In this document: positions 1 to 64,000 of the stretch, in pieces | How the letters are laid out: every line of letters starts with the position of its first letter | Numbering within the stretch: the stretch's first letter is position 1 | From: Hymenobacter jeollabukensis | GTDB lineage: Bacteria > Bacteroidota > Bacteroidia > Cytophagales > Hymenobacteraceae | Reading direction: 5' to 3' | Length of the DNA: 64,000 nt | Assembly: GCF_005771675.1 (NCBI RefSeq) | Contig: NZ_VAJM01000001.1 | Location: 558,001 to 622,000 of the forward strand | Position numbers and translations under genes: made by a program | Notes under the pieces: model-generated | Database searches by the model: none | Seen by the model: only the letters and a program-made list of their open reading frames with translations | What the model was told of the DNA's origin: nothing

Positions 1-1
1 G

Positions 2-706
2 GTGGCCGAGGACCAGTTCCAATCTGGCCTGGCCTCGGAGCGTGACGTGGTGCTGGCCCGCAAGGAGCTGCAGAAAGCCCAGAGCAACGTGGGCAAGTCG
101 CGCAAGCAGCTGAGCATCTACGGCGTATCGGCCGACGGCACCTACACCCTGCGGGCCCCAATTTCGGGCTTCATCACGGAGAAGAACGCCACCGACCACA
201 TGCAGTTCAACGCCGACAACGTGCAGAACCTATTCACCGTGTCGAACCTCGACGACGTGTGGATTATGGCCAACGTGTTCGAGTCGGACATCTCGAAGGT
301 GAAGGAGGGCTACCAGGCCGACGTGACCACGCTGGCCTACCCCGACAAGCACTTCCAGGGCCGCATCGACAAGGTATTCAACGTGCTCGACCCGCAGGCC
401 AAGGTGATGAAAGTGCGGGTGCGCCTGGCCAACCCCGGCTACCTGCTCAAGCCCGAAATGTACGCCCGCATCAACGTGCTCAACACCGAGGACGCCAAGA
501 TGCTGGCCGTGCCCGCCGAGGCCGTCATCTTCGACAAGGACCGCAACTACGTGATGGTCTACCGCGACCGGAAGCACGTGGACACCCGCGAGGTGAAAAT
601 CGACAAGACCGTGGGCGACGTGAGCTACGTGGCCTCCGGTCTGAAGGACGGCGACGTCATCATCGCCAAAAACCAGCTGCTCGTGTACGACGAGCTTAAT
701 GACTAG
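2..706 (+). CDS. RND efflux periplasmic adaptor subunit (CusB/CzcB-like), 5'-truncated
   Basis: This is the C-terminal 234 residues of a membrane-fusion protein, which links an inner-membrane RND pump to an outer-membrane channel in the periplasm. Visible parts are the end of the alpha-hairpin (the K/Q-rich stretch around residues 15-40), the second half of the lipoyl/barrel-sandwich (LRAPISGFITEK), the beta-barrel (LDDVWIMANVFESDI) and the membrane-proximal domain ending LLVYDELND. The true start lies upstream of the window; the GTG at position 2 is only the first in-frame codon. It precedes a CusA/CzcA pump by 165 bp in the same direction, so the two are probably one operon. The outer-membrane channel gene is presumably further upstream. 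The metal cannot be read from this part. Confidence 0.9.
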   Translation: MAEDQFQSGLASERDVVLARKELQKAQSNVGKSRKQLSIYGVSADGTYTLRAPISGFITEKNATDHMQFNADNVQNLFTVSNLDDVWIMANVFESDISKVKEGYQADVTTLAYPDKHFQGRIDKVFNVLDPQAKVMKVRVRLANPGYLLKPEMYARINVLNTEDAKMLAVPAEAVIFDKDRNYVMVYRDRKHVDTREVKIDKTVGDVSYVASGLKDGDVIIAKNQLLVYDELND

Positions 707-707
707 G

Positions 708-865
708 GAGCTGCAAGCTTCAGGCTACAAGCGGCAAGTTTTTCTGCGCCGCGGCGGCCTGACCGGCCAATTCCTACTGCCTCACCGTTGCCGGCTCTGC
801 TGGCAGCCAGCCCCCCCTTTGCCTATTCTCATTGCTTGAAGCTTGCCGCTTAAAGCTTGCAGCTC
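708..865. repeat. Inverted repeat between adaptor and pump genes
   Basis: The left arm at 708-742 contains GAGCTGCAAGCTT and AAGCGGCAAGTTT. The right arm at 839-865 contains AAGCTTGCCGCTT and AAGCTTGCAGCTC. The outer 13 bp pair perfectly and the inner 13 bp pair 12/13, with 8 extra bases in the left arm. About 95 nt separate the arms. The right arm ends 6 nt before the pump start codon, so a folded transcript would place a hairpin at the ribosome-binding region. There is no T-tract, so it does not look like an intrinsic terminator. Confidence 0.75.
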
Positions 866-871
866 AACAAA

Positions 872-3800
872 ATGAACAAGTTCATCCAGGGCATCATTGC
901 CTTTTCGCTTAAAAACCGCGGGTTCGTCTTCCTGATGACGGCGGTGGCCATCGTGGCCGGGGTGGTGAGCTACCGGAATACGCCCATCGAAGCGTTTCCG
1001 GACGTCACCAACACCGAAATTACCATCATCACCCAGTGGCCCGGCCGCTCGGCGGAGGAGATTGAGAAGTTCGTGACGGCGCCGATTGAAATTGCGCTGA
1101 ACCCGGTGCAGAAGAAGACCTCGGTGCGCAGCACCTCGCTCTTCGGCCTGTCGGTGGTGAAGGTGATTTTCGACGACGGCGTGGAGGATTTCTTCGCCCG
1201 GCAGCAGGTGAATAACCTGCTGGCCGACGTGGATTTGCCCGACGGCATCGACCCGGAGGTGCAGCCGCCCTACGGCCCGACGGGCGAAATCTACCGCTAC
1301 ACCATCGAGAGCAAGGGCAAGACGGTGCGCGAGCTGAAAACCATCCAGGACTGGGTGATTGAGCGCAACCTGAAAGCCGTGCCCGGCGTGGCCGATGTGA
1401 ACAGCTTCGGCGGCGAGGTGAAGGACTACGAAATCAGCGTGGACCCCACCAAGCTGCAGACCTTCGGCATCACCCCGCTCGACGTGTACAACGCCGTGCA
1501 GCGCAGCAACATCAACGTGGGCGGTGACGTCATCAACGAGGGCCAGCAGAACTTCGTGGTGCGCGGCATCGGGCTGCTGAACAACATCAACGACATCAAC
1601 AACACGGTCATCAAGAACGTGAACGGGGCCCCGATTCTGATCAAGAACGTGGCTTCGGTGCAGGAGTCGGCGCTGCCGCGCCTGGGTAAAGTCGGGCGCG
1701 GGCTGGAGGACGACAAGGTGGAGGGCATCGTGGTGATGCGCAAGGGGGAAAACCCCTCGGAGGTCATTGCCCGCCTGCAGGACAAGGTGCAGGAGCTGAA
1801 CGAGAAGATCCTGCCCCCGGGCGTACAGATCAAGACCTTCTACGACCGGCAGCAGCTCATCGACTTCTCGACGGAGACGGTGATTCACAACCTGCTCGAA
1901 GGCATCGTGCTCGTCACGGTTATCGTGTTCCTGTTCATGGCCGACTGGCGCACCACCGTCATCGTGTCGGTGATTATCCCGCTGGCTTTGCTCTTCGCCT
2001 TTATCTGCCTGCGGCTGAAGGGCATGAGCGCGAACCTGCTGAGCATGGGCGCCATCGACTTCGGTATCATCATCGACGGCGCGGTGGTGATGGTGGAGGG
2101 CCTCTTTGTGGCGCTGGACCACGAGGCGCACAAAAAGGGCATGGAGCGGTTCAACAAGCTGGCCAAGCTCGGCCTGATCAAGAAGACCGGCCGCGACATG
2201 GGCAAGGCCATCTTCTTCTCCAAGGCCATCATCATCACCGCTTTGCTGCCCATCTTCTCCTTCGAGAAAGTGGAGGGCAAGATGTTCTCGCCCCTGGCCT
2301 GGACGCTCGGCTTCGCCCTGCTCGGCGCCCTGATTTTCACGCTGACGCTGGTGCCGGTGCTGGCCTCCATCCTGCTCAAGAAGAACGTGTGGGAGAAGGA
2401 TAACTTCTTCGTGCGGGGCATCAACCGCGGCGCCCAGCGCTTCTTCCGCTTCACCTACGCCCGCAAAGGCATCAGCCTGCTCATTGCCACCATCGTGGTG
2501 GCCGGCGGCCTCGGGGCCTTCAAGTTCCTGGGCTCGGAGTTCCTGCCGGAGCTGAACGAAGGCTCGATTTACGTGCGGGCCCAGCTGCCGCTGAGCATCG
2601 GGCTGGACGAGTCCAACAAGCTCTGCAACGAGATGCGCGGGGTGTTCCTGAGCTTTCCGGAGGTGTCGGACGTGGTGAGCCAGACCGGCCGCCCCAACGA
2701 CGGCACCGACCCGACGGGCTTCTACAACAACGAGTTCCTGGTGCAGATCAAGCACACCAAGGACGTGCAGAACAAGATGAAGTCGGCCGCCTACCGGGCC
2801 CAGCTCATCGAGCACATGAAGGCGAAACTCAACCGCTTCCCCGGCGTGGACTTCAACTTCTCGCAGCCTATCATGGACAACGTGGAGGAAGCCGCCTCGG
2901 GCGTGAAAGGCTCCATTGCCGTCAAAATCTACGGCACCGACCTCAAGCTGATGGAGGAAAAAGGCCGCGAGGTGTACGCCGTGCTCAAAAAGATTAAGGG
3001 CATCGACGACCTGGGCGCGCTGCGCAACATCGGCCAGCCGGAGCTGCACGTGGAGCTGGACGAGAACAAGATGGCCAGCTACGGCGTGGACAAGGCCGAC
3101 GCCAACGCGGTGCTGGAAATGGCCGTGGGCGGCAAGCAGGCCACCCAGCTCTACGAGGGCGAGCGGAAATTCCCCATCCGCGTCCGCTACGAGCAGCAGT
3201 ACCGCTCGACGCCCGCCCAGATTGCCCAGCTGATGGTGCCCACCCAAGCGGGCAAGACCATCCCGATTTCGGAAATAGCCACCATCGGCCCCGTGAACGG
3301 CCCCTCCCTCATCTACCGCGACGACAACAAGCGCTTCGCCGCCGTGAAATTCTCGATTCGGGGCCGCGACATGGGCTCGACCATCGAGGAAGCTCAGAAG
3401 AAGGTGGAGCAGGCCGTGCACCTGCCCAAGGGCTACACCATGAAGTGGACCGGTGACTTCGAAAACCAGCGCCGCGCCACCCAGCGCCTCACCCAGGTAG
3501 TGCCCATCTCGCTCGGGCTGATCTTCTTCATCCTCTTCATCCTCTTCGGCAACCTCAAGGACGCCGGGCTGGTGCTGCTGAACGTGCCCTTCGCCATCAT
3601 CGGCGGCGTGGCCGCGCTGCTCATCACGCACACCAACTTCTCGATTTCGGCCGGTATCGGCTTCATCGCGCTGTTCGGTATCTGCATTCAGAACGGGGTG
3701 ATTCTCATCTCGGTGTTCAAGCAGAACATGCTGCGCAAGATGAGCCTCGACCGGAGCATCTACGACGGGGTGACCAGCCGGGTGCGCCCGGTGGTGATGA

Positions 3801-4036
3801 CCGCCCTGATGGCCACCATCGGCCTGATGCCGGCCGCCATCAGCACCGGCATCGGCTCCGAAACCTCCAAGCCCCTGGCCATCGTGGTTATCGGCGGCCT
3901 CATCACCGGCACCATCCTGACGCTGTTCATCTTCCCCTTGATTTTCGAGCGCGCCTACCGCGCCGAGCACAGTAAGTACGGCCCGCACACCGACGCCGAG
4001 CTGCACCCCGAAACCGAAGCCGTGCTCGTGCACTAA
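872..4036 (+). CDS. CusA/CzcA-family heavy-metal efflux RND permease (first copy)
   Basis: A full-length RND pump of 1,054 aa, the usual size for heavy-metal RND proteins. It exports metal ions from periplasm or cytoplasm through the trimeric tripartite complex, driven by protons. The TM4 signature DFGIIIDGAVVMVE begins at D396, and D402 and E409 are typical proton-relay positions of the family. Two large periplasmic loops and about 12 membrane segments are visible. The ATG at 872 is preferred over a TTG at 857 because the paralogue starts identically (MNKFIQGI). The methionines that coordinate copper in E. coli CusA appear absent: the LYMPS-like region here is IYVRAQ and the second Met region is FYNNEF. 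A CzcA/CnrA-like metal (Co, Zn, Ni, Cd) or another cation is therefore as likely as Cu/Ag. Confidence 0.93.
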   Translation: MNKFIQGIIAFSLKNRGFVFLMTAVAIVAGVVSYRNTPIEAFPDVTNTEITIITQWPGRSAEEIEKFVTAPIEIALNPVQKKTSVRSTSLFGLSVVKVIFDDGVEDFFARQQVNNLLADVDLPDGIDPEVQPPYGPTGEIYRYTIESKGKTVRELKTIQDWVIERNLKAVPGVADVNSFGGEVKDYEISVDPTKLQTFGITPLDVYNAVQRSNINVGGDVINEGQQNFVVRGIGLLNNINDINNTVIKNVNGAPILIKNVASVQESALPRLGKVGRGLEDDKVEGIVVMRKGENPSEVIARLQDKVQELNEKILPPGVQIKTFYDRQQLIDFSTETVIHNLLEGIVLVTVIVFLFMADWRTTVIVSVIIPLALLFAFICLRLKGMSANLLSMGAIDFGIIIDGAVVMVEGLFVALDHEAHKKGMERFNKLAKLGLIKKTGRDMGKAIFFSKAIIITALLPIFSFEKVEGKMFSPLAWTLGFALLGALIFTLTLVPVLASILLKKNVWEKDNFFVRGINRGAQRFFRFTYARKGISLLIATIVVAGGLGAFKFLGSEFLPELNEGSIYVRAQLPLSIGLDESNKLCNEMRGVFLSFPEVSDVVSQTGRPNDGTDPTGFYNNEFLVQIKHTKDVQNKMKSAAYRAQLIEHMKAKLNRFPGVDFNFSQPIMDNVEEAASGVKGSIAVKIYGTDLKLMEEKGREVYAVLKKIKGIDDLGALRNIGQPELHVELDENKMASYGVDKADANAVLEMAVGGKQATQLYEGERKFPIRVRYEQQYRSTPAQIAQLMVPTQAGKTIPISEIATIGPVNGPSLIYRDDNKRFAAVKFSIRGRDMGSTIEEAQKKVEQAVHLPKGYTMKWTGDFENQRRATQRLTQVVPISLGLIFFILFILFGNLKDAGLVLLNVPFAIIGGVAALLITHTNFSISAGIGFIALFGICIQNGVILISVFKQNMLRKMSLDRSIYDGVTSRVRPVVMTALMATIGLMPAAISTGIGSETSKPLAIVVIGGLITGTILTLFIFPLIFERAYRAEHSKYGPHTDAELHPETEAVLVH

Positions 4037-4125
4037 CGGCCCGCCGCCCCGGTTGCCCGGGCCTGCCGCGGCAGCCCGGCGGCCGGTTGGCCGACGCCCC
4101 CACTCCCCTGTTCCCCACTTCCGCC

Positions 4126-4710
4126 ATGCTTCGCCTTCCCGCTTCCGTGCTACACGCGCTGCTGCTCTTTGCCGGCCTTATCGGGCTGGGCGCGGTGCTC
4201 TTCGTGCTCGACTGGTACACGCTGGCCCGGCCGGGGCTGGTGGCGGGGCTCCTGCTGCTCGTCACGGCCGGCAAGCTGTGGTACTGCGGCCGGGCCGTGC
4301 TGGGCTGGATCCGGCGCACGGTGGATTCGACCGAGCACCTGCACCACCTGACCACCTTCATGGCCCTGACGGTGCTGCTCATCATCACCTCCTACGCCCT
4401 CGATTACTACTGCCTGCACCGCATCTACCCCGGGGCATTCCGGCTGCCCTTCGGCGAGCGGGACCCGCTGGGCCAGCTGCTCACTTTCTTCTACCTGAGC
4501 GCGGGCACCTTCACCACCGCCGGCAGCAACGAGGTGTACCCCACCACCCTGCTCGGGCAGTGCTACGTGACCAGCGAAATGCTCATCGGCTATGCCACCA
4601 CGGTGCTGGTGGTGGCCAACCTGGCCCACCTGCGCCACCTGTTCCGCGCGGCGTACCGGCGCGGGCGGCAGCAACGGGCCGCGGTCGGCCCGGCCGGACA
4701 GTTCTTCTGA
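4126..4710 (+). CDS. Small membrane protein with K+-channel-like pore region
   Basis: 194 aa starting at ATG 4126; the open frame extends upstream only through a TTG. Hydrophobic segments lie at about residues 6-26, 33-50 and 76-96, then a re-entrant hydrophobic stretch at about 117-130 and a last helix at about 143-165. The order TM, pore helix, filter, TM matches the two-TM ion-channel fold. The filter region T130 T131 A132 G133 S134 N135 E136 V137 Y138 P139 aligns with the classic TTVGYGDxYP. GYG has become GSN, so potassium selectivity is doubtful. The following SEMLIGY segment resembles the inner helix of bacterial channels (EALIGYG). It sits 90 bp after one metal pump and ahead of a second, with a terminator behind it. 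Function is inferred from fold only. Confidence 0.75.
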   Translation: MLRLPASVLHALLLFAGLIGLGAVLFVLDWYTLARPGLVAGLLLLVTAGKLWYCGRAVLGWIRRTVDSTEHLHHLTTFMALTVLLIITSYALDYYCLHRIYPGAFRLPFGERDPLGQLLTFFYLSAGTFTTAGSNEVYPTTLLGQCYVTSEMLIGYATTVLVVANLAHLRHLFRAAYRRGRQQRAAVGPAGQFF

Positions 4711-4735
4711 TTACCCTTTCAAGGTTTGGTGAGAG

Positions 4736-4765
4736 AAAAGCCCGTCGTGTTTCACGGCGGGTTTT
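4736..4765 (+). terminator. Rho-independent terminator after the channel-like gene
   Basis: Stem with CCCGTCGTG paired to CACGGCGGG (one G-T pair) around a two-base TT loop, flanked by AAAA upstream and TTTTCT downstream. It lies 26 bp after the stop codon and 208 bp before the second RND pump, so the second pump probably has its own promoter. Confidence 0.65.
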
Positions 4766-4972
4766 CTGCCAAACCAGGCCTTCATTCCGCCTACATCCCA
4801 GCCTCACCATCTTCTACCCTATGCCCCGCCTCCCCGCCTCCTAAACCAGCCCGTTCGCCTCCGCTGCCGCCTGCCCGATTTGGGCGGGCGGCTTCGTGGC
4901 GTTTAGTGCTCCTGCCTTCAGCGTTTTTCCTCACCACCTCTTTTCCCGACCGGCTCATGCCGGCGCATCCCG

Positions 4973-7900
4973 ATGAATAAATTCATTCAGGGCATCATTT
5001 CCTTTTCGCTGAAGAACCGCTTCTTCGTGTTCTTCCTCACGGCCCTGCTGGTGGCCGGCGGCATCTTCAGCTACCTGCACACGCCCATCGAGGCGTTTCC
5101 CGACGTCACCAACACCCAGATTATCATCGTGAGCCAGTGGCCGGGCCGCTCGGCGCAGGAAGTGGAGCGGTTCGTGTCGGTGCCCATCGAGGTGGCCATG
5201 AACTCGGTGCAGAAGAAGTCCAACATGCGCTCCATCAGCATGTTCGGGCTGTCGGTCATCAAAATCAACTTCGACGACGACGTGGAGGACTTCTTCGCCC
5301 GGCAGCAGGTCAACAACCTGCTGGCCGGCGTGAACTTCCCCGAGGGCTGCGAAAACCACGTGCAGCCGCCCTACGGCCCCACCGGCGAGATTTTCCGCTA
5401 CACCGTGCAGAGCAAGGCCGGCCGCAACACCAACGATTTGCTGGCCATCCAGGACTGGACGGTGGAGCGGGCCCTGAAATCGGTGCCGGGCGTGGCCGAC
5501 ATTGCAGCCTTCGGCGGCACCAAGAAAATCTACGAAATCAGCGTCGACCCGGCCCAGCTGCAGAAGTATAACCTCACCCCCGCCGACGTGTATGAGGCCG
5601 TGCAGAAAAGCAACCTCAACGTGGGCGGCGACGTGATTGAGAAGAACGGGCAGGCCTACGTGGTGCGCGGCATCGGCCTGCTCAACAAGCCCGACGACAT
5701 CGGCAACATCATCGTCGACGAGGTCAACAACACGCCCATTCTGGTGCGCAACGTGGCCCGGGTGGCCGAAAGCCACGCCCCGCGCGTGGGCCAGGCCGGC
5801 CTCGACGGCAACGACGACGTGGTGGAGGGTATCGTGATTATGCGCAAGGGCGAAAACCCGGCCGAGGTGCTGGGGCGCGTCAAGGCCAAAATCGAGGAGC
5901 TAAACACCAAGGTGCTGCCCGCCGACGTGAAGCTGGTGACCTTCTACGACCGGGACCGGCTCATGGAATTCTGCACCCACACCGTGATTCACAACCTGGT
6001 GGAGGGCATTCTGCTGGTCACGCTCATCGTGTTCCTGTTCATGGCCGACTGGCGCACCACGCTCATCGTGAGCATCATCATCCCGCTCTCGTTGCTCTTT
6101 GCCTTCATCTGCCTGCGGCTGAAAGGCATGTCGGCCAACCTGCTGAGCATGGGCGCCATCGACTTCGGCATCATCATCGACGGGGCCGTGGTGATGGTGG
6201 AGGGTCTGTTCGTGGTGCTCGACCACAAGGCCCATCAGGTGGGCATGCCCACCTACAACAAGCTGGCGAAGCTGGGCCTCATCAAGAAGACTGGCAAGGA
6301 GTTGGGCAAGGCCATCTTCTTCTCCAAGCTCATCATCCTGACCTGCCTGCTGCCCATTTTCGCCTTCGAGAAGGTGGAAGGCAAGATGTTCAGCCCCCTG
6401 GCCTGGACCCTGGGCTTTGCCCTGCTCGGCGCCCTCATCCTGACCCTGACCTTCGTGCCGGTCATGGCCTCCATCCTGCTCAACCGGAACGTGCGGGAAA
6501 AGAACAACCCCATCGTCAACTTCTTCGACCGCATCGTCACCCGCGGCTTTGCCTTCACCTACGCCCACCGCCGCCTGAGTCTGCTGGTGAGCTTTGCCAT
6601 CATGGCCGTGGCCCTGTACTCGTTTAAGTTCCTGGGCTCGGAGTTTCTGCCCGAGCTGAACGAGGGCGCCCTGTGGGTGGAAGCCAAGCTGCCCATGTCG
6701 TCGTCCCTCACCGAGACGACCCGGAAAGTGGCCGAGTTTCGCAAGATTCTGGGCTCCTTCCCCGAAGTCAACGGGGTGCTGAGCCAGACCGGCCGCTCCA
6801 ACGACGGCACCGACCCCTCGGGCATGTACTACGTGCAGTGCCAGGTAAACCTGAAGCCCAAAGAGGAATGGACGCGCAAGATTTCCAAGGAGCAGCTCAT
6901 CGACCAGATGGACCAGAAGCTGCGCCAGTACCCCGGCGTCATCTATAACTACTCCCAGCCCATCATCGACAACGTGGCCGAGGCCGTGGCCGGCATCAAC
7001 GCCTCGCTGGCCGTCAAAATCTTCGGCAACGACCTGGAAACCATCGACCAGAAAGCTGACTCGGTGGCCGCCATCCTCAAGGGCGTGCGCGGCGTGAAGG
7101 ACCTGGGCATCATGCGCAACCTGGGCCAGCCCGAAATGAGCGTGCTGCTCGATGAAGGCCGCATGGCCGTCTACGGCGTGCGCACCGCCGACGCGCAGAC
7201 GGTGGTGGAAATGGCCATCGGCGGCAAAGCAGCCACCCAGCTCTTCGAGGGCGAGCGGAAGTTCGACGTGCGCATCCGCTACCCCGAGCAGTACCGCTCG
7301 ACTGAGGAGCAGATTCGGGAACTGCGGGTTCCCACCATCCACGGCGGCAAAGTAGCCCTCAAGGAAATTGCCGACGTACGCACCATCACCGGCCCGGCCT
7401 TCGTGTACCACGACAACGGGCAGCGCTTCATTGCCGTCAAATTCAGCATCCGCGACCGGGACATGGGCTCCACCATCGCCGAGGCGCAGAAGAAGGTCGA
7501 CAAGCAGATTCACCTGCCCAAGGGCTACAGCATTGCCTGGGCCGGGGAGTTTGAAAACCAGGTGCGCGCCACCAAGCGTCTCACCCAGGTGGTGCCGGTG
7601 TCGCTGGTTATCATCTTCATCCTGCTCTTCATCACCTTTGGCAACGCCAAGGACGCCGGCTTGGTGCTGGTCAACGTGCCCTTCGCCCTCATCGGCGGCA
7701 TCGCGGCCCTGCACCTGACGCACACCAACTTCAGCATCTCGGCCGGCATCGGCTTTATCGCCCTCTTCGGCATCTGCATTCAGAACGGGGTGATTCTCAT
7801 CACCGTGTTCAAGCAGAACCTGCGCCAAAAGCTCACGCTCGACGAATCCTTGCGCCTGGGCGTGGCCTCCCGCGTGCGCCCGGTGGTGATGACCGCCCTG

Positions 7901-8110
7901 ATGGCCATGATTGGCCTGTTTCCGGCCGCGCTGAGCACCGGCATCGGCTCCGAAACGCAAAAGCCGCTGGCCATCGTGGTGATTGGCGGGCTGGTGTCGG
8001 CCACGGTGCTGACGCTGCTGGTATTCCCGCTGGTGTTCCGCTGGGCCTACGCCTCCCTGCACCAGGATGCGCCCGCCGCCCCGGCCGAGCGGCAGCTGGC
8101 CACGGCGTAG
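4973..8110 (+). CDS. CusA/CzcA-family heavy-metal efflux RND permease (second copy)
   Basis: 1,045 aa, colinear with the first copy along its whole length (same MNKFIQGI start, DFGIIIDGAVVMVE from D397, same FLPELNEG region). It is clearly a paralogue, but with many substitutions in the periplasmic substrate-binding loops (GALWVEAKLPM against GSIYVRAQLPL; SGMYYVQCQ against TGFYNNEFL). No adaptor gene accompanies it, so it may share the upstream adaptor or use one encoded elsewhere. RND pumps work as trimers with an adaptor and an outer-membrane duct. Copper-type Met ligands are again not evident at the aligned sites. Recent duplication is unlikely given the divergence; different metal specificity is an inference. 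Confidence 0.92.
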   Translation: MNKFIQGIISFSLKNRFFVFFLTALLVAGGIFSYLHTPIEAFPDVTNTQIIIVSQWPGRSAQEVERFVSVPIEVAMNSVQKKSNMRSISMFGLSVIKINFDDDVEDFFARQQVNNLLAGVNFPEGCENHVQPPYGPTGEIFRYTVQSKAGRNTNDLLAIQDWTVERALKSVPGVADIAAFGGTKKIYEISVDPAQLQKYNLTPADVYEAVQKSNLNVGGDVIEKNGQAYVVRGIGLLNKPDDIGNIIVDEVNNTPILVRNVARVAESHAPRVGQAGLDGNDDVVEGIVIMRKGENPAEVLGRVKAKIEELNTKVLPADVKLVTFYDRDRLMEFCTHTVIHNLVEGILLVTLIVFLFMADWRTTLIVSIIIPLSLLFAFICLRLKGMSANLLSMGAIDFGIIIDGAVVMVEGLFVVLDHKAHQVGMPTYNKLAKLGLIKKTGKELGKAIFFSKLIILTCLLPIFAFEKVEGKMFSPLAWTLGFALLGALILTLTFVPVMASILLNRNVREKNNPIVNFFDRIVTRGFAFTYAHRRLSLLVSFAIMAVALYSFKFLGSEFLPELNEGALWVEAKLPMSSSLTETTRKVAEFRKILGSFPEVNGVLSQTGRSNDGTDPSGMYYVQCQVNLKPKEEWTRKISKEQLIDQMDQKLRQYPGVIYNYSQPIIDNVAEAVAGINASLAVKIFGNDLETIDQKADSVAAILKGVRGVKDLGIMRNLGQPEMSVLLDEGRMAVYGVRTADAQTVVEMAIGGKAATQLFEGERKFDVRIRYPEQYRSTEEQIRELRVPTIHGGKVALKEIADVRTITGPAFVYHDNGQRFIAVKFSIRDRDMGSTIAEAQKKVDKQIHLPKGYSIAWAGEFENQVRATKRLTQVVPVSLVIIFILLFITFGNAKDAGLVLVNVPFALIGGIAALHLTHTNFSISAGIGFIALFGICIQNGVILITVFKQNLRQKLTLDESLRLGVASRVRPVVMTALMAMIGLFPAALSTGIGSETQKPLAIVVIGGLVSATVLTLLVFPLVFRWAYASLHQDAPAAPAERQLATA

Positions 8111-8221
8111 GCAGCCCGGAAAGTTCTCCGGCCCCGCCTGTCGCGCCGGTTCGGGCGCAGGCGCGGCACCGGTTTTTCCGCCTTGCTCGTTCCTTTTTCC
8201 ACCGTTCCGAACGAGTTTCCG

Positions 8222-8252
8222 AAAGCCCCTGACCACTGGCCAGGGGCTTTTT
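8222..8252 (+). terminator. Rho-independent terminator after second RND pump
   Basis: AAAGCCCCTG pairs with CAGGGGCTTT and is followed by TT. It lies 112 bp after the pump stop codon and separates the efflux block from the next gene. Confidence 0.8.
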
Positions 8253-8348
8253 GCTTGAATTGCCCGCCCCCATTGCCAGGATTCGCGACCTGCAACCCGC
8301 GCCCGGCTTCCGGGGTAAACAAGCTGACAATCAAACCCTATCCGCACC

Positions 8349-9218
8349 ATGAACCAGCACCCAAACCGCCGCCCGGACGAATTCGACGACCGGAGCCGCA
8401 ACCAGCATAACCGCCACGATGAGCGCCGCCCCCACGACCGGTTCGGCGACAACTACGAGCCGCGCCGCCACGACTATTGGCGCGAAGAGCCCCGCGACGA
8501 GCAGGGCCGCTTCCGCAGCCGCTGGGACCAGCCTCACGAAGCCGATGACCGCCGCCGCCACCAGGAAGACGACGACCGCCGCCGCGGCTTCAGCCACTAC
8601 GGCGACTACGCCGGTTCCGACCGGGGCCGCGGCTACGGGGCCGGCCGCCCGGAAGCCGGCCGCGCCGACTACACCCGCCGCCCAGACGATGACAGCCGCC
8701 GCCCGAGCCGCGACGCCGACAGCCGGGGCTACCACCCCGAAGGCACCTCCGGCTACCTCAGCGACCGGCGCACCGATGACCGCGACACCTCCCGCCACGC
8801 CCGGGACAATTCGGGCCGCCGGGGCTACGACGACGCCCGCAACTTGCCCTCGCGCCGCGACTTCGACCAGCGCCCCAGCCATTCCTCCGAAAGCTACCGC
8901 GACAACTTCGCCAGCCGCCCCGAGCCCCGCGACGAAGAATCGCGCCAGGATTACCGCCGCACTCCGGACCGCCGCACTCCGGACCGCCCCGAACAGCGCC
9001 GCCGCTACGACGGTAGCAACCGCGACGGCGCCCGCTCGGACTACGGCTACGGCGACGACTACAGCAGCAGCCTCTACGACCCGAACAGTCGCAACAGTGC
9101 CTTCCGCCGCCCCGAGGACAACCGTAATGCGCCGCGCGACCAGGCTGAGCGGCGCGGCCGGGACAGCCGCCGCGGCTGGAGCGACACGCCCGACCTGGGC
9201 AACCAGCGCCGCCGCTAA
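8349..9218 (+). CDS. Arg/Asp/Tyr-rich intrinsically disordered protein
   Basis: 289 aa starting at ATG 8349 and made almost entirely of R, D, Y, S, G, N, E, Q, H and P, with very few hydrophobic residues and no signal peptide or membrane segment. Short motifs recur (DDRR, RRGYDD, YRDN, RTPDRRTPDR). Third codon positions are strongly G/C in this frame, which supports it over an Ala/Val-rich frame antisense to it. Composition resembles RGG/RDY-type low-complexity proteins that bind nucleic acid or form condensates, or desiccation-protective hydrophilins. No recognised domain, so function is unknown. A perfect 15-bp terminator stem follows it. Confidence 0.75.
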   Translation: MNQHPNRRPDEFDDRSRNQHNRHDERRPHDRFGDNYEPRRHDYWREEPRDEQGRFRSRWDQPHEADDRRRHQEDDDRRRGFSHYGDYAGSDRGRGYGAGRPEAGRADYTRRPDDDSRRPSRDADSRGYHPEGTSGYLSDRRTDDRDTSRHARDNSGRRGYDDARNLPSRRDFDQRPSHSSESYRDNFASRPEPRDEESRQDYRRTPDRRTPDRPEQRRRYDGSNRDGARSDYGYGDDYSSSLYDPNSRNSAFRRPEDNRNAPRDQAERRGRDSRRGWSDTPDLGNQRRR

Positions 9219-9242
9219 GCCCGGTAGGTCACCGGATCCGTA

Positions 9243-9286
9243 ACAAAGCGGCCCGTAGCAACCTGCGTTGTTACGGGCCGCTTTGT
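9243..9286 (+). terminator. Terminator-like perfect inverted repeat
   Basis: ACAAAGCGGCCCGTA pairs perfectly over 15 bp with TACGGGCCGCTTTGT around a 14-nt loop, 24 bp after the stop of the disordered-protein gene. The T-run is weak (TTTGT), but position and stem strength suggest a terminator. Confidence 0.7.
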
Positions 9287-9427
9287 GACCGGTCATAGCC
9301 GGCGGCGTCGGCGGCTTGCTGGCCGGACGGTCATGCGGTGCTGACAATTATCAGCACCCGACTCATCCGTTTCGGAACCAAGCGGTTGTATCTTATATCC
9401 ATCGGCAACTCCAAACTCCCAATACCC

Positions 9428-9640
9428 ATGGAATCGATGAACGACCAGCAGGCCCGCGCCTATGTGGCCCAGTGGCTGAGCACCCACCCCGACCGCCTGC
9501 ACAACCGCCGCCACGACCCCATGCAGCTGCGCAACTGGGAAGACGCCGCCGTGCTGCGGCTGCGCAACGGCATTGCCGAAGACGCCGAGTTCATCCTGCG
9601 GCGCTTCGCCACCAAGACGGAAACGCACTCGATGGAGTAG
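9428..9640 (+). CDS. Small hypothetical protein (70 aa)
   Basis: A 70-residue charged soluble protein with no recognised domain. The ATG at 9428 (MESMNDQQ) is preferred; upstream in-frame codons encode an unlikely extension, and a second ATG at 9437 is also possible. The sequence is mostly predicted helix (QARAYVAQWL, EDAEFILRRFA). It stands alone between a terminator and a convergent DUF3078 gene. Codon use matches the neighbours, supporting a real gene. Confidence 0.6.
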   Translation: MESMNDQQARAYVAQWLSTHPDRLHNRRHDPMQLRNWEDAAVLRLRNGIAEDAEFILRRFATKTETHSME

Positions 9641-9679
9641 CGCCCGCCCGGAAGCAGTGGCCCCTGAGCGGGCCGTTGC

Positions 9680-10600
9680 TTACGGCTGCTTTTTGTCTTC
9701 GTAGTTCTGGAAGGTGTAGAGGAAGCCCAGCGACAACGCCTGGCTGGCCTGCACGTGCGCGTCCTGGTCCCGGTCGTAGAGGCCGATACCGGTCACGGCC
9801 ACGTTGATGTAGCGGTTGACCTTGGCCGTTACGGCCAGTTCCAGGCGGTGGTCGATGCTGCGCCAGCGCAGTTCCTGGTAGTTGGCAAATAGCAGGTAGC
9901 GCGCCTTCAGGTTCACGTTCTGCATGATGTCCTTGTCGAACTCGGCCAGCACCTGCGCGGCCAGCCACTCGCGGCGCACCTCGCGCGGAGGCCGCACGCC
10001 GTAGGGCTCGGCGCCCACGGAAGTCAGAAAGCGCTCCGGCCGGTTGACGAAGGTGAAGCGCGGCGCGAAGGGCGAGAGGCGCAGCTTGAAGAAGGTAGCC
10101 GGGTGGTACTCGAAGCCGTAGGCGGCCGTGAGGAAGGCCGGCGCAAACCACGACGACACCAGCCGCGCCTGCTCGTTGCCGTTGGCGTCCTTGCCGTACT
10201 CGTAGCCGCGGGCAAACTGCGAGAGCAGGTTCAGGGAGAGAAACATGTCCCAGTCGCCGCTGATGCCGTAGCCGTACTTGGTGTCGAGGAACAGGCGGTC
10301 CTGGTTTTTGCGGTAGCCCTGGCCCTTGTTCTGGGCAAAGGCGAAGAGCAGGTCGGCCTGGTTGTCCCAGCTGTACCGGTCGCGGCGGTAGTTGGCCTGC
10401 GCGTTCAGCAGCCCGTTCAGGCCCAGGAAGCTCACGCCCCCACCCTTCCAGTTGTCCGACAGCAGGGCTTCGCTGATATTCAGCGCGCCCTTGAACTTGG
10501 TTTTCCAGAGCGAAATGGAATCGGCCGCCGCGGCGGGGCTCTGGGCGCGGGCCGCCGAACAACTCAGCGTCAGCCCCAGCAGGAGGTAAAAGTGCTTCAT
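9680..10600 (-). CDS. DUF3078 domain-containing secreted protein
   Basis: 306 aa with a signal peptide (MKHFYLLLGLTLSCSAARAQ). The mature part (SISLWKTKFKGALNISEALLSDNWKGGG, written here as a region at about residues 28-55) is the recognisable opening of DUF3078, a Bacteroidota family of probable outer-membrane beta-barrels. Alternating aromatic/polar strands and a C-terminal segment ending YTFQNYEDKKQP fit a barrel. The start at 10600 is chosen because it gives a clean signal peptide; the frame continues 19 codons upstream. It is convergent with the 70-aa gene. Biochemical role is unknown. Confidence 0.85.
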   Translation of the reverse strand: MKHFYLLLGLTLSCSAARAQSPAAAADSISLWKTKFKGALNISEALLSDNWKGGGVSFLGLNGLLNAQANYRRDRYSWDNQADLLFAFAQNKGQGYRKNQDRLFLDTKYGYGISGDWDMFLSLNLLSQFARGYEYGKDANGNEQARLVSSWFAPAFLTAAYGFEYHPATFFKLRLSPFAPRFTFVNRPERFLTSVGAEPYGVRPPREVRREWLAAQVLAEFDKDIMQNVNLKARYLLFANYQELRWRSIDHRLELAVTAKVNRYINVAVTGIGLYDRDQDAHVQASQALSLGFLYTFQNYEDKKQP

Positions 10601-10785
10601 AGCGCAAAAAAGTACGGGAGGTGTCGTTGCGGACGGCTGACGAAATCGGGCAGCCAAGGTTGTATTTTATTTCATATTCTTTGAAAAGAACAATTTAAAT
10701 CCAACTGATTGACTTGATTTTAAAGTTATTCCTTCCCGGCAGACAATTATTGAACGACAAACAGGCTCATGCGTGTCGATAGGAT

Positions 10786-11601
10786 ATGCGTACGACCATC
10801 CTGCTGACCGGCGCCCTATTTGCGGCTGCCACCGGCCGCACCCTGGCCCAGTCCCCCGCCATCGACCCGACGTACAACGAAGACGCGCCCTTTGTGCGCA
10901 ACATCCGGCCCGACCGACCCGGCCAGACCGTGACGACCAGCATGCTGCGCCCTGGCCAGTTTCAGGTGGAGCTGGGCACGCAGCGGCAGCTGCCGGCCGG
11001 CGGCCAGGCCCGCACCCTCTCCACGGGGCTGCTACGCGTGGGCTTCTTCAATCACATGGAGCTGCGCCTCACCCAGGGCTACCAGCACGCCGGCCCGCGC
11101 GTGCTCGGCTCCGATGCCGCCGTGGTGGCGGCTGGCCTCGCCCCGCTCACCGTGGGCGCCAAGTGGCTGGCTTCCACCAACCAGGACGCCCGCTCGCAGG
11201 TGGTATTCCTCACCGAGCTGACGCTGCCCAAAACCGGCGACCAGACCCTGCACCTGGCCAAGCCGCTGGCCTCGGCCCGGGCCCTGGTGTCGCAGCAGAT
11301 CGGGCAGCGCTTCGGCATTGAAACCAACCTGGGCTTCAGCCAGAGCGGTTTTCGGGCGGCCGATACCAAGCAGGGGCAGTTTCTCTACACGCTGGCGCTG
11401 AACGGGCCGCTGGTGGGTAAGTTTGGCTTCTTCACCGAAGCCTACGGTTTTGGCCGGCAGAGCTTTACCAATGGCGGCACCGTGGGCCTGAACTGGCGCC
11501 CCCTGCCCGGTCTGCGCCTCGATATCGGTGCGGGTCAGGCCTTTACGGGCCAGCGCGGGGCCGTGGTCAGCGGCGGGCTGAGCGTGCGGCTGCCGCATTA
11601 G
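10786..11601 (+). CDS. Secreted transporter-like outer-membrane protein
   Basis: 271 aa with a signal peptide ending near residue 21 (RTLAQS). The mature part begins with IRPDRPGQT and has repeated amphipathic strands (MLRPGQFQVELGTQ, LSTGLLRVGFFNHMELRL, TVGAKWLAS), ending SGGLSVRLPH. This matches Bacteroidota 'transporter' annotations of the phenol-degradation MetA-like barrel type (PF13557). It is divergent from the DUF3078 gene across an AT-rich 185-bp gap that probably holds both promoters. Substrate unknown. Confidence 0.75.
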   Translation: MRTTILLTGALFAAATGRTLAQSPAIDPTYNEDAPFVRNIRPDRPGQTVTTSMLRPGQFQVELGTQRQLPAGGQARTLSTGLLRVGFFNHMELRLTQGYQHAGPRVLGSDAAVVAAGLAPLTVGAKWLASTNQDARSQVVFLTELTLPKTGDQTLHLAKPLASARALVSQQIGQRFGIETNLGFSQSGFRAADTKQGQFLYTLALNGPLVGKFGFFTEAYGFGRQSFTNGGTVGLNWRPLPGLRLDIGAGQAFTGQRGAVVSGGLSVRLPH

Positions 11602-11649
11602 GTAGCACAGGCGGGCGCGGCTGGTTGCGCGGCTCACATGTTCGTGTGA

Positions 11650-11680
11650 TTGTGAGCAGAATGCAGACGACCTAGTTTTG
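11650..11680 (+). promoter_or_regulatory. Bacteroidota-type promoter
   Basis: TTGT at 11650-11653, then 19 nt, then TAGTTTTG at 11673-11680. The -7 element matches TAnnTTTG fully and the -33 element matches TTTG in part. The downstream gene starts 33 bp later. Confidence 0.65.
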
Positions 11681-11712
11681 TCACATTCAAACCACGCTCC
11701 ATCCAACACAAA

Positions 11713-12045
11713 ATGCCGTCCACGCTCTTCCGCTTCCTGCTGCTCTTCGCCCTGCTCCTGCTCGGTTACGCTTCCGCCCACGCCCAGACGCCCGCGGAAC
11801 GCCCCAACACATCCGTCACCGGCTTTGGCGACCCGGAGCCCATGGACCCGCGCTACGCCCAGGCCTCGGAGCTGACCGAGCTGAAAACGCAGCTGCAGAA
11901 CCTGCTGCAGGCCTACGACCAGCTGGTGACGCGCTACAACGCCCAGAATGTCCAACTCCAGCAGCTGGAGCGGCAACAGGCCATCAGCCCCGCTAACCGT
12001 TCCCGCGCCCAACGCATGCAGCCCCTAGCCTCGGGTAGCTACTAA
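11713..12045 (+). CDS. Small secreted coiled-coil protein
   Basis: 110 aa with a clear signal peptide (hydrophobic residues 5-20, cleavage after AHAQ). The mature part is short and polar with a heptad-like helix at about residues 55-92 (ELTELKTQLQNLLQAYDQL, then YNAQNVQLQQLERQQ), so a periplasmic coiled coil is likely. No known family is recognised. A well-formed promoter lies immediately upstream. Confidence 0.75.
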   Translation: MPSTLFRFLLLFALLLLGYASAHAQTPAERPNTSVTGFGDPEPMDPRYAQASELTELKTQLQNLLQAYDQLVTRYNAQNVQLQQLERQQAISPANRSRAQRMQPLASGSY

Positions 12046-12235
12046 CCGTCCCGCGCATTTCCGCATCCGCGCCCCCGCGGCCCCTCTTCGAGCGGGCGGC
12101 GGGGGCGCTGGCATTGGCGGCCGCCCCAGCAAATAAGCCGATCAAGCCCAGTTACTTGCTGCGGGGCGCCCAACTCCGCCAGCTCCGCCGCGTTAAGGAA
12201 AGCCGATTGACGCACCCACTCCTGCTCGTCCTGCT

Positions 12236-12700
12236 ATGATTCCTGCTTATTTCCGCCTTCTGGCCGCCGGCCTGCTGCTTTCCGCCTGCCAGACGGCCGG
12301 GCCCGCCGCCCAGACCGGCGCCTCCCCCACCACCCCGCCCGCGCCCCTGCGCAATACCCGCTGGGTGCTCCGCCAGCTCGGCTCCGAGGCCGTAACCGTG
12401 CCCGCCGAGGGCCGCGAAGCTGATTTGCTGCTGCGCACCGAGGACACCCGCGTGCAGGGCAACGCCGGCTGCAACCGGTTTTCGGGCACCTACGAGCAGC
12501 CTACGCCCGAGCAGGTGCGCTTCAGCAAGCTGCTGTCCACCAAAATGGCCTGCCCCGCCCTCGACACCGAAACGCGCTTTATGGGCGCCCTCGGCCAGAT
12601 CAGCTACTTCCGCATCGTCGGCGACACGCTGCGGCTCTACGCCGGGCCGCCCGCCGAAACCGCGCCCCTGCTGCGGCTCGAAGCCGTGTACACCCGCTAA
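12236..12700 (+). CDS. META-domain lipoprotein (HslJ-like)
   Basis: 154 aa. A lipobox LLSAC places the lipidated cysteine at residue 18, so the protein is anchored at the periplasmic face of a membrane. The META domain follows from about residue 38: NTRWVLRQLG, NAGCNRFSGTYE, then LLSTKMACP, with the conserved CNRF and MACP motifs. E. coli HslJ with this fold is linked to novobiocin resistance and heat shock, but the general role is unknown. A terminator follows within 6 bp. Confidence 0.9.
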   Translation: MIPAYFRLLAAGLLLSACQTAGPAAQTGASPTTPPAPLRNTRWVLRQLGSEAVTVPAEGREADLLLRTEDTRVQGNAGCNRFSGTYEQPTPEQVRFSKLLSTKMACPALDTETRFMGALGQISYFRIVGDTLRLYAGPPAETAPLLRLEAVYTR

Positions 12701-12705
12701 CGACG

Positions 12706-12737
12706 AAGGCCGCCGCCCACATCGGAGCGGCGGCCTT
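12706..12737. terminator. Terminator stem between convergent genes
   Basis: AAGGCCGCCGC pairs perfectly with GCGGCGGCCTT around a 10-nt loop. It sits between the META gene (+) and the next gene (-) and could serve the plus strand; the T-run is short. Confidence 0.65.
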
Positions 12738-12766
12738 GCCGTCAATTGCTTGTCGTCAGCAGCGGG

Positions 12767-13513
12767 TTATTTCGCCGGGTCGGCCGCGCGCAGCAGCTCC
12801 ACCGCGTCCTGCTCGGTTTTCACCGTGCGCTTGGTCTGGCCCAGGGCGGCCAGGGCCGGGGCGGCGCCGGCAATGGATTTCTGGTTGAGCTTCACTTCCA
12901 CGACCGAGCCGTCGGGGCGGCGCAGGTAGTATTCGGTACGGTCCACCAGCTCGTCGAAGCGGCGGTCGGCGGCGTAGCCGCCCTGGTAGTTGGCCTTCAC
13001 CATCAGCTTGCGGGGCAGCTTGAGCAGCGCGTAGCCGCTGGCGCCCTGGTACAGCACTTCCACGAAGGCGGTGCGCTTTTCCGCGTCGGGCGCCTCGGCA
13101 AAGGGCAGAAAGCGGCGCTCGGCCTGACCGGGCAACACGGGCAGCAGGCTGAATTCCTTCATGCGGTTGGCATCGAGCCACACCGAGTCCTTTTTGTTGG
13201 CGTAGGGCTGCACCACCAGCACCCGGCGGTACACGTCGTAGCGCGCGGGGGCGCCGGCCAGCTCGCGCTTGTCGGCCAGCGTTACCTTGGCCATCGACCA
13301 GCCTTTGCTCAGGTAGGGCGTGCCTACGAGGCCCTCGTAGCGGTGGTCGAAGGTGTTGTAGGCCTGGAATTCCCCGGGCGCGATGTTGGTCTTGTTGTAA
13401 TTGGCGGGCTGAGCGGCGCCGTTCGTGGTTTGCTGGGCTACGGCGGGCGTGACACCCAGGGCGAAACCCAGCAGCAGGAGTTGGCTCAGACGAGGCTGAA
13501 ACGTGGTATTCAT
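12767..13513 (-). CDS. Secreted hypothetical protein
   Basis: 248 aa with a signal peptide (residues 1-27, ending AVAQQ). The ATG at 13513 gives that peptide; the frame extends 19 codons further. The mature protein is soluble, mixed alpha/beta and rich in Tyr/Arg (YDVYRRVLVVQPY, DRTEYYLRRPDGSVVEVKL). It has no cysteine, no repeats and no family I can name. The C-terminal 50 residues are helical and charged. It stands alone, separated from pyc by a terminator. Confidence 0.75.
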   Translation of the reverse strand: MNTTFQPRLSQLLLLGFALGVTPAVAQQTTNGAAQPANYNKTNIAPGEFQAYNTFDHRYEGLVGTPYLSKGWSMAKVTLADKRELAGAPARYDVYRRVLVVQPYANKKDSVWLDANRMKEFSLLPVLPGQAERRFLPFAEAPDAEKRTAFVEVLYQGASGYALLKLPRKLMVKANYQGGYAADRRFDELVDRTEYYLRRPDGSVVEVKLNQKSIAGAAPALAALGQTKRTVKTEQDAVELLRAADPAK

Positions 13514-13561
13514 CGACTGTAGAGAAAGGATAAACCGACGCAACTTAGCCAATATTCTGCC

Positions 13562-13613
13562 AAAAAGCACCGGCCGGTCGGCCGGAACGAGTCCGCGCTG
13601 ACCGGCCGGTGCT
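13562..13613 (-). terminator. Rho-independent terminator of pyc
   Basis: AGCACCGGCCGGTC at 13566-13579 pairs perfectly with GACCGGCCGGTGCT at 13600-13613. On the minus strand it ends in GCTTTTTGG, 15 bp after the pyc stop codon. Confidence 0.85.
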
Positions 13614-13628
13614 ACCCGCTGCGCCGCT

Positions 13629-16600
13629 TTAGTTAAGCGTCAGCACCAGGTCGTCGGCATTTACCAGGGTGCCTTCGCTCAGGTTCACGGCCTGCACCAA
13701 CGCGTCGGCCGGGGCGGTGATGGTGGTTTCCATCTTCATGGCCTCGATGATGAATAGCGGGGTGTTGCGCTTGACCTTCTGCCCGTTTGCCACCAGCACC
13801 TTCGAGAGCAGCCCCTGCAGCGGCGCCCCGATCTGTCCGGTCTTGCTCTTGTCGGCCTTGGGGTTCGACACGGTCTTGACTTCCACCGACTTGTCGCGGA
13901 TTTCCAGGTTGCGCGTCTGCCCGTTCAGGGTGAAGAAGATGGTGCGGCAGCCGTCGTCGTTGACCTGACCGATGGACTGCAGGCGCACGATGATGCTCTT
14001 GCCGCGGGCAATGTCGATGATGGTTTCCTCGCCAGGTCGCAGCCCGTAGAAGAACACCCGCGTGGGCACCACCGACACGTCGCCGTACTGCTGCAGGTGC
14101 GACCAGTACTGCTCGAACACCTTGGGGTACAGCAGCCAGGACAATAGATCGGTAAAGCGCGCGCCCGGGCCGAATTTCTCCTGAAACTTCGGCCACTCCC
14201 GCTCGAAATCGATGGGCTGCAGGTGCTCGTTGGGACGGTCCTTGAAGGGCTTCTCGTCCTTGAGAATCAGCTTCTGCAGCTTCTTTGGCCAGCCGCCCTC
14301 GGGCTGCCCGATGTCGCCGCGGAACAGCTCGCGCACCGACTCCGGGAAGTCGATGCCGTCCCCCTTGGTCAGCACGTCCTCGGTCGTGAGGTTGTTCGAC
14401 ACCAGAAACAGGGCCATGTCGCCGACCACTTTCGAGGACGGCGTCACCTTCACGATGTCGCCGAACAGCTGGTTGACCTCGGCGAAGGTCTTCTTAATCA
14501 GCTCGAACTTGTCCAGGAGGCCCAGCGCGGCGGCTTGGGGGCGCAGGTTGGAGTACTGCCCGCCGGGAATTTCGTGCTGGAACACCTCCGAGGTGCCCGC
14601 CTTCAGCCCCGACTCGAAGGGGTAGTAATAGTCGCGGACCGTTTCGAAGTAGTTGCTGAACTCGTTCAGGCTCAGCTGGTCGAACTCGCGGTGCCGGGGC
14701 GTGCCACGCAGCATTTCCACCACCGAGTTGAAGTTGGGCTGCGAGGTCAGGCCCGACAAGGAGCCCAGCGCCACGTCGATAACGTCGACGCCCGCTTCCA
14801 CGGCCTTCAGGTAGGTGGCGGCCTGCAACGACGAGGTGTCGTGGGTGTGCAGGTGAATGGGCAGCTTCACCGTGGCGCGCAGGGCCATCACCAGTTCGGT
14901 GGCCGCGTAGGGCTTGAGCAGCCCGGCCATGTCCTTGATGCAGAGGATATGGGCACCCGCGTCCTCGATTTGCTTCGCGAGGCGCAGGTAGTAGTCGAGG
15001 TTGTATTTCTGGTTGCGCTTGGGGTCCAGAATGTCGCCGGTGTAGCAGATGGCCGCTTCCGCGAGGCCCTGGGTTTTGTTGCGCACGAAGCCGATGCAGG
15101 CCTCCATGCCCTTCATCCAGTTCAGCGAGTCGAAGATGCGGAACACGTCGACGCCCGTTTCCCAGGCCTGCTGCACGAAGCGTTCCGTCAGGTTGTCGGG
15201 ATAGGCCTTGTAGCCCACGCCGTTGGCCCCGCGGATGAGCATCTGCAGCAGGATGTTGGGCACGGCCTCGCGCAGTTTGGCCAGCCGGTCCCAGGGGTCT
15301 TCGTGCAAAAAGCGCAGGGCCACGTCGAAGGTGGCGCCGCCCCACACTTCCATCGAGAAAGTCTGCGGGTGGCGCCGGGCGTAGCGGTCGGCCACCTTCA
15401 GCATGTCGAAGGAGCGCATGCGGGTGGCCAGCAGGCTCTGGTGCGCGTCGCGGTAAGTGGTGTCGGTGTAATGAATCAGCGGGTCCTCGCGCAGCCACTG
15501 GGCAAAGCCCTCGGGGCCGAGCTCCGTGAGCTTCTGCTTGCTGCCGGGCGGCACCGCCAGGCCCGGTTCGCTGTACGGCAGGTGGGGCTTGGGCAGCTCC
15601 TTCTTGGGGTCGACGTGGCCCTTCACGTCCGGGTTGCCGTTCACAATCAGGTCCCCCAAAAACTCCAGCAGGCGGGTGCCGCGGTCGAGCCGGACTTTGA
15701 ACTTGAACAGCTCCGCGTGGTCTTTGATGAAGTCCACGTTGGCCTGCCCGCTCACGAAGACCGGGTGCTGAATGATGTTCTGCAAAAACTGGATGTTGGT
15801 GCGCACCCCGCGCACCCGGAACTCGTCCAGGGTCCGCTGCATCTTCTGCGCCGCGCCCTCCAGCGTGGGCGCGTGGGCCGACACCTTCACTAATAGGGAG
15901 TCGAAGAAGGGAGAAATTTTCACGCCCTGATACACCGAGCCCTGGTCGAGGCGGATGCCGAAGCCGCCCGCCGAGCGGTAGGCCACGATGGTGCCGTAAT
16001 CGGGCTTGAAGTCGTTTTCGGGGTCTTCGGTGGTGATGCGGCACTGAATGGCGTAGCCGATTTTCAGCGGCTTGTCGCCGCCCAGGCCGATTTCGGGGTC
16101 CGAAAGGTGGCGGCCGTCGGCAATGTGCAGCTGGGTTTTGATCAGGTCGATGCCGGTAATCATCTCCGTCACCGTGTGCTCCACCTGAATGCGCGGATTC
16201 ACCTCGATGAAGTAGATGCGGTCCAGCTCGGGGTTGACGAGGAATTCGACGGTGCCCACGTTGTTGTAGCCCACCGCCCGGCCCAGGCGCAGCGAGTACT
16301 CATACAACAGGTGGCGCATGTGGTCGGGCAGGTTCAGCGACGGGGCCACTTCCACCACTTTCTGGTAGCGGCGCTGCACCGAGCAGTCCCGCTCGTAGAG
16401 ATGCATGATGTTGCCGTGGTTGTCGGCCACCAGCTGCACCTCGATGTGCTTGGGCCGCTCCACGAACTTCTCCAGAAACACCGTGTCGTCGCCGAAAGCT
16501 TTGAGGGCTTCGTTGCGGGCCTCGAAAAAGCCTTTTTCCAGCTGCTCGTCGTCGCGGATGACGCGCATGCCGCGCCCGCCGCCGCCCGAGGCCGCCTTCA

Positions 16601-17075
16601 GCATCACCGGGTAGCCAATGCGCTGCGCTTCCTGCCGGGCTATTTCAAATGAGGTCAGGTCCTGCTGGCTGCTTTCGATGATGGGCACCTGGCAGCGCAC
16701 AGCCACTTCCTTGGCCTTCACTTTGTCGCCGAGGGCTTCCATCACCTCCGGGCGGGGACCCACGAAGGTGATGCCCTCCTCGCCGCAGCGCCGGGCAAAC
16801 GTGGCGTTTTCGGAGAGGAAGCCGTAGCCGGGGTGAATCGCGTCGACGCCGTTGGCCTTGGCCACCCGCAGAATTTCCTCGATGTCGAGGTAGGGCTTGA
16901 GCGGGTCCTCGTCGCGGCCGATCTGGTACGCCTCATCAGCTTTGTAGCGGTGCAGCGAGTAGCGGTCCTCGTAGGTGTACATGGCCACCGTCTGGATGCC
17001 CAGCTCGGTGGCCGCGCGCAGCACGCGAATCGCAATTTCGCCGCGGTTGGCGACGAGCAGCTTGCGGATGTTCAT
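13629..17075 (-). CDS. pyc: Pyruvate carboxylase
   Basis: 1,148 aa, the normal length. It converts pyruvate, bicarbonate and ATP to oxaloacetate, replenishing the TCA cycle in the cytoplasm. Domains in order: biotin carboxylase (about 1-455; starts MNIRKLLVANRGEIAIRV, ATP-grasp Gly-rich loop KAASGGGGRGMR, EVNPRIQVEHTVTE); carboxyltransferase (about 530-810; RDAHQSLLATRMR, metal-binding HLHTHDTS); allosteric/tetramerisation region; biotin carrier at the C-terminus with EAMKMETT, biotin on K1114. The start at 17075 matches the family; the frame runs on 44 codons upstream. It is monocistronic with its own terminator. Confidence 0.97.
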   Translation of the reverse strand: MNIRKLLVANRGEIAIRVLRAATELGIQTVAMYTYEDRYSLHRYKADEAYQIGRDEDPLKPYLDIEEILRVAKANGVDAIHPGYGFLSENATFARRCGEEGITFVGPRPEVMEALGDKVKAKEVAVRCQVPIIESSQQDLTSFEIARQEAQRIGYPVMLKAASGGGGRGMRVIRDDEQLEKGFFEARNEALKAFGDDTVFLEKFVERPKHIEVQLVADNHGNIMHLYERDCSVQRRYQKVVEVAPSLNLPDHMRHLLYEYSLRLGRAVGYNNVGTVEFLVNPELDRIYFIEVNPRIQVEHTVTEMITGIDLIKTQLHIADGRHLSDPEIGLGGDKPLKIGYAIQCRITTEDPENDFKPDYGTIVAYRSAGGFGIRLDQGSVYQGVKISPFFDSLLVKVSAHAPTLEGAAQKMQRTLDEFRVRGVRTNIQFLQNIIQHPVFVSGQANVDFIKDHAELFKFKVRLDRGTRLLEFLGDLIVNGNPDVKGHVDPKKELPKPHLPYSEPGLAVPPGSKQKLTELGPEGFAQWLREDPLIHYTDTTYRDAHQSLLATRMRSFDMLKVADRYARRHPQTFSMEVWGGATFDVALRFLHEDPWDRLAKLREAVPNILLQMLIRGANGVGYKAYPDNLTERFVQQAWETGVDVFRIFDSLNWMKGMEACIGFVRNKTQGLAEAAICYTGDILDPKRNQKYNLDYYLRLAKQIEDAGAHILCIKDMAGLLKPYAATELVMALRATVKLPIHLHTHDTSSLQAATYLKAVEAGVDVIDVALGSLSGLTSQPNFNSVVEMLRGTPRHREFDQLSLNEFSNYFETVRDYYYPFESGLKAGTSEVFQHEIPGGQYSNLRPQAAALGLLDKFELIKKTFAEVNQLFGDIVKVTPSSKVVGDMALFLVSNNLTTEDVLTKGDGIDFPESVRELFRGDIGQPEGGWPKKLQKLILKDEKPFKDRPNEHLQPIDFEREWPKFQEKFGPGARFTDLLSWLLYPKVFEQYWSHLQQYGDVSVVPTRVFFYGLRPGEETIIDIARGKSIIVRLQSIGQVNDDGCRTIFFTLNGQTRNLEIRDKSVEVKTVSNPKADKSKTGQIGAPLQGLLSKVLVANGQKVKRNTPLFIIEAMKMETTITAPADALVQAVNLSEGTLVNADDLVLTLN

Positions 17076-17377
17076 GAAAGTGAGGTTGTGGGGTTGGGGA
17101 ACGTGGGGAGGGGATGCGCCGAAGCTACGCAAAAGCCACTGCTTTCGCCGGAGATATAGTCGGCATGCCGAGTATTTTTGCGCCGTTAATTTATACTCCT
17201 CCAGCAAGAGGTTCTTGACTAAAAGATAGTTAGTTAGACCGGGATATTTCTACGTCTGACCGGTTGCCCGCAGCTGCTGTCTGAGCGTTACCGCCGATTT
17301 CTGCCCTGGGGCGGCTTTCGGGCAAACCTTCGGGCTCCGGCCGGGTTCATGCCTCGTTCCGCAACCACTCCCACCAC
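17076..17377. other. Divergent intergenic region pyc / SDR
   Basis: 302 bp between divergent starts, lower in GC around 17140-17250. TATTTTTG at 17173-17180 on the plus strand matches the TAnnTTTG -7 element, but I see no good -33 partner at 19-20 nt and it lies about 200 nt before the SDR start. No ORF, RNA or strong hairpin is visible. Confidence 0.4.
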
Positions 17378-18091
17378 ATGGATTTCACCGGCAAAACCAT
17401 TCTCATCGTCGGTGCCTCGTCGGGCATCGGCCTGGCCACCGCCCAACGGCTGCACGCCGCCGGCGCCACCCTGATTACGGCTTCGCGTCACCAATCGGCC
17501 GAGCTGGCTGCGCTGGCTACCCAGCACCTAGCGCTGGACGTAACGCAGTTCGACGCGGCGGCGCTGGACGCGCTGCCCGACGTGCTGCACGGGGTGGTGT
17601 ACTGCCCGGGCTCCATCTTGCTGCGGCCGTTTGAGCGGCTGGGGCCGGAGCAGTTCCGGCAGGATTTCGAGCTGAACGTGGTGGGTGCGGTGCAGGTGCT
17701 GCAGGCCGTCATCAAGCGGCTGAAAAAGGCCGGTGGGGCTTCCGTTGTGCTGTTTAGCACGGTGGCGGCCTACAACGGCATGCCTTTTCACGCCAGCATT
17801 GCCGCCGCCAAGGCCGCCCTCGAAGGCCTGACTCGCTCCCTGGCCGCCGAGTACGCCAGCAGCGGGGTGCGCGTCAATGCCCTGGCGCCTTCGCTCACCG
17901 ATACGCCCCTGGCCGCCGCGCTGCTCAACACGCCCGAAAAGCAGGAAGCCGGCGCCAAACGGCACCCGCTGCAGCGCGTGGGCCAGCCACAAGATCTAGC
18001 TGAAACCGCTGCCTTTCTGCTCTCCGACGCGGCCAGCTTCATCACCGGGCAGATTATCCGGGTCGATGGAGGTTACTCCACCCTGAAATAG
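17378..18091 (+). CDS. SDR-family oxidoreductase with substituted catalytic residues
   Basis: 237 aa with a Rossmann fold. The NAD(P)-binding motif GASSGIG (G12-G18), the NVVG Asn region and the C-terminal ITGQIIRVDGG are canonical for short-chain dehydrogenases. In the catalytic triad, the Ser position is Thr (T128, next to S127), the Tyr position is Ile (I141), and Lys is kept (K145). The usual YxxxK is therefore IAAAK. It may be an altered enzyme or a cofactor-binding protein without classical redox chemistry. It precedes the photolyase gene by 95 bp in the same direction, so co-transcription is possible. Confidence 0.88.
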   Translation: MDFTGKTILIVGASSGIGLATAQRLHAAGATLITASRHQSAELAALATQHLALDVTQFDAAALDALPDVLHGVVYCPGSILLRPFERLGPEQFRQDFELNVVGAVQVLQAVIKRLKKAGGASVVLFSTVAAYNGMPFHASIAAAKAALEGLTRSLAAEYASSGVRVNALAPSLTDTPLAAALLNTPEKQEAGAKRHPLQRVGQPQDLAETAAFLLSDAASFITGQIIRVDGGYSTLK

Positions 18092-18101
18092 GGGCAAGAC
18101 G

Positions 18102-18178
18102 TTGGGAGGGTAAGAGTTCGGGAGTTATTGCTCCGACAACTCACAAACTCCCACCGTTCTTAACTCCTAAACTCCTAT
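18102..18178. repeat. Imperfect palindromic element between SDR and photolyase genes
   Basis: The left half carries GGGAGGGTAAGAGTTCGGGAG; the right half carries CAACTCACAAACTCCC and TTAACTCCTAAACTCCT. The arms are built of short degenerate units (AACTCC and its complement) and would fold into a long imperfect hairpin. It begins 11 bp after the SDR stop and ends 9 bp before the photolyase start. There is no T-run. Confidence 0.6.
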
Positions 18179-18186
18179 CCTGATCT

Positions 18187-19509
18187 ATGCCCATAGCCCT
18201 GTTCTGGCACCGGCGCGACCTGCGCCTGCACGACAACGCGGGCCTGACGGCCGCCCTGCAGAGTGGCCTGCCCGTCGTGCCCCTTTTCATTTACGACACC
18301 GACATTCTCGACCACGTTCCGCGCCCCCGGGATGCGCGCGTCACGTTCATTCATGATCAGGTGGAGCGGCTGGCGGAGCAGACCGCCACGGCCGGGGGCA
18401 CGTTTTTGGCCTACTACGGCCGGCCGGCAGAGGTTTTTCGGCAGCTGTTCGAGCAGCTGGACGTGGCGGCGGTGTATACCAACGCCGATTACGAGCCCTA
18501 CGCCACCGCCCGCGACGCCGCCGTGGCGCAGCTGTGCCGGCAGCGCGGCATCGGCTTCGAGGCCCGGAAAGACCAGGTGATTTTTCACCGGCGCGAGGTG
18601 CTGACCAAGAGCGGCACCCCGCACCGCAGCTTCGGCCCCTACCGCGACGCCTGGCTGGCGGCCCTGCGCCCCGAGATGCTGCAGCCATACCCTTCCGCCG
18701 AGTTGTTGGGCGGCCGACTGCACTTCCTGCCCACCGCCCCGCCGCGGCCGACGCTGCCCTCGATGGGTTTTGAGCGGTACGAGCAGTTCGTACCCGCCGC
18801 GGAGCTGCCGGCCGAGCAGCTGGTGCGCCACTACCACGCCACCCGCGACCAGCTGCACCTCGTCGACAGCAGCACGCGGCGCTCGGTGCACTTGCGCTTC
18901 GGCACACTGAGCGTGCGGGAGCTGATGCGGCAGGCGCAGGAGCTGAACCCCAAGCTGCTGGCCGAGCTGATCTGGCGCGACTATTTCATGATGCTGCTCT
19001 GGCACTACCCGCAGCTGCCCGAGCAGAGCTTCGAGCCGCGGCTACGCGGGGTGCCGTTTCGCCACGCCGAGGCGGACTTTCAACGCTGGTGCGAGGGCCA
19101 GACCGGCTACCCTCTCATCGATGCGGGCATGCGGGAGCTGAACCAGACCGGCTACCTGCCCAACCGGGCGCGCATTGCGGCGGCCAGCTTCCTGGTCAAG
19201 CACCTGCTCATCGACTGGCGCTGGGGCGAGCGGTACTTCGGCGACAAGCTACTCGACTACGACCTGGCCCTGAACGTGGGCAACTGGCAGTGGGTGGCCG
19301 GCACCGGCGTGGTGGCCGCGCCCTGGTTTCGGGTGTTCAGCCCCGACTCGCAGCTGCAGAAATTCGACCCCACGCATGAGTATGTACGCCGCTGGGTGCC
19401 CGAACTCGGCACGCCCGCCTACCCCGCGCCCATGGTGGAGCACAAATGGGCCCGGCAGCGGGCCATTGATACCTACCGGGCGGCTTACCAGACCGCGGCT
19501 GGCGGCTGA
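18187..19509 (+). CDS. phrB: Deoxyribodipyrimidine photolyase (cryptochrome/photolyase family)
   Basis: 440 aa. Light-driven repair of cyclobutane pyrimidine dimers in DNA, using FADH- and an antenna chromophore. The N-terminal alpha/beta photolyase domain starts LFWHRRDLRLHDNAGL (about 1-130). The C-terminal FAD-binding domain has GYPLIDAGMRELNQTGYLPN, SFLVKHLLIDWRWGERYF and GNWQWVAGTG, with the conserved tryptophans. Length and motifs fit a class I CPD photolyase rather than a DASH cryptochrome, although a cryptochrome role cannot be excluded from sequence alone. A strong terminator follows. Confidence 0.92.
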   Translation: MPIALFWHRRDLRLHDNAGLTAALQSGLPVVPLFIYDTDILDHVPRPRDARVTFIHDQVERLAEQTATAGGTFLAYYGRPAEVFRQLFEQLDVAAVYTNADYEPYATARDAAVAQLCRQRGIGFEARKDQVIFHRREVLTKSGTPHRSFGPYRDAWLAALRPEMLQPYPSAELLGGRLHFLPTAPPRPTLPSMGFERYEQFVPAAELPAEQLVRHYHATRDQLHLVDSSTRRSVHLRFGTLSVRELMRQAQELNPKLLAELIWRDYFMMLLWHYPQLPEQSFEPRLRGVPFRHAEADFQRWCEGQTGYPLIDAGMRELNQTGYLPNRARIAAASFLVKHLLIDWRWGERYFGDKLLDYDLALNVGNWQWVAGTGVVAAPWFRVFSPDSQLQKFDPTHEYVRRWVPELGTPAYPAPMVEHKWARQRAIDTYRAAYQTAAGG

Positions 19510-19527
19510 GGTGCTGCCTTAGCCAAA

Positions 19528-19569
19528 AATCCCGGGCCCAACTGCCAAATGGTAGTTGGGCCCGGGATT
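19528..19569. terminator. Bidirectional terminator phrB / OmpA-like gene
   Basis: AATCCCGGGCCCAACT pairs perfectly over 16 bp with AGTTGGGCCCGGGATT around 10 nt. It has A-rich sequence on the left and TTTT on the right, so it can end both convergent transcripts. Confidence 0.85.
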
Positions 19570-19588
19570 TTAAAGTCGATGCCAGTGG

Positions 19589-20695
19589 TTACTTCTGCAG
19601 CACCTTAATGCTCAGGCGGCGGTTCATGGCCCGGCCTTCCTCACTGGTATTCTGCGCAATGGCGTAGCGCGGGCCGTAGCCGCGAGCATCCATGCGGCTG
19701 GCACCCACGCCCATTTCGACCAGCACGGCCCAGGCGGCCTGGGCGCGGGCTTCGCTGAGCAGGCGGTTTACCTTGTAGGTGCCGGTGCTGTCGGTGTAGC
19801 CCCCGATTTTGATGCGCACCTTGGGGTAGGCGCGCATGATCTGGGCAATGTGGCCGAGCTGCACCTTGGAGTCGGGCGTGAGGGTGGCTTTGCCGGGCTC
19901 GAAAAACACCCGGTCGAAGTTCAGCCAGCCCTTGGTCAGGTCCACCGTATCGACCTGCGCGGCCGGGTCGGTGAGGAAGCGGTGGAGCAGGCTTTCGGTC
20001 GACATCTGCCCCACCCCGGTCAGCTGGCTGCCGCCGGCCAGCTTCAGGGTGACGGGGGTGCCGGTTTCGTAGATGTAGTTGCCGGTTTTGGCGTCGTAGT
20101 GGCCGCTGGTGACGGGCTTAACCACGGGCGCGGGTTTGCGCGGCGTATAGGCGTACTGCGGCTTGTAGCGGTAGGTGCGCGGCGGCTCGTTGGCAGCGGC
20201 GGGGGCAGGAGCAGCCGCCGAAGCGGTGATGGTAGCAGGATTGGGGGACGTTGCGGGGGGTGCAGCGGTGGTGGGCGCCGATGTTTCGTCCGGGCGCGGC
20301 ACCTGCTTGATGTAGGTGGGCGGGGCGGCGGCCACGGTGGGCCGGGTGCCCGGCCGGCTCAGGGTGAAGGAAAGCCTGGTCGGCTTATCAGTGGTCAGAA
20401 ACACGTTGTCGGCCATGCGCGACTGAAAGCCGGGCTGGGTGACCTGCACCACGTAAGGTCCGCCGACGGTCAGCCCGCTGAGCGCAAATTGCCCGCTGCC
20501 ATCGGTGGTAGTGGCTTTTTTGGCCCCGGATGGCACGTGTACTACCGTTACCAGGGCTTTGCTTAGCACCTGATGATCAGCCGACTGCACACTGCCGGCT
20601 ATGGAGCTATTGACGTTTTGAGCCTGCACCGCCGATGCAGTGAGCAGCAGGCCACCCCAGCAAAGCAGTGGACGCAGGGTATGGGCATGTATCAT
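19589..20695 (-). CDS. OmpA-family protein with carboxypeptidase-regulatory-like domain
   Basis: 368 aa. Signal peptide (about 1-26, SAVQAQ); a CarboxypepD_reg-like beta-sandwich (about 27-108, SIAGSVQSADHQVLSKALVTV and GQFALSGLTVGG); a Pro/Ala/Thr-rich linker (about 112-175); then an OmpA-like peptidoglycan-binding domain (about 262-368) with LNFDRVFFEPGKATL, IGGYTDSTG and the NRRLSIKV ending. It likely tethers the outer membrane to the cell wall. The start at 20695 gives the signal peptide; a GTG 16 codons upstream lies in the promoter region. A near-consensus promoter is present at 20724-20754. Confidence 0.9.
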   Translation of the reverse strand: MIHAHTLRPLLCWGGLLLTASAVQAQNVNSSIAGSVQSADHQVLSKALVTVVHVPSGAKKATTTDGSGQFALSGLTVGGPYVVQVTQPGFQSRMADNVFLTTDKPTRLSFTLSRPGTRPTVAAAPPTYIKQVPRPDETSAPTTAAPPATSPNPATITASAAAPAPAAANEPPRTYRYKPQYAYTPRKPAPVVKPVTSGHYDAKTGNYIYETGTPVTLKLAGGSQLTGVGQMSTESLLHRFLTDPAAQVDTVDLTKGWLNFDRVFFEPGKATLTPDSKVQLGHIAQIMRAYPKVRIKIGGYTDSTGTYKVNRLLSEARAQAAWAVLVEMGVGASRMDARGYGPRYAIAQNTSEEGRAMNRRLSIKVLQK

Positions 20696-20723
20696 TAGAC
20701 AAATGACATAAAATACGCTTATC

Positions 20724-20754
20724 CAAAAATAGTATTGTTGCACATAACAACAAC
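20724..20754 (-). promoter_or_regulatory. Bacteroidota-type promoter of the OmpA-like gene
   Basis: On the minus strand, GTTG (complement of 20751-20754), 19 nt, then TATTTTTG (complement of 20724-20731). The -7 element is a full TAnnTTTG match and the -33 element differs at one base. The start codon is 28 nt downstream. The sequence between this gene and the divergent TetR gene is AT-rich. Confidence 0.7.
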
Positions 20755-20845
20755 TATGTTCAATAAAATATTATTTAAATACATTACTGTTAATGACTTT
20801 GATTTCTCCCAACTATTCGGCCAATCAGGCGGTTATTGTTCCGCT

Positions 20846-21487
20846 ATGGAAAAGGACCGCATCAAGCAGGCTTACCTCGACTACGTGCTCCGGCACAACC
20901 AGCCGCCGGCCTCGGTGTACCAGCTCACGCAGCAGCTGGACTTGCCCGAAACTGAGTTTTACCGCTTCTACCCCACCTTCGCGGCCATCGACCGGGAGCT
21001 GTGGGCGGATTTCGGGCGCGACGCCCGCAACCGGGCCGCGCAGGAGCCGGTGTGGGCCGAGTACGGGGCCCGCGAAAAGCTACTGGCGTTTTACTTCACG
21101 CTGCTCGAAATCCTGAAGCAAAACCGCAGCTACGCGCTGCAGTCCCTGCACCGCTCGATGCCGTCGGTGCCCGGCTTCACGCCCCGGGTGCTCGACGACT
21201 TCCGCCAGGACTTTGAAACTTTCGTGGCCGACTTGCTGCGCGAAGGCCGGCTGAGCGAGGAAGTGGCCAGCCGCCCGCTGGTGCAGGAGCAGTACCCGCG
21301 CGCCTTCTGGCAGCAGGTGCTGTTCGTGCTCGGCTTCTTCGCCAAAGACGAGTCGCTGAACTTCGAGCGCACCGACGCGGCCGTGGAAAAAGCCGTGACG
21401 CTGAGCTTCGACCTGGTGGGCCGCAACACCTTCGACTCAGCCCTGGATTTGGCGCGCTTCCTCATCCAATCGGCCCGGCGCGGATGA
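20846..21487 (+). CDS. TetR-family-like transcriptional regulator
   Basis: 213 aa starting MEKDRIKQAYLDYVLRHN. The N-terminal 60 residues fit a TetR helix-turn-helix (VYQLTQQLDLPETEFYRFYPTFAAIDRELW; DNA-reading helix at about residues 30-40). The rest is a helical ligand-binding/dimerisation domain of the Bacteroidota TetR_C type found next to ABC1 kinases. The ATG at 20846 is chosen over upstream starts because the N-terminus then begins at the HTH. Its stop overlaps the start of the ABC1 kinase gene (ATGA), so the two are translationally coupled. Confidence 0.85.
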   Translation: MEKDRIKQAYLDYVLRHNQPPASVYQLTQQLDLPETEFYRFYPTFAAIDRELWADFGRDARNRAAQEPVWAEYGAREKLLAFYFTLLEILKQNRSYALQSLHRSMPSVPGFTPRVLDDFRQDFETFVADLLREGRLSEEVASRPLVQEQYPRAFWQQVLFVLGFFAKDESLNFERTDAAVEKAVTLSFDLVGRNTFDSALDLARFLIQSARRG

Positions 21488-22842
21488 GCGAGCCAACCCC
21501 GAGCCCGGCGCCGTCGGAACCCGAAAACCAGCCCCAGGCCTCGCTGCCGACCACCAAAGTGGCCCGGGCGGCGCGCTTCGCCAAGACCGGCCTGAAGGTG
21601 GGCGCCAACTACGTGAAGCACTACGCCAAGCGGGCCGCCGGGGCCGAAGTCAGCCCCGAAGACCTGCACGCGGCCAACGCGGCGGAGCTGTACGGCGCTC
21701 TGAGCGAGATGAAAGGCTCGGTGCTGAAGGTGGCGCAGATGCTGGCCATGGAAAAGAACATTCTGCCGGCGGCCTACGCCGAGCAGTTTGCCCAGGCCCA
21801 GTACCAGACGCCGCCGCTGTCGGGCCCACTGGTGGTCAAGGCCTTCCGCGACGCGTTCGGTCAGTCGCCCTACGAGCTGTTCGACGCCTTCGAGCCCCAG
21901 GCCCGGCAGGCGGCCAGCATCGGGCAGGTGCATTTTGCCCGCAAGGATGGCCGCGCCCTGGCCGTGAAGGTGCAGTACCCGGGCGTGGCCGACAGCATCC
22001 GCTCCGACATCCGGCTGGTGAAACCCATTGCTCTGCGCGTGCTGGGCCTGGACGAAGCCACCGTGCGGCCTTACCTGCAGGAGGTGGAAACGCGGCTCAT
22101 GGAGGAAACCGACTACGCCCTGGAGCTGCGCCGCGGCCAGCACATTGCCGCCCAGTGCGCCCACCTGCTCCACCTGGAGTTTCCCCGGTACTACCCGGAG
22201 CTGTCGGGCGCCCGCATCCTGACGATGGACTGGCTCGGCGGCCAGCACCTGCGCGAGTTTCTGGCCACCGAGCCCAGCCAGCAGGTGCGCAACCAGCTCG
22301 GGCAGGCGCTCTGGGACTTCTACATGCACCAGCTGCACACGCTGCGGCAGGTGCACGCCGATCCGCACCCGGGCAACTTCCTGCTGCGCGCCGACGCGGG
22401 CGGCACCGTGGGCGTGCTCGATTTCGGCTGCGTCAAGGAAATTCCAGCCGAAGTACACCGCCTGTTCACCGCCCTGCTCGCCCCCGAAACCCTGGAGGAC
22501 GAAAGCCGCCTCGCGGCCCTGCTGGAGGAAGCCGGTGTGCTGCGCCCCCACGATGCGCCCGCCCTGCGCCAGCTCTACCTGCGCACCCTGCACGACTCGC
22601 TGGCGCTGGTGGGCCGCCCGTTCCGCCAGCCTACCTTTGACTTCGGCGACCCGGGCTTTATGCAGGCCCTCTACGCCCTCGGCGACGACCTGATGCAGCA
22701 GCCCGAGCTGCGCCAGCAGCGGGAGCCGCGCGGCTCGGAGCACTTCATCTACCTGAACCGCACCTACGTGGGCCTGTACGCGCTGCTGACGGAACTGAAA
22801 GCCCGCGTGCGCACGGGTGACGCCAGCGACACGGCGGAATAG
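21484..22842 (+). CDS. ABC1/AarF (UbiB/ADCK-family) atypical kinase
   Basis: 452 aa. ABC1 proteins are atypical ATPases/kinases tied to quinone or isoprenoid lipid metabolism. Visible motifs: AAS-type A-rich loop QAASIGQVHFA, ATP-binding Lys in ALAVKVQYPGV, catalytic HADPHPGNFLL and metal-binding LDFGCVKE. The family KxGQ motif is altered to KVAQ (MKGSVLKVAQML). It overlaps the TetR-like gene by 4 nt, which suggests regulation of, or by, a shared lipid signal. Substrate is unknown; menaquinone-related lipid is an inference from the family. Confidence 0.9.
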   Translation: MSEPTPSPAPSEPENQPQASLPTTKVARAARFAKTGLKVGANYVKHYAKRAAGAEVSPEDLHAANAAELYGALSEMKGSVLKVAQMLAMEKNILPAAYAEQFAQAQYQTPPLSGPLVVKAFRDAFGQSPYELFDAFEPQARQAASIGQVHFARKDGRALAVKVQYPGVADSIRSDIRLVKPIALRVLGLDEATVRPYLQEVETRLMEETDYALELRRGQHIAAQCAHLLHLEFPRYYPELSGARILTMDWLGGQHLREFLATEPSQQVRNQLGQALWDFYMHQLHTLRQVHADPHPGNFLLRADAGGTVGVLDFGCVKEIPAEVHRLFTALLAPETLEDESRLAALLEEAGVLRPHDAPALRQLYLRTLHDSLALVGRPFRQPTFDFGDPGFMQALYALGDDLMQQPELRQQREPRGSEHFIYLNRTYVGLYALLTELKARVRTGDASDTAE

Positions 22843-22981
22843 TCCTGACCGAAGGCGGGCTCCGCTGTTCGGTTTTAAGTTCAGCAGTGACGCCGTGGGT
22901 GGCCTCAGGGCCCGGCGCCGCAACCTATTGCCCCGGATTTCGATTCAAGGCACCAAGCCCACTTCTCAGCCTTCTTATTCC

Positions 22982-23842
22982 ATGAAGCATTTCTTTTTTT
23001 CATTGCTGGCCTTGCTGGCCTCCACGGCCGCCTTCGCCCAGAAGGCCGCGCCCTCCTGCTGCGCCAAACCCGCCCCTGACGCCTTGGTGGCCTTTGCCAG
23101 CCTGGCCGCCGACCCCGCATTCATGAGCGGGCACGACTCGCCCCTGCCGCTGGATTACCAGGAAGCCGGCAAGCTCGTCACCTATCCCACGCCCGACAGC
23201 AGCACGGCTCACGCCTATCAGGTAGGCCCGGGCACTAAGGACGGCAAGTACCTGCTGGTCATCCATGAGTGGTGGGGCCTGAACGACTACATCAAGCGCG
23301 AGGCCGACCGGCTGGCCGCTTCGCTGCCCGGCGTGACGGTGCTGGCCGTGGACCTCTACGACGGCAAGCTGGCCACCACCGCCGACGAAGCCAGCCGCTT
23401 GGTGCAGGCCGTGGATAACAACCGCGCCAAAAACATCCTGCGCGGCGCCCTTACCCGCGCCGGGGCCAAAGCGCAGGTAGCCACGCTGGGCTGGTGCTTC
23501 GGCGGGGGCTGGTCGTTGCAGGCGGCGCTGCTGGCCGGCAAGCAGGCGGTGGGCTGCGTGATGTACTACGGTATGCCGGAAAAGGACGTGGCCAAGCTCA
23601 AAACCCTCAACACCGACGTGCTGGGGCTATTTGCCACCCAGGATCAGGGCATCAGCCCGGCCGTGGTGAAGCAGTTTCAGGCCGATATGAAGAAGGCCAG
23701 CAAGCAGCTCACGGTGCATAACTTCGACGCCGTGCACGCCTTTGCCAACCCCTCGAACCCCAAATACGACGCCAAGGCGGCCACTCAGGCCAATACCATT
23801 GCCCTGAACTACCTGCTGAAAAAGTTCAAGCTGAAGGCATAA
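22982..23842 (+). CDS. Secreted dienelactone hydrolase-family protein
   Basis: 286 aa with a signal peptide (MKHFFFSLLALLASTAAFAQ). The alpha/beta-hydrolase fold has the DLH features HEWWGLNDYIKREADRLA and the nucleophile motif GWCFGGG. The likely triad is C172, D221 and H252 (in DAVHAFAN). The family hydrolyses dienelactones, but many secreted Bacteroidota members have unknown ester or lactone substrates. The ATG at 22982 is preferred because it gives the signal peptide; the frame continues 55 codons upstream. A terminator follows. Confidence 0.9.
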   Translation: MKHFFFSLLALLASTAAFAQKAAPSCCAKPAPDALVAFASLAADPAFMSGHDSPLPLDYQEAGKLVTYPTPDSSTAHAYQVGPGTKDGKYLLVIHEWWGLNDYIKREADRLAASLPGVTVLAVDLYDGKLATTADEASRLVQAVDNNRAKNILRGALTRAGAKAQVATLGWCFGGGWSLQAALLAGKQAVGCVMYYGMPEKDVAKLKTLNTDVLGLFATQDQGISPAVVKQFQADMKKASKQLTVHNFDAVHAFANPSNPKYDAKAATQANTIALNYLLKKFKLKA

Positions 23843-23865
23843 TCCCCGGTTTCAGAGGCCGTTAC

Positions 23866-23900
23866 AAGCCGCCGGCGCCCTCGGGTGTCGGCGGCTTTTG
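23866..23900 (+). terminator. Terminator after the dienelactone hydrolase gene
   Basis: AAGCCGCCG pairs with CGGCGGCTT around a 14-nt loop, followed by TT. It lies 24 bp after the stop codon. Confidence 0.75.
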
Positions 23901-24145
23901 CATGCTGCTTATTCCATAGCACACCGCAGGATCAGCTTGGTCGACTTCGTGCCCGTCCGGGCCGACTGATGAGGGGGGACTGGTATACCGCCGCCGTCAT
24001 TGGGCTAAAATCCCTGATTTGGCCGGTTGTTTCCCTGCTTACTCCTATTACATTCGCTCAGACTATTGCCGCTAGTCGTGTCGCCGCTGGCTGTCAGGCC
24101 CGTGGTGACTTAAATCAAGATTTTTCCATTTCATTTTCTCGCATT
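23901..24145 (+). other. Intergenic region before the nidogen-domain gene
   Basis: About 245 bp with no convincing ORF, although the downstream frame stays open to 23885. GC falls towards 24110-24145 (AAATCAAGATTTTTCC). I found no clear TAnnTTTG box and no RNA-like structure. It probably contains the promoter and 5' leader of the next gene. Confidence 0.4.
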
Positions 24146-27100
24146 ATGACCACATTTACCCGACTACGTCGTTTGCTCGGCGCCGGGCTGTTGGCAGCGT
24201 TGCTGGGCAGCGCTGCGGTGGCCCAGCAAACCGGCCCAGCCCGCAATTGGAATCCGGCCGATACCAACCCCAACTATTCCCAACACAAGCAGCAACAGGC
24301 CAGCCCGCCCACAGCGCCCGTGCGGCGCAGTAGTCCAGCGGCTGCTTTGCCCAACGGGCCGGTTGTGGCCCGCCCGGCCTGCTTCGAGCCGTTTGACACC
24401 ACGGCGACGGGCGGCTGGTCGCAGGTGGTGCGCGACGACGACAACTCCTTTGGGCCGGTGGCGCTGGGCTGGGACTTTTCGCTGTTCGGCGCGCGGTACA
24501 ACAACGTGTATATCAATACCAACGGCAACATCACCTTCGACTCGCCGCTGAGCACGTTTAACGCGGCGGGCTTCCCCATCGCCACACCGATGGTAGCCGC
24601 TTTCTGGGCCGACGTGGACACCCGCAACCCAGCCAGCGGCTCGGTCTGGTACAAGGTATTCCCCGACCGGCTGGTGGTAGTCTGGAACAAGGTGGGCTAT
24701 TTCAATAGCCAAGCCGACAAAAAGAACACCTTCCAGCTCGTTATCAAGGCCAATACCGCCCCCGGCTTCACCGGCAACGACGTGCTCATCTCCTACGATG
24801 ACATGCAGTGGACAACGGGCAGCGCCTCGCAGGGCTCTTTTGGCTTCGGTGGCATTCCGGCCACCGTGGGGGCCAACCGCGGCAACAACGTCGACTACAT
24901 TCAGACCGGCCGCTTCAACCTGAACAGCAACCAAGCTCCCAACCAGCCCAACGTGGGCGACCCGGGCGGCATTAACTGGCTGGATCAGCAGTGCCTGGGC
25001 TACCAGGTGCGCGGCTCGAGCACCGGCAGCAGCAACATTCCGCCCGCCGTGGCCGGCCTGCCCGCCGGCAATACCATCACCGTAAACCAGGGGCAAACCG
25101 TTACGGTGCCGTTGCAGTTTTCGGGTCCTGAAACCAACCAAACTGTCGACGTGAGCACGGCCCTGCGCGGCCTCTGCAATGCCTCGGCTACCACCACCGG
25201 CAACGGCGGCACCAACCCCACGACCACGTTTACGGTAACCGGGAGCCCGTGCAACGTGGGCACCAACGTAGTCAGCTTCATCGCCCTCGACAACGGCCTG
25301 CCGGCACCGGCGCAAACCACGTTCGATCTGACCGTTGTTGTGAACCCGCCCGTGACCAACGGCACCTGGACCGGCGCGGTGAGCACCGACTGGGCCACGG
25401 CCGGCAACTGGACCAACAACGTGCTGCCCACCGGCACCACCGACGTGGTAATTCCGGCGGGCGTGCCGCGCATGCCGCTGCTCAGCAGCAGCGCGGCCGC
25501 GGCGGGCCTCACGGTGGCCAGCGGCGCTTCGCTCAGCATCGGCAGCGGCGGCACCCTCACCCTGAACGGCAACCTGACCAACAACGGCACGCTCAGCGGC
25601 GCGGGCACCCTGCTCACGGGTGGCAGCTCGGCCCAGAGCGTGGGCGGCAGCAGCGGCCTGAGCCTGGCCAACGTAACCGTGGGCGCGGCCGGCCTGCAGC
25701 TGAATGCCCCGCTGGCCGTGGCCCGACTGCTCACGCTCAACGGCAACCTGGCTTCGGGCGGCAACCTGACGCTGCTCTCGTCGGCAACGGGCACGGCCAT
25801 GGTCATCAATAACGGGACGGCGGCCGTGAGCGGCCCGGCCACCGTGCAGCGCTACATCGATGGCGGCCTCAACCCGGGCCTGGGCTACCGCCACTTCGCA
25901 GCGCCCGTCAGCAATACCACCGTGGCCGATCTGACCACCGCCAGCTTTACGCCGCGCGTCAATGCGGCTTACAACACGGCCGCCAACCCGGGCAGCGTTA
26001 CGCCCTTCCCCACGGTATTCTCCTACGACCAGAGCCGCGTCAGCACCGGCGCCGGCGGGGCCGTGGCCGATTTTGACAAAGGCTGGGTGTCGCCGGGCAG
26101 CACGACGGATGCCCTGACGCCGGGCCGGGGCTACACCGTGAACCTGGCCGCCGGGCAGACGGTGGATTTCGTGGGCACGCTCGGTAACGGCAGCGTGCCG
26201 CTCACCGGCCTCACGCGCGGAGCATCGGCCCAGTCGGGCTGGTACCTGCTAGGCAACCCCTACCCGGCCCCCATCAACTGGACCCAGGCCTACCTCGGCG
26301 CCACCGGCCTCGACAATGCCGTGCACGTGTACAAGTCGAGCGGCCAGTATGCCGGCTCCTACGCCAGCTTTGTCAACGGCGTGGGCGTCAACGGCGGCTC
26401 CAACATCATTCCGCTGGGCCAGGCTTTCTTCGTGCGCACCTCCTCAGCCGCTACGCCCGGCAGCCTGAACCTGAGCAACGCCGCCCGCCTGAGCTCTTAT
26501 ACTGATGCCGCTCTGCAGCGCACCACGGCCGAAACCCGCCCGCTGCTGCGCCTGAGCCTGAGCGGCCTGGGCGTCAGCGACGAGGTAGCCGTGTACTTCG
26601 AGGCCGGCGCCACGGCGGGTTTCGATACCGCCTTTGACGCGCCCAAGCTGACGGCCGGCCACAACGTGCTGCTGGGCCTCGACACGCCCGGCGCGCTGCT
26701 GGCCATCAACGGCCTGCCGACGCTGGGCACTGCTCCCGTCACGGTTCCGGTGCTCGTGCGCGTAGCCCGGACCAGCACCTACACCCTGCGCGCCGACGAG
26801 CTGCTGAACCTGCCCGCCGGCACCACCGTGCAGCTGCGCGACCTGCTCACCGGCACCCTCACGCCGCTGACGCCGCAGGCTACGTACTCGTTCACGGCCG
26901 ATGCCTCGCTCAGCACGCCCCGCTTCGAGCTGATTTTCAATGCCAGCCGCGTTACGGCGGCTACTCCCGCCGCCCTCAACGCCCAGGTATCGGTGTACCC
27001 GAACCCGGCGCATCAGCAGCTCTGGCTGAGCCTGCCCGCCGACCAGCACGTGGCCGAGGTGGTGTTGCTCAACGCCCTGGGCCAACAGGTGATGCACCGC

Positions 27101-27226
27101 ACGCTGCCGGCTGGCCGGGGCGCGGCGGCGCAGGCCCTGCAGCTGGGTCAGCTGGCCCGTGGCGTGTACACGCTGCGCGTAGCCCTGGCCGCCGGCACCG
27201 TCACCAAGCGCGTCGTGGTTGAGTAA
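24146..27226 (+). CDS. Nidogen-domain (NIDO) T9SS-secreted surface protein
   Basis: 1,026 aa. Signal peptide (about 1-27, SAAVAQQ). NIDO-like domain at about 75-300 (WDFSLFGARYNNVYINTNGNI region, PMVAAFWADVDTRN, DRLVVVWNKVGYF). Then an Ig-like/cadherin-like segment, a Gly/Ser/Asn-rich repeat region (about 405-560, LTLNGNLTNNGTLSGAGT), and a C-terminal T9SS type A sorting domain (VSVYPNPAHQQLWLSLP, then LGQLARGVYTLRVAL and KRVVVE). It is exported by the type IX system and attached at the surface or released. The large beta-rich middle suggests adhesion or matrix function, which is an inference. The start at 24146 gives a clean signal peptide. Confidence 0.9.
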   Translation: MTTFTRLRRLLGAGLLAALLGSAAVAQQTGPARNWNPADTNPNYSQHKQQQASPPTAPVRRSSPAAALPNGPVVARPACFEPFDTTATGGWSQVVRDDDNSFGPVALGWDFSLFGARYNNVYINTNGNITFDSPLSTFNAAGFPIATPMVAAFWADVDTRNPASGSVWYKVFPDRLVVVWNKVGYFNSQADKKNTFQLVIKANTAPGFTGNDVLISYDDMQWTTGSASQGSFGFGGIPATVGANRGNNVDYIQTGRFNLNSNQAPNQPNVGDPGGINWLDQQCLGYQVRGSSTGSSNIPPAVAGLPAGNTITVNQGQTVTVPLQFSGPETNQTVDVSTALRGLCNASATTTGNGGTNPTTTFTVTGSPCNVGTNVVSFIALDNGLPAPAQTTFDLTVVVNPPVTNGTWTGAVSTDWATAGNWTNNVLPTGTTDVVIPAGVPRMPLLSSSAAAAGLTVASGASLSIGSGGTLTLNGNLTNNGTLSGAGTLLTGGSSAQSVGGSSGLSLANVTVGAAGLQLNAPLAVARLLTLNGNLASGGNLTLLSSATGTAMVINNGTAAVSGPATVQRYIDGGLNPGLGYRHFAAPVSNTTVADLTTASFTPRVNAAYNTAANPGSVTPFPTVFSYDQSRVSTGAGGAVADFDKGWVSPGSTTDALTPGRGYTVNLAAGQTVDFVGTLGNGSVPLTGLTRGASAQSGWYLLGNPYPAPINWTQAYLGATGLDNAVHVYKSSGQYAGSYASFVNGVGVNGGSNIIPLGQAFFVRTSSAATPGSLNLSNAARLSSYTDAALQRTTAETRPLLRLSLSGLGVSDEVAVYFEAGATAGFDTAFDAPKLTAGHNVLLGLDTPGALLAINGLPTLGTAPVTVPVLVRVARTSTYTLRADELLNLPAGTTVQLRDLLTGTLTPLTPQATYSFTADASLSTPRFELIFNASRVTAATPAALNAQVSVYPNPAHQQLWLSLPADQHVAEVVLLNALGQQVMHRTLPAGRGAAAQALQLGQLARGVYTLRVALAAGTVTKRVVVE

Positions 27227-27270
27227 CCCCGCCGCTGGCATTTCTTACGCTCTTGTTCCAACTCCATCGT

Positions 27271-27477
27271 ATGACCTTTTCAACCGCTCTTTTCCGCACC
27301 GGTCTGTGCACCGGGCTGCTCGTTCTGTTTGTTCACGCCGCCCAGGCGCAAGATCCGGGCTCAGGCGGCCCCACGCCCGGCGCCCCCGAACCCACCGCCG
27401 TGCCCATCGACGGTGGGGCCTCGCTGCTGCTGGCCGGCGGCGCGCTCTACGCTCTCAAGCGTCTGCGCAAACGCTGA
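27271..27477 (+). CDS. Small secreted protein with PID-CTERM-like sorting tail
   Basis: 68 aa. Signal peptide (about 1-27, HAAQAQ), a short Gly/Pro-rich mature segment (DPGSGGPTPGAPEPTA), then a tail with the motif VPIDGG, one hydrophobic helix (ASLLLAGGALYAL) and a basic end (KRLRKR). The order short motif, transmembrane helix, basic cluster is that of exosortase/sortase-type C-terminal sorting signals. The VPIDGG motif is what Bacteroidota annotations call PID-CTERM. The mature peptide would be only about 17 residues before the motif. The ATG at 27271 is preferred over TTG 27253. It lies 44 bp after the nidogen gene and probably shares its transcript. Confidence 0.8.
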   Translation: MTFSTALFRTGLCTGLLVLFVHAAQAQDPGSGGPTPGAPEPTAVPIDGGASLLLAGGALYALKRLRKR

Positions 27478-27512
27478 TTCGCTCCTGCCTCACCGCAGTT
27501 ATCCGCTACGCG

Positions 27513-27549
27513 AAAAAGGCCCGCTCCGAAATCCGGAGCGGGCCTTTTT
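27513..27549. terminator. Bidirectional terminator
   Basis: AAAAAGGCCCGCTCCG pairs perfectly with CGGAGCGGGCCTTTTT around 5 nt, giving A/T tracts on both sides. It can stop both the PID-CTERM gene (+) and phhA (-). Confidence 0.9.
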
Positions 27550-27600
27550 CGTGTCAACCCGTTTCACGAGTGTGCGGCACAAGCTTATGCCTGGAACCCG

Positions 27601-28362
27601 TTAGGGCTGCACGCGCGAGGCGGCTACCTGCGGCGCAGGAGCCAGCACCGGCGCCGCAGGGGTGGCCGTCAGGCGCACCACCAGCTCGGCCGTGACGTCG
27701 GCCAGCTCGGCCCAGGCGGGCAGCACGAAGTACTGCTGCTGAAACCCGTCGCGCACGATGGGCGTGGCCAGCGCGGTGCTGACTTCGAGCGGCTGCCGGG
27801 GCGCTTCGGCGGCCAGGCAGTGGTGCAGCTCGGCCGCCGAGGAGAGCAGGCCGGCGCCGTACACGCGCAGCGCCTCGCCTTCTTGCACGAGACCAAACTC
27901 GGCGGTGTGCCAGAACAGGCGCACCAGCTGCTGCGCGGCCTGCGCGTCGTGCAGGTGGTGGCGGGCTATCTGGCCAAAGTGCGCCAGCCAGGCGGCCCAC
28001 TCGGGGTCGGTGAGCAGCGGCAGGTGGCCGAAGGCGTCGTGGAAGAGGTCGGGCCCGGCGAGGTAGTCGAAGAACTGCATGGAGCGCACCCAGTGCGTGA
28101 CGGGGTACTTCCGCTCGGCCAGCAAACCCAGGAACGTCTGGTCGTCGACGCGGCCGGGGGCGGGCACCACTTCCCAGCCGCTGAGGCGGTGCAGGCGCTG
28201 GCTCAGGGCGTTGAGGTCGGGGGCGGCGTCACGGCTGAGGCCGAGGCGCTGCACGCCGGCCATAAAGGGCGCCGCGGCCCGGCGGTGCAGCAGGGCGGTC
28301 TGACGGTCGAAGAGAACTTTCCACACGAGGTGGTCTTCGGCGGTGAAGAGCGGGGCTTTCAT
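27601..28362 (-). CDS. phhA: Phenylalanine 4-monooxygenase (phenylalanine hydroxylase)
   Basis: 253 aa, the size of the bacterial single-domain enzyme. It hydroxylates Phe to Tyr with O2, Fe(II) and a tetrahydropterin. Iron ligands are H108 and H113 (FHDAFGHLPLL) and E155 (FWHTAEFGL). The substrate-binding region RKYPVTHWVRS is conserved. The ATG at 28362 is used; a TTG three codons upstream is unlikely. A strong terminator ends about 13 nt before the start, and further upstream is a promoter and a 30-codon leader ORF, so expression appears attenuated. It lies near the trp/aroF operon. Both a catabolic and a Tyr-supply role are possible; the leader favours Tyr/Phe control. Confidence 0.95.
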   Translation of the reverse strand: MKAPLFTAEDHLVWKVLFDRQTALLHRRAAAPFMAGVQRLGLSRDAAPDLNALSQRLHRLSGWEVVPAPGRVDDQTFLGLLAERKYPVTHWVRSMQFFDYLAGPDLFHDAFGHLPLLTDPEWAAWLAHFGQIARHHLHDAQAAQQLVRLFWHTAEFGLVQEGEALRVYGAGLLSSAAELHHCLAAEAPRQPLEVSTALATPIVRDGFQQQYFVLPAWAELADVTAELVVRLTATPAAPVLAPAPQVAASRVQP

Positions 28363-28375
28363 AACTGGCAAGGCA

Positions 28376-28413
28376 GAAAAAAAGCCCGGCCTCCGTGGTG
28401 CGGAGCCGGGCTT
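28376..28413 (-). terminator. Attenuator terminator in the phhA leader
   Basis: On the minus strand AAGCCCGGC-TCCG pairs with CGGA-G-GCCGGGCTT (one bulged base, 5-nt loop) and is followed by seven T. It ends 13-14 nt before the phhA ATG, leaving no room for a promoter after it. Eight bases of its 5' arm (CGGCTCCG, complement of 28401-28408) are perfectly complementary to CGGAGCCG inside the leader ORF (complement of 28477-28484), giving an alternative antiterminator pairing. Confidence 0.8.
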
Positions 28414-28450
28414 GGTTGATTTCAGGTCGGAAAAACGAGCTGCGGGGGCT

Positions 28451-28543
28451 TCATTTCCAGACAGTTTGCAACGGCACGGCTCCGGGCCCTTTCAGGGGCT
28501 GGACGTACATCGTAAAGTTGCAATTAATGGTCTGGTGCAGCAT
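28451..28543 (-). CDS. Putative phhA leader peptide (30 aa)
   Basis: Too short for ordinary gene calling. It starts at an ATG 8 nt after the -7 box, so it is almost leaderless, and encodes MLHQTINCNFTMY then VQPLKGPGAVPLQTVWK. Phe10 and Tyr13 precede the antiterminator strand (nt 60-67 of the ORF, codons 20-23). Trp29 is the penultimate residue. The stop is 37 nt before the terminator. The layout closely matches the trp leader in this window (29 codons, stall codons 12-14, antiterminator at nt 58-64, 43 nt to the terminator). Translation is inferred, not shown. Confidence 0.65.
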   Translation of the reverse strand: MLHQTINCNFTMYVQPLKGPGAVPLQTVWK

Positions 28544-28551
28544 GGTGACTA

Positions 28552-28582
28552 CAAAAGTAGCAGGATTTCAGACTTGTGCAAA
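28552..28582 (-). promoter_or_regulatory. Consensus Bacteroidota promoter of phhA leader
   Basis: On the minus strand TTTG (complement of 28579-28582), exactly 19 nt, then TACTTTTG (complement of 28552-28559). Both boxes match TTTG-N19-TAnnTTTG fully. Initiation about 5-7 nt downstream would give a leader of roughly 180 nt before phhA. Confidence 0.85.
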
Positions 28583-28625
28583 CCCAACTGGGTTCGAGCC
28601 AATAAATTTCACGCTGCGGTCATAT

Positions 28626-29666
28626 TCACCGGGTGAACTGGTATTCGTTGCGCTGCAGAAAATCGGTCTGCCCGGCAAAGCGCACCTCCTTGCGGATGCG
28701 GCAGCGGCGGGCGCCGATGAGCACCGTGCGCCGGATGGTAGCCGGGCGGTTGTCGTCGCGCCCCTCGCCCACCAGCACCAGCTGCAGGGTGCTGTCGGGC
28801 CGCGCCGTGCGCTGATGCAGGCGCATGGGCAGCTCGTCCCACACCAAGCCGTGTCCGTCGGGGCGCAGGCGTAGTCGCTCGAAGCCCTTCACCAGGCCGC
28901 CTTCGGGCTCCTGGTACTGGTAGTCGAGCACCAGCTCACCAGCGCCGGCCTGCATGCCGTTGAGGCGGGTGACCAGCGTGACGGGGCGCTGGCTTTGGTA
29001 ATCGAGGTAGGTAAGCGTGCCCTGCCAGTCGTAACGCAGCAGCGGGCGGAAATCGGCCAGGCGCACGGCGGGCGTATCGGCGGGCGGGGCCTGGGCCTGT
29101 ACCGGAGCGGTGGCGCAGATCAGCCACAGGCCGATGACGGCCAGGGCCGGTGCGCCGAGGCCCCGCACCGCCGGCGTACGACGCGGCCGGCTCAGCAGGT
29201 AATCGAGCGAGAACCGGCCGCCGCCGAGGGCCGTCACCAGCACGAAGGCCCAGAACAGCAGCTGCTGGTAGTACATGCCGAGCACGGGCTCGGGCGTTTC
29301 GTACCAGAAGAAGGCAATGACCAGAAACTGCACCGCCAGCTGGGCGGCGGCCAGGCGCGTGGCCAGGCCCAGGGCAATGAGCAGGCCGCCCAGCAGCTCG
29401 CCCCACACGGCCAGCGCGGCCCAGAAGTAGGGCGACGGAAACGTAAAGCCCAGCCCGGCCACTTGCTGCACAAACCAGTCGGGGGTGCTGAGCTGGTCGG
29501 GGTGCCAGAGGAGCTTGGCCAGGTCGCGGGTGGTGCTGAGGTTGATGAGCTTGGACCAGCCGGCGCCGATGGCAATGGAGAGGCCCAGGTGCAGGCGGAA
29601 GAGCAGGTAGGCGGCGTCGAGGGCGCGGGGGCCGAGCGGGGCGGCGAGAAACAGGGGGCGCAACAT
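28626..29666 (-). CDS. DoxX-like membrane protein fused to a periplasmic domain
   Basis: 346 aa. Residues about 15-165 hold four hydrophobic helices with DoxX features (GLSIAIGAGWSKLI, WGELLGGLLIALGLATRLAA, FWAFVLVTALGGGRFSLD). A fifth hydrophobic stretch at about 172-190 ends in APVQAQ, resembling an internal signal anchor. Residues about 195-346 form a soluble beta-rich domain (LRYDWQGTLTYLDYQSQ, ELVLDYQYQEPEGGLVKGF, RKEVRFAG) that I do not recognise. DoxX proteins are small quinone/redox-associated membrane proteins. The appended domain may bind a lipid or cofactor outside. It is 90 bp from the AraC-type gene, same strand. Confidence 0.8.
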   Translation of the reverse strand: MLRPLFLAAPLGPRALDAAYLLFRLHLGLSIAIGAGWSKLINLSTTRDLAKLLWHPDQLSTPDWFVQQVAGLGFTFPSPYFWAALAVWGELLGGLLIALGLATRLAAAQLAVQFLVIAFFWYETPEPVLGMYYQQLLFWAFVLVTALGGGRFSLDYLLSRPRRTPAVRGLGAPALAVIGLWLICATAPVQAQAPPADTPAVRLADFRPLLRYDWQGTLTYLDYQSQRPVTLVTRLNGMQAGAGELVLDYQYQEPEGGLVKGFERLRLRPDGHGLVWDELPMRLHQRTARPDSTLQLVLVGEGRDDNRPATIRRTVLIGARRCRIRKEVRFAGQTDFLQRNEYQFTR

Positions 29667-29756
29667 GGCAGTGCGGGATTGGGGTGAAACAATGCCCCAA
29701 AAGAGCCCCGCTTCGGCCCGCCGTGCGCGCCGCATTACGCATTGGGACGTCCCAAC

Positions 29757-31106
29757 TTATGGATTGCGCCCCGCCGCCTCGCTGGGCGTCAGGCCGCGCA
29801 GCTTGCGGAATACGCGGTTGAAGGTGGACTTGGAGTTGAAGCCCGACTCCAGCGCCACGGCCAGCAATGTGTAGTGCCGAAACTGCGGGTCGCGCAGCCG
29901 CTGCTCGGCCTCGCGCACCCGGTACTCATTCACGAAGTCGTTGAAGTTCTGCCCGCAGCCGGTATTGATGACGCGCGACAACCAGGACGTATTGGTGCGC
30001 AGCTGCGCGGCCAGCTCGCTCAGCGTCAGCTCGGGCGCGAGGTAGGGCCGGGCGGCGGCCATGTGGGCGCGCAGCTTTTCGGTCCAGCGTTCCAGCTCCC
30101 GGTCGGGCGCGGCGGCTTCGGCTGCGGCAATTACTTCCGCTTCGGCCACCGCAGCGGCCGGCAGTTCCGAAGGGCCGGTTGGGCTGATGACACTCGCCGT
30201 TCCGAAGGTTAGAGCAGCCGCAGGCAGGTTGGATTCAGGGGCCGATACACTGGTGGCAACTGCCCGCTCGGGTGGCGCTTCATCAGGGGCCGGCGCGGTG
30301 GGCTGAAAGTGCAGGGGCGCGGTGAGGCGGTGGTTGGCCAGCAGGCCGGCAATGCTCAGGTAGTAAATCAGGATGCCGGTAAAGAGGTAGTCGTACCAGG
30401 CCTGGTAGTAGTCGAGGGGGCGGATGGCGGCATTCACGGCCTCGAAGAGCAGCGTGACGAGCAGGCCCGCCGGCACGGCCACCAGCACGTTGCGCAGCCA
30501 GGTGAAGCGCAGCCGCTCGGTGTCGCTGAAGTTGTCGTTGACGTAGCGGCGGTAGGCGCGGTAGTGGCGCAAGGTCAGCGCGGCGTACAGCAGCACCGAC
30601 ACGTAGCCCAGCAGCTCGGCCCCGCGGCTCAGCGCGGAGGCGTCGAGCCAGGTGGCCAGGCTGCCCTTGGTGCCGAAGTGCCCGGGCAGCGGCCGGCCCA
30701 GCACCAGGTGCTGCCAGCCCACGTCGTAGGCCCAGAGCAGCAGGCAGCCGGCCAGGTAGAGCAAGGCGGGCAGGAAGTGGCGCCCGTCGCGCCCACCGAA
30801 GCGAAATTCCTGGTTGGTGAGGCTGCGGAAGTAGAAGTACAGCCCGGGCCCCAGCGCCAGCCAGTTGCCGAACGGGAAGTAGAACATGAAAGTCGTGCGC
30901 GCGTCGTGCGCGTCGTACCAGCCGCCGAAGCCCAGCATCCACTGCGCCAGCCGGGCCGTGCTCAGCAGCAGCAGCAGGGCCAGCCAGCCGTCGGCGGGGG
31001 TGCCGTGGCGCCGGCCGCGCACCAGCAGCAGCCCGCTCACCACCAGCCCCTGCACGAAGAATGGCAGGAGCAGGCTGCTGTAGGCATTGAAGACGAAAGG
31101 CGGCAT
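29757..31106 (-). CDS. Membrane-anchored AraC-family transcriptional regulator
   Basis: 449 aa. About seven hydrophobic helices occupy residues 1-265 (LLLPFFVQGLVVSGLLLV to YLFTGILIYYLSIAGLLA). An Ala/Pro-rich linker follows (about 270-335). The C-terminal AraC double HTH is at about 345-449 (LTLSELAAQLRTNTSWLSRVIN; LAVALESGFNSKSTFNRVFRKLRGLTP). This 7TM-HTH architecture is common in Bacteroidota and suggests sensing of a membrane or extracellular signal. Its targets are unknown; the neighbouring DoxX gene is a candidate. Confidence 0.9.
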   Translation of the reverse strand: MPPFVFNAYSSLLLPFFVQGLVVSGLLLVRGRRHGTPADGWLALLLLLSTARLAQWMLGFGGWYDAHDARTTFMFYFPFGNWLALGPGLYFYFRSLTNQEFRFGGRDGRHFLPALLYLAGCLLLWAYDVGWQHLVLGRPLPGHFGTKGSLATWLDASALSRGAELLGYVSVLLYAALTLRHYRAYRRYVNDNFSDTERLRFTWLRNVLVAVPAGLLVTLLFEAVNAAIRPLDYYQAWYDYLFTGILIYYLSIAGLLANHRLTAPLHFQPTAPAPDEAPPERAVATSVSAPESNLPAAALTFGTASVISPTGPSELPAAAVAEAEVIAAAEAAAPDRELERWTEKLRAHMAAARPYLAPELTLSELAAQLRTNTSWLSRVINTGCGQNFNDFVNEYRVREAEQRLRDPQFRHYTLLAVALESGFNSKSTFNRVFRKLRGLTPSEAAGRNP

Positions 31107-31148
31107 GGCGCGAATATAGGCGCCGGCCCGCGCCGGGAAGCGGCTCCG

Positions 31149-32177
31149 CTACACCAGCTCCAGCTCCTGCAGCTCCTGGCGCAGGGCGTAGGTACGGCGC
31201 AGGGCCTCCACCAGCCGCGCCGACTCGTCGAAGTTCAGGGTCTGCTGCCCGTCGGAGGCGGCGCGCTCGGGCACCGGGGCGGTTTCGTAGAGGATGCCGT
31301 CGGCGCCGGCCATCACGCCGGCCAGGGCCAGCGGGGCCACGTGCTCCCGGATACCGATGCCGTGCGAGGGGTCGACGAACACGGGCAGGTGGGTTTTCTC
31401 CTTGAGGATAGGCACCGCGTTCAGGTCCAGGGTGTTGCGCGAGGCCGTTTCGAAGGTGCGGATGCCCCGCTCGCAGAGGATGATGTGCTCGTTGCCGCCC
31501 GAGAAGATGTACTCGGCCGAGTGCAGCAGCTCCTCGATGGTGCCCGACACGCCGCGCTTGAGCAGCACCGGCTTATCCACCTGGCCCAAGGCGTCGAGCA
31601 GGTTGAAGTTCTGGGTGTTACGGGCGCCCACCTGGAACACGTCCACGTAATCGAGCATTTCCTCCACCTGCGACACCTGCATGACCTCCGTCACGATGCG
31701 CAGGCCGTGCTGCCGGGCCAGGCGGTAAAAGTCGCGCAGGCCCTCCAGCCCCAGGCCGCGGAAGGAGTACGGCGACGAGCGGGGCTTGAACACGCCGCCG
31801 CGCATCAGCCGCACGCCGCTCTGCACCAAATGCTGCATCACGACCTCCATCTGCGCCTCGTTTTCGATGCTGCACGGCCCGGCCACGATGCTCAACGAGC
31901 CTTCGCCGAGATGGATACCGTCGCCCAGGTCGAGCACGGTGGGGTGCACGCGCCACTTGCGCGAGACGAGCTTGTAGTCATCGGACACGCGGTGCACGTC
32001 GCGTACGCCGGGCAGGGCGCCGATGCGGCGGATGTCGACGTCCTGAGGGCCCAGGGCCACGAGGTAAGCGGCGCGCTGGGTGCGCACGGGGGTTACTTTG
32101 AAGCGCAATTCGCGCAGCTGGGCCACCAGGGTGTCCTGGTCGGCGGCGGTAAGGTCGGGGGCGAGGTGAATGATCAT
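31149..32177 (-). CDS. aroF: 3-deoxy-7-phosphoheptulonate (DAHP) synthase, ferredoxin-like N-terminal type
   Basis: 342 aa. First step of the shikimate pathway: PEP plus erythrose 4-phosphate to DAHP. The N-terminal ~70 residues form a ferredoxin-like regulatory domain (DTLVAQLRELRFKVTPVRT) as in Thermotoga DAHP synthase. The catalytic barrel follows with SIVAGPCSIENEAQM, GGVFKPRSSPYSF, LLKRGVSGTIEELL, ILCERGIRTFE and DPSHGIGIREHV. It lies 69 bp after trpA on the same strand as the last gene of the trp operon, so Trp-responsive attenuation would also set carbon entry into the pathway. Feedback inhibitor cannot be read from sequence. Confidence 0.94.
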   Translation of the reverse strand: MIIHLAPDLTAADQDTLVAQLRELRFKVTPVRTQRAAYLVALGPQDVDIRRIGALPGVRDVHRVSDDYKLVSRKWRVHPTVLDLGDGIHLGEGSLSIVAGPCSIENEAQMEVVMQHLVQSGVRLMRGGVFKPRSSPYSFRGLGLEGLRDFYRLARQHGLRIVTEVMQVSQVEEMLDYVDVFQVGARNTQNFNLLDALGQVDKPVLLKRGVSGTIEELLHSAEYIFSGGNEHIILCERGIRTFETASRNTLDLNAVPILKEKTHLPVFVDPSHGIGIREHVAPLALAGVMAGADGILYETAPVPERAASDGQQTLNFDESARLVEALRRTYALRQELQELELV

Positions 32178-32246
32178 GGGGCGGCGAAAAAGCGGGGAAA
32201 GGTGGCCGACGCTCCGAGGAGCACCGACCGGATTCAGCGGGGGAAA

Positions 32247-33056
32247 TCAGGAAATGGCGGGCGTTGTGGACTGTGCCGGCCGGATGCCCTGCACGAACTG
32301 CCGGGCCGCTTCGTGCGGGTCGGCGGCCCCGTCGAGGGCGCGCAGCAGGGCCGAGCCGATGATGGCGCCGTGGGCGTGCTGGCAGGCCTGTTCGAACGAC
32401 GCTTTATCGGCAATGCCGAAGCCCACGAGGCGGGGATTGCGCAGGTTCAGGGCCTCCACGCGCCGCAGGTAGGCCTGCTGGGCGCCCTGGTCGGCGGTCT
32501 GGTTGCCGCCGGTCAGGCCCGGGCCCGAGACGAGGTAGAGGAAGGCGTCGGTCAGCTCGTCGAGGCGGCGGATACGGGCCTCGGAAGTTTGCGGGGTGAT
32601 GAGAAACACCGGCCGCAGGTTGTAGCGGCGAAACGTTTCCTGGTAGAAGTCCGCGTATTCCTCGGCGGGCAGGTCGGGCAGGATGACGCCGTCGATGCCC
32701 GCTTCCGAAGCCTGGCGGCAGAACTCCTCCATGCCCAGTTGCAGCACGGGGTTGAGGTAGCCCATGAGCAGCAGCGGCGTATCGGGCAACACTTGCCGGA
32801 TGCCTTGCAGCTCCCGCAGCAGCAGCTTCAGCGTCATGCCGTTGCGCAGGGCCACCGCGCTGGTTTGCTGAATCACCGGCCCGTCGGCCAGCGGGTCGGA
32901 GAAGGGTACCCCGATTTCGAGGATGTCGGCGCCGGCCGCGGCCAGGGTCTGCAGCAGTGGCACAGTGTCGTGCAGGCGGGGGTAGCCGGCCGTTACGTAC
33001 AGATTGAGCAGGCACTGGGGCTTGCGGGCCAGCAGGTTTTGGAATCGATTAATCAC
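32247..33056 (-). CDS. trpA: Tryptophan synthase alpha chain
   Basis: 269 aa with GTG at 33056 as the start (MINRFQNLLARK), which gives the family length; the frame extends 82 codons further but those are unlike TrpA. It cleaves indole-3-glycerol phosphate to indole and glyceraldehyde 3-phosphate. Catalytic Glu lies in ADILEIGVPFSDPLADGPVIQ and catalytic Asp in GVILPDLPAEE; the phosphate loop is PGLTGG then GFGIAD and AIIGSALL. The gap to trpB is unusually long for a trpBA pair (242 bp) and contains two repeat elements. Confidence 0.95.
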   Translation of the reverse strand: MINRFQNLLARKPQCLLNLYVTAGYPRLHDTVPLLQTLAAAGADILEIGVPFSDPLADGPVIQQTSAVALRNGMTLKLLLRELQGIRQVLPDTPLLLMGYLNPVLQLGMEEFCRQASEAGIDGVILPDLPAEEYADFYQETFRRYNLRPVFLITPQTSEARIRRLDELTDAFLYLVSGPGLTGGNQTADQGAQQAYLRRVEALNLRNPRLVGFGIADKASFEQACQHAHGAIIGSALLRALDGAADPHEAARQFVQGIRPAQSTTPAIS

Positions 33057-33142
33057 GGATTGGTGCGGATTTTCGGATTTGGCTTGCGCCTTCCTTCGGT
33101 TCACGGATTTTGTGGACGATTGGGCCCGCCGCGTCACCCGCG

Positions 33143-33196
33143 TGTAGCGCGAACTTGCAGCTCGCGTAGCCCGGGACGACTGTCGTTGAACGAAGC
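33143..33196. repeat. Dispersed repeat copy A (trpB-trpA gap)
   Basis: Contains TGTAGCGCGAACTT, GCAGCTCGCGTA and TCGTTGAACG. The same three blocks in the same order (with TCGGCTCACGTA for the second) occur in inverse orientation at 63633-63667. The 14-mer TGTAGCGCGAACTT is identical in both copies. Confidence 0.6.
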
Positions 33197-33227
33197 AGGC
33201 TTTTGGAACATACCTATGTCCCGAACC

Positions 33228-33288
33228 GGACGATAGTATGTCCGCCCCCGGACGATAGGTCGTTTTTGAAAATCGACCTATCGTCCGG
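33228..33288. repeat. CGGACGATAG repeat and perfect palindrome (trpB-trpA gap)
   Basis: CCGGACGATAGGTCG at 33248-33262 is the exact reverse complement of CGACCTATCGTCCGG at 33274-33288 (15 bp, 11-nt A/T-rich loop). A third CCGGACGATAG lies at 33228-33238. On the minus strand the hairpin is followed by no T-run. It begins 11 nt after the trpB stop codon. Confidence 0.75.
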
Positions 33289-33298
33289 CATTCAAGCA

Positions 33299-34486
33299 TC
33301 AAACCAGCTGCAGCTCGCGCAGGTAGGTTTCCAGGTCTTTGTCGCCGCGGCCGGAGAGGTTGAGCACCACCACGTCGGTGGGTTTCAGATCCATGACCTC
33401 CAGCGCGGCAATGGCGTGGGCCGATTCCAGGGCCGGGATGATGCCTTCGAGGCGGCTGCAGAGCTGGGCGGCTTGCAGCGCGTCGTGGTCGGTGATGCTC
33501 AGGAACTGCGCCCGCCGGGAGTCGGCCAGAAAGGCGTGCAGCGGGCCGATGCCGGGGTAGTCGAGGCCGGCCGAAATGGAGTGCGGCTCGGTAATCTGGC
33601 CGTGCTCGTCCTGCATCAGCAGGGTGCGGCTGCCGTGGATGATGCCCGGCCGCCCCAGCACCGAGGTAGCGGCCGACTTGTCGGTATCGACGCCGTGGCC
33701 GGCGGCTTCCACGGCCACCAGCTGCACCGCGGGCTCGTCGAGGTAGTGGTAAAAGGCGCCGGCCGCGTTGGAGCCCCCGCCCACGCAGGCCACCACGTAG
33801 TCGGGCAGCTCCGAGCCGGTTTTCTCGCGCAGCTGCCGCCGGATTTCCTCGCTGATAACGGCCTGCAGCCGGGCCACCAGATCAGGGTACGGGTGCGGGC
33901 CCACCACCGAGCCGATGATGTAGTGCGTGTCGGTAGGGTTCGAAATCCAGTCCCGAATGGCCTCGTTGGTGGCGTCCTTGAGCGTTTGGGAGCCGCTGAC
34001 GGCGGCACGGACCTCGGCCCCGAGCATGCGCATGCGGGCCACGTTGGGCTTCTGCCGCTCCATGTCGACGGCGCCCATGTACACGATGCACTGCAGCCCG
34101 CGCAGGGCGCAGACGGTGGCCGTGGCCACGCCGTGCTGCCCGGCCCCGGTTTCGGCAATGATGCGCTTCTTGCCCAGGCGCTCGGCCAGCAGAATCTGCC
34201 CCACCGTGTTGTTGACCTTGTGGGCGCCGGTGTGGCAGAGGTCCTCGCGCTTGAGGTAGATGGTGGCGCCGAAGTGCTGGCTCAGCCGCTCGGCCCGGAA
34301 CAGCGGCGTGGGACGGCCCACGTAGTCGCGCAGTAGCAGTTGGTACTCCCGCTGAAAGTCCGGGTCCGCCAGAATGTCGAGGTACTGCTCCCGCAGCTCT
34401 TCCACGTTGGGGTAGAGCATTTCGGGGATGAAAGCGCCGCCAAACTGGCCGTAATAGCCGCGGGCGGAAGGTTGGTATTGGCTCAT
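33299..34486 (-). CDS. trpB: Tryptophan synthase beta chain
   Basis: 395 aa. PLP-dependent condensation of indole with L-serine to tryptophan; forms the alpha2-beta2 complex with TrpA. PLP lysine is K90 in LCHTGAHKVNN. The Glu motif ETGAGQHGVATA, the phosphate-binding GGGSNA and the C-terminal LNLSGRGDKD are all present. Starts MSQYQPSARGYYGQFGGAFIPEM, typical of the TrpB1 type. It lies 84 bp after trpF. Confidence 0.97.
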   Translation of the reverse strand: MSQYQPSARGYYGQFGGAFIPEMLYPNVEELREQYLDILADPDFQREYQLLLRDYVGRPTPLFRAERLSQHFGATIYLKREDLCHTGAHKVNNTVGQILLAERLGKKRIIAETGAGQHGVATATVCALRGLQCIVYMGAVDMERQKPNVARMRMLGAEVRAAVSGSQTLKDATNEAIRDWISNPTDTHYIIGSVVGPHPYPDLVARLQAVISEEIRRQLREKTGSELPDYVVACVGGGSNAAGAFYHYLDEPAVQLVAVEAAGHGVDTDKSAATSVLGRPGIIHGSRTLLMQDEHGQITEPHSISAGLDYPGIGPLHAFLADSRRAQFLSITDHDALQAAQLCSRLEGIIPALESAHAIAALEVMDLKPTDVVVLNLSGRGDKDLETYLRELQLV

Positions 34487-34570
34487 GATGGTTCTGGTTG
34501 TTGGGGCAAAGCGTCGTTGAGCGACTCAGCGCCCTCCGCGGAACTTCGGCGCCCGCTGCGGGCTAAAAAG

Positions 34571-35245
34571 CTAGCCGCGCAATTCGTCAATAAAGTGGCG
34601 CAGCCGCGCCACATCCTTCAGCCCCGGCCCCTGCTCAAAGCGGCTGTTCACGTCGAAGCCCGCGAGGCCCGGCAGCCGCAATTCGCGCAGGACGGCCGCG
34701 TGGTCGGGCCCGAGGCCGCCGGCCAGCAGGTAGGGCGTGGGCAGGTCGTAGGCGCGCAGCAGCTCCCAGTTGAAGGCGGTGCCGTTGCCGCCCGCCGCCG
34801 GCCCGGCCGTATCGAAGATGAAGTAAGAGCAAAACGGCGCGTAAGCGGCCAGCCGCGCCAGGTCGAGCTGCTCCCCTACCGCTATGGCCTTGAGCACCGG
34901 CAGCCCGGCCTCGGCCAGCGCCGCGCAGTCGGCCGCCGACTCCTGCCCGTGCAGCTGCACGGCCGTCAGCCCGAAGTGCAGGGCCGTGCGACGAATGACG
35001 GCCGGCGTCTCGTCCACGAATACGCCCACTTTGGCCACCGGCAGCATCCGCAGCTGGGCCGCATCCAGGGCTAGCGGGGCGTAGCGCGGCGACTTCGGCG
35101 CGAAGATGAAGCCGAGTATATCCACTGGCAGCGCGGCCACGGCGGCTACGTTGGCGGGGTATTTCAGCCCGCACACCTTCAGCAGCGGCCGATCGGGGCG
35201 CGGGCTGGGCAGGGCGGGGGCGCTGATGGCAGAGGTCATGGTCAT
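34571..35245 (-). CDS. trpF: Phosphoribosylanthranilate isomerase
   Basis: 224 aa. Amadori rearrangement of phosphoribosylanthranilate to CdRP. The catalytic Cys lies in LLKVCGLKYPANV; the catalytic Asp is within SYFIFDTAG; the phosphate site is LLAGGLGPDH then GFDVNSRFE. N-terminal ~20 residues are Ser/Pro-rich and variable; a downstream Met3 start is possible. The gap to trpC is only 12 bp, so trpC-trpF are tightly coupled. Confidence 0.95.
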   Translation of the reverse strand: MTMTSAISAPALPSPRPDRPLLKVCGLKYPANVAAVAALPVDILGFIFAPKSPRYAPLALDAAQLRMLPVAKVGVFVDETPAVIRRTALHFGLTAVQLHGQESAADCAALAEAGLPVLKAIAVGEQLDLARLAAYAPFCSYFIFDTAGPAAGGNGTAFNWELLRAYDLPTPYLLAGGLGPDHAAVLRELRLPGLAGFDVNSRFEQGPGLKDVARLRHFIDELRG

Positions 35246-35257
35246 GGCTTGATAAGG

Positions 35258-36091
35258 CTAGCGGGCGGCCGACAGCTCGCGCAGTTGCTGCACCAGGGCG
35301 GCGCAGGCCCGCTCGGGGCGGCCGTGGCGCATGAACGTTTCGCCGATGAGGAAGCCTTCGAAGCCGGCCCGGCGCAGCGTGGCTACGTCCTGAGCCGTGC
35401 GCAGGCCGCTTTCGGCCACCCGGCCCAGCCCGGCGGGCAGGTGCTCCACCAGCTGCAGGCTGCGCTCCAACGACACGCTGAAGTCGCGCAGGTCGCGGTT
35501 GTTCACGCCAACCAGGTCGATGGCGTCGTGGGCCGCGTCGAGCGAGCGGTCCAGCTCTTCTTTATCGTGCACTTCCAGCAGCACTTCCAGGCCCAGCGCC
35601 TGCGCCTGCCGGCCCAGTTCGCGGATTTCCTGGGGCGTGAGTACGCTGGCAATGAGCAGCACCGCGTCGGCGCCGAGGCTGCGGGCTTCGAGCAGCTGGT
35701 AGGCGTCGACCACGAAGTCCTTGCGCAGAATCGGGCACAGGTTGAAGCGCCGGGCCGTGGTCAGGTCCTCGTTTTTGCCGCCGAAAAACTCGGTATCCGT
35801 GAGCACTGACAGCGCCGACGCGCCGGCCTGCATGTAGCCCAGGGTGGTGCGCTCCACCGGCGCAAACTCGTTGATCCAGCCCTTGGAGGGCGAGCGGCGC
35901 TTGAACTCGGCGATGATGCCGCTCAGCTCGGGCCGGCGCAGGTACTGGCGCAGGGAAAGCGTGGGCGCGTCGAGGTACTGGCTGCGCTCCAGCAGCTTTT
36001 CGGGCTGCAGGCCGCGGCGCTCGGCCACTTCCTGCCGCTTGTGGGCCACAATGCGGGCCAGTACGTCGGGGGTGTTCAGAGTAGTTGTCAT
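35258..36091 (-). CDS. trpC: Indole-3-glycerol-phosphate synthase
   Basis: 277 aa with ATG at 36091 (MTTTLNTPDVLARIVAHKRQEV). It closes the indole ring of CdRP. Motifs: IIAEFKRRSPSKG (catalytic Lys), ALSVLTDTEFFGG, ILRKDFVVDAYQ, LEVLLEVHD, VGVNNRDL, VAESGL and GFLIGE. The frame extends 41 codons upstream through a C-rich repeat and is not used. It precedes trpF by 12 bp. Confidence 0.96.
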   Translation of the reverse strand: MTTTLNTPDVLARIVAHKRQEVAERRGLQPEKLLERSQYLDAPTLSLRQYLRRPELSGIIAEFKRRSPSKGWINEFAPVERTTLGYMQAGASALSVLTDTEFFGGKNEDLTTARRFNLCPILRKDFVVDAYQLLEARSLGADAVLLIASVLTPQEIRELGRQAQALGLEVLLEVHDKEELDRSLDAAHDAIDLVGVNNRDLRDFSVSLERSLQLVEHLPAGLGRVAESGLRTAQDVATLRRAGFEGFLIGETFMRHGRPERACAALVQQLRELSAAR

Positions 36092-36100
36092 AAGGGCCTT

Positions 36101-36150
36101 ACCCCCGGCCCCCTTCCCCTGCTTGATGCGCAGCATGGGGAGAGGGGGAG
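36101..36150. repeat. C/G-rich palindromic element (trpD-trpC gap)
   Basis: CCCCCTTCCCCTGCT at 36109-36123 pairs imperfectly with AGCATGGGGAGAGGGGG at 36132-36148. It lies at the trpC end of a 195-bp gap, 10 nt before the trpC ATG in transcription order, so it could affect ribosome access. The remaining gap holds GGGTAAAGCCGCAACC and TTCCGCGGCTGCCGCG, with no ORF. Confidence 0.6.
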
Positions 36151-36286
36151 CCTGATGGCGTGGGAGGTATGTTGGGTTGATGTTTAGGGAAATGCGGCGG
36201 GGGTAAAGCCGCAACCTTGCGTCTCAGCGTTAGATAACCTTCCGCGGCTGCCGCGAGGAAAAGCGCCTATGCTGCTCTACTAGAAC

Positions 36287-37282
36287 TTAATGCGTGTTCA
36301 GCAGGCCGATGAAGGCGCGTCGGGCGCGGCCGGAATCCAGGGAATCGTAGGCGGCTTCGAGGGCGTCGGGCAGCGACATGTGCGGGTTGATGCAGCGGAT
36401 GCCGAGGGCGGCGTTGGCGGCCACCACGTCGCACTGGGCGCGGGTGCCTTTGCCGTCGAGCACGTCGCGGAAGATGCGCGCCGAGGCTTCCACCGACTGC
36501 CCGCCGGCCAACTCTTCAGCCTGGCATACGGGCAGGCCCAGGGCTTCGGCCGTGAGCAGCTGCTCGCCCTCGGCCGAGGTGGCAATTTTGGCCTCGCCGG
36601 TCAAGCTTAGCTCGTCGTAGCCGTCGAGGGCGTGCACCACGGCGTAGCGCGTGCCGGCGTCTTCGAGCAGGTATTGGTAGAGGCGCAGCAGCTCCAGGCT
36701 GTACACACCCAGCAGCTGGGCCGCCGGGCGGGCGGGGTTGATCAGCGGGCCGAGCATGTTGAAGAAGGTACGCACACCCAGGTCGCGGCGCACCGGGGCC
36801 ACGCGGCGCATGGCCGGGTGGTAGGCCGGCGCGTGCAAGAAGCAGATGCCGGCCGCGTCGAGCTGGCGGCGCAGGCGGTCGGGGTCGGCGTCGAAGTCGT
36901 AGCCGAAGTAGGCCAGCACGTTGCTGGAGCCCACCGGCGACGACACGCCGAAGTTGCCGTGCTTGGCCACCTTGTAGCCCGCCCCCGCCACCACGAAGGA
37001 CGCGAGGGTGCTGATGTTGAGCGTGGCCTTGCCGTCGCCGCCGGTACCCACGATGTCGAGCACCTCGTGGGTGCCCAGCAGCGGGTCGCGGCACAGCTCC
37101 AGCAGCGCGTCGCGGAAGCCGGCCAGCTCGGGCACGGTAATCGGGCGCATGCGGTAGACGGCCAGCAGGGCCGCCGCTTCCACGTCCGTGACCTCGCCCT
37201 CCCCCAGCCGCAGCATCAGCGCGTGCGCCTCCGGGCGGCTCAGGGTATGGTGGTCGAATAAGGCAGTGAGCAGTTCTTTCAT
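36287..37282 (-). CDS. trpD: Anthranilate phosphoribosyltransferase
   Basis: 331 aa. Transfers phosphoribosyl from PRPP to anthranilate. The conserved DIVGTGGDGKATLNISTLAS (PRPP/Mg site) at about residues 75-94, KHGNFGVSSPVGSSNVL, and FLHAPAYHPAMRRVAPVRRDLGVRTFFNMLGPLINP (region at about 148-185) are all present. Single-domain enzyme, not fused to TrpG. It lies 83 bp after trpG; the intervening sequence is a palindromic element. Confidence 0.96.
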   Translation of the reverse strand: MKELLTALFDHHTLSRPEAHALMLRLGEGEVTDVEAAALLAVYRMRPITVPELAGFRDALLELCRDPLLGTHEVLDIVGTGGDGKATLNISTLASFVVAGAGYKVAKHGNFGVSSPVGSSNVLAYFGYDFDADPDRLRRQLDAAGICFLHAPAYHPAMRRVAPVRRDLGVRTFFNMLGPLINPARPAAQLLGVYSLELLRLYQYLLEDAGTRYAVVHALDGYDELSLTGEAKIATSAEGEQLLTAEALGLPVCQAEELAGGQSVEASARIFRDVLDGKGTRAQCDVVAANAALGIRCINPHMSLPDALEAAYDSLDSGRARRAFIGLLNTH

Positions 37283-37286
37283 GTCA

Positions 37287-37383
37287 GGTGGTGAAATGGC
37301 GAAGTGGCGAGTTTGATGTTGGAGAAGAGTTACATGCGCAAGCGGCGCCTCAACTCACCATTTCATCATCTCACTATTTCACC
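37287..37383. repeat. TTTCACC/GGTGAAA palindromic element (trpG-trpD)
   Basis: Left part GGTGGTGAAATGGCGAAG at 37287-37304; right part AACTCACCATTTCATCATC at 37352-37370 continuing TCACTATTTCACC to 37383. The halves are imperfect reverse complements. The right half overlaps the last codons of trpG, so the C-terminal residues GEIVR and the stop codon are encoded by the repeat. The same unit occurs in the RNase P RNA at 63190-63270. Confidence 0.7.
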
Positions 37384-37950
37384 TTCGAGCCAGTTTTGCA
37401 GCAGTTGGTGGCCGTGCTCGGTCAACACCGATTCGGGGTGGAACTGCACCCCGCGCACGTCATACGTGCGGTGGCGCAGGGCCATGATTTCGCCGCTGGC
37501 GTCGTGGGCGGTGGCTTCGAGGCTGGCGGGCAGGGAGCCGGGGCGCACGGCCCAGGAGTGGTAGCGGCCCACGTTGAAGTGCGTCGGCAGGCCTTGGAAC
37601 AGCCGCTCGTCGGGCAACGTGACGGTGGCCTGGCTGGCCACGCCGTGGTGCACCTCGGTTAGGTTCACCAACTCGGCGCCGAAGCTTTCGGCAATGCCCT
37701 GGTGGCCCAGGCATACCCCCAGGATGCGCTTGGTGGGGGCGTAGCGCTGAATCAGCGCGGGCATCAGGCCAGCTTCCGAAGGGATGCCCGGGCCGGGCGA
37801 GAGGAGCAGCGCGTCGTAGGCCTCCACCTCATCCAGATCGAGCTGGTCGTTGCGGCGCACCGTCAATGCGGTACCGTGGCCCAGCTCGCGCAGTACCTGC
37901 ACGAGGTTGTAGGTGAAGGAGTCGTAGTTGTCGAAAACGAGGATATTCAT
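37366..37950 (-). CDS. trpG: Anthranilate synthase component II (glutamine amidotransferase)
   Basis: 194 aa. Supplies ammonia from glutamine to TrpE. Class I amidotransferase motifs: ILVFDNYDSFTYNLVQ at the N-terminus, SPGPGIPSEAG, nucleophile Cys in ILGVCLGHQGIAE, and the His-Glu pair in GVQFHPES. The last residues and stop lie in a palindromic repeat (see 37287-37383). Separate from TrpE and TrpD, no fusion. It lies 50 bp after trpE. Confidence 0.96.
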   Translation of the reverse strand: MNILVFDNYDSFTYNLVQVLRELGHGTALTVRRNDQLDLDEVEAYDALLLSPGPGIPSEAGLMPALIQRYAPTKRILGVCLGHQGIAESFGAELVNLTEVHHGVASQATVTLPDERLFQGLPTHFNVGRYHSWAVRPGSLPASLEATAHDASGEIMALRHRTYDVRGVQFHPESVLTEHGHQLLQNWLEGEIVR

Positions 37951-38000
37951 CGGCTCAAGTGGGTTTTCGAGGCGTAATCGGGGCTCAGAGGCAGGGGCAA

Positions 38001-39482
38001 TCAGACGGCTGCGGTGGGAAACGGCGCCCGCTCGCCCAGCTCGGTGGCCACCACTTCTTCGCCGGCGCGGGCGGCCTGCTTGAGCGCCTGCCGCAGCGCG
38101 CCGAGCTTGTGGTGCACCTCGTTGAGCTCGGCTTCCAGGTCGGACTTGGCCACCACGCCCGCGCCGGCCTGGTAGTAGAGCGTGCCGCCCACGCTCACGA
38201 AGGAGCGAATGAAAATGGCGTGGTTGAAGCTGCCGTCGAAGCCCAGGTGGCCGAGGCAGCCGCCGTAGAGCCCCCGAGCCGTGGGCTCCAGCCCGTCGAT
38301 GAGCTGCATGGCCCGCACCTTGGGCGCGCCCGAGAGCGTGCCGGCCGGAAAGGTATCGGCCGCCACCTGCAGCGAGTCGGTGCCCGGGGCCAGCGTGGCC
38401 TGCACGTGGCTGACGAGGTGGATGACGTGCGAGTAGTACTGGATTTCGCGGAAGCGGCGCACCTCCACCCGCTCGGCGTGGCGGGCCAAATCGTTGCGGG
38501 CCAAATCCACCAGCATCACGTGTTCGGCGTTTTCCTTGGGGTCGGCGGCCAGCTTTTCGGCCAGCGCGGCATCCTCGGCGTCGTGGCCGGTGCGGCGGAA
38601 GGTGCCGGCAATGGGGAAGATGCTGGCCTCGCCGTGGGCCACCCGTAGCTGCGGCTCGGGCGAAGAGCCCAGCAGGCGGTAGCTGCCGTAGTCGAAGTAA
38701 AACAGGTAGGGCGAGGGGTTGATGGCCCGCAGCGCGCGGTACACCTGAAACTCGTCGCCACGGAAGCGCTGCTGAAAGCGCCGCGAGAGAACCAGCTGAA
38801 ACACGTCGCCGCGCAGGCAGTGGCGCTGCCCCTGGGCCAGCACCCGCCGGAACTCGTCGTCGGTTTGGTTGGTGGCCTCCTCCCCTTCCAGCGCAAAGCT
38901 GAACGAGGGCCGCACGGGGCTGCGCACCACGCTCAGCAGGCGCTGCAGGGCGGCCTCGTCGGGCTCCTGCCCTTCGGGCGTGTGCTCAAATACGTGCAGC
39001 TCCTGGCGGTAGTGGTTCAGGGCCAGCACGTAGCGATAGAGGCCGTAGCGCGCGTCGGGCAGCTGGTAGGGCGCGGGCTTGCCGGCGTCGAAGGTCACGT
39101 CCTCGCAGTACGGGGCGGCGCCGTAGCCCATGAAACCGAACAGGCCACCGCTGATGAAGGGCTGCCCGCTGTCGGGGGCCGAGAAGCGGCCGGCGAACTG
39201 GCGCAGGCAGTCCAGGGCCTCGTGGCGCGGGTCCTGCAGGGTGCGGCGCTGCTCCCGGCCGCCGGGCAGGCGCTCCAGCAGCTCGGCGCCGCGCAGCTCG
39301 AAGCGGGCCAGCTCGTCGAGGGCGAGGTAGGAAAACGCGTTCTGCTGGGCGTGGTAGTCGGAGCTTTCCAGCAGCAGGCAGCCGGGATACTGGTCGCGCA
39401 GCCGCAAATACAGCCCTACGGGCGTAACGGTGTCGGCGGGCAGGCGCAGGTGGCGGGTGCGCAGGGCAATGGTAGGCGGCAT
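38001..39482 (-). CDS. trpE: Anthranilate synthase component I
   Basis: 493 aa. Converts chorismate to anthranilate with ammonia from TrpG. The feedback-binding LLESSD motif is present (CLLLESSDYHAQQNAFSY, about residues 36-53), indicating Trp inhibition. The chorismate-binding domain shows SPEPQLRVAHG, PIAGTFRRTGHDAEDAALAEKL, HVMLVDLARNDLAR, FPAGTLSGAPKVRAM and GYLGHLGFDGS-like GGCLGHLGFDGS. First structural gene of the operon, preceded by an attenuator and leader peptide. Confidence 0.96.
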   Translation of the reverse strand: MPPTIALRTRHLRLPADTVTPVGLYLRLRDQYPGCLLLESSDYHAQQNAFSYLALDELARFELRGAELLERLPGGREQRRTLQDPRHEALDCLRQFAGRFSAPDSGQPFISGGLFGFMGYGAAPYCEDVTFDAGKPAPYQLPDARYGLYRYVLALNHYRQELHVFEHTPEGQEPDEAALQRLLSVVRSPVRPSFSFALEGEEATNQTDDEFRRVLAQGQRHCLRGDVFQLVLSRRFQQRFRGDEFQVYRALRAINPSPYLFYFDYGSYRLLGSSPEPQLRVAHGEASIFPIAGTFRRTGHDAEDAALAEKLAADPKENAEHVMLVDLARNDLARHAERVEVRRFREIQYYSHVIHLVSHVQATLAPGTDSLQVAADTFPAGTLSGAPKVRAMQLIDGLEPTARGLYGGCLGHLGFDGSFNHAIFIRSFVSVGGTLYYQAGAGVVAKSDLEAELNEVHHKLGALRQALKQAARAGEEVVATELGERAPFPTAAV

Positions 39483-39542
39483 ACTGAGTCGGTAGAGAAA
39501 ACGGGGCGGCAGAAGGCGTAGCGGCAGGCTCCGAAAAGCAAC

Positions 39543-39566
39543 AAGCCCGGCTGGCGGGCCGGGCTT
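39543..39566 (-). terminator. trp attenuator terminator
   Basis: On the minus strand AAGCCCGGC pairs perfectly with GCCGGGCTT around a 6-nt loop, then GTTGCTTTT. It lies 43 nt after the leader-peptide stop and 60 nt before trpE. CCCGGCC in its 5' arm (complement of 39557-39563) can instead pair with GGUCGGG of the leader ORF (complement of 39636-39642, one G-U), the antiterminator. Confidence 0.85.
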
Positions 39567-39609
39567 GCACTGCTAAGCATTCAAGGATAGCAGGGTCAAC
39601 TGCTTCGAT

Positions 39610-39699
39610 TTAGGCTATACACGCAAAGAGCTGGTCCCGACCGGCAAAACGGCTGGACCACCACCAAAGCGGCAGATGCAGGTTCGAAGCGAGTGTCAT
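39610..39699 (-). CDS. trpL: trp operon leader peptide
   Basis: 29 aa, starting MTLASNLHLPL then three consecutive Trp codons (W12-W14), then SSRFAGRDQLFACIA. Three TGG codons in a row are exceptional in a random ORF and mark a trp attenuator leader. TGGTCC at the last Trp codon can pair with GGACCA 17 nt later (1:2 hairpin); GGTCGGG (codons 20-22) can pair with the terminator arm (2:3). Stalling at Trp codons would mask strand 1, favour 2:3 and permit transcription of trpE. Confidence 0.9.
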   Translation of the reverse strand: MTLASNLHLPLWWWSSRFAGRDQLFACIA

Positions 39700-39721
39700 G
39701 GTGAGTGAATGGTTGACGCTG

Positions 39722-39753
39722 CAAAAGTACCGCAGCCGGGCAGCAGGCGCCAA
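39722..39753 (-). promoter_or_regulatory. trp operon promoter
   Basis: On the minus strand the -7 box TACTTTTG (complement of 39722-39729) matches TAnnTTTG. TTGG lies 20 nt upstream (complement of 39750-39753) as a partial -33 element. The leader ATG is 22 nt downstream. The AT-rich tract at 39755-39840 upstream may add UP-type stimulation. Confidence 0.75.
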
Positions 39754-39977
39754 GTCAAAATCAAATTATTTTAAACAATCAGTAAAAATTTTAACAATTC
39801 GCAAAATACCTGTTCAAATTATTGCCTGCTTCTAAAATCACCCGACCAACACCCGCCCATTTTGCGGATATGCTAACGCCAGGCGCTTAAAAAAGTCGTG
39901 CCGGCCACCACCAAAGTTCTTTGGCAGTGCCCGGCACGAAGCAGGCAAACGGCTTTCTGGGCCGCGTCAGCTCTGGG

Positions 39978-41399
39978 CTATTCCTTCACGAAAGGCTGAC
40001 TGAGCGTGGTTTTCTCGCCCTGCAGCCGCGCCACGTAGTGCCCACGGCGCAGGCCAGCCACGTTGACGGCCTCAGCCGCCTGCCGCAGATTACGGCGCAG
40101 CACCACCCGGCCGGCCGAGTCCTGAATTTCCAGCCGGCCGCGCTGCCAGCCGACGGGCAGCTGCACCGTCAGCACGTGCGCCGCCGGGTTCGGAAACAGC
40201 TGGAACGTGGCGCCGCTGGTGGGGCGTACTGCCGTGGTGGTGCCGGGGCGGTACAGCCACTGGTAAGCGGCCGGAAACTCGCGGCGCCAAAACCATTCGG
40301 CGTGCTGCCCGTCGGCCAGCGAGAGGGAATTGAGGTCCGAGGCGGCGTAGCCGGCGCGCTGCAGCGAGTCTCGCACGGCCTGCATCAAGGGCACCATGGT
40401 CTGGCTTTCGGCGGTGCCGGCCACGAAGTAGAAGCGCGTGGGCTGGGCGGCGGTGGCGCGGTGCTGGTGCAGGTAGGCCTTCAGCGGGGCTTCGGCAAAC
40501 CAGAACGCGGGCGAGAAAATGGCCGCCCGCCCGAACACAGCCGGGTACTTCAGGGCCGCGTACAGCGAAATAAGCCCGCCCATGCTGCTGCCGCCGATGC
40601 CGGTGTTCAGGCGGTCGGGCAGGGTGCGGTACTGCTGGTCGATGTAGGGCTTGAGCGTCTGCACCAGAAACTCCACGTACTGGTCGCCCTGCCCGCCGCC
40701 GTACTGCGGGTTGTTCCAGGGCGAATACTCGTTGAGGCGCTGCGCCCCGTCGTTGTCGATGGCCACCACGATGCAGCCGGTGGGGTCCTGCCCGTTTTGC
40801 TGCAGCGCGGCCAGGGCCTCGTCCACGCCCCACTCGCCCGAGAAGCTGGTGCACTGGTCGAACACGTTCTGGCCGTCGTGCATATACAACACGGGGTAGC
40901 GCCGGGTGCCGCTGCTGGCGTAGCCGGTAGGCAGATACACCCATACGCGGCGGGTGCGCCCGAGCTGCGGCATGGCAAACGCGGTGTTGATGACCTGCAC
41001 GTTGGGCTGCAGCGCTGAAGACTGGCAGGGCGCCACGGTGCCCAGGTCCTTCCAACCAAGCACCTGCAGATTCACCGTGGTCGGGGCGCCAGTGGCGGTG
41101 TAGCGGCGGTTGCTGATGTCCTGGTTCTGGGCATCGGATTCCACGGAGGTCCAGCTGCCGCGGGTAAACTTGAACTCCAGCGCGCCGGTGACCGAGGCCG
41201 GCAGCGTGACGGTGTAACTGCCGTCGGGTTGGCGCGCCAGAGCGTGGGTGGCGCTGCTCGGGTTCCAGCTATTGAACGAGCCGGCCAGATACAGCGTGGC
41301 CCCGGCAGGCGTGTTGGCTGGGATGCTGGTCAGTCGAACAATCGTTTGCGCACGGGCACTGCTGGTCAGCAGCAATAGCAAAGCAAAAAAAAGACGCAT
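39978..41399 (-). CDS. T9SS-secreted esterase (EstD/feruloyl-esterase-like alpha/beta hydrolase)
   Basis: 473 aa starting at ATG 41399 with a signal peptide (about 1-18, SSARAQ). An N-terminal carbohydrate-binding/E-set-like module (about 20-110, GATLYLAGSFNSWNPSS) precedes a PF00756 esterase domain (about 120-385): VYLPTGYASSGTRRYPVLYMHDGQN, the nucleophile elbow GGSSMGG, and a His in DGQHAEWFW. A T9SS type A sorting domain closes the protein (FQLFPNPAAHVLTVQLP; LRRGHYVARL). It probably removes acyl groups from plant or other polysaccharides outside the cell. It is divergent from the SusC gene, fitting a glycan-utilisation locus. Confidence 0.9.
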   Translation of the reverse strand: MRLFFALLLLLTSSARAQTIVRLTSIPANTPAGATLYLAGSFNSWNPSSATHALARQPDGSYTVTLPASVTGALEFKFTRGSWTSVESDAQNQDISNRRYTATGAPTTVNLQVLGWKDLGTVAPCQSSALQPNVQVINTAFAMPQLGRTRRVWVYLPTGYASSGTRRYPVLYMHDGQNVFDQCTSFSGEWGVDEALAALQQNGQDPTGCIVVAIDNDGAQRLNEYSPWNNPQYGGGQGDQYVEFLVQTLKPYIDQQYRTLPDRLNTGIGGSSMGGLISLYAALKYPAVFGRAAIFSPAFWFAEAPLKAYLHQHRATAAQPTRFYFVAGTAESQTMVPLMQAVRDSLQRAGYAASDLNSLSLADGQHAEWFWRREFPAAYQWLYRPGTTTAVRPTSGATFQLFPNPAAHVLTVQLPVGWQRGRLEIQDSAGRVVLRRNLRQAAEAVNVAGLRRGHYVARLQGEKTTLSQPFVKE

Positions 41400-41769
41400 A
41401 TAATCGGGGGGTTTACAGCACAAAAGTGGTAGAAACCAGCGAAATTTGCCTACGAAAACCTTTTGGTGATTGAACGCTTACTCACGTCAGTCGCTCAGCC
41501 TCTTGCTTCCTTGGTTCGCATCCTAACTGATAATCAGCCGACTGGCTTTCGGGGCGCCGATAATCCTGGCGTAACCTTGGCCGCCGATGCGGATGCTGCT
41601 TGGGGATACGGTCAATTTTCCTAATTTATCTTGCGCCGTTTTTTAAAGAGCATCATCAGCTTTCGGGCTGATTTCGTAGGTTCCGCAAACGTTGCCGGGA
41701 AGTCATTCCGGCCACCCCAGCCGCCCTCCGCAAACCCTGCCATTTTCCCACAACCCTTTTCATGACAAC
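41400..41769. other. Divergent intergenic region esterase / SusC
   Basis: 370 bp between divergent genes. A possible weak -7 box TAACCTTG at 41573-41580 and TATCTTGC at about 41625 point towards susC, but neither has a good -33 partner. A degenerate hairpin (ATCAGCTTTCGGGCTGAT) lies near 41654-41671. No ORF is convincing. Confidence 0.4.
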
Positions 41770-44700
41770 ATGAAGCAATCCTACCTGTCGAAACTCGGTT
41801 TTCCGCTGTTTTTCATTAGTTGCACGCTGAGTGCGGCCGCTCAGGGCACCGTGGGCGGCCGCGTACTCGATGAAAAGGCGCAGCCGCTGCCGGGCGTAAC
41901 GGTAATCATCGAAGGAACGCAACTCGGCAGCTCCACTAACGCCGAAGGCCAGTTCCTAATTCAGAACGTCCCCGCGGGTCAGCAAACCGTGCTGACCTCG
42001 TTCGTGGGCTACTCCACCCAGCGCCTGCCGGTGAACGTAGCCAACGGCCAGACCACCAACGTGAAGGACATCACGCTGGGTGAAAATACCACCCTGCTGA
42101 ACGAGGCCGTTGTCGTGGGTTACGGCGTGCAGCGCCGCCAGGACGTGACGGGCTCCATTGCCACGGTGACCTCGAAGGACTTTGTGCCGGGCCAGGTAAC
42201 CAACCCGGAGCAGCTGGTGCAGGGTAAAATCGCGGGTGTGAGCATCACGACCGGCGGCGGTGCCCCGGGCTCGGCCAACGCCATCCGCATCCGCGGCAAC
42301 TCCTCGCTGAATGCCAGCAACGACCCGCTGTTCGTTATCGACGGCGTGCCGGTGGACAAAGGCGGCATCAGCGGCGCCAGCAACCCGCTCTCGCTCATCA
42401 ACCCGAACGACATCGAGTCGGTGACGGTGCTGAAAGACGCTTCGGCGCTGGCCATCTACGGCAACCGTGCCTCCAACGGCGTCGTGCTCATCACCACCAA
42501 GCGCGGCCTGCAGGGCGAAAAGCTGACGGTGAACTTCTCCTCGCAGACGTCAGTATCGCGCCGCTTCAACAAGTACGACGTGCTGAGCGCCGACGAACTG
42601 CGCACCCTCGTGCAGGAGCGCGGCTCGGCCGCGCAGAAAGCCAACCTGGGCACGGCCAATACGGACTGGCAGGACGAGATTTTCCGCACGGCCGCAACGT
42701 TCGACAACAACATCAGCCTGACGGGTAGCATTAAGAAGCTCCCCTTCCGCGTGTCGTACGGCAACCTGAACCAGGACGGTATCGTCATCACCAACAGCCT
42801 GAAGCGTAACACCGGCTCCCTGAGCCTGACGCCCGTATTGCTCGACGGCCACCTGCGCGTGGACATCAACGCCAAGGGTACGCAGATCAAGAACCGCTTC
42901 ATCGACGACGGCCAGATCGGCGGTGCCATCAGCTACAACCCCACGGTGCCAGTTCGCTCGTCCGAAGCGCAGTACGTGCCCTACGGCGGCTATTTCCAGT
43001 ACCTGGGCACCAACGGCCTGCCGGCTTCCCAGGCGCCGGGCAACCCCGTGGCGGCTCTGAACAACTCGAACAACATCAGCACGGTGAAGCGCTTCATCGG
43101 CAACGTGCAGCTGGACTACAAGTTCCACTTCCTGCCCGAGCTGCGCGCCAACCTGAACCTGGCCACCGACGTGTCGCGGGGCGAAGGCTCGACGGCTACC
43201 AGCGTGACCGACTTCGGCAATGTGGGCCAAGGCCGCTTCACCCGGTTCAAGCAGGACAAAGACATGCGCCTGCTGGAATTCTACCTGGCCTACAACAAGC
43301 AGCTCGGCGCCGACACCAAGTTTGACGTGCAAGCCGGTTACTCGTACCAGGACTTCGAAAACCAGGGCCCGAACTACCAGATCTTCCGCTTCGACCGCAC
43401 CACCCCGCTCGGCGACCCGCCCTCCCCGAGCGGTTACTACGACCCGTACCGTTTGATTTCCTACTTCGGCCGGGCCAACCTGTCGGTGAAGGACCGCTAC
43501 CTGCTCACGGCTACGCTGCGTAACGACAACACCTCGCGCTTTGGCGAGGGCAACCGCAGCGGCTACTTCCCCGCGCTGGGTTTGGGCTGGCGCTTGAAAG
43601 GCGAAAATTTCCTGACCAACAACCAATCGGTGACCGAGCTGAAGCTGCGCGCTGGCTACGGCATCACGGGTCAGCAGGAAATCGGCGGGCCGTTTGACTA
43701 CCTGCCGCGCTACGTACGGGGGAACAACTCGGTACAGTACCAGCTCGGACTGGATGCCGCCGGCAACCCCATCTTCATTCCGTTCCAGCGCCCGGCCGGC
43801 TACAACGCCGACCTGACCTGGGAAACCACCGCCACGTACAACGCGGGCCTGGACTGGGGTCTGTTCGACAACCGCGTGTCGGGTAGCATTGACGTGTACC
43901 AGCGCAACACCGACAACCTGCTGGCCAACGTGTTCGTGCCGGCCGGTGGCCTGGCCAACAAGCTGAACCGCAACGTAGGCTCGCTGCGCAACCGTGGCGT
44001 GGAAGTGGCCCTGAACGTAGTGCCCGTTCGTACGGAGGACTTCACCTGGGACGTGAACCTGAACGCGGCTTACAACAAGACAGAAATCACCGACCTGGGT
44101 CCGCAGCTGGAAGGCTTCATCGGCTACCAGGTGGAGGGCATCGGCGGCGGCACTGGCAACAACATCCAGATCCAGACTGTCGGCTACCCCAACAACGCCT
44201 TCTACGTGTACCAGCAGGTATACGGCGCCGATGGCCGCCCTGTTGAGGAATTGTATGTGGACCGCAACGGCGACGGCGTCCTGAACGAGGCCGACCTGTA
44301 CCGCTACAAGCAACGCGCGCCGCTGGCAACGTTCGGCTTTACCACCAACTTCACCTACAAGCGCCTGACCCTGAACGCCGTACTGCGCGCCAACGTGGGC
44401 AACTACGTGTACAACCGCATTGCCGCTGACCAAGCCAACCTGATTGGTATTCAGCAGGGCTCGGCGCTCTTCCTAAGCAACGTGCCCACCAGCGTCCGCG
44501 ACACGTACTTCAACGCCAGCCGCCAGCGCCAGATCTATTCCGATTACTACCTGGAAAACGGCTCGTTCCTGCGCGGGGAGAATATCACGCTGGGCTACAA
44601 CGTGGGTAAAATTTTCCGCGAAGGCACGAATCTTCGCCTGACCGCCGCTGTTCAGAACGTGTTCCTCATCACCAAGTACAGCGGTTTGGATCCGGAAATC

Positions 44701-44772
44701 TTCAGCGGGGTTGATAATAACTTCTACCCCCGCGCCCGCACGTTTACCTTCGGCCTGAACGCCAGCTTCTAA
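41770..44772 (+). CDS. SusC/RagA-family TonB-linked outer-membrane transporter
   Basis: 1,000 aa. Signal peptide (about 1-23, TLSAAAQG); CarboxypepD_reg-like domain (about 24-100, GTVGGRVLDEKAQPLPGVTV); TonB-dependent plug (about 110-225) with NEAVVVGYGVQRRQDVTGSI, DVTG motif, and IRIRGNSSLNASNDPLFVIDG; then a 22-strand barrel ending RTFTFGLNASF. It imports oligosaccharides with SusD as the lid, powered by TonB-ExbBD. ATG 41770 gives the signal peptide. The SusD gene follows after 13 bp. Confidence 0.96.
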   Translation: MKQSYLSKLGFPLFFISCTLSAAAQGTVGGRVLDEKAQPLPGVTVIIEGTQLGSSTNAEGQFLIQNVPAGQQTVLTSFVGYSTQRLPVNVANGQTTNVKDITLGENTTLLNEAVVVGYGVQRRQDVTGSIATVTSKDFVPGQVTNPEQLVQGKIAGVSITTGGGAPGSANAIRIRGNSSLNASNDPLFVIDGVPVDKGGISGASNPLSLINPNDIESVTVLKDASALAIYGNRASNGVVLITTKRGLQGEKLTVNFSSQTSVSRRFNKYDVLSADELRTLVQERGSAAQKANLGTANTDWQDEIFRTAATFDNNISLTGSIKKLPFRVSYGNLNQDGIVITNSLKRNTGSLSLTPVLLDGHLRVDINAKGTQIKNRFIDDGQIGGAISYNPTVPVRSSEAQYVPYGGYFQYLGTNGLPASQAPGNPVAALNNSNNISTVKRFIGNVQLDYKFHFLPELRANLNLATDVSRGEGSTATSVTDFGNVGQGRFTRFKQDKDMRLLEFYLAYNKQLGADTKFDVQAGYSYQDFENQGPNYQIFRFDRTTPLGDPPSPSGYYDPYRLISYFGRANLSVKDRYLLTATLRNDNTSRFGEGNRSGYFPALGLGWRLKGENFLTNNQSVTELKLRAGYGITGQQEIGGPFDYLPRYVRGNNSVQYQLGLDAAGNPIFIPFQRPAGYNADLTWETTATYNAGLDWGLFDNRVSGSIDVYQRNTDNLLANVFVPAGGLANKLNRNVGSLRNRGVEVALNVVPVRTEDFTWDVNLNAAYNKTEITDLGPQLEGFIGYQVEGIGGGTGNNIQIQTVGYPNNAFYVYQQVYGADGRPVEELYVDRNGDGVLNEADLYRYKQRAPLATFGFTTNFTYKRLTLNAVLRANVGNYVYNRIAADQANLIGIQQGSALFLSNVPTSVRDTYFNASRQRQIYSDYYLENGSFLRGENITLGYNVGKIFREGTNLRLTAAVQNVFLITKYSGLDPEIFSGVDNNFYPRARTFTFGLNASF

Positions 44773-44785
44773 CCCACCCGATCTA

Positions 44786-46498
44786 ATGAAACATCTTTTC
44801 ACTCGTGGCTTAGTAGTAGCCACCACCGGGTTGGCCCTGAGCGCAGGCCTGGTTTCCTGCAACGACCTGGACCTCAAACCCAAGTATGAGAATACCCCCG
44901 ACAAAGTTTACGTGGACCTGAATGGCTACCGCTCGGTGCTGGCGAAGGTGTACGGCGGCTTTGCCGTGACGGGCCTGGGCAACGATAACGCCAACGGCGC
45001 GGCCGGTGGTGGCGATATTGCCGACATCGACGAAGGCACTTCCGACTACATTCGTCAGCTCTGGAGCGCGCAGGAACTGACCACCGACGAAGCCGTGTGG
45101 ACCTGGCCGGACCCCGGTGTGCAGGACTGGCACAACATGAACTGGACGGCCTCCAACGTGGTGGTGCGCGGCCTGTACTACCGCTTGTACTACGAAATTG
45201 CACTCTGCAACGAGTTCATCCGCGAGTCGAGCGACGACAAGCTGAATTCGCGTCTCAGCGGCGCTGACGTGGCCACCGCCAAGCGCTACCGCGCCGAGGC
45301 CCGTTTCCTGCGCGCCGTGGCTTACTCTCACGTAGTGGACCTGTACGGCGGCGGCCCGTTCGTCATCGATACCGACCCCACGGCGTACACGCCCCCGTAC
45401 CGCACCCGGCAGCAGCTGTTTGAGTACGTGGAGCAGGAGTTGCTGGCCCTGGCCAGCAGCCCGGAATTTGCTGAGCCGCGTACCAACGAGTACGGCCGCG
45501 TCGACAAAGCCGCCGCGTGGGCCATGCTTTCGCGCCTGTACCTGAACGCGAACGTGTATACGGCCTCCGTACCGGGCCAGAACAACGGCACCGCTCGTTA
45601 CACGGACGCAGCCCGGTATGCCAAGCAAGTAATCGACGCGGGTTACACGCTGAATACCACGGCGGCCGGTACGGTGTCTTCGGCCTACGGGCGCCTGTTC
45701 CTGGCTGATAACCACACGGCACCTGCTCGCAACGAGGTTATCTGGCCCGTGACCTTTGACGCGGCTAACACGCGCAGCTTCGGGGGCACCAGCTTCCTGA
45801 TCAACGGCTCGACGGGTAGCGGCAGCACCGGTTGGAAGAACTACGTAGGGATGCCTTCGGGCTGGGATGGTCTGCGGACTACCCGTAACCTGGTGGACGT
45901 ATTCGGGGCGGACACGGCCCGGGGGCGTGATTCGCGCGGCCGCTTCTGGGCCCAGGGTCAGACGCTCGATATTGACGACGTCACCAAGAAAGAGCAGGGC
46001 TACGGGGTGGTGAAATACCGCAACGTCACCTCGAGTGGTACGGCTATTGCGCAGCCGTTGGCCCCAGCCTTCTACTTTGCCAGCACTGATTTCCCGATGA
46101 TCCGTCTGGCGGAAGTTATGCTGAACTACACCGAGGCCGTGCAGCGCGGCGGCACCGGCGACGCGGGCCTGGCACTGGGCTACGTCAACCAGATTCGCCG
46201 CCGGGCTTACAACAAGCCCATTAACACGCCGGACGCCTCGGTCGACTTCACTTCCCTGACGCTGGACCGCTTGCTGGATGAACGCCAGCGCGAACTGCAC
46301 TGGGAAGGGTTCCGTCGCTCCGACCTGATCCGCTTCGACAACATGTTTACCCGCGTAACCACTAACCCGCGCTCGAACTGGCCCTTCAAAGGCGGCTCGC
46401 GCACTGGCCGGGCTGTGGCAGACACCCGTGTACTGTTCCCAATTCCGGCTTCGGACCGGGCCGTGAATCCGGCTTTGCCGCAAAACGACGGCTACTAA
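44786..46498 (+). CDS. SusD/RagB-family glycan-binding lipoprotein
   Basis: 570 aa. Lipobox LVSC puts the lipid on C25 (LVSCNDLDLKPKYENTP, a standard SusD opening). Tetratricopeptide-like helices (YRLYYEIALCNEFIRESS, AEARFLRAVAYSHVVDLYGGGPFV) form the scaffold, and the C-terminal RLAEVMLNYTEAVQR and LLDERQRELHWEGFRRSDLIRF (about 485-510) are hallmark motifs. It forms the lid over the SusC barrel and binds the sugar ligand. Operon with SusC (13 bp gap). Confidence 0.96.
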   Translation: MKHLFTRGLVVATTGLALSAGLVSCNDLDLKPKYENTPDKVYVDLNGYRSVLAKVYGGFAVTGLGNDNANGAAGGGDIADIDEGTSDYIRQLWSAQELTTDEAVWTWPDPGVQDWHNMNWTASNVVVRGLYYRLYYEIALCNEFIRESSDDKLNSRLSGADVATAKRYRAEARFLRAVAYSHVVDLYGGGPFVIDTDPTAYTPPYRTRQQLFEYVEQELLALASSPEFAEPRTNEYGRVDKAAAWAMLSRLYLNANVYTASVPGQNNGTARYTDAARYAKQVIDAGYTLNTTAAGTVSSAYGRLFLADNHTAPARNEVIWPVTFDAANTRSFGGTSFLINGSTGSGSTGWKNYVGMPSGWDGLRTTRNLVDVFGADTARGRDSRGRFWAQGQTLDIDDVTKKEQGYGVVKYRNVTSSGTAIAQPLAPAFYFASTDFPMIRLAEVMLNYTEAVQRGGTGDAGLALGYVNQIRRRAYNKPINTPDASVDFTSLTLDRLLDERQRELHWEGFRRSDLIRFDNMFTRVTTNPRSNWPFKGGSRTGRAVADTRVLFPIPASDRAVNPALPQNDGY

Positions 46499-46507
46499 TC
46501 CGTCTGG

Positions 46508-46542
46508 CACCAGCCGTTGACCCCAAACGGCAACGGCTGGTG
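46508..46542 (+). repeat. Inverted repeat between SusD and SusE-like genes
   Basis: CACCAGCCGTTG pairs perfectly with CAACGGCTGGTG around 11 nt, 9 bp after the susD-type stop. Without a T-run it is more likely an mRNA 3'-stabilising hairpin or partial terminator that could lower expression of the downstream gene. Confidence 0.6.
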
Positions 46543-46739
46543 TAAGCGACGGGGTTGGCTTACCAGAAATAGCCTGATTGGCCACCCGCCACTTTCTCGC
46601 GGGTATCACTCGCCTCGGATGAACGCCGTAAATTCCTGAATGCTACCCCGTTCGTGAATTTAAAGCCACTCTGCAGGGGTTACAGCCTTGGCCGTTGGCT
46701 TTACATACACCTCACCCAACTTCAAAACAATCCAGTCTT

Positions 46740-47525
46740 ATGAAAAAATGGTTTCTCCAAGCAGCGGTTGTCTGCGCACTTGGGTTTGGCTTCACGGCCT
46801 GCGACAAAGATGAGGACCGTGCTACGCTCAAAGTTGGCAATATGCCAACTCTAACGGCTACGGCCACGTCGGCGACCCTCACGCCTGCCAATGCCAGCCA
46901 AGCCGGGGTAACGTTCAGCTGGACCCCAGCTGAATTCGGCTACCAAGCGGCTGTGACATACACGCTGGAATTCGCCAAAGCCGGTACCAATTTCGCCAAC
47001 GCCAAGGCATTTCCTCTCACTACGCTCACCAAGTCGTTTACCAAAGGCGAGTTGAACCAGGTCTACAACGATTTGGACTGCAACCTGCCGGCTGCCCCAC
47101 CCGCCACGCCACTCGACGTGCGTGTACGGGCCTCCATTGGCGATAAAGTGGATCCTTCTATGTCGCAGGTGCTGGCTTTCACGGCGACGCCTTACCAAGC
47201 GCAGCAAGCCCCGACTGACAGATGGGGAATTATCGGCGATGCTACGCCTACCGGCTGGGGTTCAGACTCCGATATGAACTATGATTTCTGTTCCGGGACG
47301 TACAAAATCAGCAACATTGCCCTCAGCGCTAGCGGCAAGTTCAAGTTCCGCGCGAATGATGACTGGGCTCTCAACTTCGGTGGCACGGCTGCGGCATCGG
47401 CTAATACGCCCTCGCCTACGCTGGTAGGTGGCGGTCCGGATATTTCCGTACCAAGCGGCAGCGGCAACTACGATATCAGCCTGAACGTCGCCGCCAAAAC
47501 GTTCACTTGGTCGAAACGTCCTTAG
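46740..47525 (+). CDS. SusE-like outer-membrane glycan-binding lipoprotein
   Basis: 261 aa. Lipobox FTAC, lipidated Cys at 21. Residues about 30-140 form a fibronectin/Ig-like domain typical of SusE (PTLTATATSATLTPANAS, VTYTLEFAKAGTNF, LDVRVRASIG). Residues about 155-261 form a starch-binding-like module (DRWGIIGDATPTGWGSDSDM, KFKFRANDDWALNFGG), close to the SusE/SusF CBM folds. Binds alpha-glucan-type sugars at the cell surface. Lower GC and more A/T-ending codons than neighbours. It lies 241 bp after the SusD gene, possibly with its own promoter. Confidence 0.88.
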   Translation: MKKWFLQAAVVCALGFGFTACDKDEDRATLKVGNMPTLTATATSATLTPANASQAGVTFSWTPAEFGYQAAVTYTLEFAKAGTNFANAKAFPLTTLTKSFTKGELNQVYNDLDCNLPAAPPATPLDVRVRASIGDKVDPSMSQVLAFTATPYQAQQAPTDRWGIIGDATPTGWGSDSDMNYDFCSGTYKISNIALSASGKFKFRANDDWALNFGGTAAASANTPSPTLVGGGPDISVPSGSGNYDISLNVAAKTFTWSKRP

Positions 47526-47547
47526 GAACTGCTTGCACAACTTACTG

Positions 47548-47578
47548 AAAGCTCCGGCCAATGGCCGGAGCTTTTTTT
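47548..47578 (+). terminator. Terminator after the SusE-like gene
   Basis: AAAGCTCCGGCC pairs perfectly with GGCCGGAGCTTT around 3 nt, then more T (seven T in total). It lies 23 bp after the stop codon. Confidence 0.92.
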
Positions 47579-47983
47579 ATGACCTAGAGCCGCCGTGAAT
47601 TCATTGAGTAGTTGGTAACCTTGGTCGTTAGGCTTCTAAAATCGTCTGCGGTTGTCAACTAAAAGCTCATGCATACCCCTTGGTACCGGCATACGAATAA
47701 GCCGCGCCTTCCACCTGCACCCGGGCCGCCGCTCTGGTGCCTAACCGTGAGAGAAGGAAGTTGACTACCACGCAAAGGCGCCGTGTGTAAGTTGCGTGTT
47801 TTTTTCACCGGAAGATGTATTATTCCTGCGTGATTGGCCGCTGTGTGTAAAGGCTCACTTACATCATCGAAAAAACCCGGCTCTGGAATCCGGAATACGC
47901 GTTAACTTCCACACAGGCCCGTAACTTAGCCGCCCCGTGCCGCCTCGGTGTCGCGGATATGTCTTACCGCAACCTCTCCTTTT
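47579..47983 (+). other. Intergenic region before the sugar kinase gene
   Basis: 405 bp of lower GC. TAACCTTGG at 47616-47624 resembles a -7 box but is remote from the start. CGTGTGTAAGTTGCGTG and GCTGTGTGTAAAGG at about 47789 and 47840 form a loose direct repeat. No ORF of reasonable composition, no tRNA and no strong hairpin. Confidence 0.4.
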
Positions 47984-48844
47984 ATGATCCTGATTGCCGA
48001 CGGCGGCTCCACCAAGACCAGCTGGTGCCAACTCGATCTGGCCGACCCGCAGCAGCGCGTGCACTTCAACACGGAAGGCTACAACCCTTACTTCATCGAC
48101 ACGGCCGGCATCGTGGCCTCGCTGGATGCCAACCTGCCCGACACGCTGAACCGGCAGGCCGTGCGCGAAGTGAGCTACTACGGGGCGGGCTGCTCCACCG
48201 AGCACAACGTGGCCATCGTGGAAAAAGCCATGCGCCAGGTGTTTCCGCTGGCCAACATCTTCGTGGGCCACGACCTGCTGGCCTCGGCCCGGGCGCTGCT
48301 GGGCAACAAGCCGGGCTTCGCGGCCATCCTCGGCACGGGCACCAACTCCGCCATCTACGACGGCAAGGACATTACCCACAATATCGACTCGCTGGGCTAC
48401 TTCCTCGGCGACGAGGGCTCGGGCTCCTGGATCGGCAAGCGCCTGCTGCGCGACTACATGCGCAAGCTGCTGCCCGACGGCCTGCAGGACGCCTTCCGCG
48501 AGCAGTACGGCCTGGAAAACGAGCAGATCTTCGACCGCGTCTACAACCAGCCGCTGCCCAACCGCTTCCTGGCCTCGTTCAGCAAGTTTGCCTACGACCA
48601 CAACAACGTGAGCTACTGCCGCGACATCGTGGTCGAGGGCTTCGAAGCATTCTTCCAGAACCTGGTGATTCAGTACCCGGGCTACCAGGACTACTCGTTC
48701 AACTGCGTGGGCTCGGTGGGCTACAACTTCCGCGACGCGCTGGCCCAGGTGGCCCGCTCGCACGGTATGGAAGTCGGCAAGATCATCCGCTCCCCTATCG
48801 ATTCGCTGGTGGACTACCACGTGGAAATGGCCGCGGCGGAGTAA
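47984..48844 (+). CDS. BadF/BadG-type sugar kinase (N-acetylglucosamine kinase-like)
   Basis: 286 aa. ASKHA ATPase fold: phosphate-1 motif ILIADGGSTKTSW at the N-terminus, FVGHDLLASARALLG, phosphate-2 region AAILGTGTNSAIYDG, and DEGSGSWIGKRLLRDYM. This set is typical of Bacteroidota N-acetylglucosamine kinase-like proteins of the BadF/BadG/BcrA/BcrD family. It probably phosphorylates a sugar taken up by the neighbouring SusCD system, in the cytoplasm. ATG 47984 places ILIADGG at residues 2-8. The frame runs 12 codons further up. Confidence 0.88.
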   Translation: MILIADGGSTKTSWCQLDLADPQQRVHFNTEGYNPYFIDTAGIVASLDANLPDTLNRQAVREVSYYGAGCSTEHNVAIVEKAMRQVFPLANIFVGHDLLASARALLGNKPGFAAILGTGTNSAIYDGKDITHNIDSLGYFLGDEGSGSWIGKRLLRDYMRKLLPDGLQDAFREQYGLENEQIFDRVYNQPLPNRFLASFSKFAYDHNNVSYCRDIVVEGFEAFFQNLVIQYPGYQDYSFNCVGSVGYNFRDALAQVARSHGMEVGKIIRSPIDSLVDYHVEMAAAE

Positions 48845-48901
48845 CGAAAAACGGTGTAAATGGACGTCATAGGGCCTGCCTCGCACCTTGCACTAACCGA
48901 C

Positions 48902-48950
48902 AAGCGCAGCCCCTAACGCCCAATCATCGGGGCCGCGGGGGCTGCGCTTC
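48902..48950 (+). terminator. Terminator after the sugar kinase gene
   Basis: AAGCGCAGCCCC pairs with GGGGCTGCGCTT around 24 nt, then CTGC. The stem is strong but the T-run is minimal. It starts 57 bp after the stop codon. Confidence 0.6.
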
Positions 48951-49009
48951 TGCATTATTGTGCTCTTCTAAAAAGCGCCTGCGCTTCGTCGGCAGCGGCG
49001 GTACGGGGG

Positions 49010-49047
49010 CGAGGAGGGTCCTTCGGCTGCGCCGCAGGATGACGTTC
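49010..49047. repeat. GC-rich hairpin element
   Basis: GGTCCTTCGGCTGCGCCGCAG followed by GATGAC. CGGCTGCGCCG and the flanking CCT/AGG give a short palindrome. Similar 'TCCTTCGGCTGCGCCGCAGGA' runs are, to my knowledge, common as dispersed repeats in related genomes; only one copy is in this window, so the repeat status is an inference. Confidence 0.4.
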
Positions 49048-49071
49048 TTGATTTTGCCATGTTACACCCAT

Positions 49072-49107
49072 AAAAAAGCCCGCCCCGGAATCCGGAGCGG
49101 GCTTTTT
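49072..49107 (-). terminator. Terminator of the GH13 gene
   Basis: AAAAAGCCCGC pairs with GCGGGCTTTTT, with CCGG/CCGG pairing inside. A-run on the left gives a T-run on the minus strand, 19 bp after the amylase stop. Confidence 0.85.
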
Positions 49108-49125
49108 AATTGCTTTTCGAAACGG

Positions 49126-51966
49126 TTAGGGCTGCACCACGAGGCGCGTGGCGGCGCTGGCAGCCCCAGCCTGCACGTTCACGATGTAGAGGCCGGCGGC
49201 TAGGCCATCGAGCGTCAACGGAACTTCCACGGTGGCTCCGGCGGGGCGGGCGGGCAGCTGCACGCGGCGCACCTCGCGGCCGATAACGTTGCGCACGCTC
49301 ACCGTTACGGGCGCGGCCGAGGGCAGCGTCAGGCGCACGGTGGCGCGGGCGGCGGCGGGGTTCGGGGCCACGGTCAGGCCGAGGGCAGCCACCTGCTGGG
49401 CGGCTTTCGAGGCCAGCACGGTGGCGGGGCGACGCACGCGGGCGGTGGTGTACACGCGGTACTCGCCGGGCTGCAGGGTCAGCTGGGCATTCACGTTCGT
49501 CACGCTGATGCTGTCACCGGAGAGGTAGTTATACCACTTGCCGGTTTGCTGGAAGGCCGGGTCGATGGTGGTGCTGGTCACGTCGAAGTTGCCGATGACC
49601 GTCACTTTCTGGGCAGCGTCGCTCAGGTGAATCGATTTGGCAGCGCCGGCCAGCTGCTGGCTGTAGCTGCTGGGGTTGTCGAACACGGCCTGGCTTTTCT
49701 TCAGGGCGATGAGCGAGCTGTACACGTCGTAGAGCTTGCGGCGGGCGGGCTCCTGGTAGTAGTTCCAGCGAATGGGCTTGTTGCCCACGCGGCCGTTGAA
49801 GTCGATGCTCACGTCGTAGCCCAGTTCGCCGAACTGCCACAGCATTTTCGCGCCGGGCACGGTGAAGAAGAAGGCCGCGGCGGCTTCGCTGCGGGCCAGG
49901 GCCACGGGCAGGGTGCGCGTGTCGTGGGCGAGGTTGGCTTGGTTGCCGTAGGTGATGTTCTTAAACATCTGCCGCTCCTCGTCGTGGCTTTCCATGTAGG
50001 TCACCAGGCCGGGCTGCGACCAGCCGCGGCCGCCGTTGCCGCTGCCGTAGTAGCCCCAGCTGAAGTTGGAGTTGGGCAGCCAGCCCATCGTGGCCTCGGC
50101 GTAGTTGTAGTTCAGGTTGCCCCACAGCATCATGCCGGCGTTGGCCAGCACGGTTTCCTCCGAGTTTTCGGCGAAGTGCTCCAGGATGACGTAGGCGTTC
50201 GGGTCCACCGACTTGATGTAGGTGTTGTAGTCGGTCCAGATGTTGATGCGCGACTGGTCGTAGCGGCCCCAGGGGCCCACGCCGGTGTCGGAAGTGCCGG
50301 AGTTGGTCTGGGTGAAGCCCTTCGAGAGGTCGAAGCGGTACCCGTCCATGTGGTACTCCTGCAGCCAGTACTGCATCACGCGCTTGCAGTAGTTCTTGGT
50401 GAAGGTGCTTTCGTGGTTGAAGTCGTAGCCCACGTTGTAGGGGTGGGTGGGCGTCACGTTGAACCAGGGCGAGGCCGCGGTCACGTTGCCGTTGGCGAAG
50501 TACAGCTGCACCATCGGGTTCTGGCCGAAGGCGTGGTTGAGTACCATGTCGAGCACCACGGCCATGCCGCGGGCGTGGGCGGCATCCACGAAGCGCTTCA
50601 GCTCGTTTTTCGGGCCGTAGTACTTGTCGGGAGCCATGTGGAACGAGGGGTTGTAGCCCCAGGATTCGTTGCCCTCGAACTCGCCCACCGGCATCAGCTC
50701 GATGGCATTCACGCCGAGGCGCTGCAGGTAGCCCAGCGTATCGATGAGCGTCTGGTAATCGTGGCGGGCAATGAAGTCGCGCAGCAGCAGCTCGTACACC
50801 ACCATCTTGCTCTTGGCCGGCTTCTGGAAGTTGGTCACCTGCCAGGTGTAGCCCGGCGCGTTGGTTTGCAGCACCGACACGATGCCGGTGGTCTGGCCCG
50901 TGGGGTAGGCCTTCAGGTTGGGGTAGGTCGCGGCCGGAATGAACCGGTCGTTGTTCGGGTCGAGCACTTTCTCGGCGTAGGGGTCGGCCACGCGCAGGTC
51001 GCCGTCGACGAGGTACTGGAAGGCGTACTCCTGGCCGGCCGTCAGGCCGTTGAGCTGCACCCACCACTGGTTGCCGTCGGGGGTCTTGTTCATGTAGGCG
51101 GCCGTGCCCGGCTGCCAGCCGTTGAACTCGCCGATGGCGTACACGAACTGCTTGCCCGGGGCCGTCAGCACCAGCACGGCGGAAGTGCCGCCGGCCAGGT
51201 AGTTGATGCCGTCGCGCATGCCGGTGGGCAGGGCGGCGGTGGTCACGGCCGGGCGCACGAACACGATGGCCGAGTCGGATACCGAGGTGCTGCCCACGGT
51301 GGCAGTCAGGCGGATGACGTTGCGGCCGGCCTGGGTCGGGGCCACGCTGCCGCTGAAGCTGGTGGCGTTGGTTTGCTGGCTGATCTGCGTGCCGTTGAGG
51401 CGCAGCGTGAGCGTGGCGGCCTGCGAGGCCGTGCCCGTCACGTTCACCGTGGCGCCCGAGCTGATGAAGGTCGGGTTCTGGCCCGTGGTCGGGGCGGTGA
51501 GGCGCACGGCCAGGGCGCTGGTCTGGGCTACGTCGACGTAGATGTCGCCGCCGCCGGTGGCGCGGCCCACAATGGAGCCGTTGGCGTTGCGAAACACCAT
51601 GGCCAGCTTCAGAATCTGCTCGGCGGCCGGCACGTTGAACCAGGCCCGCACATTGGGCGTGATGCTCAGCGTGTAGGTATTGGTGCCGGTGCGCGTCAGG
51701 AGCACCGACGGATCAGCGGCGTTGAAGTTGGTGAACTTCACGTACTTCCAATCCGATGGCGAGGTGCTCAGGTTGGTGATGACGCCGATGTGGGCGTACA
51801 CGTCGCCGGTGAAGTTGTTGAGGCCCTGGTTGCCCTGCGCGGCGTTGAAGGTCAGCGTCACCGCGTCGGCGGCGGTGAAAAACGCGGGGTTGGTGGTTAC
51901 CACCTGGGCCCGCGCTACGCCGGTCAGCGCCAGCAGCAGCACCGTCAGGAGTCGAAGTGCTTTCAT
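49126..51966 (-). CDS. T9SS-secreted GH13 alpha-amylase family glycoside hydrolase
   Basis: 946 aa. Signal peptide (about 1-20); an N-terminal beta-domain (about 21-150) of the type seen in Bacteroidota amylases; an Ig-like segment (about 155-245); a CBM48/E-set (about 265-350, VYAIGEFNGWQPG); then the GH13 barrel with the four conserved regions DMVLNHAF, GYRFDLSKGF (nucleophile D546), VILEHFAE (acid/base E596) and MESHDEER (D662). A C-terminal amylase beta domain and a T9SS type A sorting domain (LTVAPNPAAARATVRLTLP; AGLYIVNV) follow. It cleaves alpha-1,4-glucans outside the cell. Convergent with the sugar kinase gene, part of the alpha-glucan locus. Confidence 0.94.
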   Translation of the reverse strand: MKALRLLTVLLLALTGVARAQVVTTNPAFFTAADAVTLTFNAAQGNQGLNNFTGDVYAHIGVITNLSTSPSDWKYVKFTNFNAADPSVLLTRTGTNTYTLSITPNVRAWFNVPAAEQILKLAMVFRNANGSIVGRATGGGDIYVDVAQTSALAVRLTAPTTGQNPTFISSGATVNVTGTASQAATLTLRLNGTQISQQTNATSFSGSVAPTQAGRNVIRLTATVGSTSVSDSAIVFVRPAVTTAALPTGMRDGINYLAGGTSAVLVLTAPGKQFVYAIGEFNGWQPGTAAYMNKTPDGNQWWVQLNGLTAGQEYAFQYLVDGDLRVADPYAEKVLDPNNDRFIPAATYPNLKAYPTGQTTGIVSVLQTNAPGYTWQVTNFQKPAKSKMVVYELLLRDFIARHDYQTLIDTLGYLQRLGVNAIELMPVGEFEGNESWGYNPSFHMAPDKYYGPKNELKRFVDAAHARGMAVVLDMVLNHAFGQNPMVQLYFANGNVTAASPWFNVTPTHPYNVGYDFNHESTFTKNYCKRVMQYWLQEYHMDGYRFDLSKGFTQTNSGTSDTGVGPWGRYDQSRINIWTDYNTYIKSVDPNAYVILEHFAENSEETVLANAGMMLWGNLNYNYAEATMGWLPNSNFSWGYYGSGNGGRGWSQPGLVTYMESHDEERQMFKNITYGNQANLAHDTRTLPVALARSEAAAAFFFTVPGAKMLWQFGELGYDVSIDFNGRVGNKPIRWNYYQEPARRKLYDVYSSLIALKKSQAVFDNPSSYSQQLAGAAKSIHLSDAAQKVTVIGNFDVTSTTIDPAFQQTGKWYNYLSGDSISVTNVNAQLTLQPGEYRVYTTARVRRPATVLASKAAQQVAALGLTVAPNPAAARATVRLTLPSAAPVTVSVRNVIGREVRRVQLPARPAGATVEVPLTLDGLAAGLYIVNVQAGAASAATRLVVQP

Positions 51967-52084
51967 GTAGGGAGTGGGAATGGTTGGGAAAAATCGTTTG
52001 CAGCGAAGGTTGGCCACCCTGGTCCGGCAGCAGTTCAACACACGTAACCGGGCGTATCGGGCTTTTCTGCGTACTTTTCGGGCG

Positions 52085-53152
52085 ATGAAGCCACTAAGTT
52101 ACTTCCGTTTTTATTTGTGTGGTTTATTAATGTTTTTTAATGGATTGAGTGCTCACTCAGCCCAGGGGCAAAACCCGGATTCTCAACGGGTAATTCCCCG
52201 CTTAGCAGCAATAACTTCGGCGGGCGACCAGCCTTCCATCGAGCAGATGCTGCGCCACCGGATGCCTATTCGCGGGCAAGTCGAATACCACTACCCCGTC
52301 AGTCTCTCTCGCCCCGCTCCCCTGCCCGACTCGCTGCCGCTGGCCGTGCCGCGCTACCGCCTGCCGCTGGTCATCGGCACCTTCGCCGCGGGCTACGCCG
52401 GCACGTACTCCGCGCTGGCGGCGGGCTGGTACACCGGCCCGCGCGAGCGGTTTCACTGGTTCAACGACCTGCCCGAGTGGAAGCAGCTCGACAAAGCCGG
52501 CCATTTCTGGGGAGCTTTCCACGAAAGCCGGGGCGCGGTGGACATGCTGCGCTGGGCGGGCCTTTCGCCCAAAAAGGCCCTGTGGTACGGCGGCTTCGTG
52601 GGCTTTCTGCTGCAGAGCCCCATCGAGTATTTCGACGGCCGCGACCCGGCCTACGGCGCCTCGGCCAGCGACCTGGCGGCCAATTTCCTGGGCTCGGCGG
52701 GCCTCATCGGGCAGCAGCTGGCCTGGGGCGAGGTGCGGCTGATGCCCAAGGTGTCGTTTCACCTGACGCCCTACGCCCGGCAGCGGCCCAACGTGCTCGG
52801 CCAGAGCTTCGGGGAGCGGCTGCTGAAGGACTACAACGGGCAGACCTACTGGCTGTGCGCCGACGTGGGCGTATTTCTGCCCGCAGGCAGCCGCTGGCCG
52901 CGCTGGCTGCAGCCGGCCCTGGGCTACGGCGCCCAGCAGCTGGTGTACAACGACGCGGCCACCAACCGCGCCGCCGGCCTCGACAGCTACCGGCAGTACT
53001 ACTTGTCTTTTGACCTCGACCTGCGCCGCATCCCGACGCGCAGCAAGGCCTTGCGCACGGTGTTCTACGTGGCCAGCATCTTCCACCTGCCCGCCCCGGC
53101 GCTGGAGCTGAACCGCAAGCGCGGCCTGGTGCTGCACGGGCTGTATTATTAG
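52085..53152 (+). CDS. DUF2279 (YfiM-like) outer-membrane-associated protein
   Basis: 355 aa starting at ATG 52085 with an N-terminal signal (FYLCGLLMFFNGLSAHSAQ). DUF2279 hallmarks: LDKAGHFWGAFHESRGAVDMLRWAG (region at about 137-161), the YGGFVGFLLQSPIEYFDGRDPAYGAS region and DLAANFLGSAGLIGQQL. Members are predicted lipid- or envelope-associated proteins of unknown function, often with a helical hairpin in the membrane. It is divergent from the amylase gene over 118 bp. Confidence 0.85.
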   Translation: MKPLSYFRFYLCGLLMFFNGLSAHSAQGQNPDSQRVIPRLAAITSAGDQPSIEQMLRHRMPIRGQVEYHYPVSLSRPAPLPDSLPLAVPRYRLPLVIGTFAAGYAGTYSALAAGWYTGPRERFHWFNDLPEWKQLDKAGHFWGAFHESRGAVDMLRWAGLSPKKALWYGGFVGFLLQSPIEYFDGRDPAYGASASDLAANFLGSAGLIGQQLAWGEVRLMPKVSFHLTPYARQRPNVLGQSFGERLLKDYNGQTYWLCADVGVFLPAGSRWPRWLQPALGYGAQQLVYNDAATNRAAGLDSYRQYYLSFDLDLRRIPTRSKALRTVFYVASIFHLPAPALELNRKRGLVLHGLYY

Positions 53153-53499
53153 CCCGCGACATTAATTCAACCCTTGTAGGGTCTTTTGCAGCACCAATTC
53201 CCGCTGCCCCTGATTGCCCGGCTAGCGGCTAGATCTGCCCCTGGACGTTCAGCAGGGGCATTTTTAGTTAGGGAAGTGTGTGCTGCCTGATCAGCGAGGC
53301 TATTTCGTACCGGAAACGGGGCTGCTGACCGGTCAGCGAAGCCTGGTACGCGCCCAAGCGGTGCCCATGGGCGCCGCAGCTAGCCCCGCAGGCAACATTC
53401 CCGATTCTCTGCCGACCTTTACCCCCTTGCCCGACGCCACGGCGGCACTTTTTCGGCCCCGCTCCGCGTATGCAAGGACCACTCACCCACGCAACAACT
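53153..53499 (+). other. Intergenic region DUF2279 / DUF2027
   Basis: 347 bp. It holds the terminator at 53236-53265. The remainder (53266-53499) has CGAGGCTATTTCGTACC and GCTGCTGACCGGTCAGCG (a short palindrome TGACCGGTCA at 53327-53336). No ORF of convincing composition and no promoter I can assign. Confidence 0.4.
53236..53265 (+). terminator. Terminator after the DUF2279 gene
   Basis: TGCCCCTG pairs with CAGGGGCA around 9 nt, followed by TTTTT. It lies 84 bp after the stop codon. Confidence 0.85.
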
Positions 53500-54627
53500 A
53501 TGAATATCGGAGACCGTGTGCGCCTCATGTCGGGCCGCGAAGAAGGCATCGTTACCCGCATCCTCGACCAAAACCTGGTGGAAGTTACCATCGACGACTT
53601 CCCGGTGCCGGTGCTCCGCTCGGAGCTGGTGCTGGTGGCTGCCGAAGAATTTAAGGCCTTCGGCGGCAGCGAGCTGGCGCCTTCGCAGGTAGCCCCGGCC
53701 CGCCCGCTCAAGCCCGGCAAGCCGGGCAAAGCCCCCGCCGCGCCTACCACCACCACCACGCCCACCGGCAGCACCAGCACGCCCGCCAAGGCCGCGCCGG
53801 CCCCGCCCGCGCCCAAGGGCCTGTATTTGGCCCTGGTGCAGCAAACCTCGGAGCTGCTGGTGGCCCACCTCATCAACAACACTGACGCCGACGTGCTCTT
53901 CACCTTCGGGGAGGAGCGCGGCGGGCAGTACCGTGCCCTGGCCGCCGACAAGCTGGCCCCCAAGACCGTGAGCCAACCGCTGGGCCACCGCCACCTCAAG
54001 GACTTCGACCAGTGGGCCACGGCGGTGGTGCAGCTGCTCCCCGCCCAGCTGAACGCGCCCACGCTTTACGACACGCTGCTCAAGCGCGTCTCGTTCAAGG
54101 CCAGCTCGTTCTACTCCGCGCGCCGCGAGGCGCCGGTGATTAAGCGCGAGGCCTACCTGTTCCAGCTCGACGAGAAGCCCGCCGCCCCCATTGCCGTGCC
54201 CCTCACCGACGAGGCCCCCAAGCCCACCCCTACCGTGGACCCGGCGAAGCTGCGCGACCAGCTGGCCGACAAGCTGCGCGGCGACGCCAAAACCGTAGTG
54301 CCCGCGCCCAAGCAGGAGCCGCTGAAGGCCATTGTAGCCCCGCCCCACGAGGTGGACCTGCACCTGGAGGCCCTGAAGCCCGAAGGCGGCATCGAGGGTC
54401 TGAGCAACACCGCCGTGCTGGAGCTGCAAACGGCCGCCTTCGAGGATGCGCTGAGCCGGGCCCTGGCGACGAACATGCACGAAATCATCTTCATCCACGG
54501 CGTGGGCAACGGCACGCTGCGCAAGGAGCTGCACAAGCGCCTGAGCCGCAACCGCGACATCAAGTTCTTCGAGGAAGCGCGCAAGGAGAAGTTCGGCTAC
54601 GGCGCCACGCTGGTGCGGCTGAAGTAA
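53500..54627 (+). CDS. DUF2027 / Smr domain protein
   Basis: 375 aa, cytoplasmic. N-terminal SH3-like DUF2027 start (MNIGDRVRLMSGREEGIVTRI, residues 1-21; then FPVPVLRSELVLV), an Ala/Pro/Thr-rich linker (about 70-110), the DUF2027 core (about 110-225, LYLALVQQTSELLVAHLINNT, AYLFQLDEK) and a C-terminal Smr domain (about 290-375) with VDLHLEAL, IFIHGVGNGTLRKEL and KFGYGATLVRL. Smr domains are nucleases acting on DNA or on stalled-ribosome mRNA. The ATG at 53500 is chosen because MNIGDRV is the family start. Confidence 0.92.
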   Translation: MNIGDRVRLMSGREEGIVTRILDQNLVEVTIDDFPVPVLRSELVLVAAEEFKAFGGSELAPSQVAPARPLKPGKPGKAPAAPTTTTTPTGSTSTPAKAAPAPPAPKGLYLALVQQTSELLVAHLINNTDADVLFTFGEERGGQYRALAADKLAPKTVSQPLGHRHLKDFDQWATAVVQLLPAQLNAPTLYDTLLKRVSFKASSFYSARREAPVIKREAYLFQLDEKPAAPIAVPLTDEAPKPTPTVDPAKLRDQLADKLRGDAKTVVPAPKQEPLKAIVAPPHEVDLHLEALKPEGGIEGLSNTAVLELQTAAFEDALSRALATNMHEIIFIHGVGNGTLRKELHKRLSRNRDIKFFEEARKEKFGYGATLVRLK

Positions 54628-54696
54628 CGCGGCGCAGAAGGCCGGGGCCGCTGCTCCGTCCGTTGCCCCGCCTTCCACACCTCTTTTCACTAAACG

Positions 54697-54728
54697 AGCC
54701 TCTGGTCATTCGACCAGGGGCTTTTTTG
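54697..54728 (+). terminator. Terminator after the DUF2027/Smr gene
   Basis: AGCCTCTGGTC pairs with GACCAGGGGCT (one G-T pair) around 4 nt, then TTTTTT. It lies 69 bp after the stop codon. Confidence 0.88.
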
Positions 54729-54990
54729 TTGGCCAGCTCTGGCAGCGACGCCCTGCGGGGAGCCAGAAAGCGCCGTTTCCAACGCTGTGGCGACCATGCT
54801 GGCGGGCTATTCCGGAGTATCTTCAACAGATTGCGTCGTGCGCTTTTACCGCTCGTCGGAGCCGTGCGGCTGCGCTTGTCCGGGTGGTCGGCTGAAGTCG
54901 GCGAAAAAAAAGTTGCCGACCAGAGCAGCCTTTTTCGGGCGGCGCTTGTCTGCCCCGCGCTTGCCCATTTTGCGGGCTTATTTTGCCTTC
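54729..54990 (+). other. Leader region of the ECF sigma gene
   Basis: 262 bp before the sigma start. GTCGGC and GCCGAC flank an A-run (54898-54921) as a short hairpin. TTATTTTG at 54978-54985 is one base short of TAnnTTTG and lies 6 nt before the ATG, so it is uncertain. The sigma frame is open back to 54787 but the extension does not resemble a sigma domain. Confidence 0.4.
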
Positions 54991-55548
54991 ATGCCAGCTT
55001 CCGCCGCTGACTTAGCCGATCTGCTTTCCCGCTGTGGCCGCCGCGAACCGGCGGCCCAGCGCCTGCTGTACGCCCGCTACGCCGGCCGGATGCTGGGCGT
55101 GGCGCGCCGCTACGTGCGCACCCAGGCCGAAGCCGAGGACATTCTGCAGGACGCGTTCGTGAAGATGTTCACCCATCTGGGCGAGTTCCGGGCGGAGGGC
55201 TCGTTTGAGGGCTGGATGCGGCGCATCGTCGTCACCACGGCCATCAACCACTGGCAGAGCCGGCAGCACCAGCGCCAGCACCTCGCCCTCGACGACGTGG
55301 CCGAGCCGCCCGCCGCCGAGGCCGACGCCCTCGACCGCCTGAGCGTGACCGAAGTGCTGGCCCTGATGGAGCAGTTGCCCGACGGCTGCCGGCTGGTGCT
55401 CAACCTCTACGCCGTGGACGGCTACACCCACGGCGAAATTGCCGAGCTGCTGGGCATTCAGGAGAGTACCTCCAAGGCCCAGCTTAGCAAAGCCCGCAAG
55501 CAACTCCACCTGCTGCACCAGCGGCAGATCAGCTATTTGAAATTATGA
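54991..55548 (+). CDS. ECF RNA polymerase sigma-70 factor
   Basis: 185 aa. Sigma region 2 (about 15-85): YARYAGRMLGVARRYVRTQAEAEDILQDAFVKMF and FEGWMRRIVVTTAINHWQS carry the polymerase- and -10-binding residues. Region 4 (about 125-180): LPDGCRLVLNLYAVDGYTHGEIAELLGIQESTSKAQLSKARKQLH provides the HTH. Short length and the missing regions 1 and 3 identify an extracytoplasmic-function type. Its stop overlaps the next start by 4 nt (ATGA), so the downstream membrane protein is translationally coupled and probably its regulator. Confidence 0.93.
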   Translation: MPASAADLADLLSRCGRREPAAQRLLYARYAGRMLGVARRYVRTQAEAEDILQDAFVKMFTHLGEFRAEGSFEGWMRRIVVTTAINHWQSRQHQRQHLALDDVAEPPAAEADALDRLSVTEVLALMEQLPDGCRLVLNLYAVDGYTHGEIAELLGIQESTSKAQLSKARKQLHLLHQRQISYLKL

Positions 55549-57380
55549 TGGAGGAACCAGAAGAGAACTGGCTTGACCAGTCCCTGCGCAATAAATTCGA
55601 AGATTTCGAGCTCACCCCGGGCGCGCCGGTGTGGGCGGGCATTGAGCAGCGGATTCCGCCGGCGCCCCAGCTGCGCCCGCGCCGCCGGCTGCCGGTGCCC
55701 CTGCCGCTGCTGTTTGCCCTGGTAGGCTTGCTGGGCGGGGTGCTGGGCTGGCTGCTACCGCACCAGTCGCCCTGGGCCAGCACCAGGCCACGGGTTGAGT
55801 CGGCACCGCGCGGCGCCGGCCAGTCCGCGGCGCACCGTCAGGCCGCAAGCACCGCCGAGCCAGCGCCCCAGTCGGCCGCGACGCCGGCCGGCCGGACCGG
55901 TTACGCCGCCGCGTCTACCGTTACTTCCGCGGCAGCAGAGCGTCAGCAAGTAGCCGAAGAAGCTGCCTCCCAGCGAATCCGCTCAACCGTTACGGGTCGG
56001 CGCCGGTCGGCGGCGGCTGTGGTGGTCGTAGCGGGGCAGCCCGAGCGGACCACCCTGGCCCGGCAGTTGGCGGCCGATGCTGCGCCGTTGGATAGCCCGG
56101 CGTCCCAAGCCGTGCCGAACTCCATTGAGGCGGCCACCCCCGCAACCGCGGCCACCCCGGCAACCTCGGCAGCTACGGCCAGCCCGGCCGCCTCAATGGC
56201 CGCGGCTGGCTCGGTCGCCGCGCCGGCCGATTCCGTGCCGGCGGCTTTGCGCCCCTTGGTGGCGCTGGAGCGGCAGTCGATGACGCAGCTACCGGGCATC
56301 GGCACGCTGGCGCCGGGCCCCGCCACGGCCGGCAGCCGGACCGAACTCATTCGGACCCTGCGCGCTCAGCGCACCGAGCTGCTGCGCCTGCAGCGCCGCA
56401 CCGACAGCACCCTGCTGGCCCTGGGCGCCGTTTCGCTGGCGGCTCCGCCCGTCGTGGCCGCCGCGCCCGACACCGCGCAGCTGCGGCCCCGCCTGCCGCT
56501 GCCCCTCACCCGCCGCTGGAGCCTGCTGCTCTCGACAGCCCCGGAACAAAACACTCTTTCGCTGCGCAGCCGCCCCGGCGACACCCTGAACTCGCTGCGC
56601 CGCACCCACGAAACTGGCCGCGGCGGCTTCAACGCCAGCCTGGTGGCCGAGTATCAGCTGAAGCCGCGCCTGAGCATCGGGGCCGGGGTGGGCTACAGCA
56701 CCTACGGGGCCAACCTGCGCATCACCAACAAGGAAACCGACGTGCGCGTGACCTACGATACCACCACCACGCACACGACCACGGCCTACACGAGCACGCA
56801 CCAGACGTACTCCATCCGCATCATTCAGATTCCGCAACTGTCGCCCGTGTTCAACGGCAACGGCCAGGTTATTCGCTACGACACCGTGTACGTGCCGCGC
56901 CAGGACACCGTGCGCACCACCACCCTGCAGCACGACACGGTGCGCACCACCACCAACACCATCACCCCGCTCATCAGCAAGCACGACGTGTTCAGCACGA
57001 AAGTGCTCAAGCCCACCTACCGCTTCTTCACCGTGCCCGTGCTGCTGCGCTACCGCCTCACCCTGGGCCCCGGCCGCTGGTGGGCCGATGTGGCCACGGG
57101 CGCCCAGCTGCAGTTTTTCCTGGGCGGCACGCAGGCTGTCACCGCCGATGGGCAGAACTTCTACAGCGAAAAAATCACGGTGCACAACGGGCCGTTCCGG
57201 GCGCTCAATCTGGCGTTGTCCGGCTCCCTGGCGCTGAATTATGCCCTCACCGAGCGCCTCAGCCTGAGCGTGGCGCCCAGCCTGCGCTGGCAGACGCTGT
57301 CGGTCTACAAGGCCAGCACCGGGCTGATTCAGCAGCCGGTGGCCACGGGCCTGCAGGTGGGGCTGCGGGTCAAGCTGTAA
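55545..57380 (+). CDS. Membrane-anchored outer-membrane-barrel-like protein, possible anti-sigma partner
   Basis: 611 aa. Residues 1-45 are soluble and acidic (WLDQSLRNKFEDFELTPGAPVWAGIEQRI), a pattern seen at the N-terminus of Bacteroidota anti-sigma-like proteins. One hydrophobic helix follows (about 52-72). Then come an Ala/Thr/Ser/Pro-rich stretch (about 75-230), a short coiled coil (LIRTLRAQRTELLRLQRRT), and a C-terminal beta-barrel-like domain (about 330-611; LVAEYQLKPRLSIGAGVGYSTYG, LSVAPSLRWQTLS, GLQVGLRVKL). Topology is odd: an inner-membrane anchor joined to a barrel-like domain. The coupling to the sigma factor suggests transmembrane control of it; this is inference. No DNA-binding motif. 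Confidence 0.75.
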   Translation: MMEEPEENWLDQSLRNKFEDFELTPGAPVWAGIEQRIPPAPQLRPRRRLPVPLPLLFALVGLLGGVLGWLLPHQSPWASTRPRVESAPRGAGQSAAHRQAASTAEPAPQSAATPAGRTGYAAASTVTSAAAERQQVAEEAASQRIRSTVTGRRRSAAAVVVVAGQPERTTLARQLAADAAPLDSPASQAVPNSIEAATPATAATPATSAATASPAASMAAAGSVAAPADSVPAALRPLVALERQSMTQLPGIGTLAPGPATAGSRTELIRTLRAQRTELLRLQRRTDSTLLALGAVSLAAPPVVAAAPDTAQLRPRLPLPLTRRWSLLLSTAPEQNTLSLRSRPGDTLNSLRRTHETGRGGFNASLVAEYQLKPRLSIGAGVGYSTYGANLRITNKETDVRVTYDTTTTHTTTAYTSTHQTYSIRIIQIPQLSPVFNGNGQVIRYDTVYVPRQDTVRTTTLQHDTVRTTTNTITPLISKHDVFSTKVLKPTYRFFTVPVLLRYRLTLGPGRWWADVATGAQLQFFLGGTQAVTADGQNFYSEKITVHNGPFRALNLALSGSLALNYALTERLSLSVAPSLRWQTLSVYKASTGLIQQPVATGLQVGLRVKL

Positions 57381-57523
57381 TTATTTGCGCGACGCCGGCA
57401 GCCTTTTGCCCGCGGCGCCGGTCTGACAACCTGAAACCCGATATCCTCGCTGCGGCCCGGCCGGCGCAACCAGTGGTTACCGGTGACTTTTCATTCTTCG
57501 CACGCATCTCTTTTTACTCCAAC

Positions 57524-60418
57524 ATGACATCGAACTTATTACGAAATGCTTTGCTGCTGACCGTACTCGTACTGGGCGGGCACTTCCCCGGGTTTAGTCA
57601 GGCGTTTGAATGGGCCCAGCTGGCCCACAACCGGGGCAATCATTACGGCACCGACGCGGGCGCGGCCATCGACGGATCCGGCAATTCCTACGTGGCCTTT
57701 GCCTACAAAGACAGCGCCCGGGTGGGCGGCCGGCGCGTGCTGCGCACGGCCCCTTCCGTCGGCCTGAGCCGGGACCTTAACGTCATCAAGTACGACTCGA
57801 CGGGCCGGCTGGCCTGGATAAAAGAGCTGGCCAACATCTACCTCCAAACGGGGAGCGGGCAGAGCATGCTGCAGGCCGGACCGCCCAACCTGGGCTTTTT
57901 CGTGACCGGCATCATGTACCCGGGCGCCACCTGGGGGGGCGTGGCCATTCCGGCCGCGGCCACCATCCCGGCGCAGCAGTTTCAGGGGTTTTATGGGCGC
58001 TGCGACGCCGCCGGCAACCTGCTGTGGACGCGCCCGCTGCCCAGCAACCCCAATTCTCCCATCCGGCTCGCCGTGGACCGGCAGGGCAACTGCTACGTGG
58101 CCGGCTTTGTAACCCGTTTTGGCAACAGCGGCACCGGTACGCTGGGCAGCCTGCCCATTGACACCACGGAGGTTTTTATGGTAGGCAACAACCTTGGCGG
58201 GAACGGCGAGTGGACCCAGCGCCTGCGCGCTACGCCCATGCCGCGCGTAACCACCCCCTACGCCCTGAACTTTCCGGCTGGCCTCGGCGAAGTCGGCCTC
58301 GGGCCGAGGGCGGACGGCGGCTGCCTGCTGTTCGGCTCCTTCAATCAGCAGCTGTACTTCGGCAGCGCCGGCAATCCGCCGGTACTGAACAGCAGCAAAC
58401 CGCTGAACACGTTTGACCGGTTTATTGCCTCCGTCAGCCCGACCGGCACCCTGACCTGGATTCGGCCCGATGGCCAGGCCGGCTCGCAGCCCGTGCCGGT
58501 GGCCTCGGCCGTGGCGGCCGACGCAGTTGGCAACTACTACGTGGGCGGCAGCTGCGACGCGGGCAACAACGCCCGCAGCAACATCAGCGTGGCCAAGTAT
58601 TCTGCCAGCGGCACCCTGCTGTGGGTGACCACGCAACCCCCGCAGCCGCCCCTGGCCGGCGGCGCTACCTACAACTTCAACTACGTTAACCGGCTCGTAG
58701 TCGACCAGAACCAGGAGGTGACCATCGTCGCGCAGCCCGACTACCGGCCCACCATGTCCGTGGCAACCTACGGCAATTTTGAGCTGCGCGACGAACAAAA
58801 TATCATTCACCTTTCCCGAACCGGTGAGCCGAAGTGGCTGGCCGCCCCCCGCGACGCCAGCCGGTTCACCGTCATTACCTCGCCCTTTGTCAACGAACCG
58901 GTGGCGCTGGGCGTCAACGCGCGCGGCAACGTGTACTACGTATCGGCCCCCGGCAACTGGACCAGCAACCTGCTGCCCACCTACCTGCTGGGGCCGCTGA
59001 CGCAGATGGGCGCCGGCGTGAGCGTGGCCTGCATCGGCACCCAGCACAACACCGTCCGCGGCCGCCTCTACCTCGATGCCAACGGCAACGGCGTGCGCGA
59101 CACCGGCGAAGGCCCCTTCCCGCACAACATGGTGCTGGAGTCGCTGCAACCCACCCTCGCCCGGCTCGGCACGTTCGACACGGAAGGCTTCTACAACGTG
59201 TACGTGGGCACGGGCGCTTATTCCCTCTCCGTACCGGTGGCCCCGCTGCACTACACGCTCAGCCAGCCCGGCAACGGGGCGTACGCGGGCAGCTTTACGG
59301 GCTACGGCGGCGTCGATACGGCCCGGCACTTCGGCTACCGGCCCGTGGCCAACCAAACCGATGTCCGCGTCAGCCTAACCGCCTACGGTGCCGCCCGCCC
59401 GGGCTTCGTGACCCGCTACCGCGTAACGCTCGAAAACGTGGGCACCACCGTGGCCAGCGGCAGCGCCACCGCCACGCTCGACAGCCGGGCCGCCTACATC
59501 AGCAACACGGGCGGCGGCACGGTGAGCGGGCAAACCATTACGTGGAGCTACGCCAGCCTGGCCCCGTTCGGCAAGCGCGAGTTCGATGTGCTCTTCAGCC
59601 TGCCCGTCAACACGCCGCTGGGCACCCTGCTCTCCAGCGCGGCCGCGGCCCCGCTGGCCGCCGACGTGGTGCCCGCCGACAACACGGCCAGCCTGCCGCA
59701 TACGGTTACCGGCTCCTTCGACCCCAACGACATTACCGTCAATTACTCGCGGCTCACGCCGGCGCAGGTAGCCGCCGGCCAGCCGCTCGATTACACCGTC
59801 CGGTTTCAGAACATGGGCACCGATACGGCCTTTACGGTGGTCGTGAAGGACACGCTCAACTTCAGCAAGCTCAACCTGAACACCCTGCAGCTGGTGGCCC
59901 AGTCGCACAACTGCATCTGGAGCCTGAGCGGCCAGGGCGAGCTGACGGTGCGTTTCCCCTTCATCGGCCTGCCCCACCGCGGCCAGGACGTGATTCGCTC
60001 CCAGGGCTTCGTGCGCTTCCGGGTGCAGCCGCGCACCACGCTGGCGGTGGGCGAGGTCATTCCGAACCACGCCTCGATTTTCTTCGACTACAACAGCCCG
60101 GTGCGTACCAACACGACTACCACCACCGTGGCGCTGGCCACCGCCGCCGTGGCCCAGCACCAGGCGCCGGCCTGGAGCGCCTACCCCAACCCCGCCGCCG
60201 ACGCTATTACGGTTTCGGCCGAAGTGCCCACCGCCGGGGCCGTTGGGCTGGAGCTGCGGGATGCGCTGGGCCGCCCCGTGCGCCAACAAACCCTGCGGAC
60301 CGCGGCCGGCAGCCTGCGCGAAACCCTGGACCTGCGCGGCCTGGCCGCCGGGTTGTACATCCTGCGCGTGACGCTGCCCGACGGCTCGGTCAGCAGCCGG
60401 CAGGTAGTGCGCGAGTAA
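57524..60418 (+). CDS. Large T9SS-secreted protein with SBBP-like repeats and DUF7619-type domain
   Basis: 964 aa. Signal peptide (about 1-26, GFSQ). Residues about 30-500 carry SBBP/propeller-like repeats (GAAIDGSGNSYVAF, LAVDRQGNCYVAGF, AVAADAVGNYYVGG, GVNARGNVYYV). A SdrD B-like segment follows (GRLYLDANGNGVRDTGEGPF). The region at about 600-860 is DUF11/DUF7619-like (GSFDPNDITVNYSRLTPAQV, LDYTVRFQNMGTDTAF, HASIFFDYNSPVRTN). A T9SS type A domain ends the protein (WSAYPNPAADAITVSAE; AAGLYILRVTLPDG). It follows the sigma/anti-sigma-like pair by 143 bp and may be a target or cargo. Likely adhesive or structural surface protein. Confidence 0.9.
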   Translation: MTSNLLRNALLLTVLVLGGHFPGFSQAFEWAQLAHNRGNHYGTDAGAAIDGSGNSYVAFAYKDSARVGGRRVLRTAPSVGLSRDLNVIKYDSTGRLAWIKELANIYLQTGSGQSMLQAGPPNLGFFVTGIMYPGATWGGVAIPAAATIPAQQFQGFYGRCDAAGNLLWTRPLPSNPNSPIRLAVDRQGNCYVAGFVTRFGNSGTGTLGSLPIDTTEVFMVGNNLGGNGEWTQRLRATPMPRVTTPYALNFPAGLGEVGLGPRADGGCLLFGSFNQQLYFGSAGNPPVLNSSKPLNTFDRFIASVSPTGTLTWIRPDGQAGSQPVPVASAVAADAVGNYYVGGSCDAGNNARSNISVAKYSASGTLLWVTTQPPQPPLAGGATYNFNYVNRLVVDQNQEVTIVAQPDYRPTMSVATYGNFELRDEQNIIHLSRTGEPKWLAAPRDASRFTVITSPFVNEPVALGVNARGNVYYVSAPGNWTSNLLPTYLLGPLTQMGAGVSVACIGTQHNTVRGRLYLDANGNGVRDTGEGPFPHNMVLESLQPTLARLGTFDTEGFYNVYVGTGAYSLSVPVAPLHYTLSQPGNGAYAGSFTGYGGVDTARHFGYRPVANQTDVRVSLTAYGAARPGFVTRYRVTLENVGTTVASGSATATLDSRAAYISNTGGGTVSGQTITWSYASLAPFGKREFDVLFSLPVNTPLGTLLSSAAAAPLAADVVPADNTASLPHTVTGSFDPNDITVNYSRLTPAQVAAGQPLDYTVRFQNMGTDTAFTVVVKDTLNFSKLNLNTLQLVAQSHNCIWSLSGQGELTVRFPFIGLPHRGQDVIRSQGFVRFRVQPRTTLAVGEVIPNHASIFFDYNSPVRTNTTTTTVALATAAVAQHQAPAWSAYPNPAADAITVSAEVPTAGAVGLELRDALGRPVRQQTLRTAAGSLRETLDLRGLAAGLYILRVTLPDGSVSSRQVVRE

Positions 60419-60469
60419 CTGACTACAGCGTTATAGATAGTGCGCAGATAATTAGTCATAGTATTACTT

Positions 60470-60514
60470 AACAGGCTGGGCGGCTCCGTGCAAGAGGCCG
60501 CCCAGCCTGTTTTT
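60470..60514 (+). terminator. Terminator after the SBBP/T9SS gene
   Basis: AACAGGCTGGGCGGC pairs perfectly over 15 bp with GCCGCCCAGCCTGTT around 12 nt, then TTT. It lies 52 bp after the stop codon. Confidence 0.92.
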
Positions 60515-60695
60515 AAGGGTGAGTCGGCGGCGCTGCCCCGGCGGACGGGGCGAGTGGACTTAGGCCGCTGGGGCCTTGGGCTGCCCGAAAACTCGTAGCT
60601 GACACAGGCGGCAAAAGACTTTCCGGCCCGGCTCACGCAGCAAATTACCGCTAGCTTCGTCTCTTGGCTTATCTACCGCTTTTCCATTGCCCCGC

Positions 60696-62582
60696 ATGAC
60701 TCGTTCTGGCCTGCTCGCCGCGCCGCTCTTCGTCCTCAGCACCTTCTCCCTGTTTGCCCAGCAGCCCGCCGCGCCCGCGCTGCCCGTGCCGCGCAACCTG
60801 CAAGCCACCTATACCAAAGGCACCCGCAGCCCCGACGGCCAGCCCGGCCCCAACTACTGGCAGAACACGGCCGACTACGTTATCAAGGTCAACTTCGACC
60901 CCACGACGCGGCGCGTGGCGGGCACCGTCGACATCAAATACCAGAACAACAGCCCCGACGAGCTGCCGCGGCTGTTGCTGAAGCTCTACCCCAACCTGTA
61001 CCAGAAGGGCGCCCAGCGCGCCGGGCACATGAACCCCGAGGACATCGGCGACGGGGTGAAGATCGAGCGGCTGACGGTGAACGGGCAGGCGGTGGACGCG
61101 GCCAAGTGGCGCGTGCAGGCCACCAATATGTCGGTGCCGCTGCCGCAGGCGCTGGCCTCGAAGCAGCACGCGCAGGTGTCCATTACGTATTCGTACACGC
61201 TCAACAAAGGCTCGCACATGCGCACCGGCGAGATTGAGCCGGGGGCCGATTTCGTGGCCTACTTCTTCCCGCGCGTGGCCGTGTACGACGACATCGACGG
61301 CTGGAACGAGTTTGCCTACAACGGCCAGCAGGAGTTCTACAACGACTTCTGCAACTTCTCCGCCGACGTGACCGTGCCCAAGGACTTCCTGGTGTGGGCC
61401 ACCGGCGACCTGACCAACGCCGAGCAGGTGCTGACCAAAACTTACCTCAAGCGCCTGCGCGAAGCCGAGAAAAAGGACGGCTACACCACCATCATCAGCC
61501 GACAGGAGGCCGAGCGCCGCGGCATCACCGCCCCGAACGCGCAGAACACCTGGCACTTCGAGGCCCAGGACGTGACGGACTTTGCCTTCGCCACGTCGGA
61601 TCATTACGTGTGGCAGGCCACCAGCCTGGTGGTCGACCCGAAAACCAAGCGCCGCACCCGGGTCGATGCCGTGTACAACCCCAAGCACCAGGACTACGAG
61701 GAAGTGGTGCAGTTTGGGCGCAAGACGGTGGAAGCCATGAGCTACACCTTCCCCCGGTGGCCCTTCCCCTACCCGCACATCACCGTGTTCGACGGCCTCG
61801 ACCAGATGGAGTACCCGATGATGGTGAACGACAACCCGGTGGAAACCCGTGCCGACGCCATTACGCTGACCGACCACGAAATCTTCCACACCATGTTTCC
61901 CTTCTACATGGGCACCAACGAAACCAAGTACGGCTGGATGGACGAGGGCTGGGCCACCATCGGTGAGTGGCTGATTTCCAGCATCATCGACCCCAAGCTG
62001 GATGATGACTACGGTATTGCGCCCTACGCCGGTCTGGCCGCCACTGAAGTCGACGTGCCCATCACCACGCTCAGCACCCAGCAAACCGACCGGGCCTTCT
62101 TCCTGAACTCTTACCCCAAGCCCGGCCTGGGCTACCTCTACGTGAAGGACATGCTCGGCGACGAGCTGTTCACCAAGGCCCTACACCACTACATCCAGAC
62201 CTGGCACGGCAAGCACCCCATGCCCTTCGACTTCTTCAACAGCATGAACGCCGGCTCCGGCCGCAACCTGAACTGGTTCTGGCAGCGCTGGTTTTTCGAC
62301 GTCGGCTACCCCGACCTCAGCATCCAAAGCGTCAGCAAGCAGGGCGCCGGCCACGACATCGTAGTAGAAGCCAAAGGCACGAAACCCGTCCCCGTCGACC
62401 TCACTGTCACCTTCACCGACGGCTCGACCCAGCAGGCCCACCGCTCGGTGGCCGTCTGGGAAACCGGCGCCCGCAGCGTCACGGTGACGATTCCCGGCGA
62501 TAAACCGGTGAAGCAGGTGAAGCTGGGCAGCACCCTGGTACCGGACAGCTACCCGCAGGACAACGTGTGGACGGGGAAGTAA
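60696..62582 (+). CDS. M1-family zinc metallopeptidase, secreted
   Basis: 628 aa starting at ATG 60696 with a signal peptide (about 1-23, FSLFAQQ). The N-terminal M1 beta-domain (about 55-270) precedes the catalytic domain with HEIFH (H394-H398, catalytic E395) and E417 18 residues later, in the order HExxH-x18-E. The GAMEN-equivalent is QMEYPMM, usual for this secreted Bacteroidota clade. A C-terminal domain (about 535-628) is beta-rich. Aminopeptidase activity in the periplasm or outside is expected. No T9SS tail is visible. Confidence 0.93.
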   Translation: MTRSGLLAAPLFVLSTFSLFAQQPAAPALPVPRNLQATYTKGTRSPDGQPGPNYWQNTADYVIKVNFDPTTRRVAGTVDIKYQNNSPDELPRLLLKLYPNLYQKGAQRAGHMNPEDIGDGVKIERLTVNGQAVDAAKWRVQATNMSVPLPQALASKQHAQVSITYSYTLNKGSHMRTGEIEPGADFVAYFFPRVAVYDDIDGWNEFAYNGQQEFYNDFCNFSADVTVPKDFLVWATGDLTNAEQVLTKTYLKRLREAEKKDGYTTIISRQEAERRGITAPNAQNTWHFEAQDVTDFAFATSDHYVWQATSLVVDPKTKRRTRVDAVYNPKHQDYEEVVQFGRKTVEAMSYTFPRWPFPYPHITVFDGLDQMEYPMMVNDNPVETRADAITLTDHEIFHTMFPFYMGTNETKYGWMDEGWATIGEWLISSIIDPKLDDDYGIAPYAGLAATEVDVPITTLSTQQTDRAFFLNSYPKPGLGYLYVKDMLGDELFTKALHHYIQTWHGKHPMPFDFFNSMNAGSGRNLNWFWQRWFFDVGYPDLSIQSVSKQGAGHDIVVEAKGTKPVPVDLTVTFTDGSTQQAHRSVAVWETGARSVTVTIPGDKPVKQVKLGSTLVPDSYPQDNVWTGK

Positions 62583-62586
62583 GCTG

Positions 62587-62868
62587 TTATCCTTTGTTCG
62601 CGCTTCGGGCCAGATTTACGAATACCAAAGCCAGCGGTAAAAAGCTGAACAGGGCCGCTAAGCCACCAAGCTCTGAAGCCAAGCCCTGACCAAGCCAAAT
62701 TGGTAGTGCGGCCAGTACCAAAGCCAGAACGATGGATTTTGAGGAAGCCCCCGCTCTGGTCAGCAGGTAACAAGGCAATAGAACTATCAATAGTAATGGC
62801 AGTAGCAGCAGAATAAAGCCGGCTAAGGCAATAGGGGTGTTTTCGGATAGCAATAAGGCTAGCAGCAT
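62587..62868 (-). CDS. Small hydrophobic membrane protein (93 aa)
   Basis: 93 aa with three predicted helices (about 10-35, 43-64, 66-88) and a charged end ANKG. No family recognised. GC and codon use are clearly lower than in neighbours, which suggests weak selection or foreign origin, or possibly a non-coding frame. It converges on the metallopeptidase gene with only 4 bp between stops. Confidence 0.5.
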   Translation of the reverse strand: MLLALLLSENTPIALAGFILLLLPLLLIVLLPCYLLTRAGASSKSIVLALVLAALPIWLGQGLASELGGLAALFSFLPLALVFVNLARSANKG

Positions 62869-62882
62869 CGCCGGACCTGGTT

Positions 62883-63034
62883 AAGCAGAACATAATAGAA
62901 CTACGACGTCAGTCGCCTTTTACGAAGATCCACTGCACGAAGTGTTGATAATAAACCTTTTCTGATCATCAATCAAATGTAAAAGATAAGAGAGGAATTT
63001 GCGCTGACCAGTCCTACTTGCTTCCCTTATAGCC
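62883..63034 (+). other. AT-rich region upstream of rnpB
   Basis: About 150 bp of low GC (AACATAATAGAACTACG, TTGATAATAAACCTTTTC). No ORF is supported. It may hold promoter elements for rnpB (+) or the small membrane protein (-). Confidence 0.4.
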
Positions 63035-63042
63035 TACCTTTG
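63035..63042 (+). promoter_or_regulatory. -7 box of rnpB
   Basis: TACCTTTG matches TAnnTTTG exactly and lies 3 nt before the P1 helix of the RNase P RNA. No clear TTTG is found 19 nt upstream, so the -33 element is weak. Confidence 0.6.
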
Positions 63043-63044
63043 CC

Positions 63045-63510
63045 CGCAAGTGATGCGCCGCCCCACCGCTGCGCCCGCAAGGGCGGAGAGGAAAGTCCGG
63101 GCAACGCAGAGCACCCTGCTTCCTAACGGGAAGGACGGCGGCTGGGAACGGCCGCCGGACAGCCAGTGCCACAGAAAACTACCGCCGGGCGGTGGAATGG
63201 TGATTGGTGAACTAGTGAGTCAATCGTCCAACGACACTCACCATTTCACAATTTCACCACCTCACCATCCGGTAAGGGTGAAAAGGTGCGGTAAGAGCGC
63301 ACCAGCGGGCGGGTGACCGTCCGGCTGGGTAAACCTCAGGGGTTGAAAGGCCAAATAGGCCGGCATGCCAGGCTTCGGCTTGGCAACGGGCGGCTCGTCC
63401 GGTCGGCGGGTAGGCTGATGGAGCCCGCGCGCGAGTTCGGGCCTAGATAAATGGTGGGGCCGCTGCCGCAAGGGGGCGGACAGAACCCGGCTTACAGGCG
63501 CATCACTGCG
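63045..63510 (+). ncRNA. rnpB: RNase P RNA, bacterial class A
   Basis: Catalytic RNA of RNase P, which trims the 5' ends of pre-tRNA. P1 pairs TGATGCGCC (about 63051) with GGCGCATCA (about 63497). Conserved core: GAGGAAAGTCCGGGC, ACAGAAA, GGTAAGGGTG, GTGCGGTAAGAGCGCACC, GGTAAACC, GGCCAAATAGG and ACAGAACCCGGCTTA. The RNA is about 466 nt, longer than the usual ~380-400. The extra length is mostly a palindromic element in the P12 position (63190-63270). A terminator follows. Confidence 0.95.
63190..63270 (+). repeat. TTTCACC/GGTGAAA palindromic element in P12 of RNase P RNA
   Basis: Left part GGTGGAATGGTGATTGGTGA (63190-63209), right part CTCACCATTTCACAATTTCAC (63238-63258, given here to 63257 as 20 bases CTCACCATTTCACAATTTCA). 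The halves are imperfect reverse complements and the centre is CAATCGTCCAACGACA. It resembles the trpG-trpD element (37287-37383), sharing ACTCACCATTTCA exactly. Confidence 0.75.
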
Positions 63511-63519
63511 TATCAGGAA

Positions 63520-63556
63520 CCGGCCGTCGTTGCATCAGCAGCGGCGGCCGGTTTTT
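63520..63556 (+). terminator. Terminator of rnpB
   Basis: CCGGCCGTCG pairs with CGGCGGCCGG (one G-T pair) around 12 nt, followed by TTTTT. Confidence 0.9.
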
Positions 63557-63632
63557 GCTTGTAGCGCGAGCCGCAGGTCAGCGAAGCTAACTTCCAGTTC
63601 GCGTATCGCTGCTTGCCGCCCGAACGCCGACT

Positions 63633-63667
63633 GTTCAACGATACGTGAGCCGAAAGTTCGCGCTACA
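63633..63667. repeat. Dispersed repeat copy B
   Basis: Reverse complement carries TGTAGCGCGAACTT, TCGGCTCACGTA and TCGTTGAAC, the same order of blocks as copy A in the trpB-trpA gap (33143-33196). It lies about 50 bp before the response-regulator start. Neighbouring 63570-63615 has related CAGTTCGCGTATCGC. Confidence 0.55.
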
Positions 63668-63721
63668 GCTCACTCCGCCCTTTTCCTTACTTTCACCCCC
63701 GACTGACCTACCCCGTTTTCC

Positions 63722-64000
63722 ATGCCCCGCATCCTCATCATCGACGACGAAAAAGCCATTCGCCACACGCTCAAGGAAATCCTGGAGTTTGAAAGCTACA
63801 CCGTCGACCAGGCCGAAGACGGGCCCGCCGGCCTCGACATGCTCATCAAGGACAAGTACGACGTGGTGCTCTGCGACGTGAAAATGCCCAAGATGGACGG
63901 CCTCGAAGTGCTGGAGCGCGCCCAGAAAATTGCCCCCGACACGGCTTTCATCATGGTTTCGGCCCACGGCAACATCGAAATGGCCGTCGACGCCACCAAG
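63722..64000 (+). CDS. NtrC/AtoC-type response regulator, 3'-truncated
   Basis: 93 residues visible, running off the window. It starts MPRILIIDDEKAIRHTLKEIL. Receiver domain: acidic pocket D8, D9, phospho-acceptor D52 (VVLCDVKMPKMDG), and the switch Ser S80 in FIMVSAHGN. The SAHGNIEMAVDATK ending is typical of NtrC-family regulators, which continue with a sigma-54 AAA+ domain and a Fis HTH, both beyond the window. The start has the usual ATG with no competing upstream Met. Confidence 0.9.
   Translation, partial: MPRILIIDDEKAIRHTLKEILEFESYTVDQAEDGPAGLDMLIKDKYDVVLCDVKMPKMDGLEVLERAQKIAPDTAFIMVSAHGNIEMAVDATK

Follow-up and report, generated by a model that had tools for sequence, protein, structure and literature searches.

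A Conserved Leader Before a Phenylalanine Hydroxylase Gene of Hymenobacter jeollabukensis Is a Candidate Translation-Linked Transcription Attenuator

Introduction

Ribosome-mediated transcription attenuators of the trp, his, and pheA type, which act on amino acid operons, have been modelled (PMC1183508, in the sections consulted). In Flavobacterium psychrophilum, amino acid operons are reported to be subject to leader-peptide attenuation (PMC9723704); this species belongs to the same phylum as the organism discussed here and provides attenuators of the same kind, and the sections of that paper considered here do not name phhA. Table 1 of PMC2864571, the part of that paper used here, includes the Bacteroid-trp RNA motif (RF01692) as a candidate cis-regulatory element of Bacteroidetes. 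Leader ORFs of the ermC type are said, in the portion of PMC2965389 that was consulted, to register slow translation with no cognate amino acid involved.

The window analyzed here is a stretch of 64,000 nucleotides from Hymenobacter jeollabukensis, in which a leader precedes a phenylalanine hydroxylase gene (hereafter phhA1). Like the trp, his, and pheA attenuators, this leader has a promoter, a short ORF, an antiterminator, and a terminator; unlike them, it has no run of cognate codons, and its target is phhA1, the iron ligands of which are changed in many relatives. It also resembles the leaders of a paralogue, phhA2, in which a short ORF lies right behind the promoter box and a terminator stands before a phhA gene; those leaders differ in carrying three to six Tyr codons in the control window and in belonging to the other paralogue, and the antiterminator was tested for phhA1 only. 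RF01692 is absent from the Rfam matches of the phhA1 leader, both at the gathering score and among five weak matches (E up to 10). The ermC leader controls translation, whereas the phhA1 leader would control transcription, and we infer a likeness of trigger only. None of the matches listed in a literature search appeared, from title and opening of the abstract, to concern attenuation of phhA; with subscription journals mostly uncovered, this is weak evidence of novelty.

Leader Architecture

The features of the phhA1 leader lie on the reverse strand, and the promoter, the 30-codon ORF, the antiterminator strand, and the terminator before phhA1 were all confirmed where the original prediction had placed them. 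The promoter (28552..28582), TTTG-N19-TACTTTTG, comprises a TTTG element at 28582-28579 and the -7 box TACTTTTG at 28559-28552, both read from the sequence. It is the sole match in the 64 kb to the Bacteroidota-type pattern TTTG-N17-21-TAnnTTTG, for which 0.24 matches are expected and at least one is found in 22 of 100 shuffles; a TAnnTTTG box also occurs at the eight loci of the genus. According to the part of PMC9723704 consulted, this box sits at -12 to -5 in Flavobacterium, and the same placement would put the phhA1 transcription start near 28547, with the ATG about 4 nt farther on, making the ORF nearly leaderless.

The leader ORF (28451..28543), which reads MLHQTINCNFTMYVQPLKGPGAVPLQTVWK and ends in a stop codon, begins 8 nt past the -7 box, and its frame is kept in relatives. 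Folding and co-adaptation define a helix, P1, with its 5' strand UUGCAAC around codons 7-9 (28517..28523) and its 3' strand GUUGCAA in codons 24-26 (28466..28472). Between these strands lies a hairpin region, P2, in codons 14-21 (28482..28502), where both-side changes are more numerous than anywhere else in the alignment (53 cells); in the window's own leader five of the seven aligned pairs form, and the computed fold adopts a shifted register. The antiterminator strand delta, CGGAGCCG, occupies nt 60-67 of the ORF (28477..28484), and its partner zeta, CGGCTCCG, is a segment of the 5' arm of the terminator (28401..28408); both are recognized from the sequence, covariation, and swap tests.

The intrinsic terminator (28377..28413), with a run of 7 T at 28383-28377, precedes the first gene, phhA1 (27604..28362), leaving a gap of 14 nt to the ATG at 28362. 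A transcription start within this gap had been named as a point that would count against the original prediction, and no TAnnTTTG box is seen by eye in those 14 nt. A simple terminator scan does not list the phhA1 terminator, and by the same scan the region has no excess of terminators (9 vs. 10.3 expected); the call is therefore based on the fold together with conservation. The window's leader gives a better fold than shuffled sequences do (z = -2.39), and 3 of 200 shuffles were equally good.

The trp leader that had served as the yardstick of the prediction is indeed present in the window (ORF MTLASNLHLPLWWWSSRFAGRDQLFACIA followed by a stop, 39699-39610, containing three Trp codons; a terminator-like site lies at 39568-39541), and the layout of the phhA1 leader resembles it. 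Rfam returned no match at the gathering score for the trp leader (39541-39699) or for the phhA1 leader, the latter having five weak matches below that score. Elsewhere in the window, Rfam identifies a bacterial RNase P class A RNA (63050-63510).

Conservation and Sampling

A close phhA1 is present in all eight genomes examined from the window's genus, the window's own (G000) included, and in all eight it is preceded by a TAnnTTTG box, followed by an ORF 26-30 codons long and the same terminator; the ORF of L015 is counted from an inner ATG, the longest ORF there starting at an upstream one. In the family as a whole, 182 of 200 genomes contain a phhA match of some kind. Upstream regions were collected for 118 phhA genes, made up of 38 loci and the best 80 listed rows by score (second matches of G146, G156, G168, and G170 were passed over). 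Of these regions, 91, the window's among them, have the phhA1 leader type and 27 a Tyr-rich type (L108 being counted in the latter only), and none has neither. Leaders were chosen as open frames, and no region was dropped for want of one.

Two further clades supplied 12 more leaders of the phhA1 type, for a total of 103. The 91 leaders are related to one another, equal to about 37 at 85% identity. A non-redundant set of 57 was chosen, 55 of which entered alignment A2 (L055 and L074 were left out), and start codons were shifted in eight leaders for alignment. One leader, that of L050, has no T run, and five named loci (Hymenobacter, Solirubrum) were left out of further analysis.

When a leader model, R1, was run against the order, 79 of 291 genomes had a match at E 0.01 or better. 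All 29 hits with an E value under 1e-12 fall in the window's family, and those compared by coordinates directly precede phhA1. The model misses at least three g5 genomes (G032, G049, G089) in which such a leader is found on reading. Twenty weak matches were read, with genes named by eye from the start of the protein and PF00351 confirmed for the L159, L167, L171, and L173 genomes: three are phhA1-like leaders, seven are Phe/Tyr-rich leaders before a DAHP-synthase-like gene, two precede phhA with Tyr-rich leaders, one is hisH-like, and seven look like chance.

Co-Adapted Helices

When stems were ranked by the number of cells changed on both sides in a column-pair scan of A2 (55 leaders), P2 came first with 53 and a four-pair part of P1 second with 18; delta:zeta, with 10 pairs, had 15, the terminator had 9, and short stems without clear meaning ranked between them with 14-17. 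For P2 and the terminator together, 88.3% of cells are paired, and both-side changes number 71 against 31.9 in shuffles; for the antiterminator the figures are 87.3%, 15, and 5.8. The covariation score was reached in 0 of 500 shuffles in either case. Counts of both-side-changed pairs and of further pair types were not above shuffles for P2 and the terminator (126/500 and 75/500) or for the antiterminator (415/500 and 236/500).

A swap test, which compares the duplex energy of a leader's own strands with that of strands exchanged between leaders and needs no exact columns, gave z values of -9.8 for P1, -9.1 for P2, -5.9 for the antiterminator, and -6.7 for the terminator, none equaled in 2,000 permutations. 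The permutations retain the relatedness of the leaders, and eight control pairings carrying equal relatedness had no own-strand advantage. A leader's own pairing beats distant ones in 82% of leaders for P1, 91% for P2, 65% for the antiterminator, and 85% for the terminator. Once the 12 added leaders are included, for a total of 67, all four helices still hold (0/2,000 each). The antiterminator's own pairing is the better one in 50 of these 67, and no effect is seen for four control pairings. The 12 added leaders alone, tested for three of the helices against pairings with other clades, favor their own strands in 11 of 12 cases for the antiterminator (3/2,000), 10 of 12 for P1 (4/2,000), and 12 of 12 for the terminator (0/2,000).

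These comparisons support co-adaptation of P1, P2, the antiterminator, and the terminator. They point to a conserved antiterminator that would compete with the terminator, although of the four helices it does least well in the swap tests. The original prediction had been staked in advance on conservation of the ORF and of the delta:zeta pairing in relatives, and both are kept; chance complementarity of delta and zeta is rejected on the swap tests. Two other approaches were less informative. Mutual information with APC over the full alignment mainly reflected clade structure and a poorly aligned tail, and it was set aside; RNAalifold on clade alignments yielded structures that differ between clades except for the terminator and a central hairpin.

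Probable Translation of the Leader ORF

The phase of delta relative to the ATG is identical in all 55 leaders, though the distance between them takes three values, and the phases of the untranslated spacer from delta to the terminator are spread 22/17/16. Stops fall within the first 26 codons in frame +1 of 81 of the 91 leaders and in frame +2 of 54. Among 34 independent close pairs, pN/pS is 0.67 in frame versus 1.14 and 1.05 in the other frames. In these sequence comparisons the frame is preserved and the peptide is weakly constrained. The short ORF behind the promoter is probably translated, as its frame suggests.

What the Leader Reads

The original prediction took Phe10 and Tyr13 for stall codons, at which a shortage of Phe or Tyr would hold the ribosome, free the antiterminator, and raise phhA expression. 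The geometry is right for this, Phe10 is present in all eight genus members, and Tyr-rich leaders precede both the paralogue phhA2 and phhA in other families. The codons themselves argue otherwise. They are single codons, and Tyr13 is found in five of the eight genus leaders, being replaced by Cys twice and by Gln once. Among the 103 leaders, 31 lack Phe and Tyr at codons 5-15 and 12 lack them throughout the ORF; two adjacent Phe or Tyr codons occur at codons 3-17 in 8, and three Tyr within the first 17 codons in none. At codons 5-15 of these leaders Phe (5.4%) and Tyr (2.5%) are at the background of position-preserving shuffles (5.1% and 3.2%).

Stalling on Phe or Tyr therefore seems an unlikely account of the phhA1 leader. 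The expectation that relatives would have conserved short ORFs with Phe and Tyr codons holds for the ORF and fails for the codons. That low Tyr should raise phhA fits phhA2 rather than phhA1, all 27 leaders of the phhA2 type having three to six Tyr at codons 5-17. Phe10, kept as it is throughout the genus, may have a genus-specific role. Because the cognate codons are missing, the phhA1 leader is not filed with the Phe/Tyr attenuators; on the comparative evidence it appears to be a conserved translation-linked attenuator outside that class.

We also regard as unlikely that the nascent peptide (in the manner of TnaC) or the RNA itself (as a riboswitch) senses a ligand such as an aromatic compound or a pterin. 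The structure is conserved and the product belongs to a pterin-dependent family, as such a sensor would suggest, but the constraint on the peptide is weak (the in-frame pN/pS given above), and few positions outside the pairing strands are nearly invariant. Trp29, put forward earlier as a possible TnaC-like sensor, is present in three of the eight genus leaders, and a conserved Trp accompanied by other conserved peptide residues was not found. No covariance model of a T-box or an Rfam riboswitch matched the leader at the gathering score, the five weak matches all lying below it; the riboswitch reading is rated low because invariant unpaired positions and Rfam matches are lacking.

Sensing of one other amino acid, with cysteine as the best candidate, is more doubtful still. 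Cys makes up 9.1% of codons 5-15, where position-preserving shuffles give 2.6%, and 0.6% of 12 proteins of the window; it lies within codons 8-15 in 92 of the 103 leaders. Hardly any Asp, Glu, Gly, or Trp occurs at codons 5-15 of the same leaders. Against this, 11 leaders have no Cys at codons 8-15, the leaders are related, and the TGC of codon 8 alternates with CGC, CAC, and CAA. We know of no link between cysteine and phhA.

That the whole arrangement is an ordinary terminator of an upstream operon joined to a chance ORF and chance complementarity, as the nearness of phhA1 to DAHP-synthase and trp-like genes in several genomes might suggest, is highly implausible in view of the co-adapted helices, the conserved phase, and the leader's own promoter box.

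Proposed Mechanism

We favor, with moderate confidence, a transcription attenuator worked by translation of the nearly leaderless 30-codon ORF and probably triggered by slow translation of its early codons. P1, formed by the early codons and codons 24-26, would enclose P2 and delta, and delta would either form an antiterminator with the terminator's 5' arm or leave that arm to the terminator; both elements draw support from the comparison of leaders. A ribosome delayed at about codons 4-14 would keep P1 open and leave delta free, and phhA1 would be transcribed; a ribosome running on would cover delta, and transcription would stop. Unlike those of the window's trp leader and of the phhA2 leader, the putative control window contains no run of codons for a single cognate amino acid. 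The trigger is most likely a general slow-down in the early codons, or a signal acting on the ribosome, rather than the supply of Phe or Tyr as such; we propose the slow-down by elimination.

In a mask model of this mechanism, 55 leaders from three clades were folded as far as the terminator's 5' arm, the ribosome being treated as a mask. Stalls at codons 8-14 raise the antiterminator fraction to as much as 0.90, 0.91, and 0.66 in the three clades; it falls to 0-0.19 with the ribosome at codon 18 and to 0 at codon 20. The modelled geometry suits a switch that comes on when the ribosome is held up in the first half of the ORF. In the ribosome-free state the fractions are 0.82, 0.73, and 0.21, favoring the antiterminator in two of the three clades (0.82 and 0.73), the window's included, and with the ribosome at the stop codon they are 0.59, 0.77, and 0.11. 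The mask model does not account for the off state, because these ribosome-free and stop-codon states already favor the antiterminator in two clades.

The phhA1 Protein and Its Gene Neighborhood

The product of phhA1 matches Biopterin_H (PF00351) in Pfam and, aligned with solved bacterial enzymes, retains the His, His, and Glu residues that we take to bind iron. Among the first 22 g5 relatives examined, five have all three ligands and 17 have Gln for Glu. All 17 Gln variants also have Gly for the preceding Trp in the same motif (YG..TVQFG vs. YW..TVEFG), and in 16 of them the Asp that follows the first His is replaced by Gly or Cys. At seven g5c loci both His residues are lost and the Glu is kept, and at six g6 loci all three ligands are lost; the proteins on the phhA2 side keep all three in 18 of 18. 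Many relatives of phhA1 (L026-L045, L239-L251) are probably altered or non-catalytic, to judge from their alignment; the window's copy keeps the ligands.

With neighborhood genes named by eye and by mutual BLAST, a relative of DAHP synthase lies within a few genes of phhA1 in five of seven neighborhoods, four of which also have trp-like genes; none was found in the neighborhoods of G153 and G058. In the window itself a DAHP synthase, confirmed by Pfam, is within a few genes of phhA1. The window's genome also encodes a prephenate dehydrogenase, a prephenate dehydratase, and a pterin dehydratase, and phhA1 is therefore probably not its sole route to Tyr. The match to prephenate dehydratase (G000:C13:32681-33198) is split into two pieces that overlap slightly and lie in different frames, which may reflect a frameshift.

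The Paralogue phhA2 and Other Tyr-Rich Leaders

The second phhA of the window's genome, phhA2 (L021; G000:C26:263522-264211), has a leader that reads MLTRFSSRYYYRSCQPTGFGSGRVCATAPEQTT, with a Tyr run. The Tyr-rich type carries three to six Tyr at codons 5-17 in every one of its 27 leaders. At the phhA2 loci (L016-L023, L086-L122) a Tyr-rich leader peptide is combined with a terminator, and in the genus the ORF begins about 4 nt past the -7 box. In a tree of 61 phhA proteins, one branch (100/100) separates 17 genes with Tyr leaders from 43 others, one protein being unlabelled; leader type follows the phhA gene tree.

In other families, orders, and classes of the phylum, 129 genomes have a phhA match. 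Twenty upstream regions were read, among which an ORF with at least three Tyr precedes phhA in six and one with two Tyr in two more, and none was found in 12. Tyr-rich leaders stand before phhA at four of five loci of genus g3, at all three phhA2 loci of g6, and at both loci of family f19.

We put forward, tentatively, a possible history in which phhA was duplicated and one copy has an attenuator of tyrosine codons; the other would keep the full machinery without amino acid specificity, as a switch responding to translation speed (or something else), controlling a protein whose iron ligands are altered or missing in many relatives and whose gene often lies close behind DAHP synthase and trp genes. 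Two paralogues within a single genome that share one kind of RNA switch, in the presence and in the absence of cognate codons, make attenuator sensing beyond the cognate amino acid testable. These leaders also add phhA to the genes of Bacteroidota with Tyr/Phe-rich leader peptides, together with a DAHP-synthase-like gene in another family.

That last gene belongs to family f19, in which a Phe/Tyr-rich leader, for example MLITAAIYFTFFYFYFR, precedes it at L162-L166, L169, and L170.
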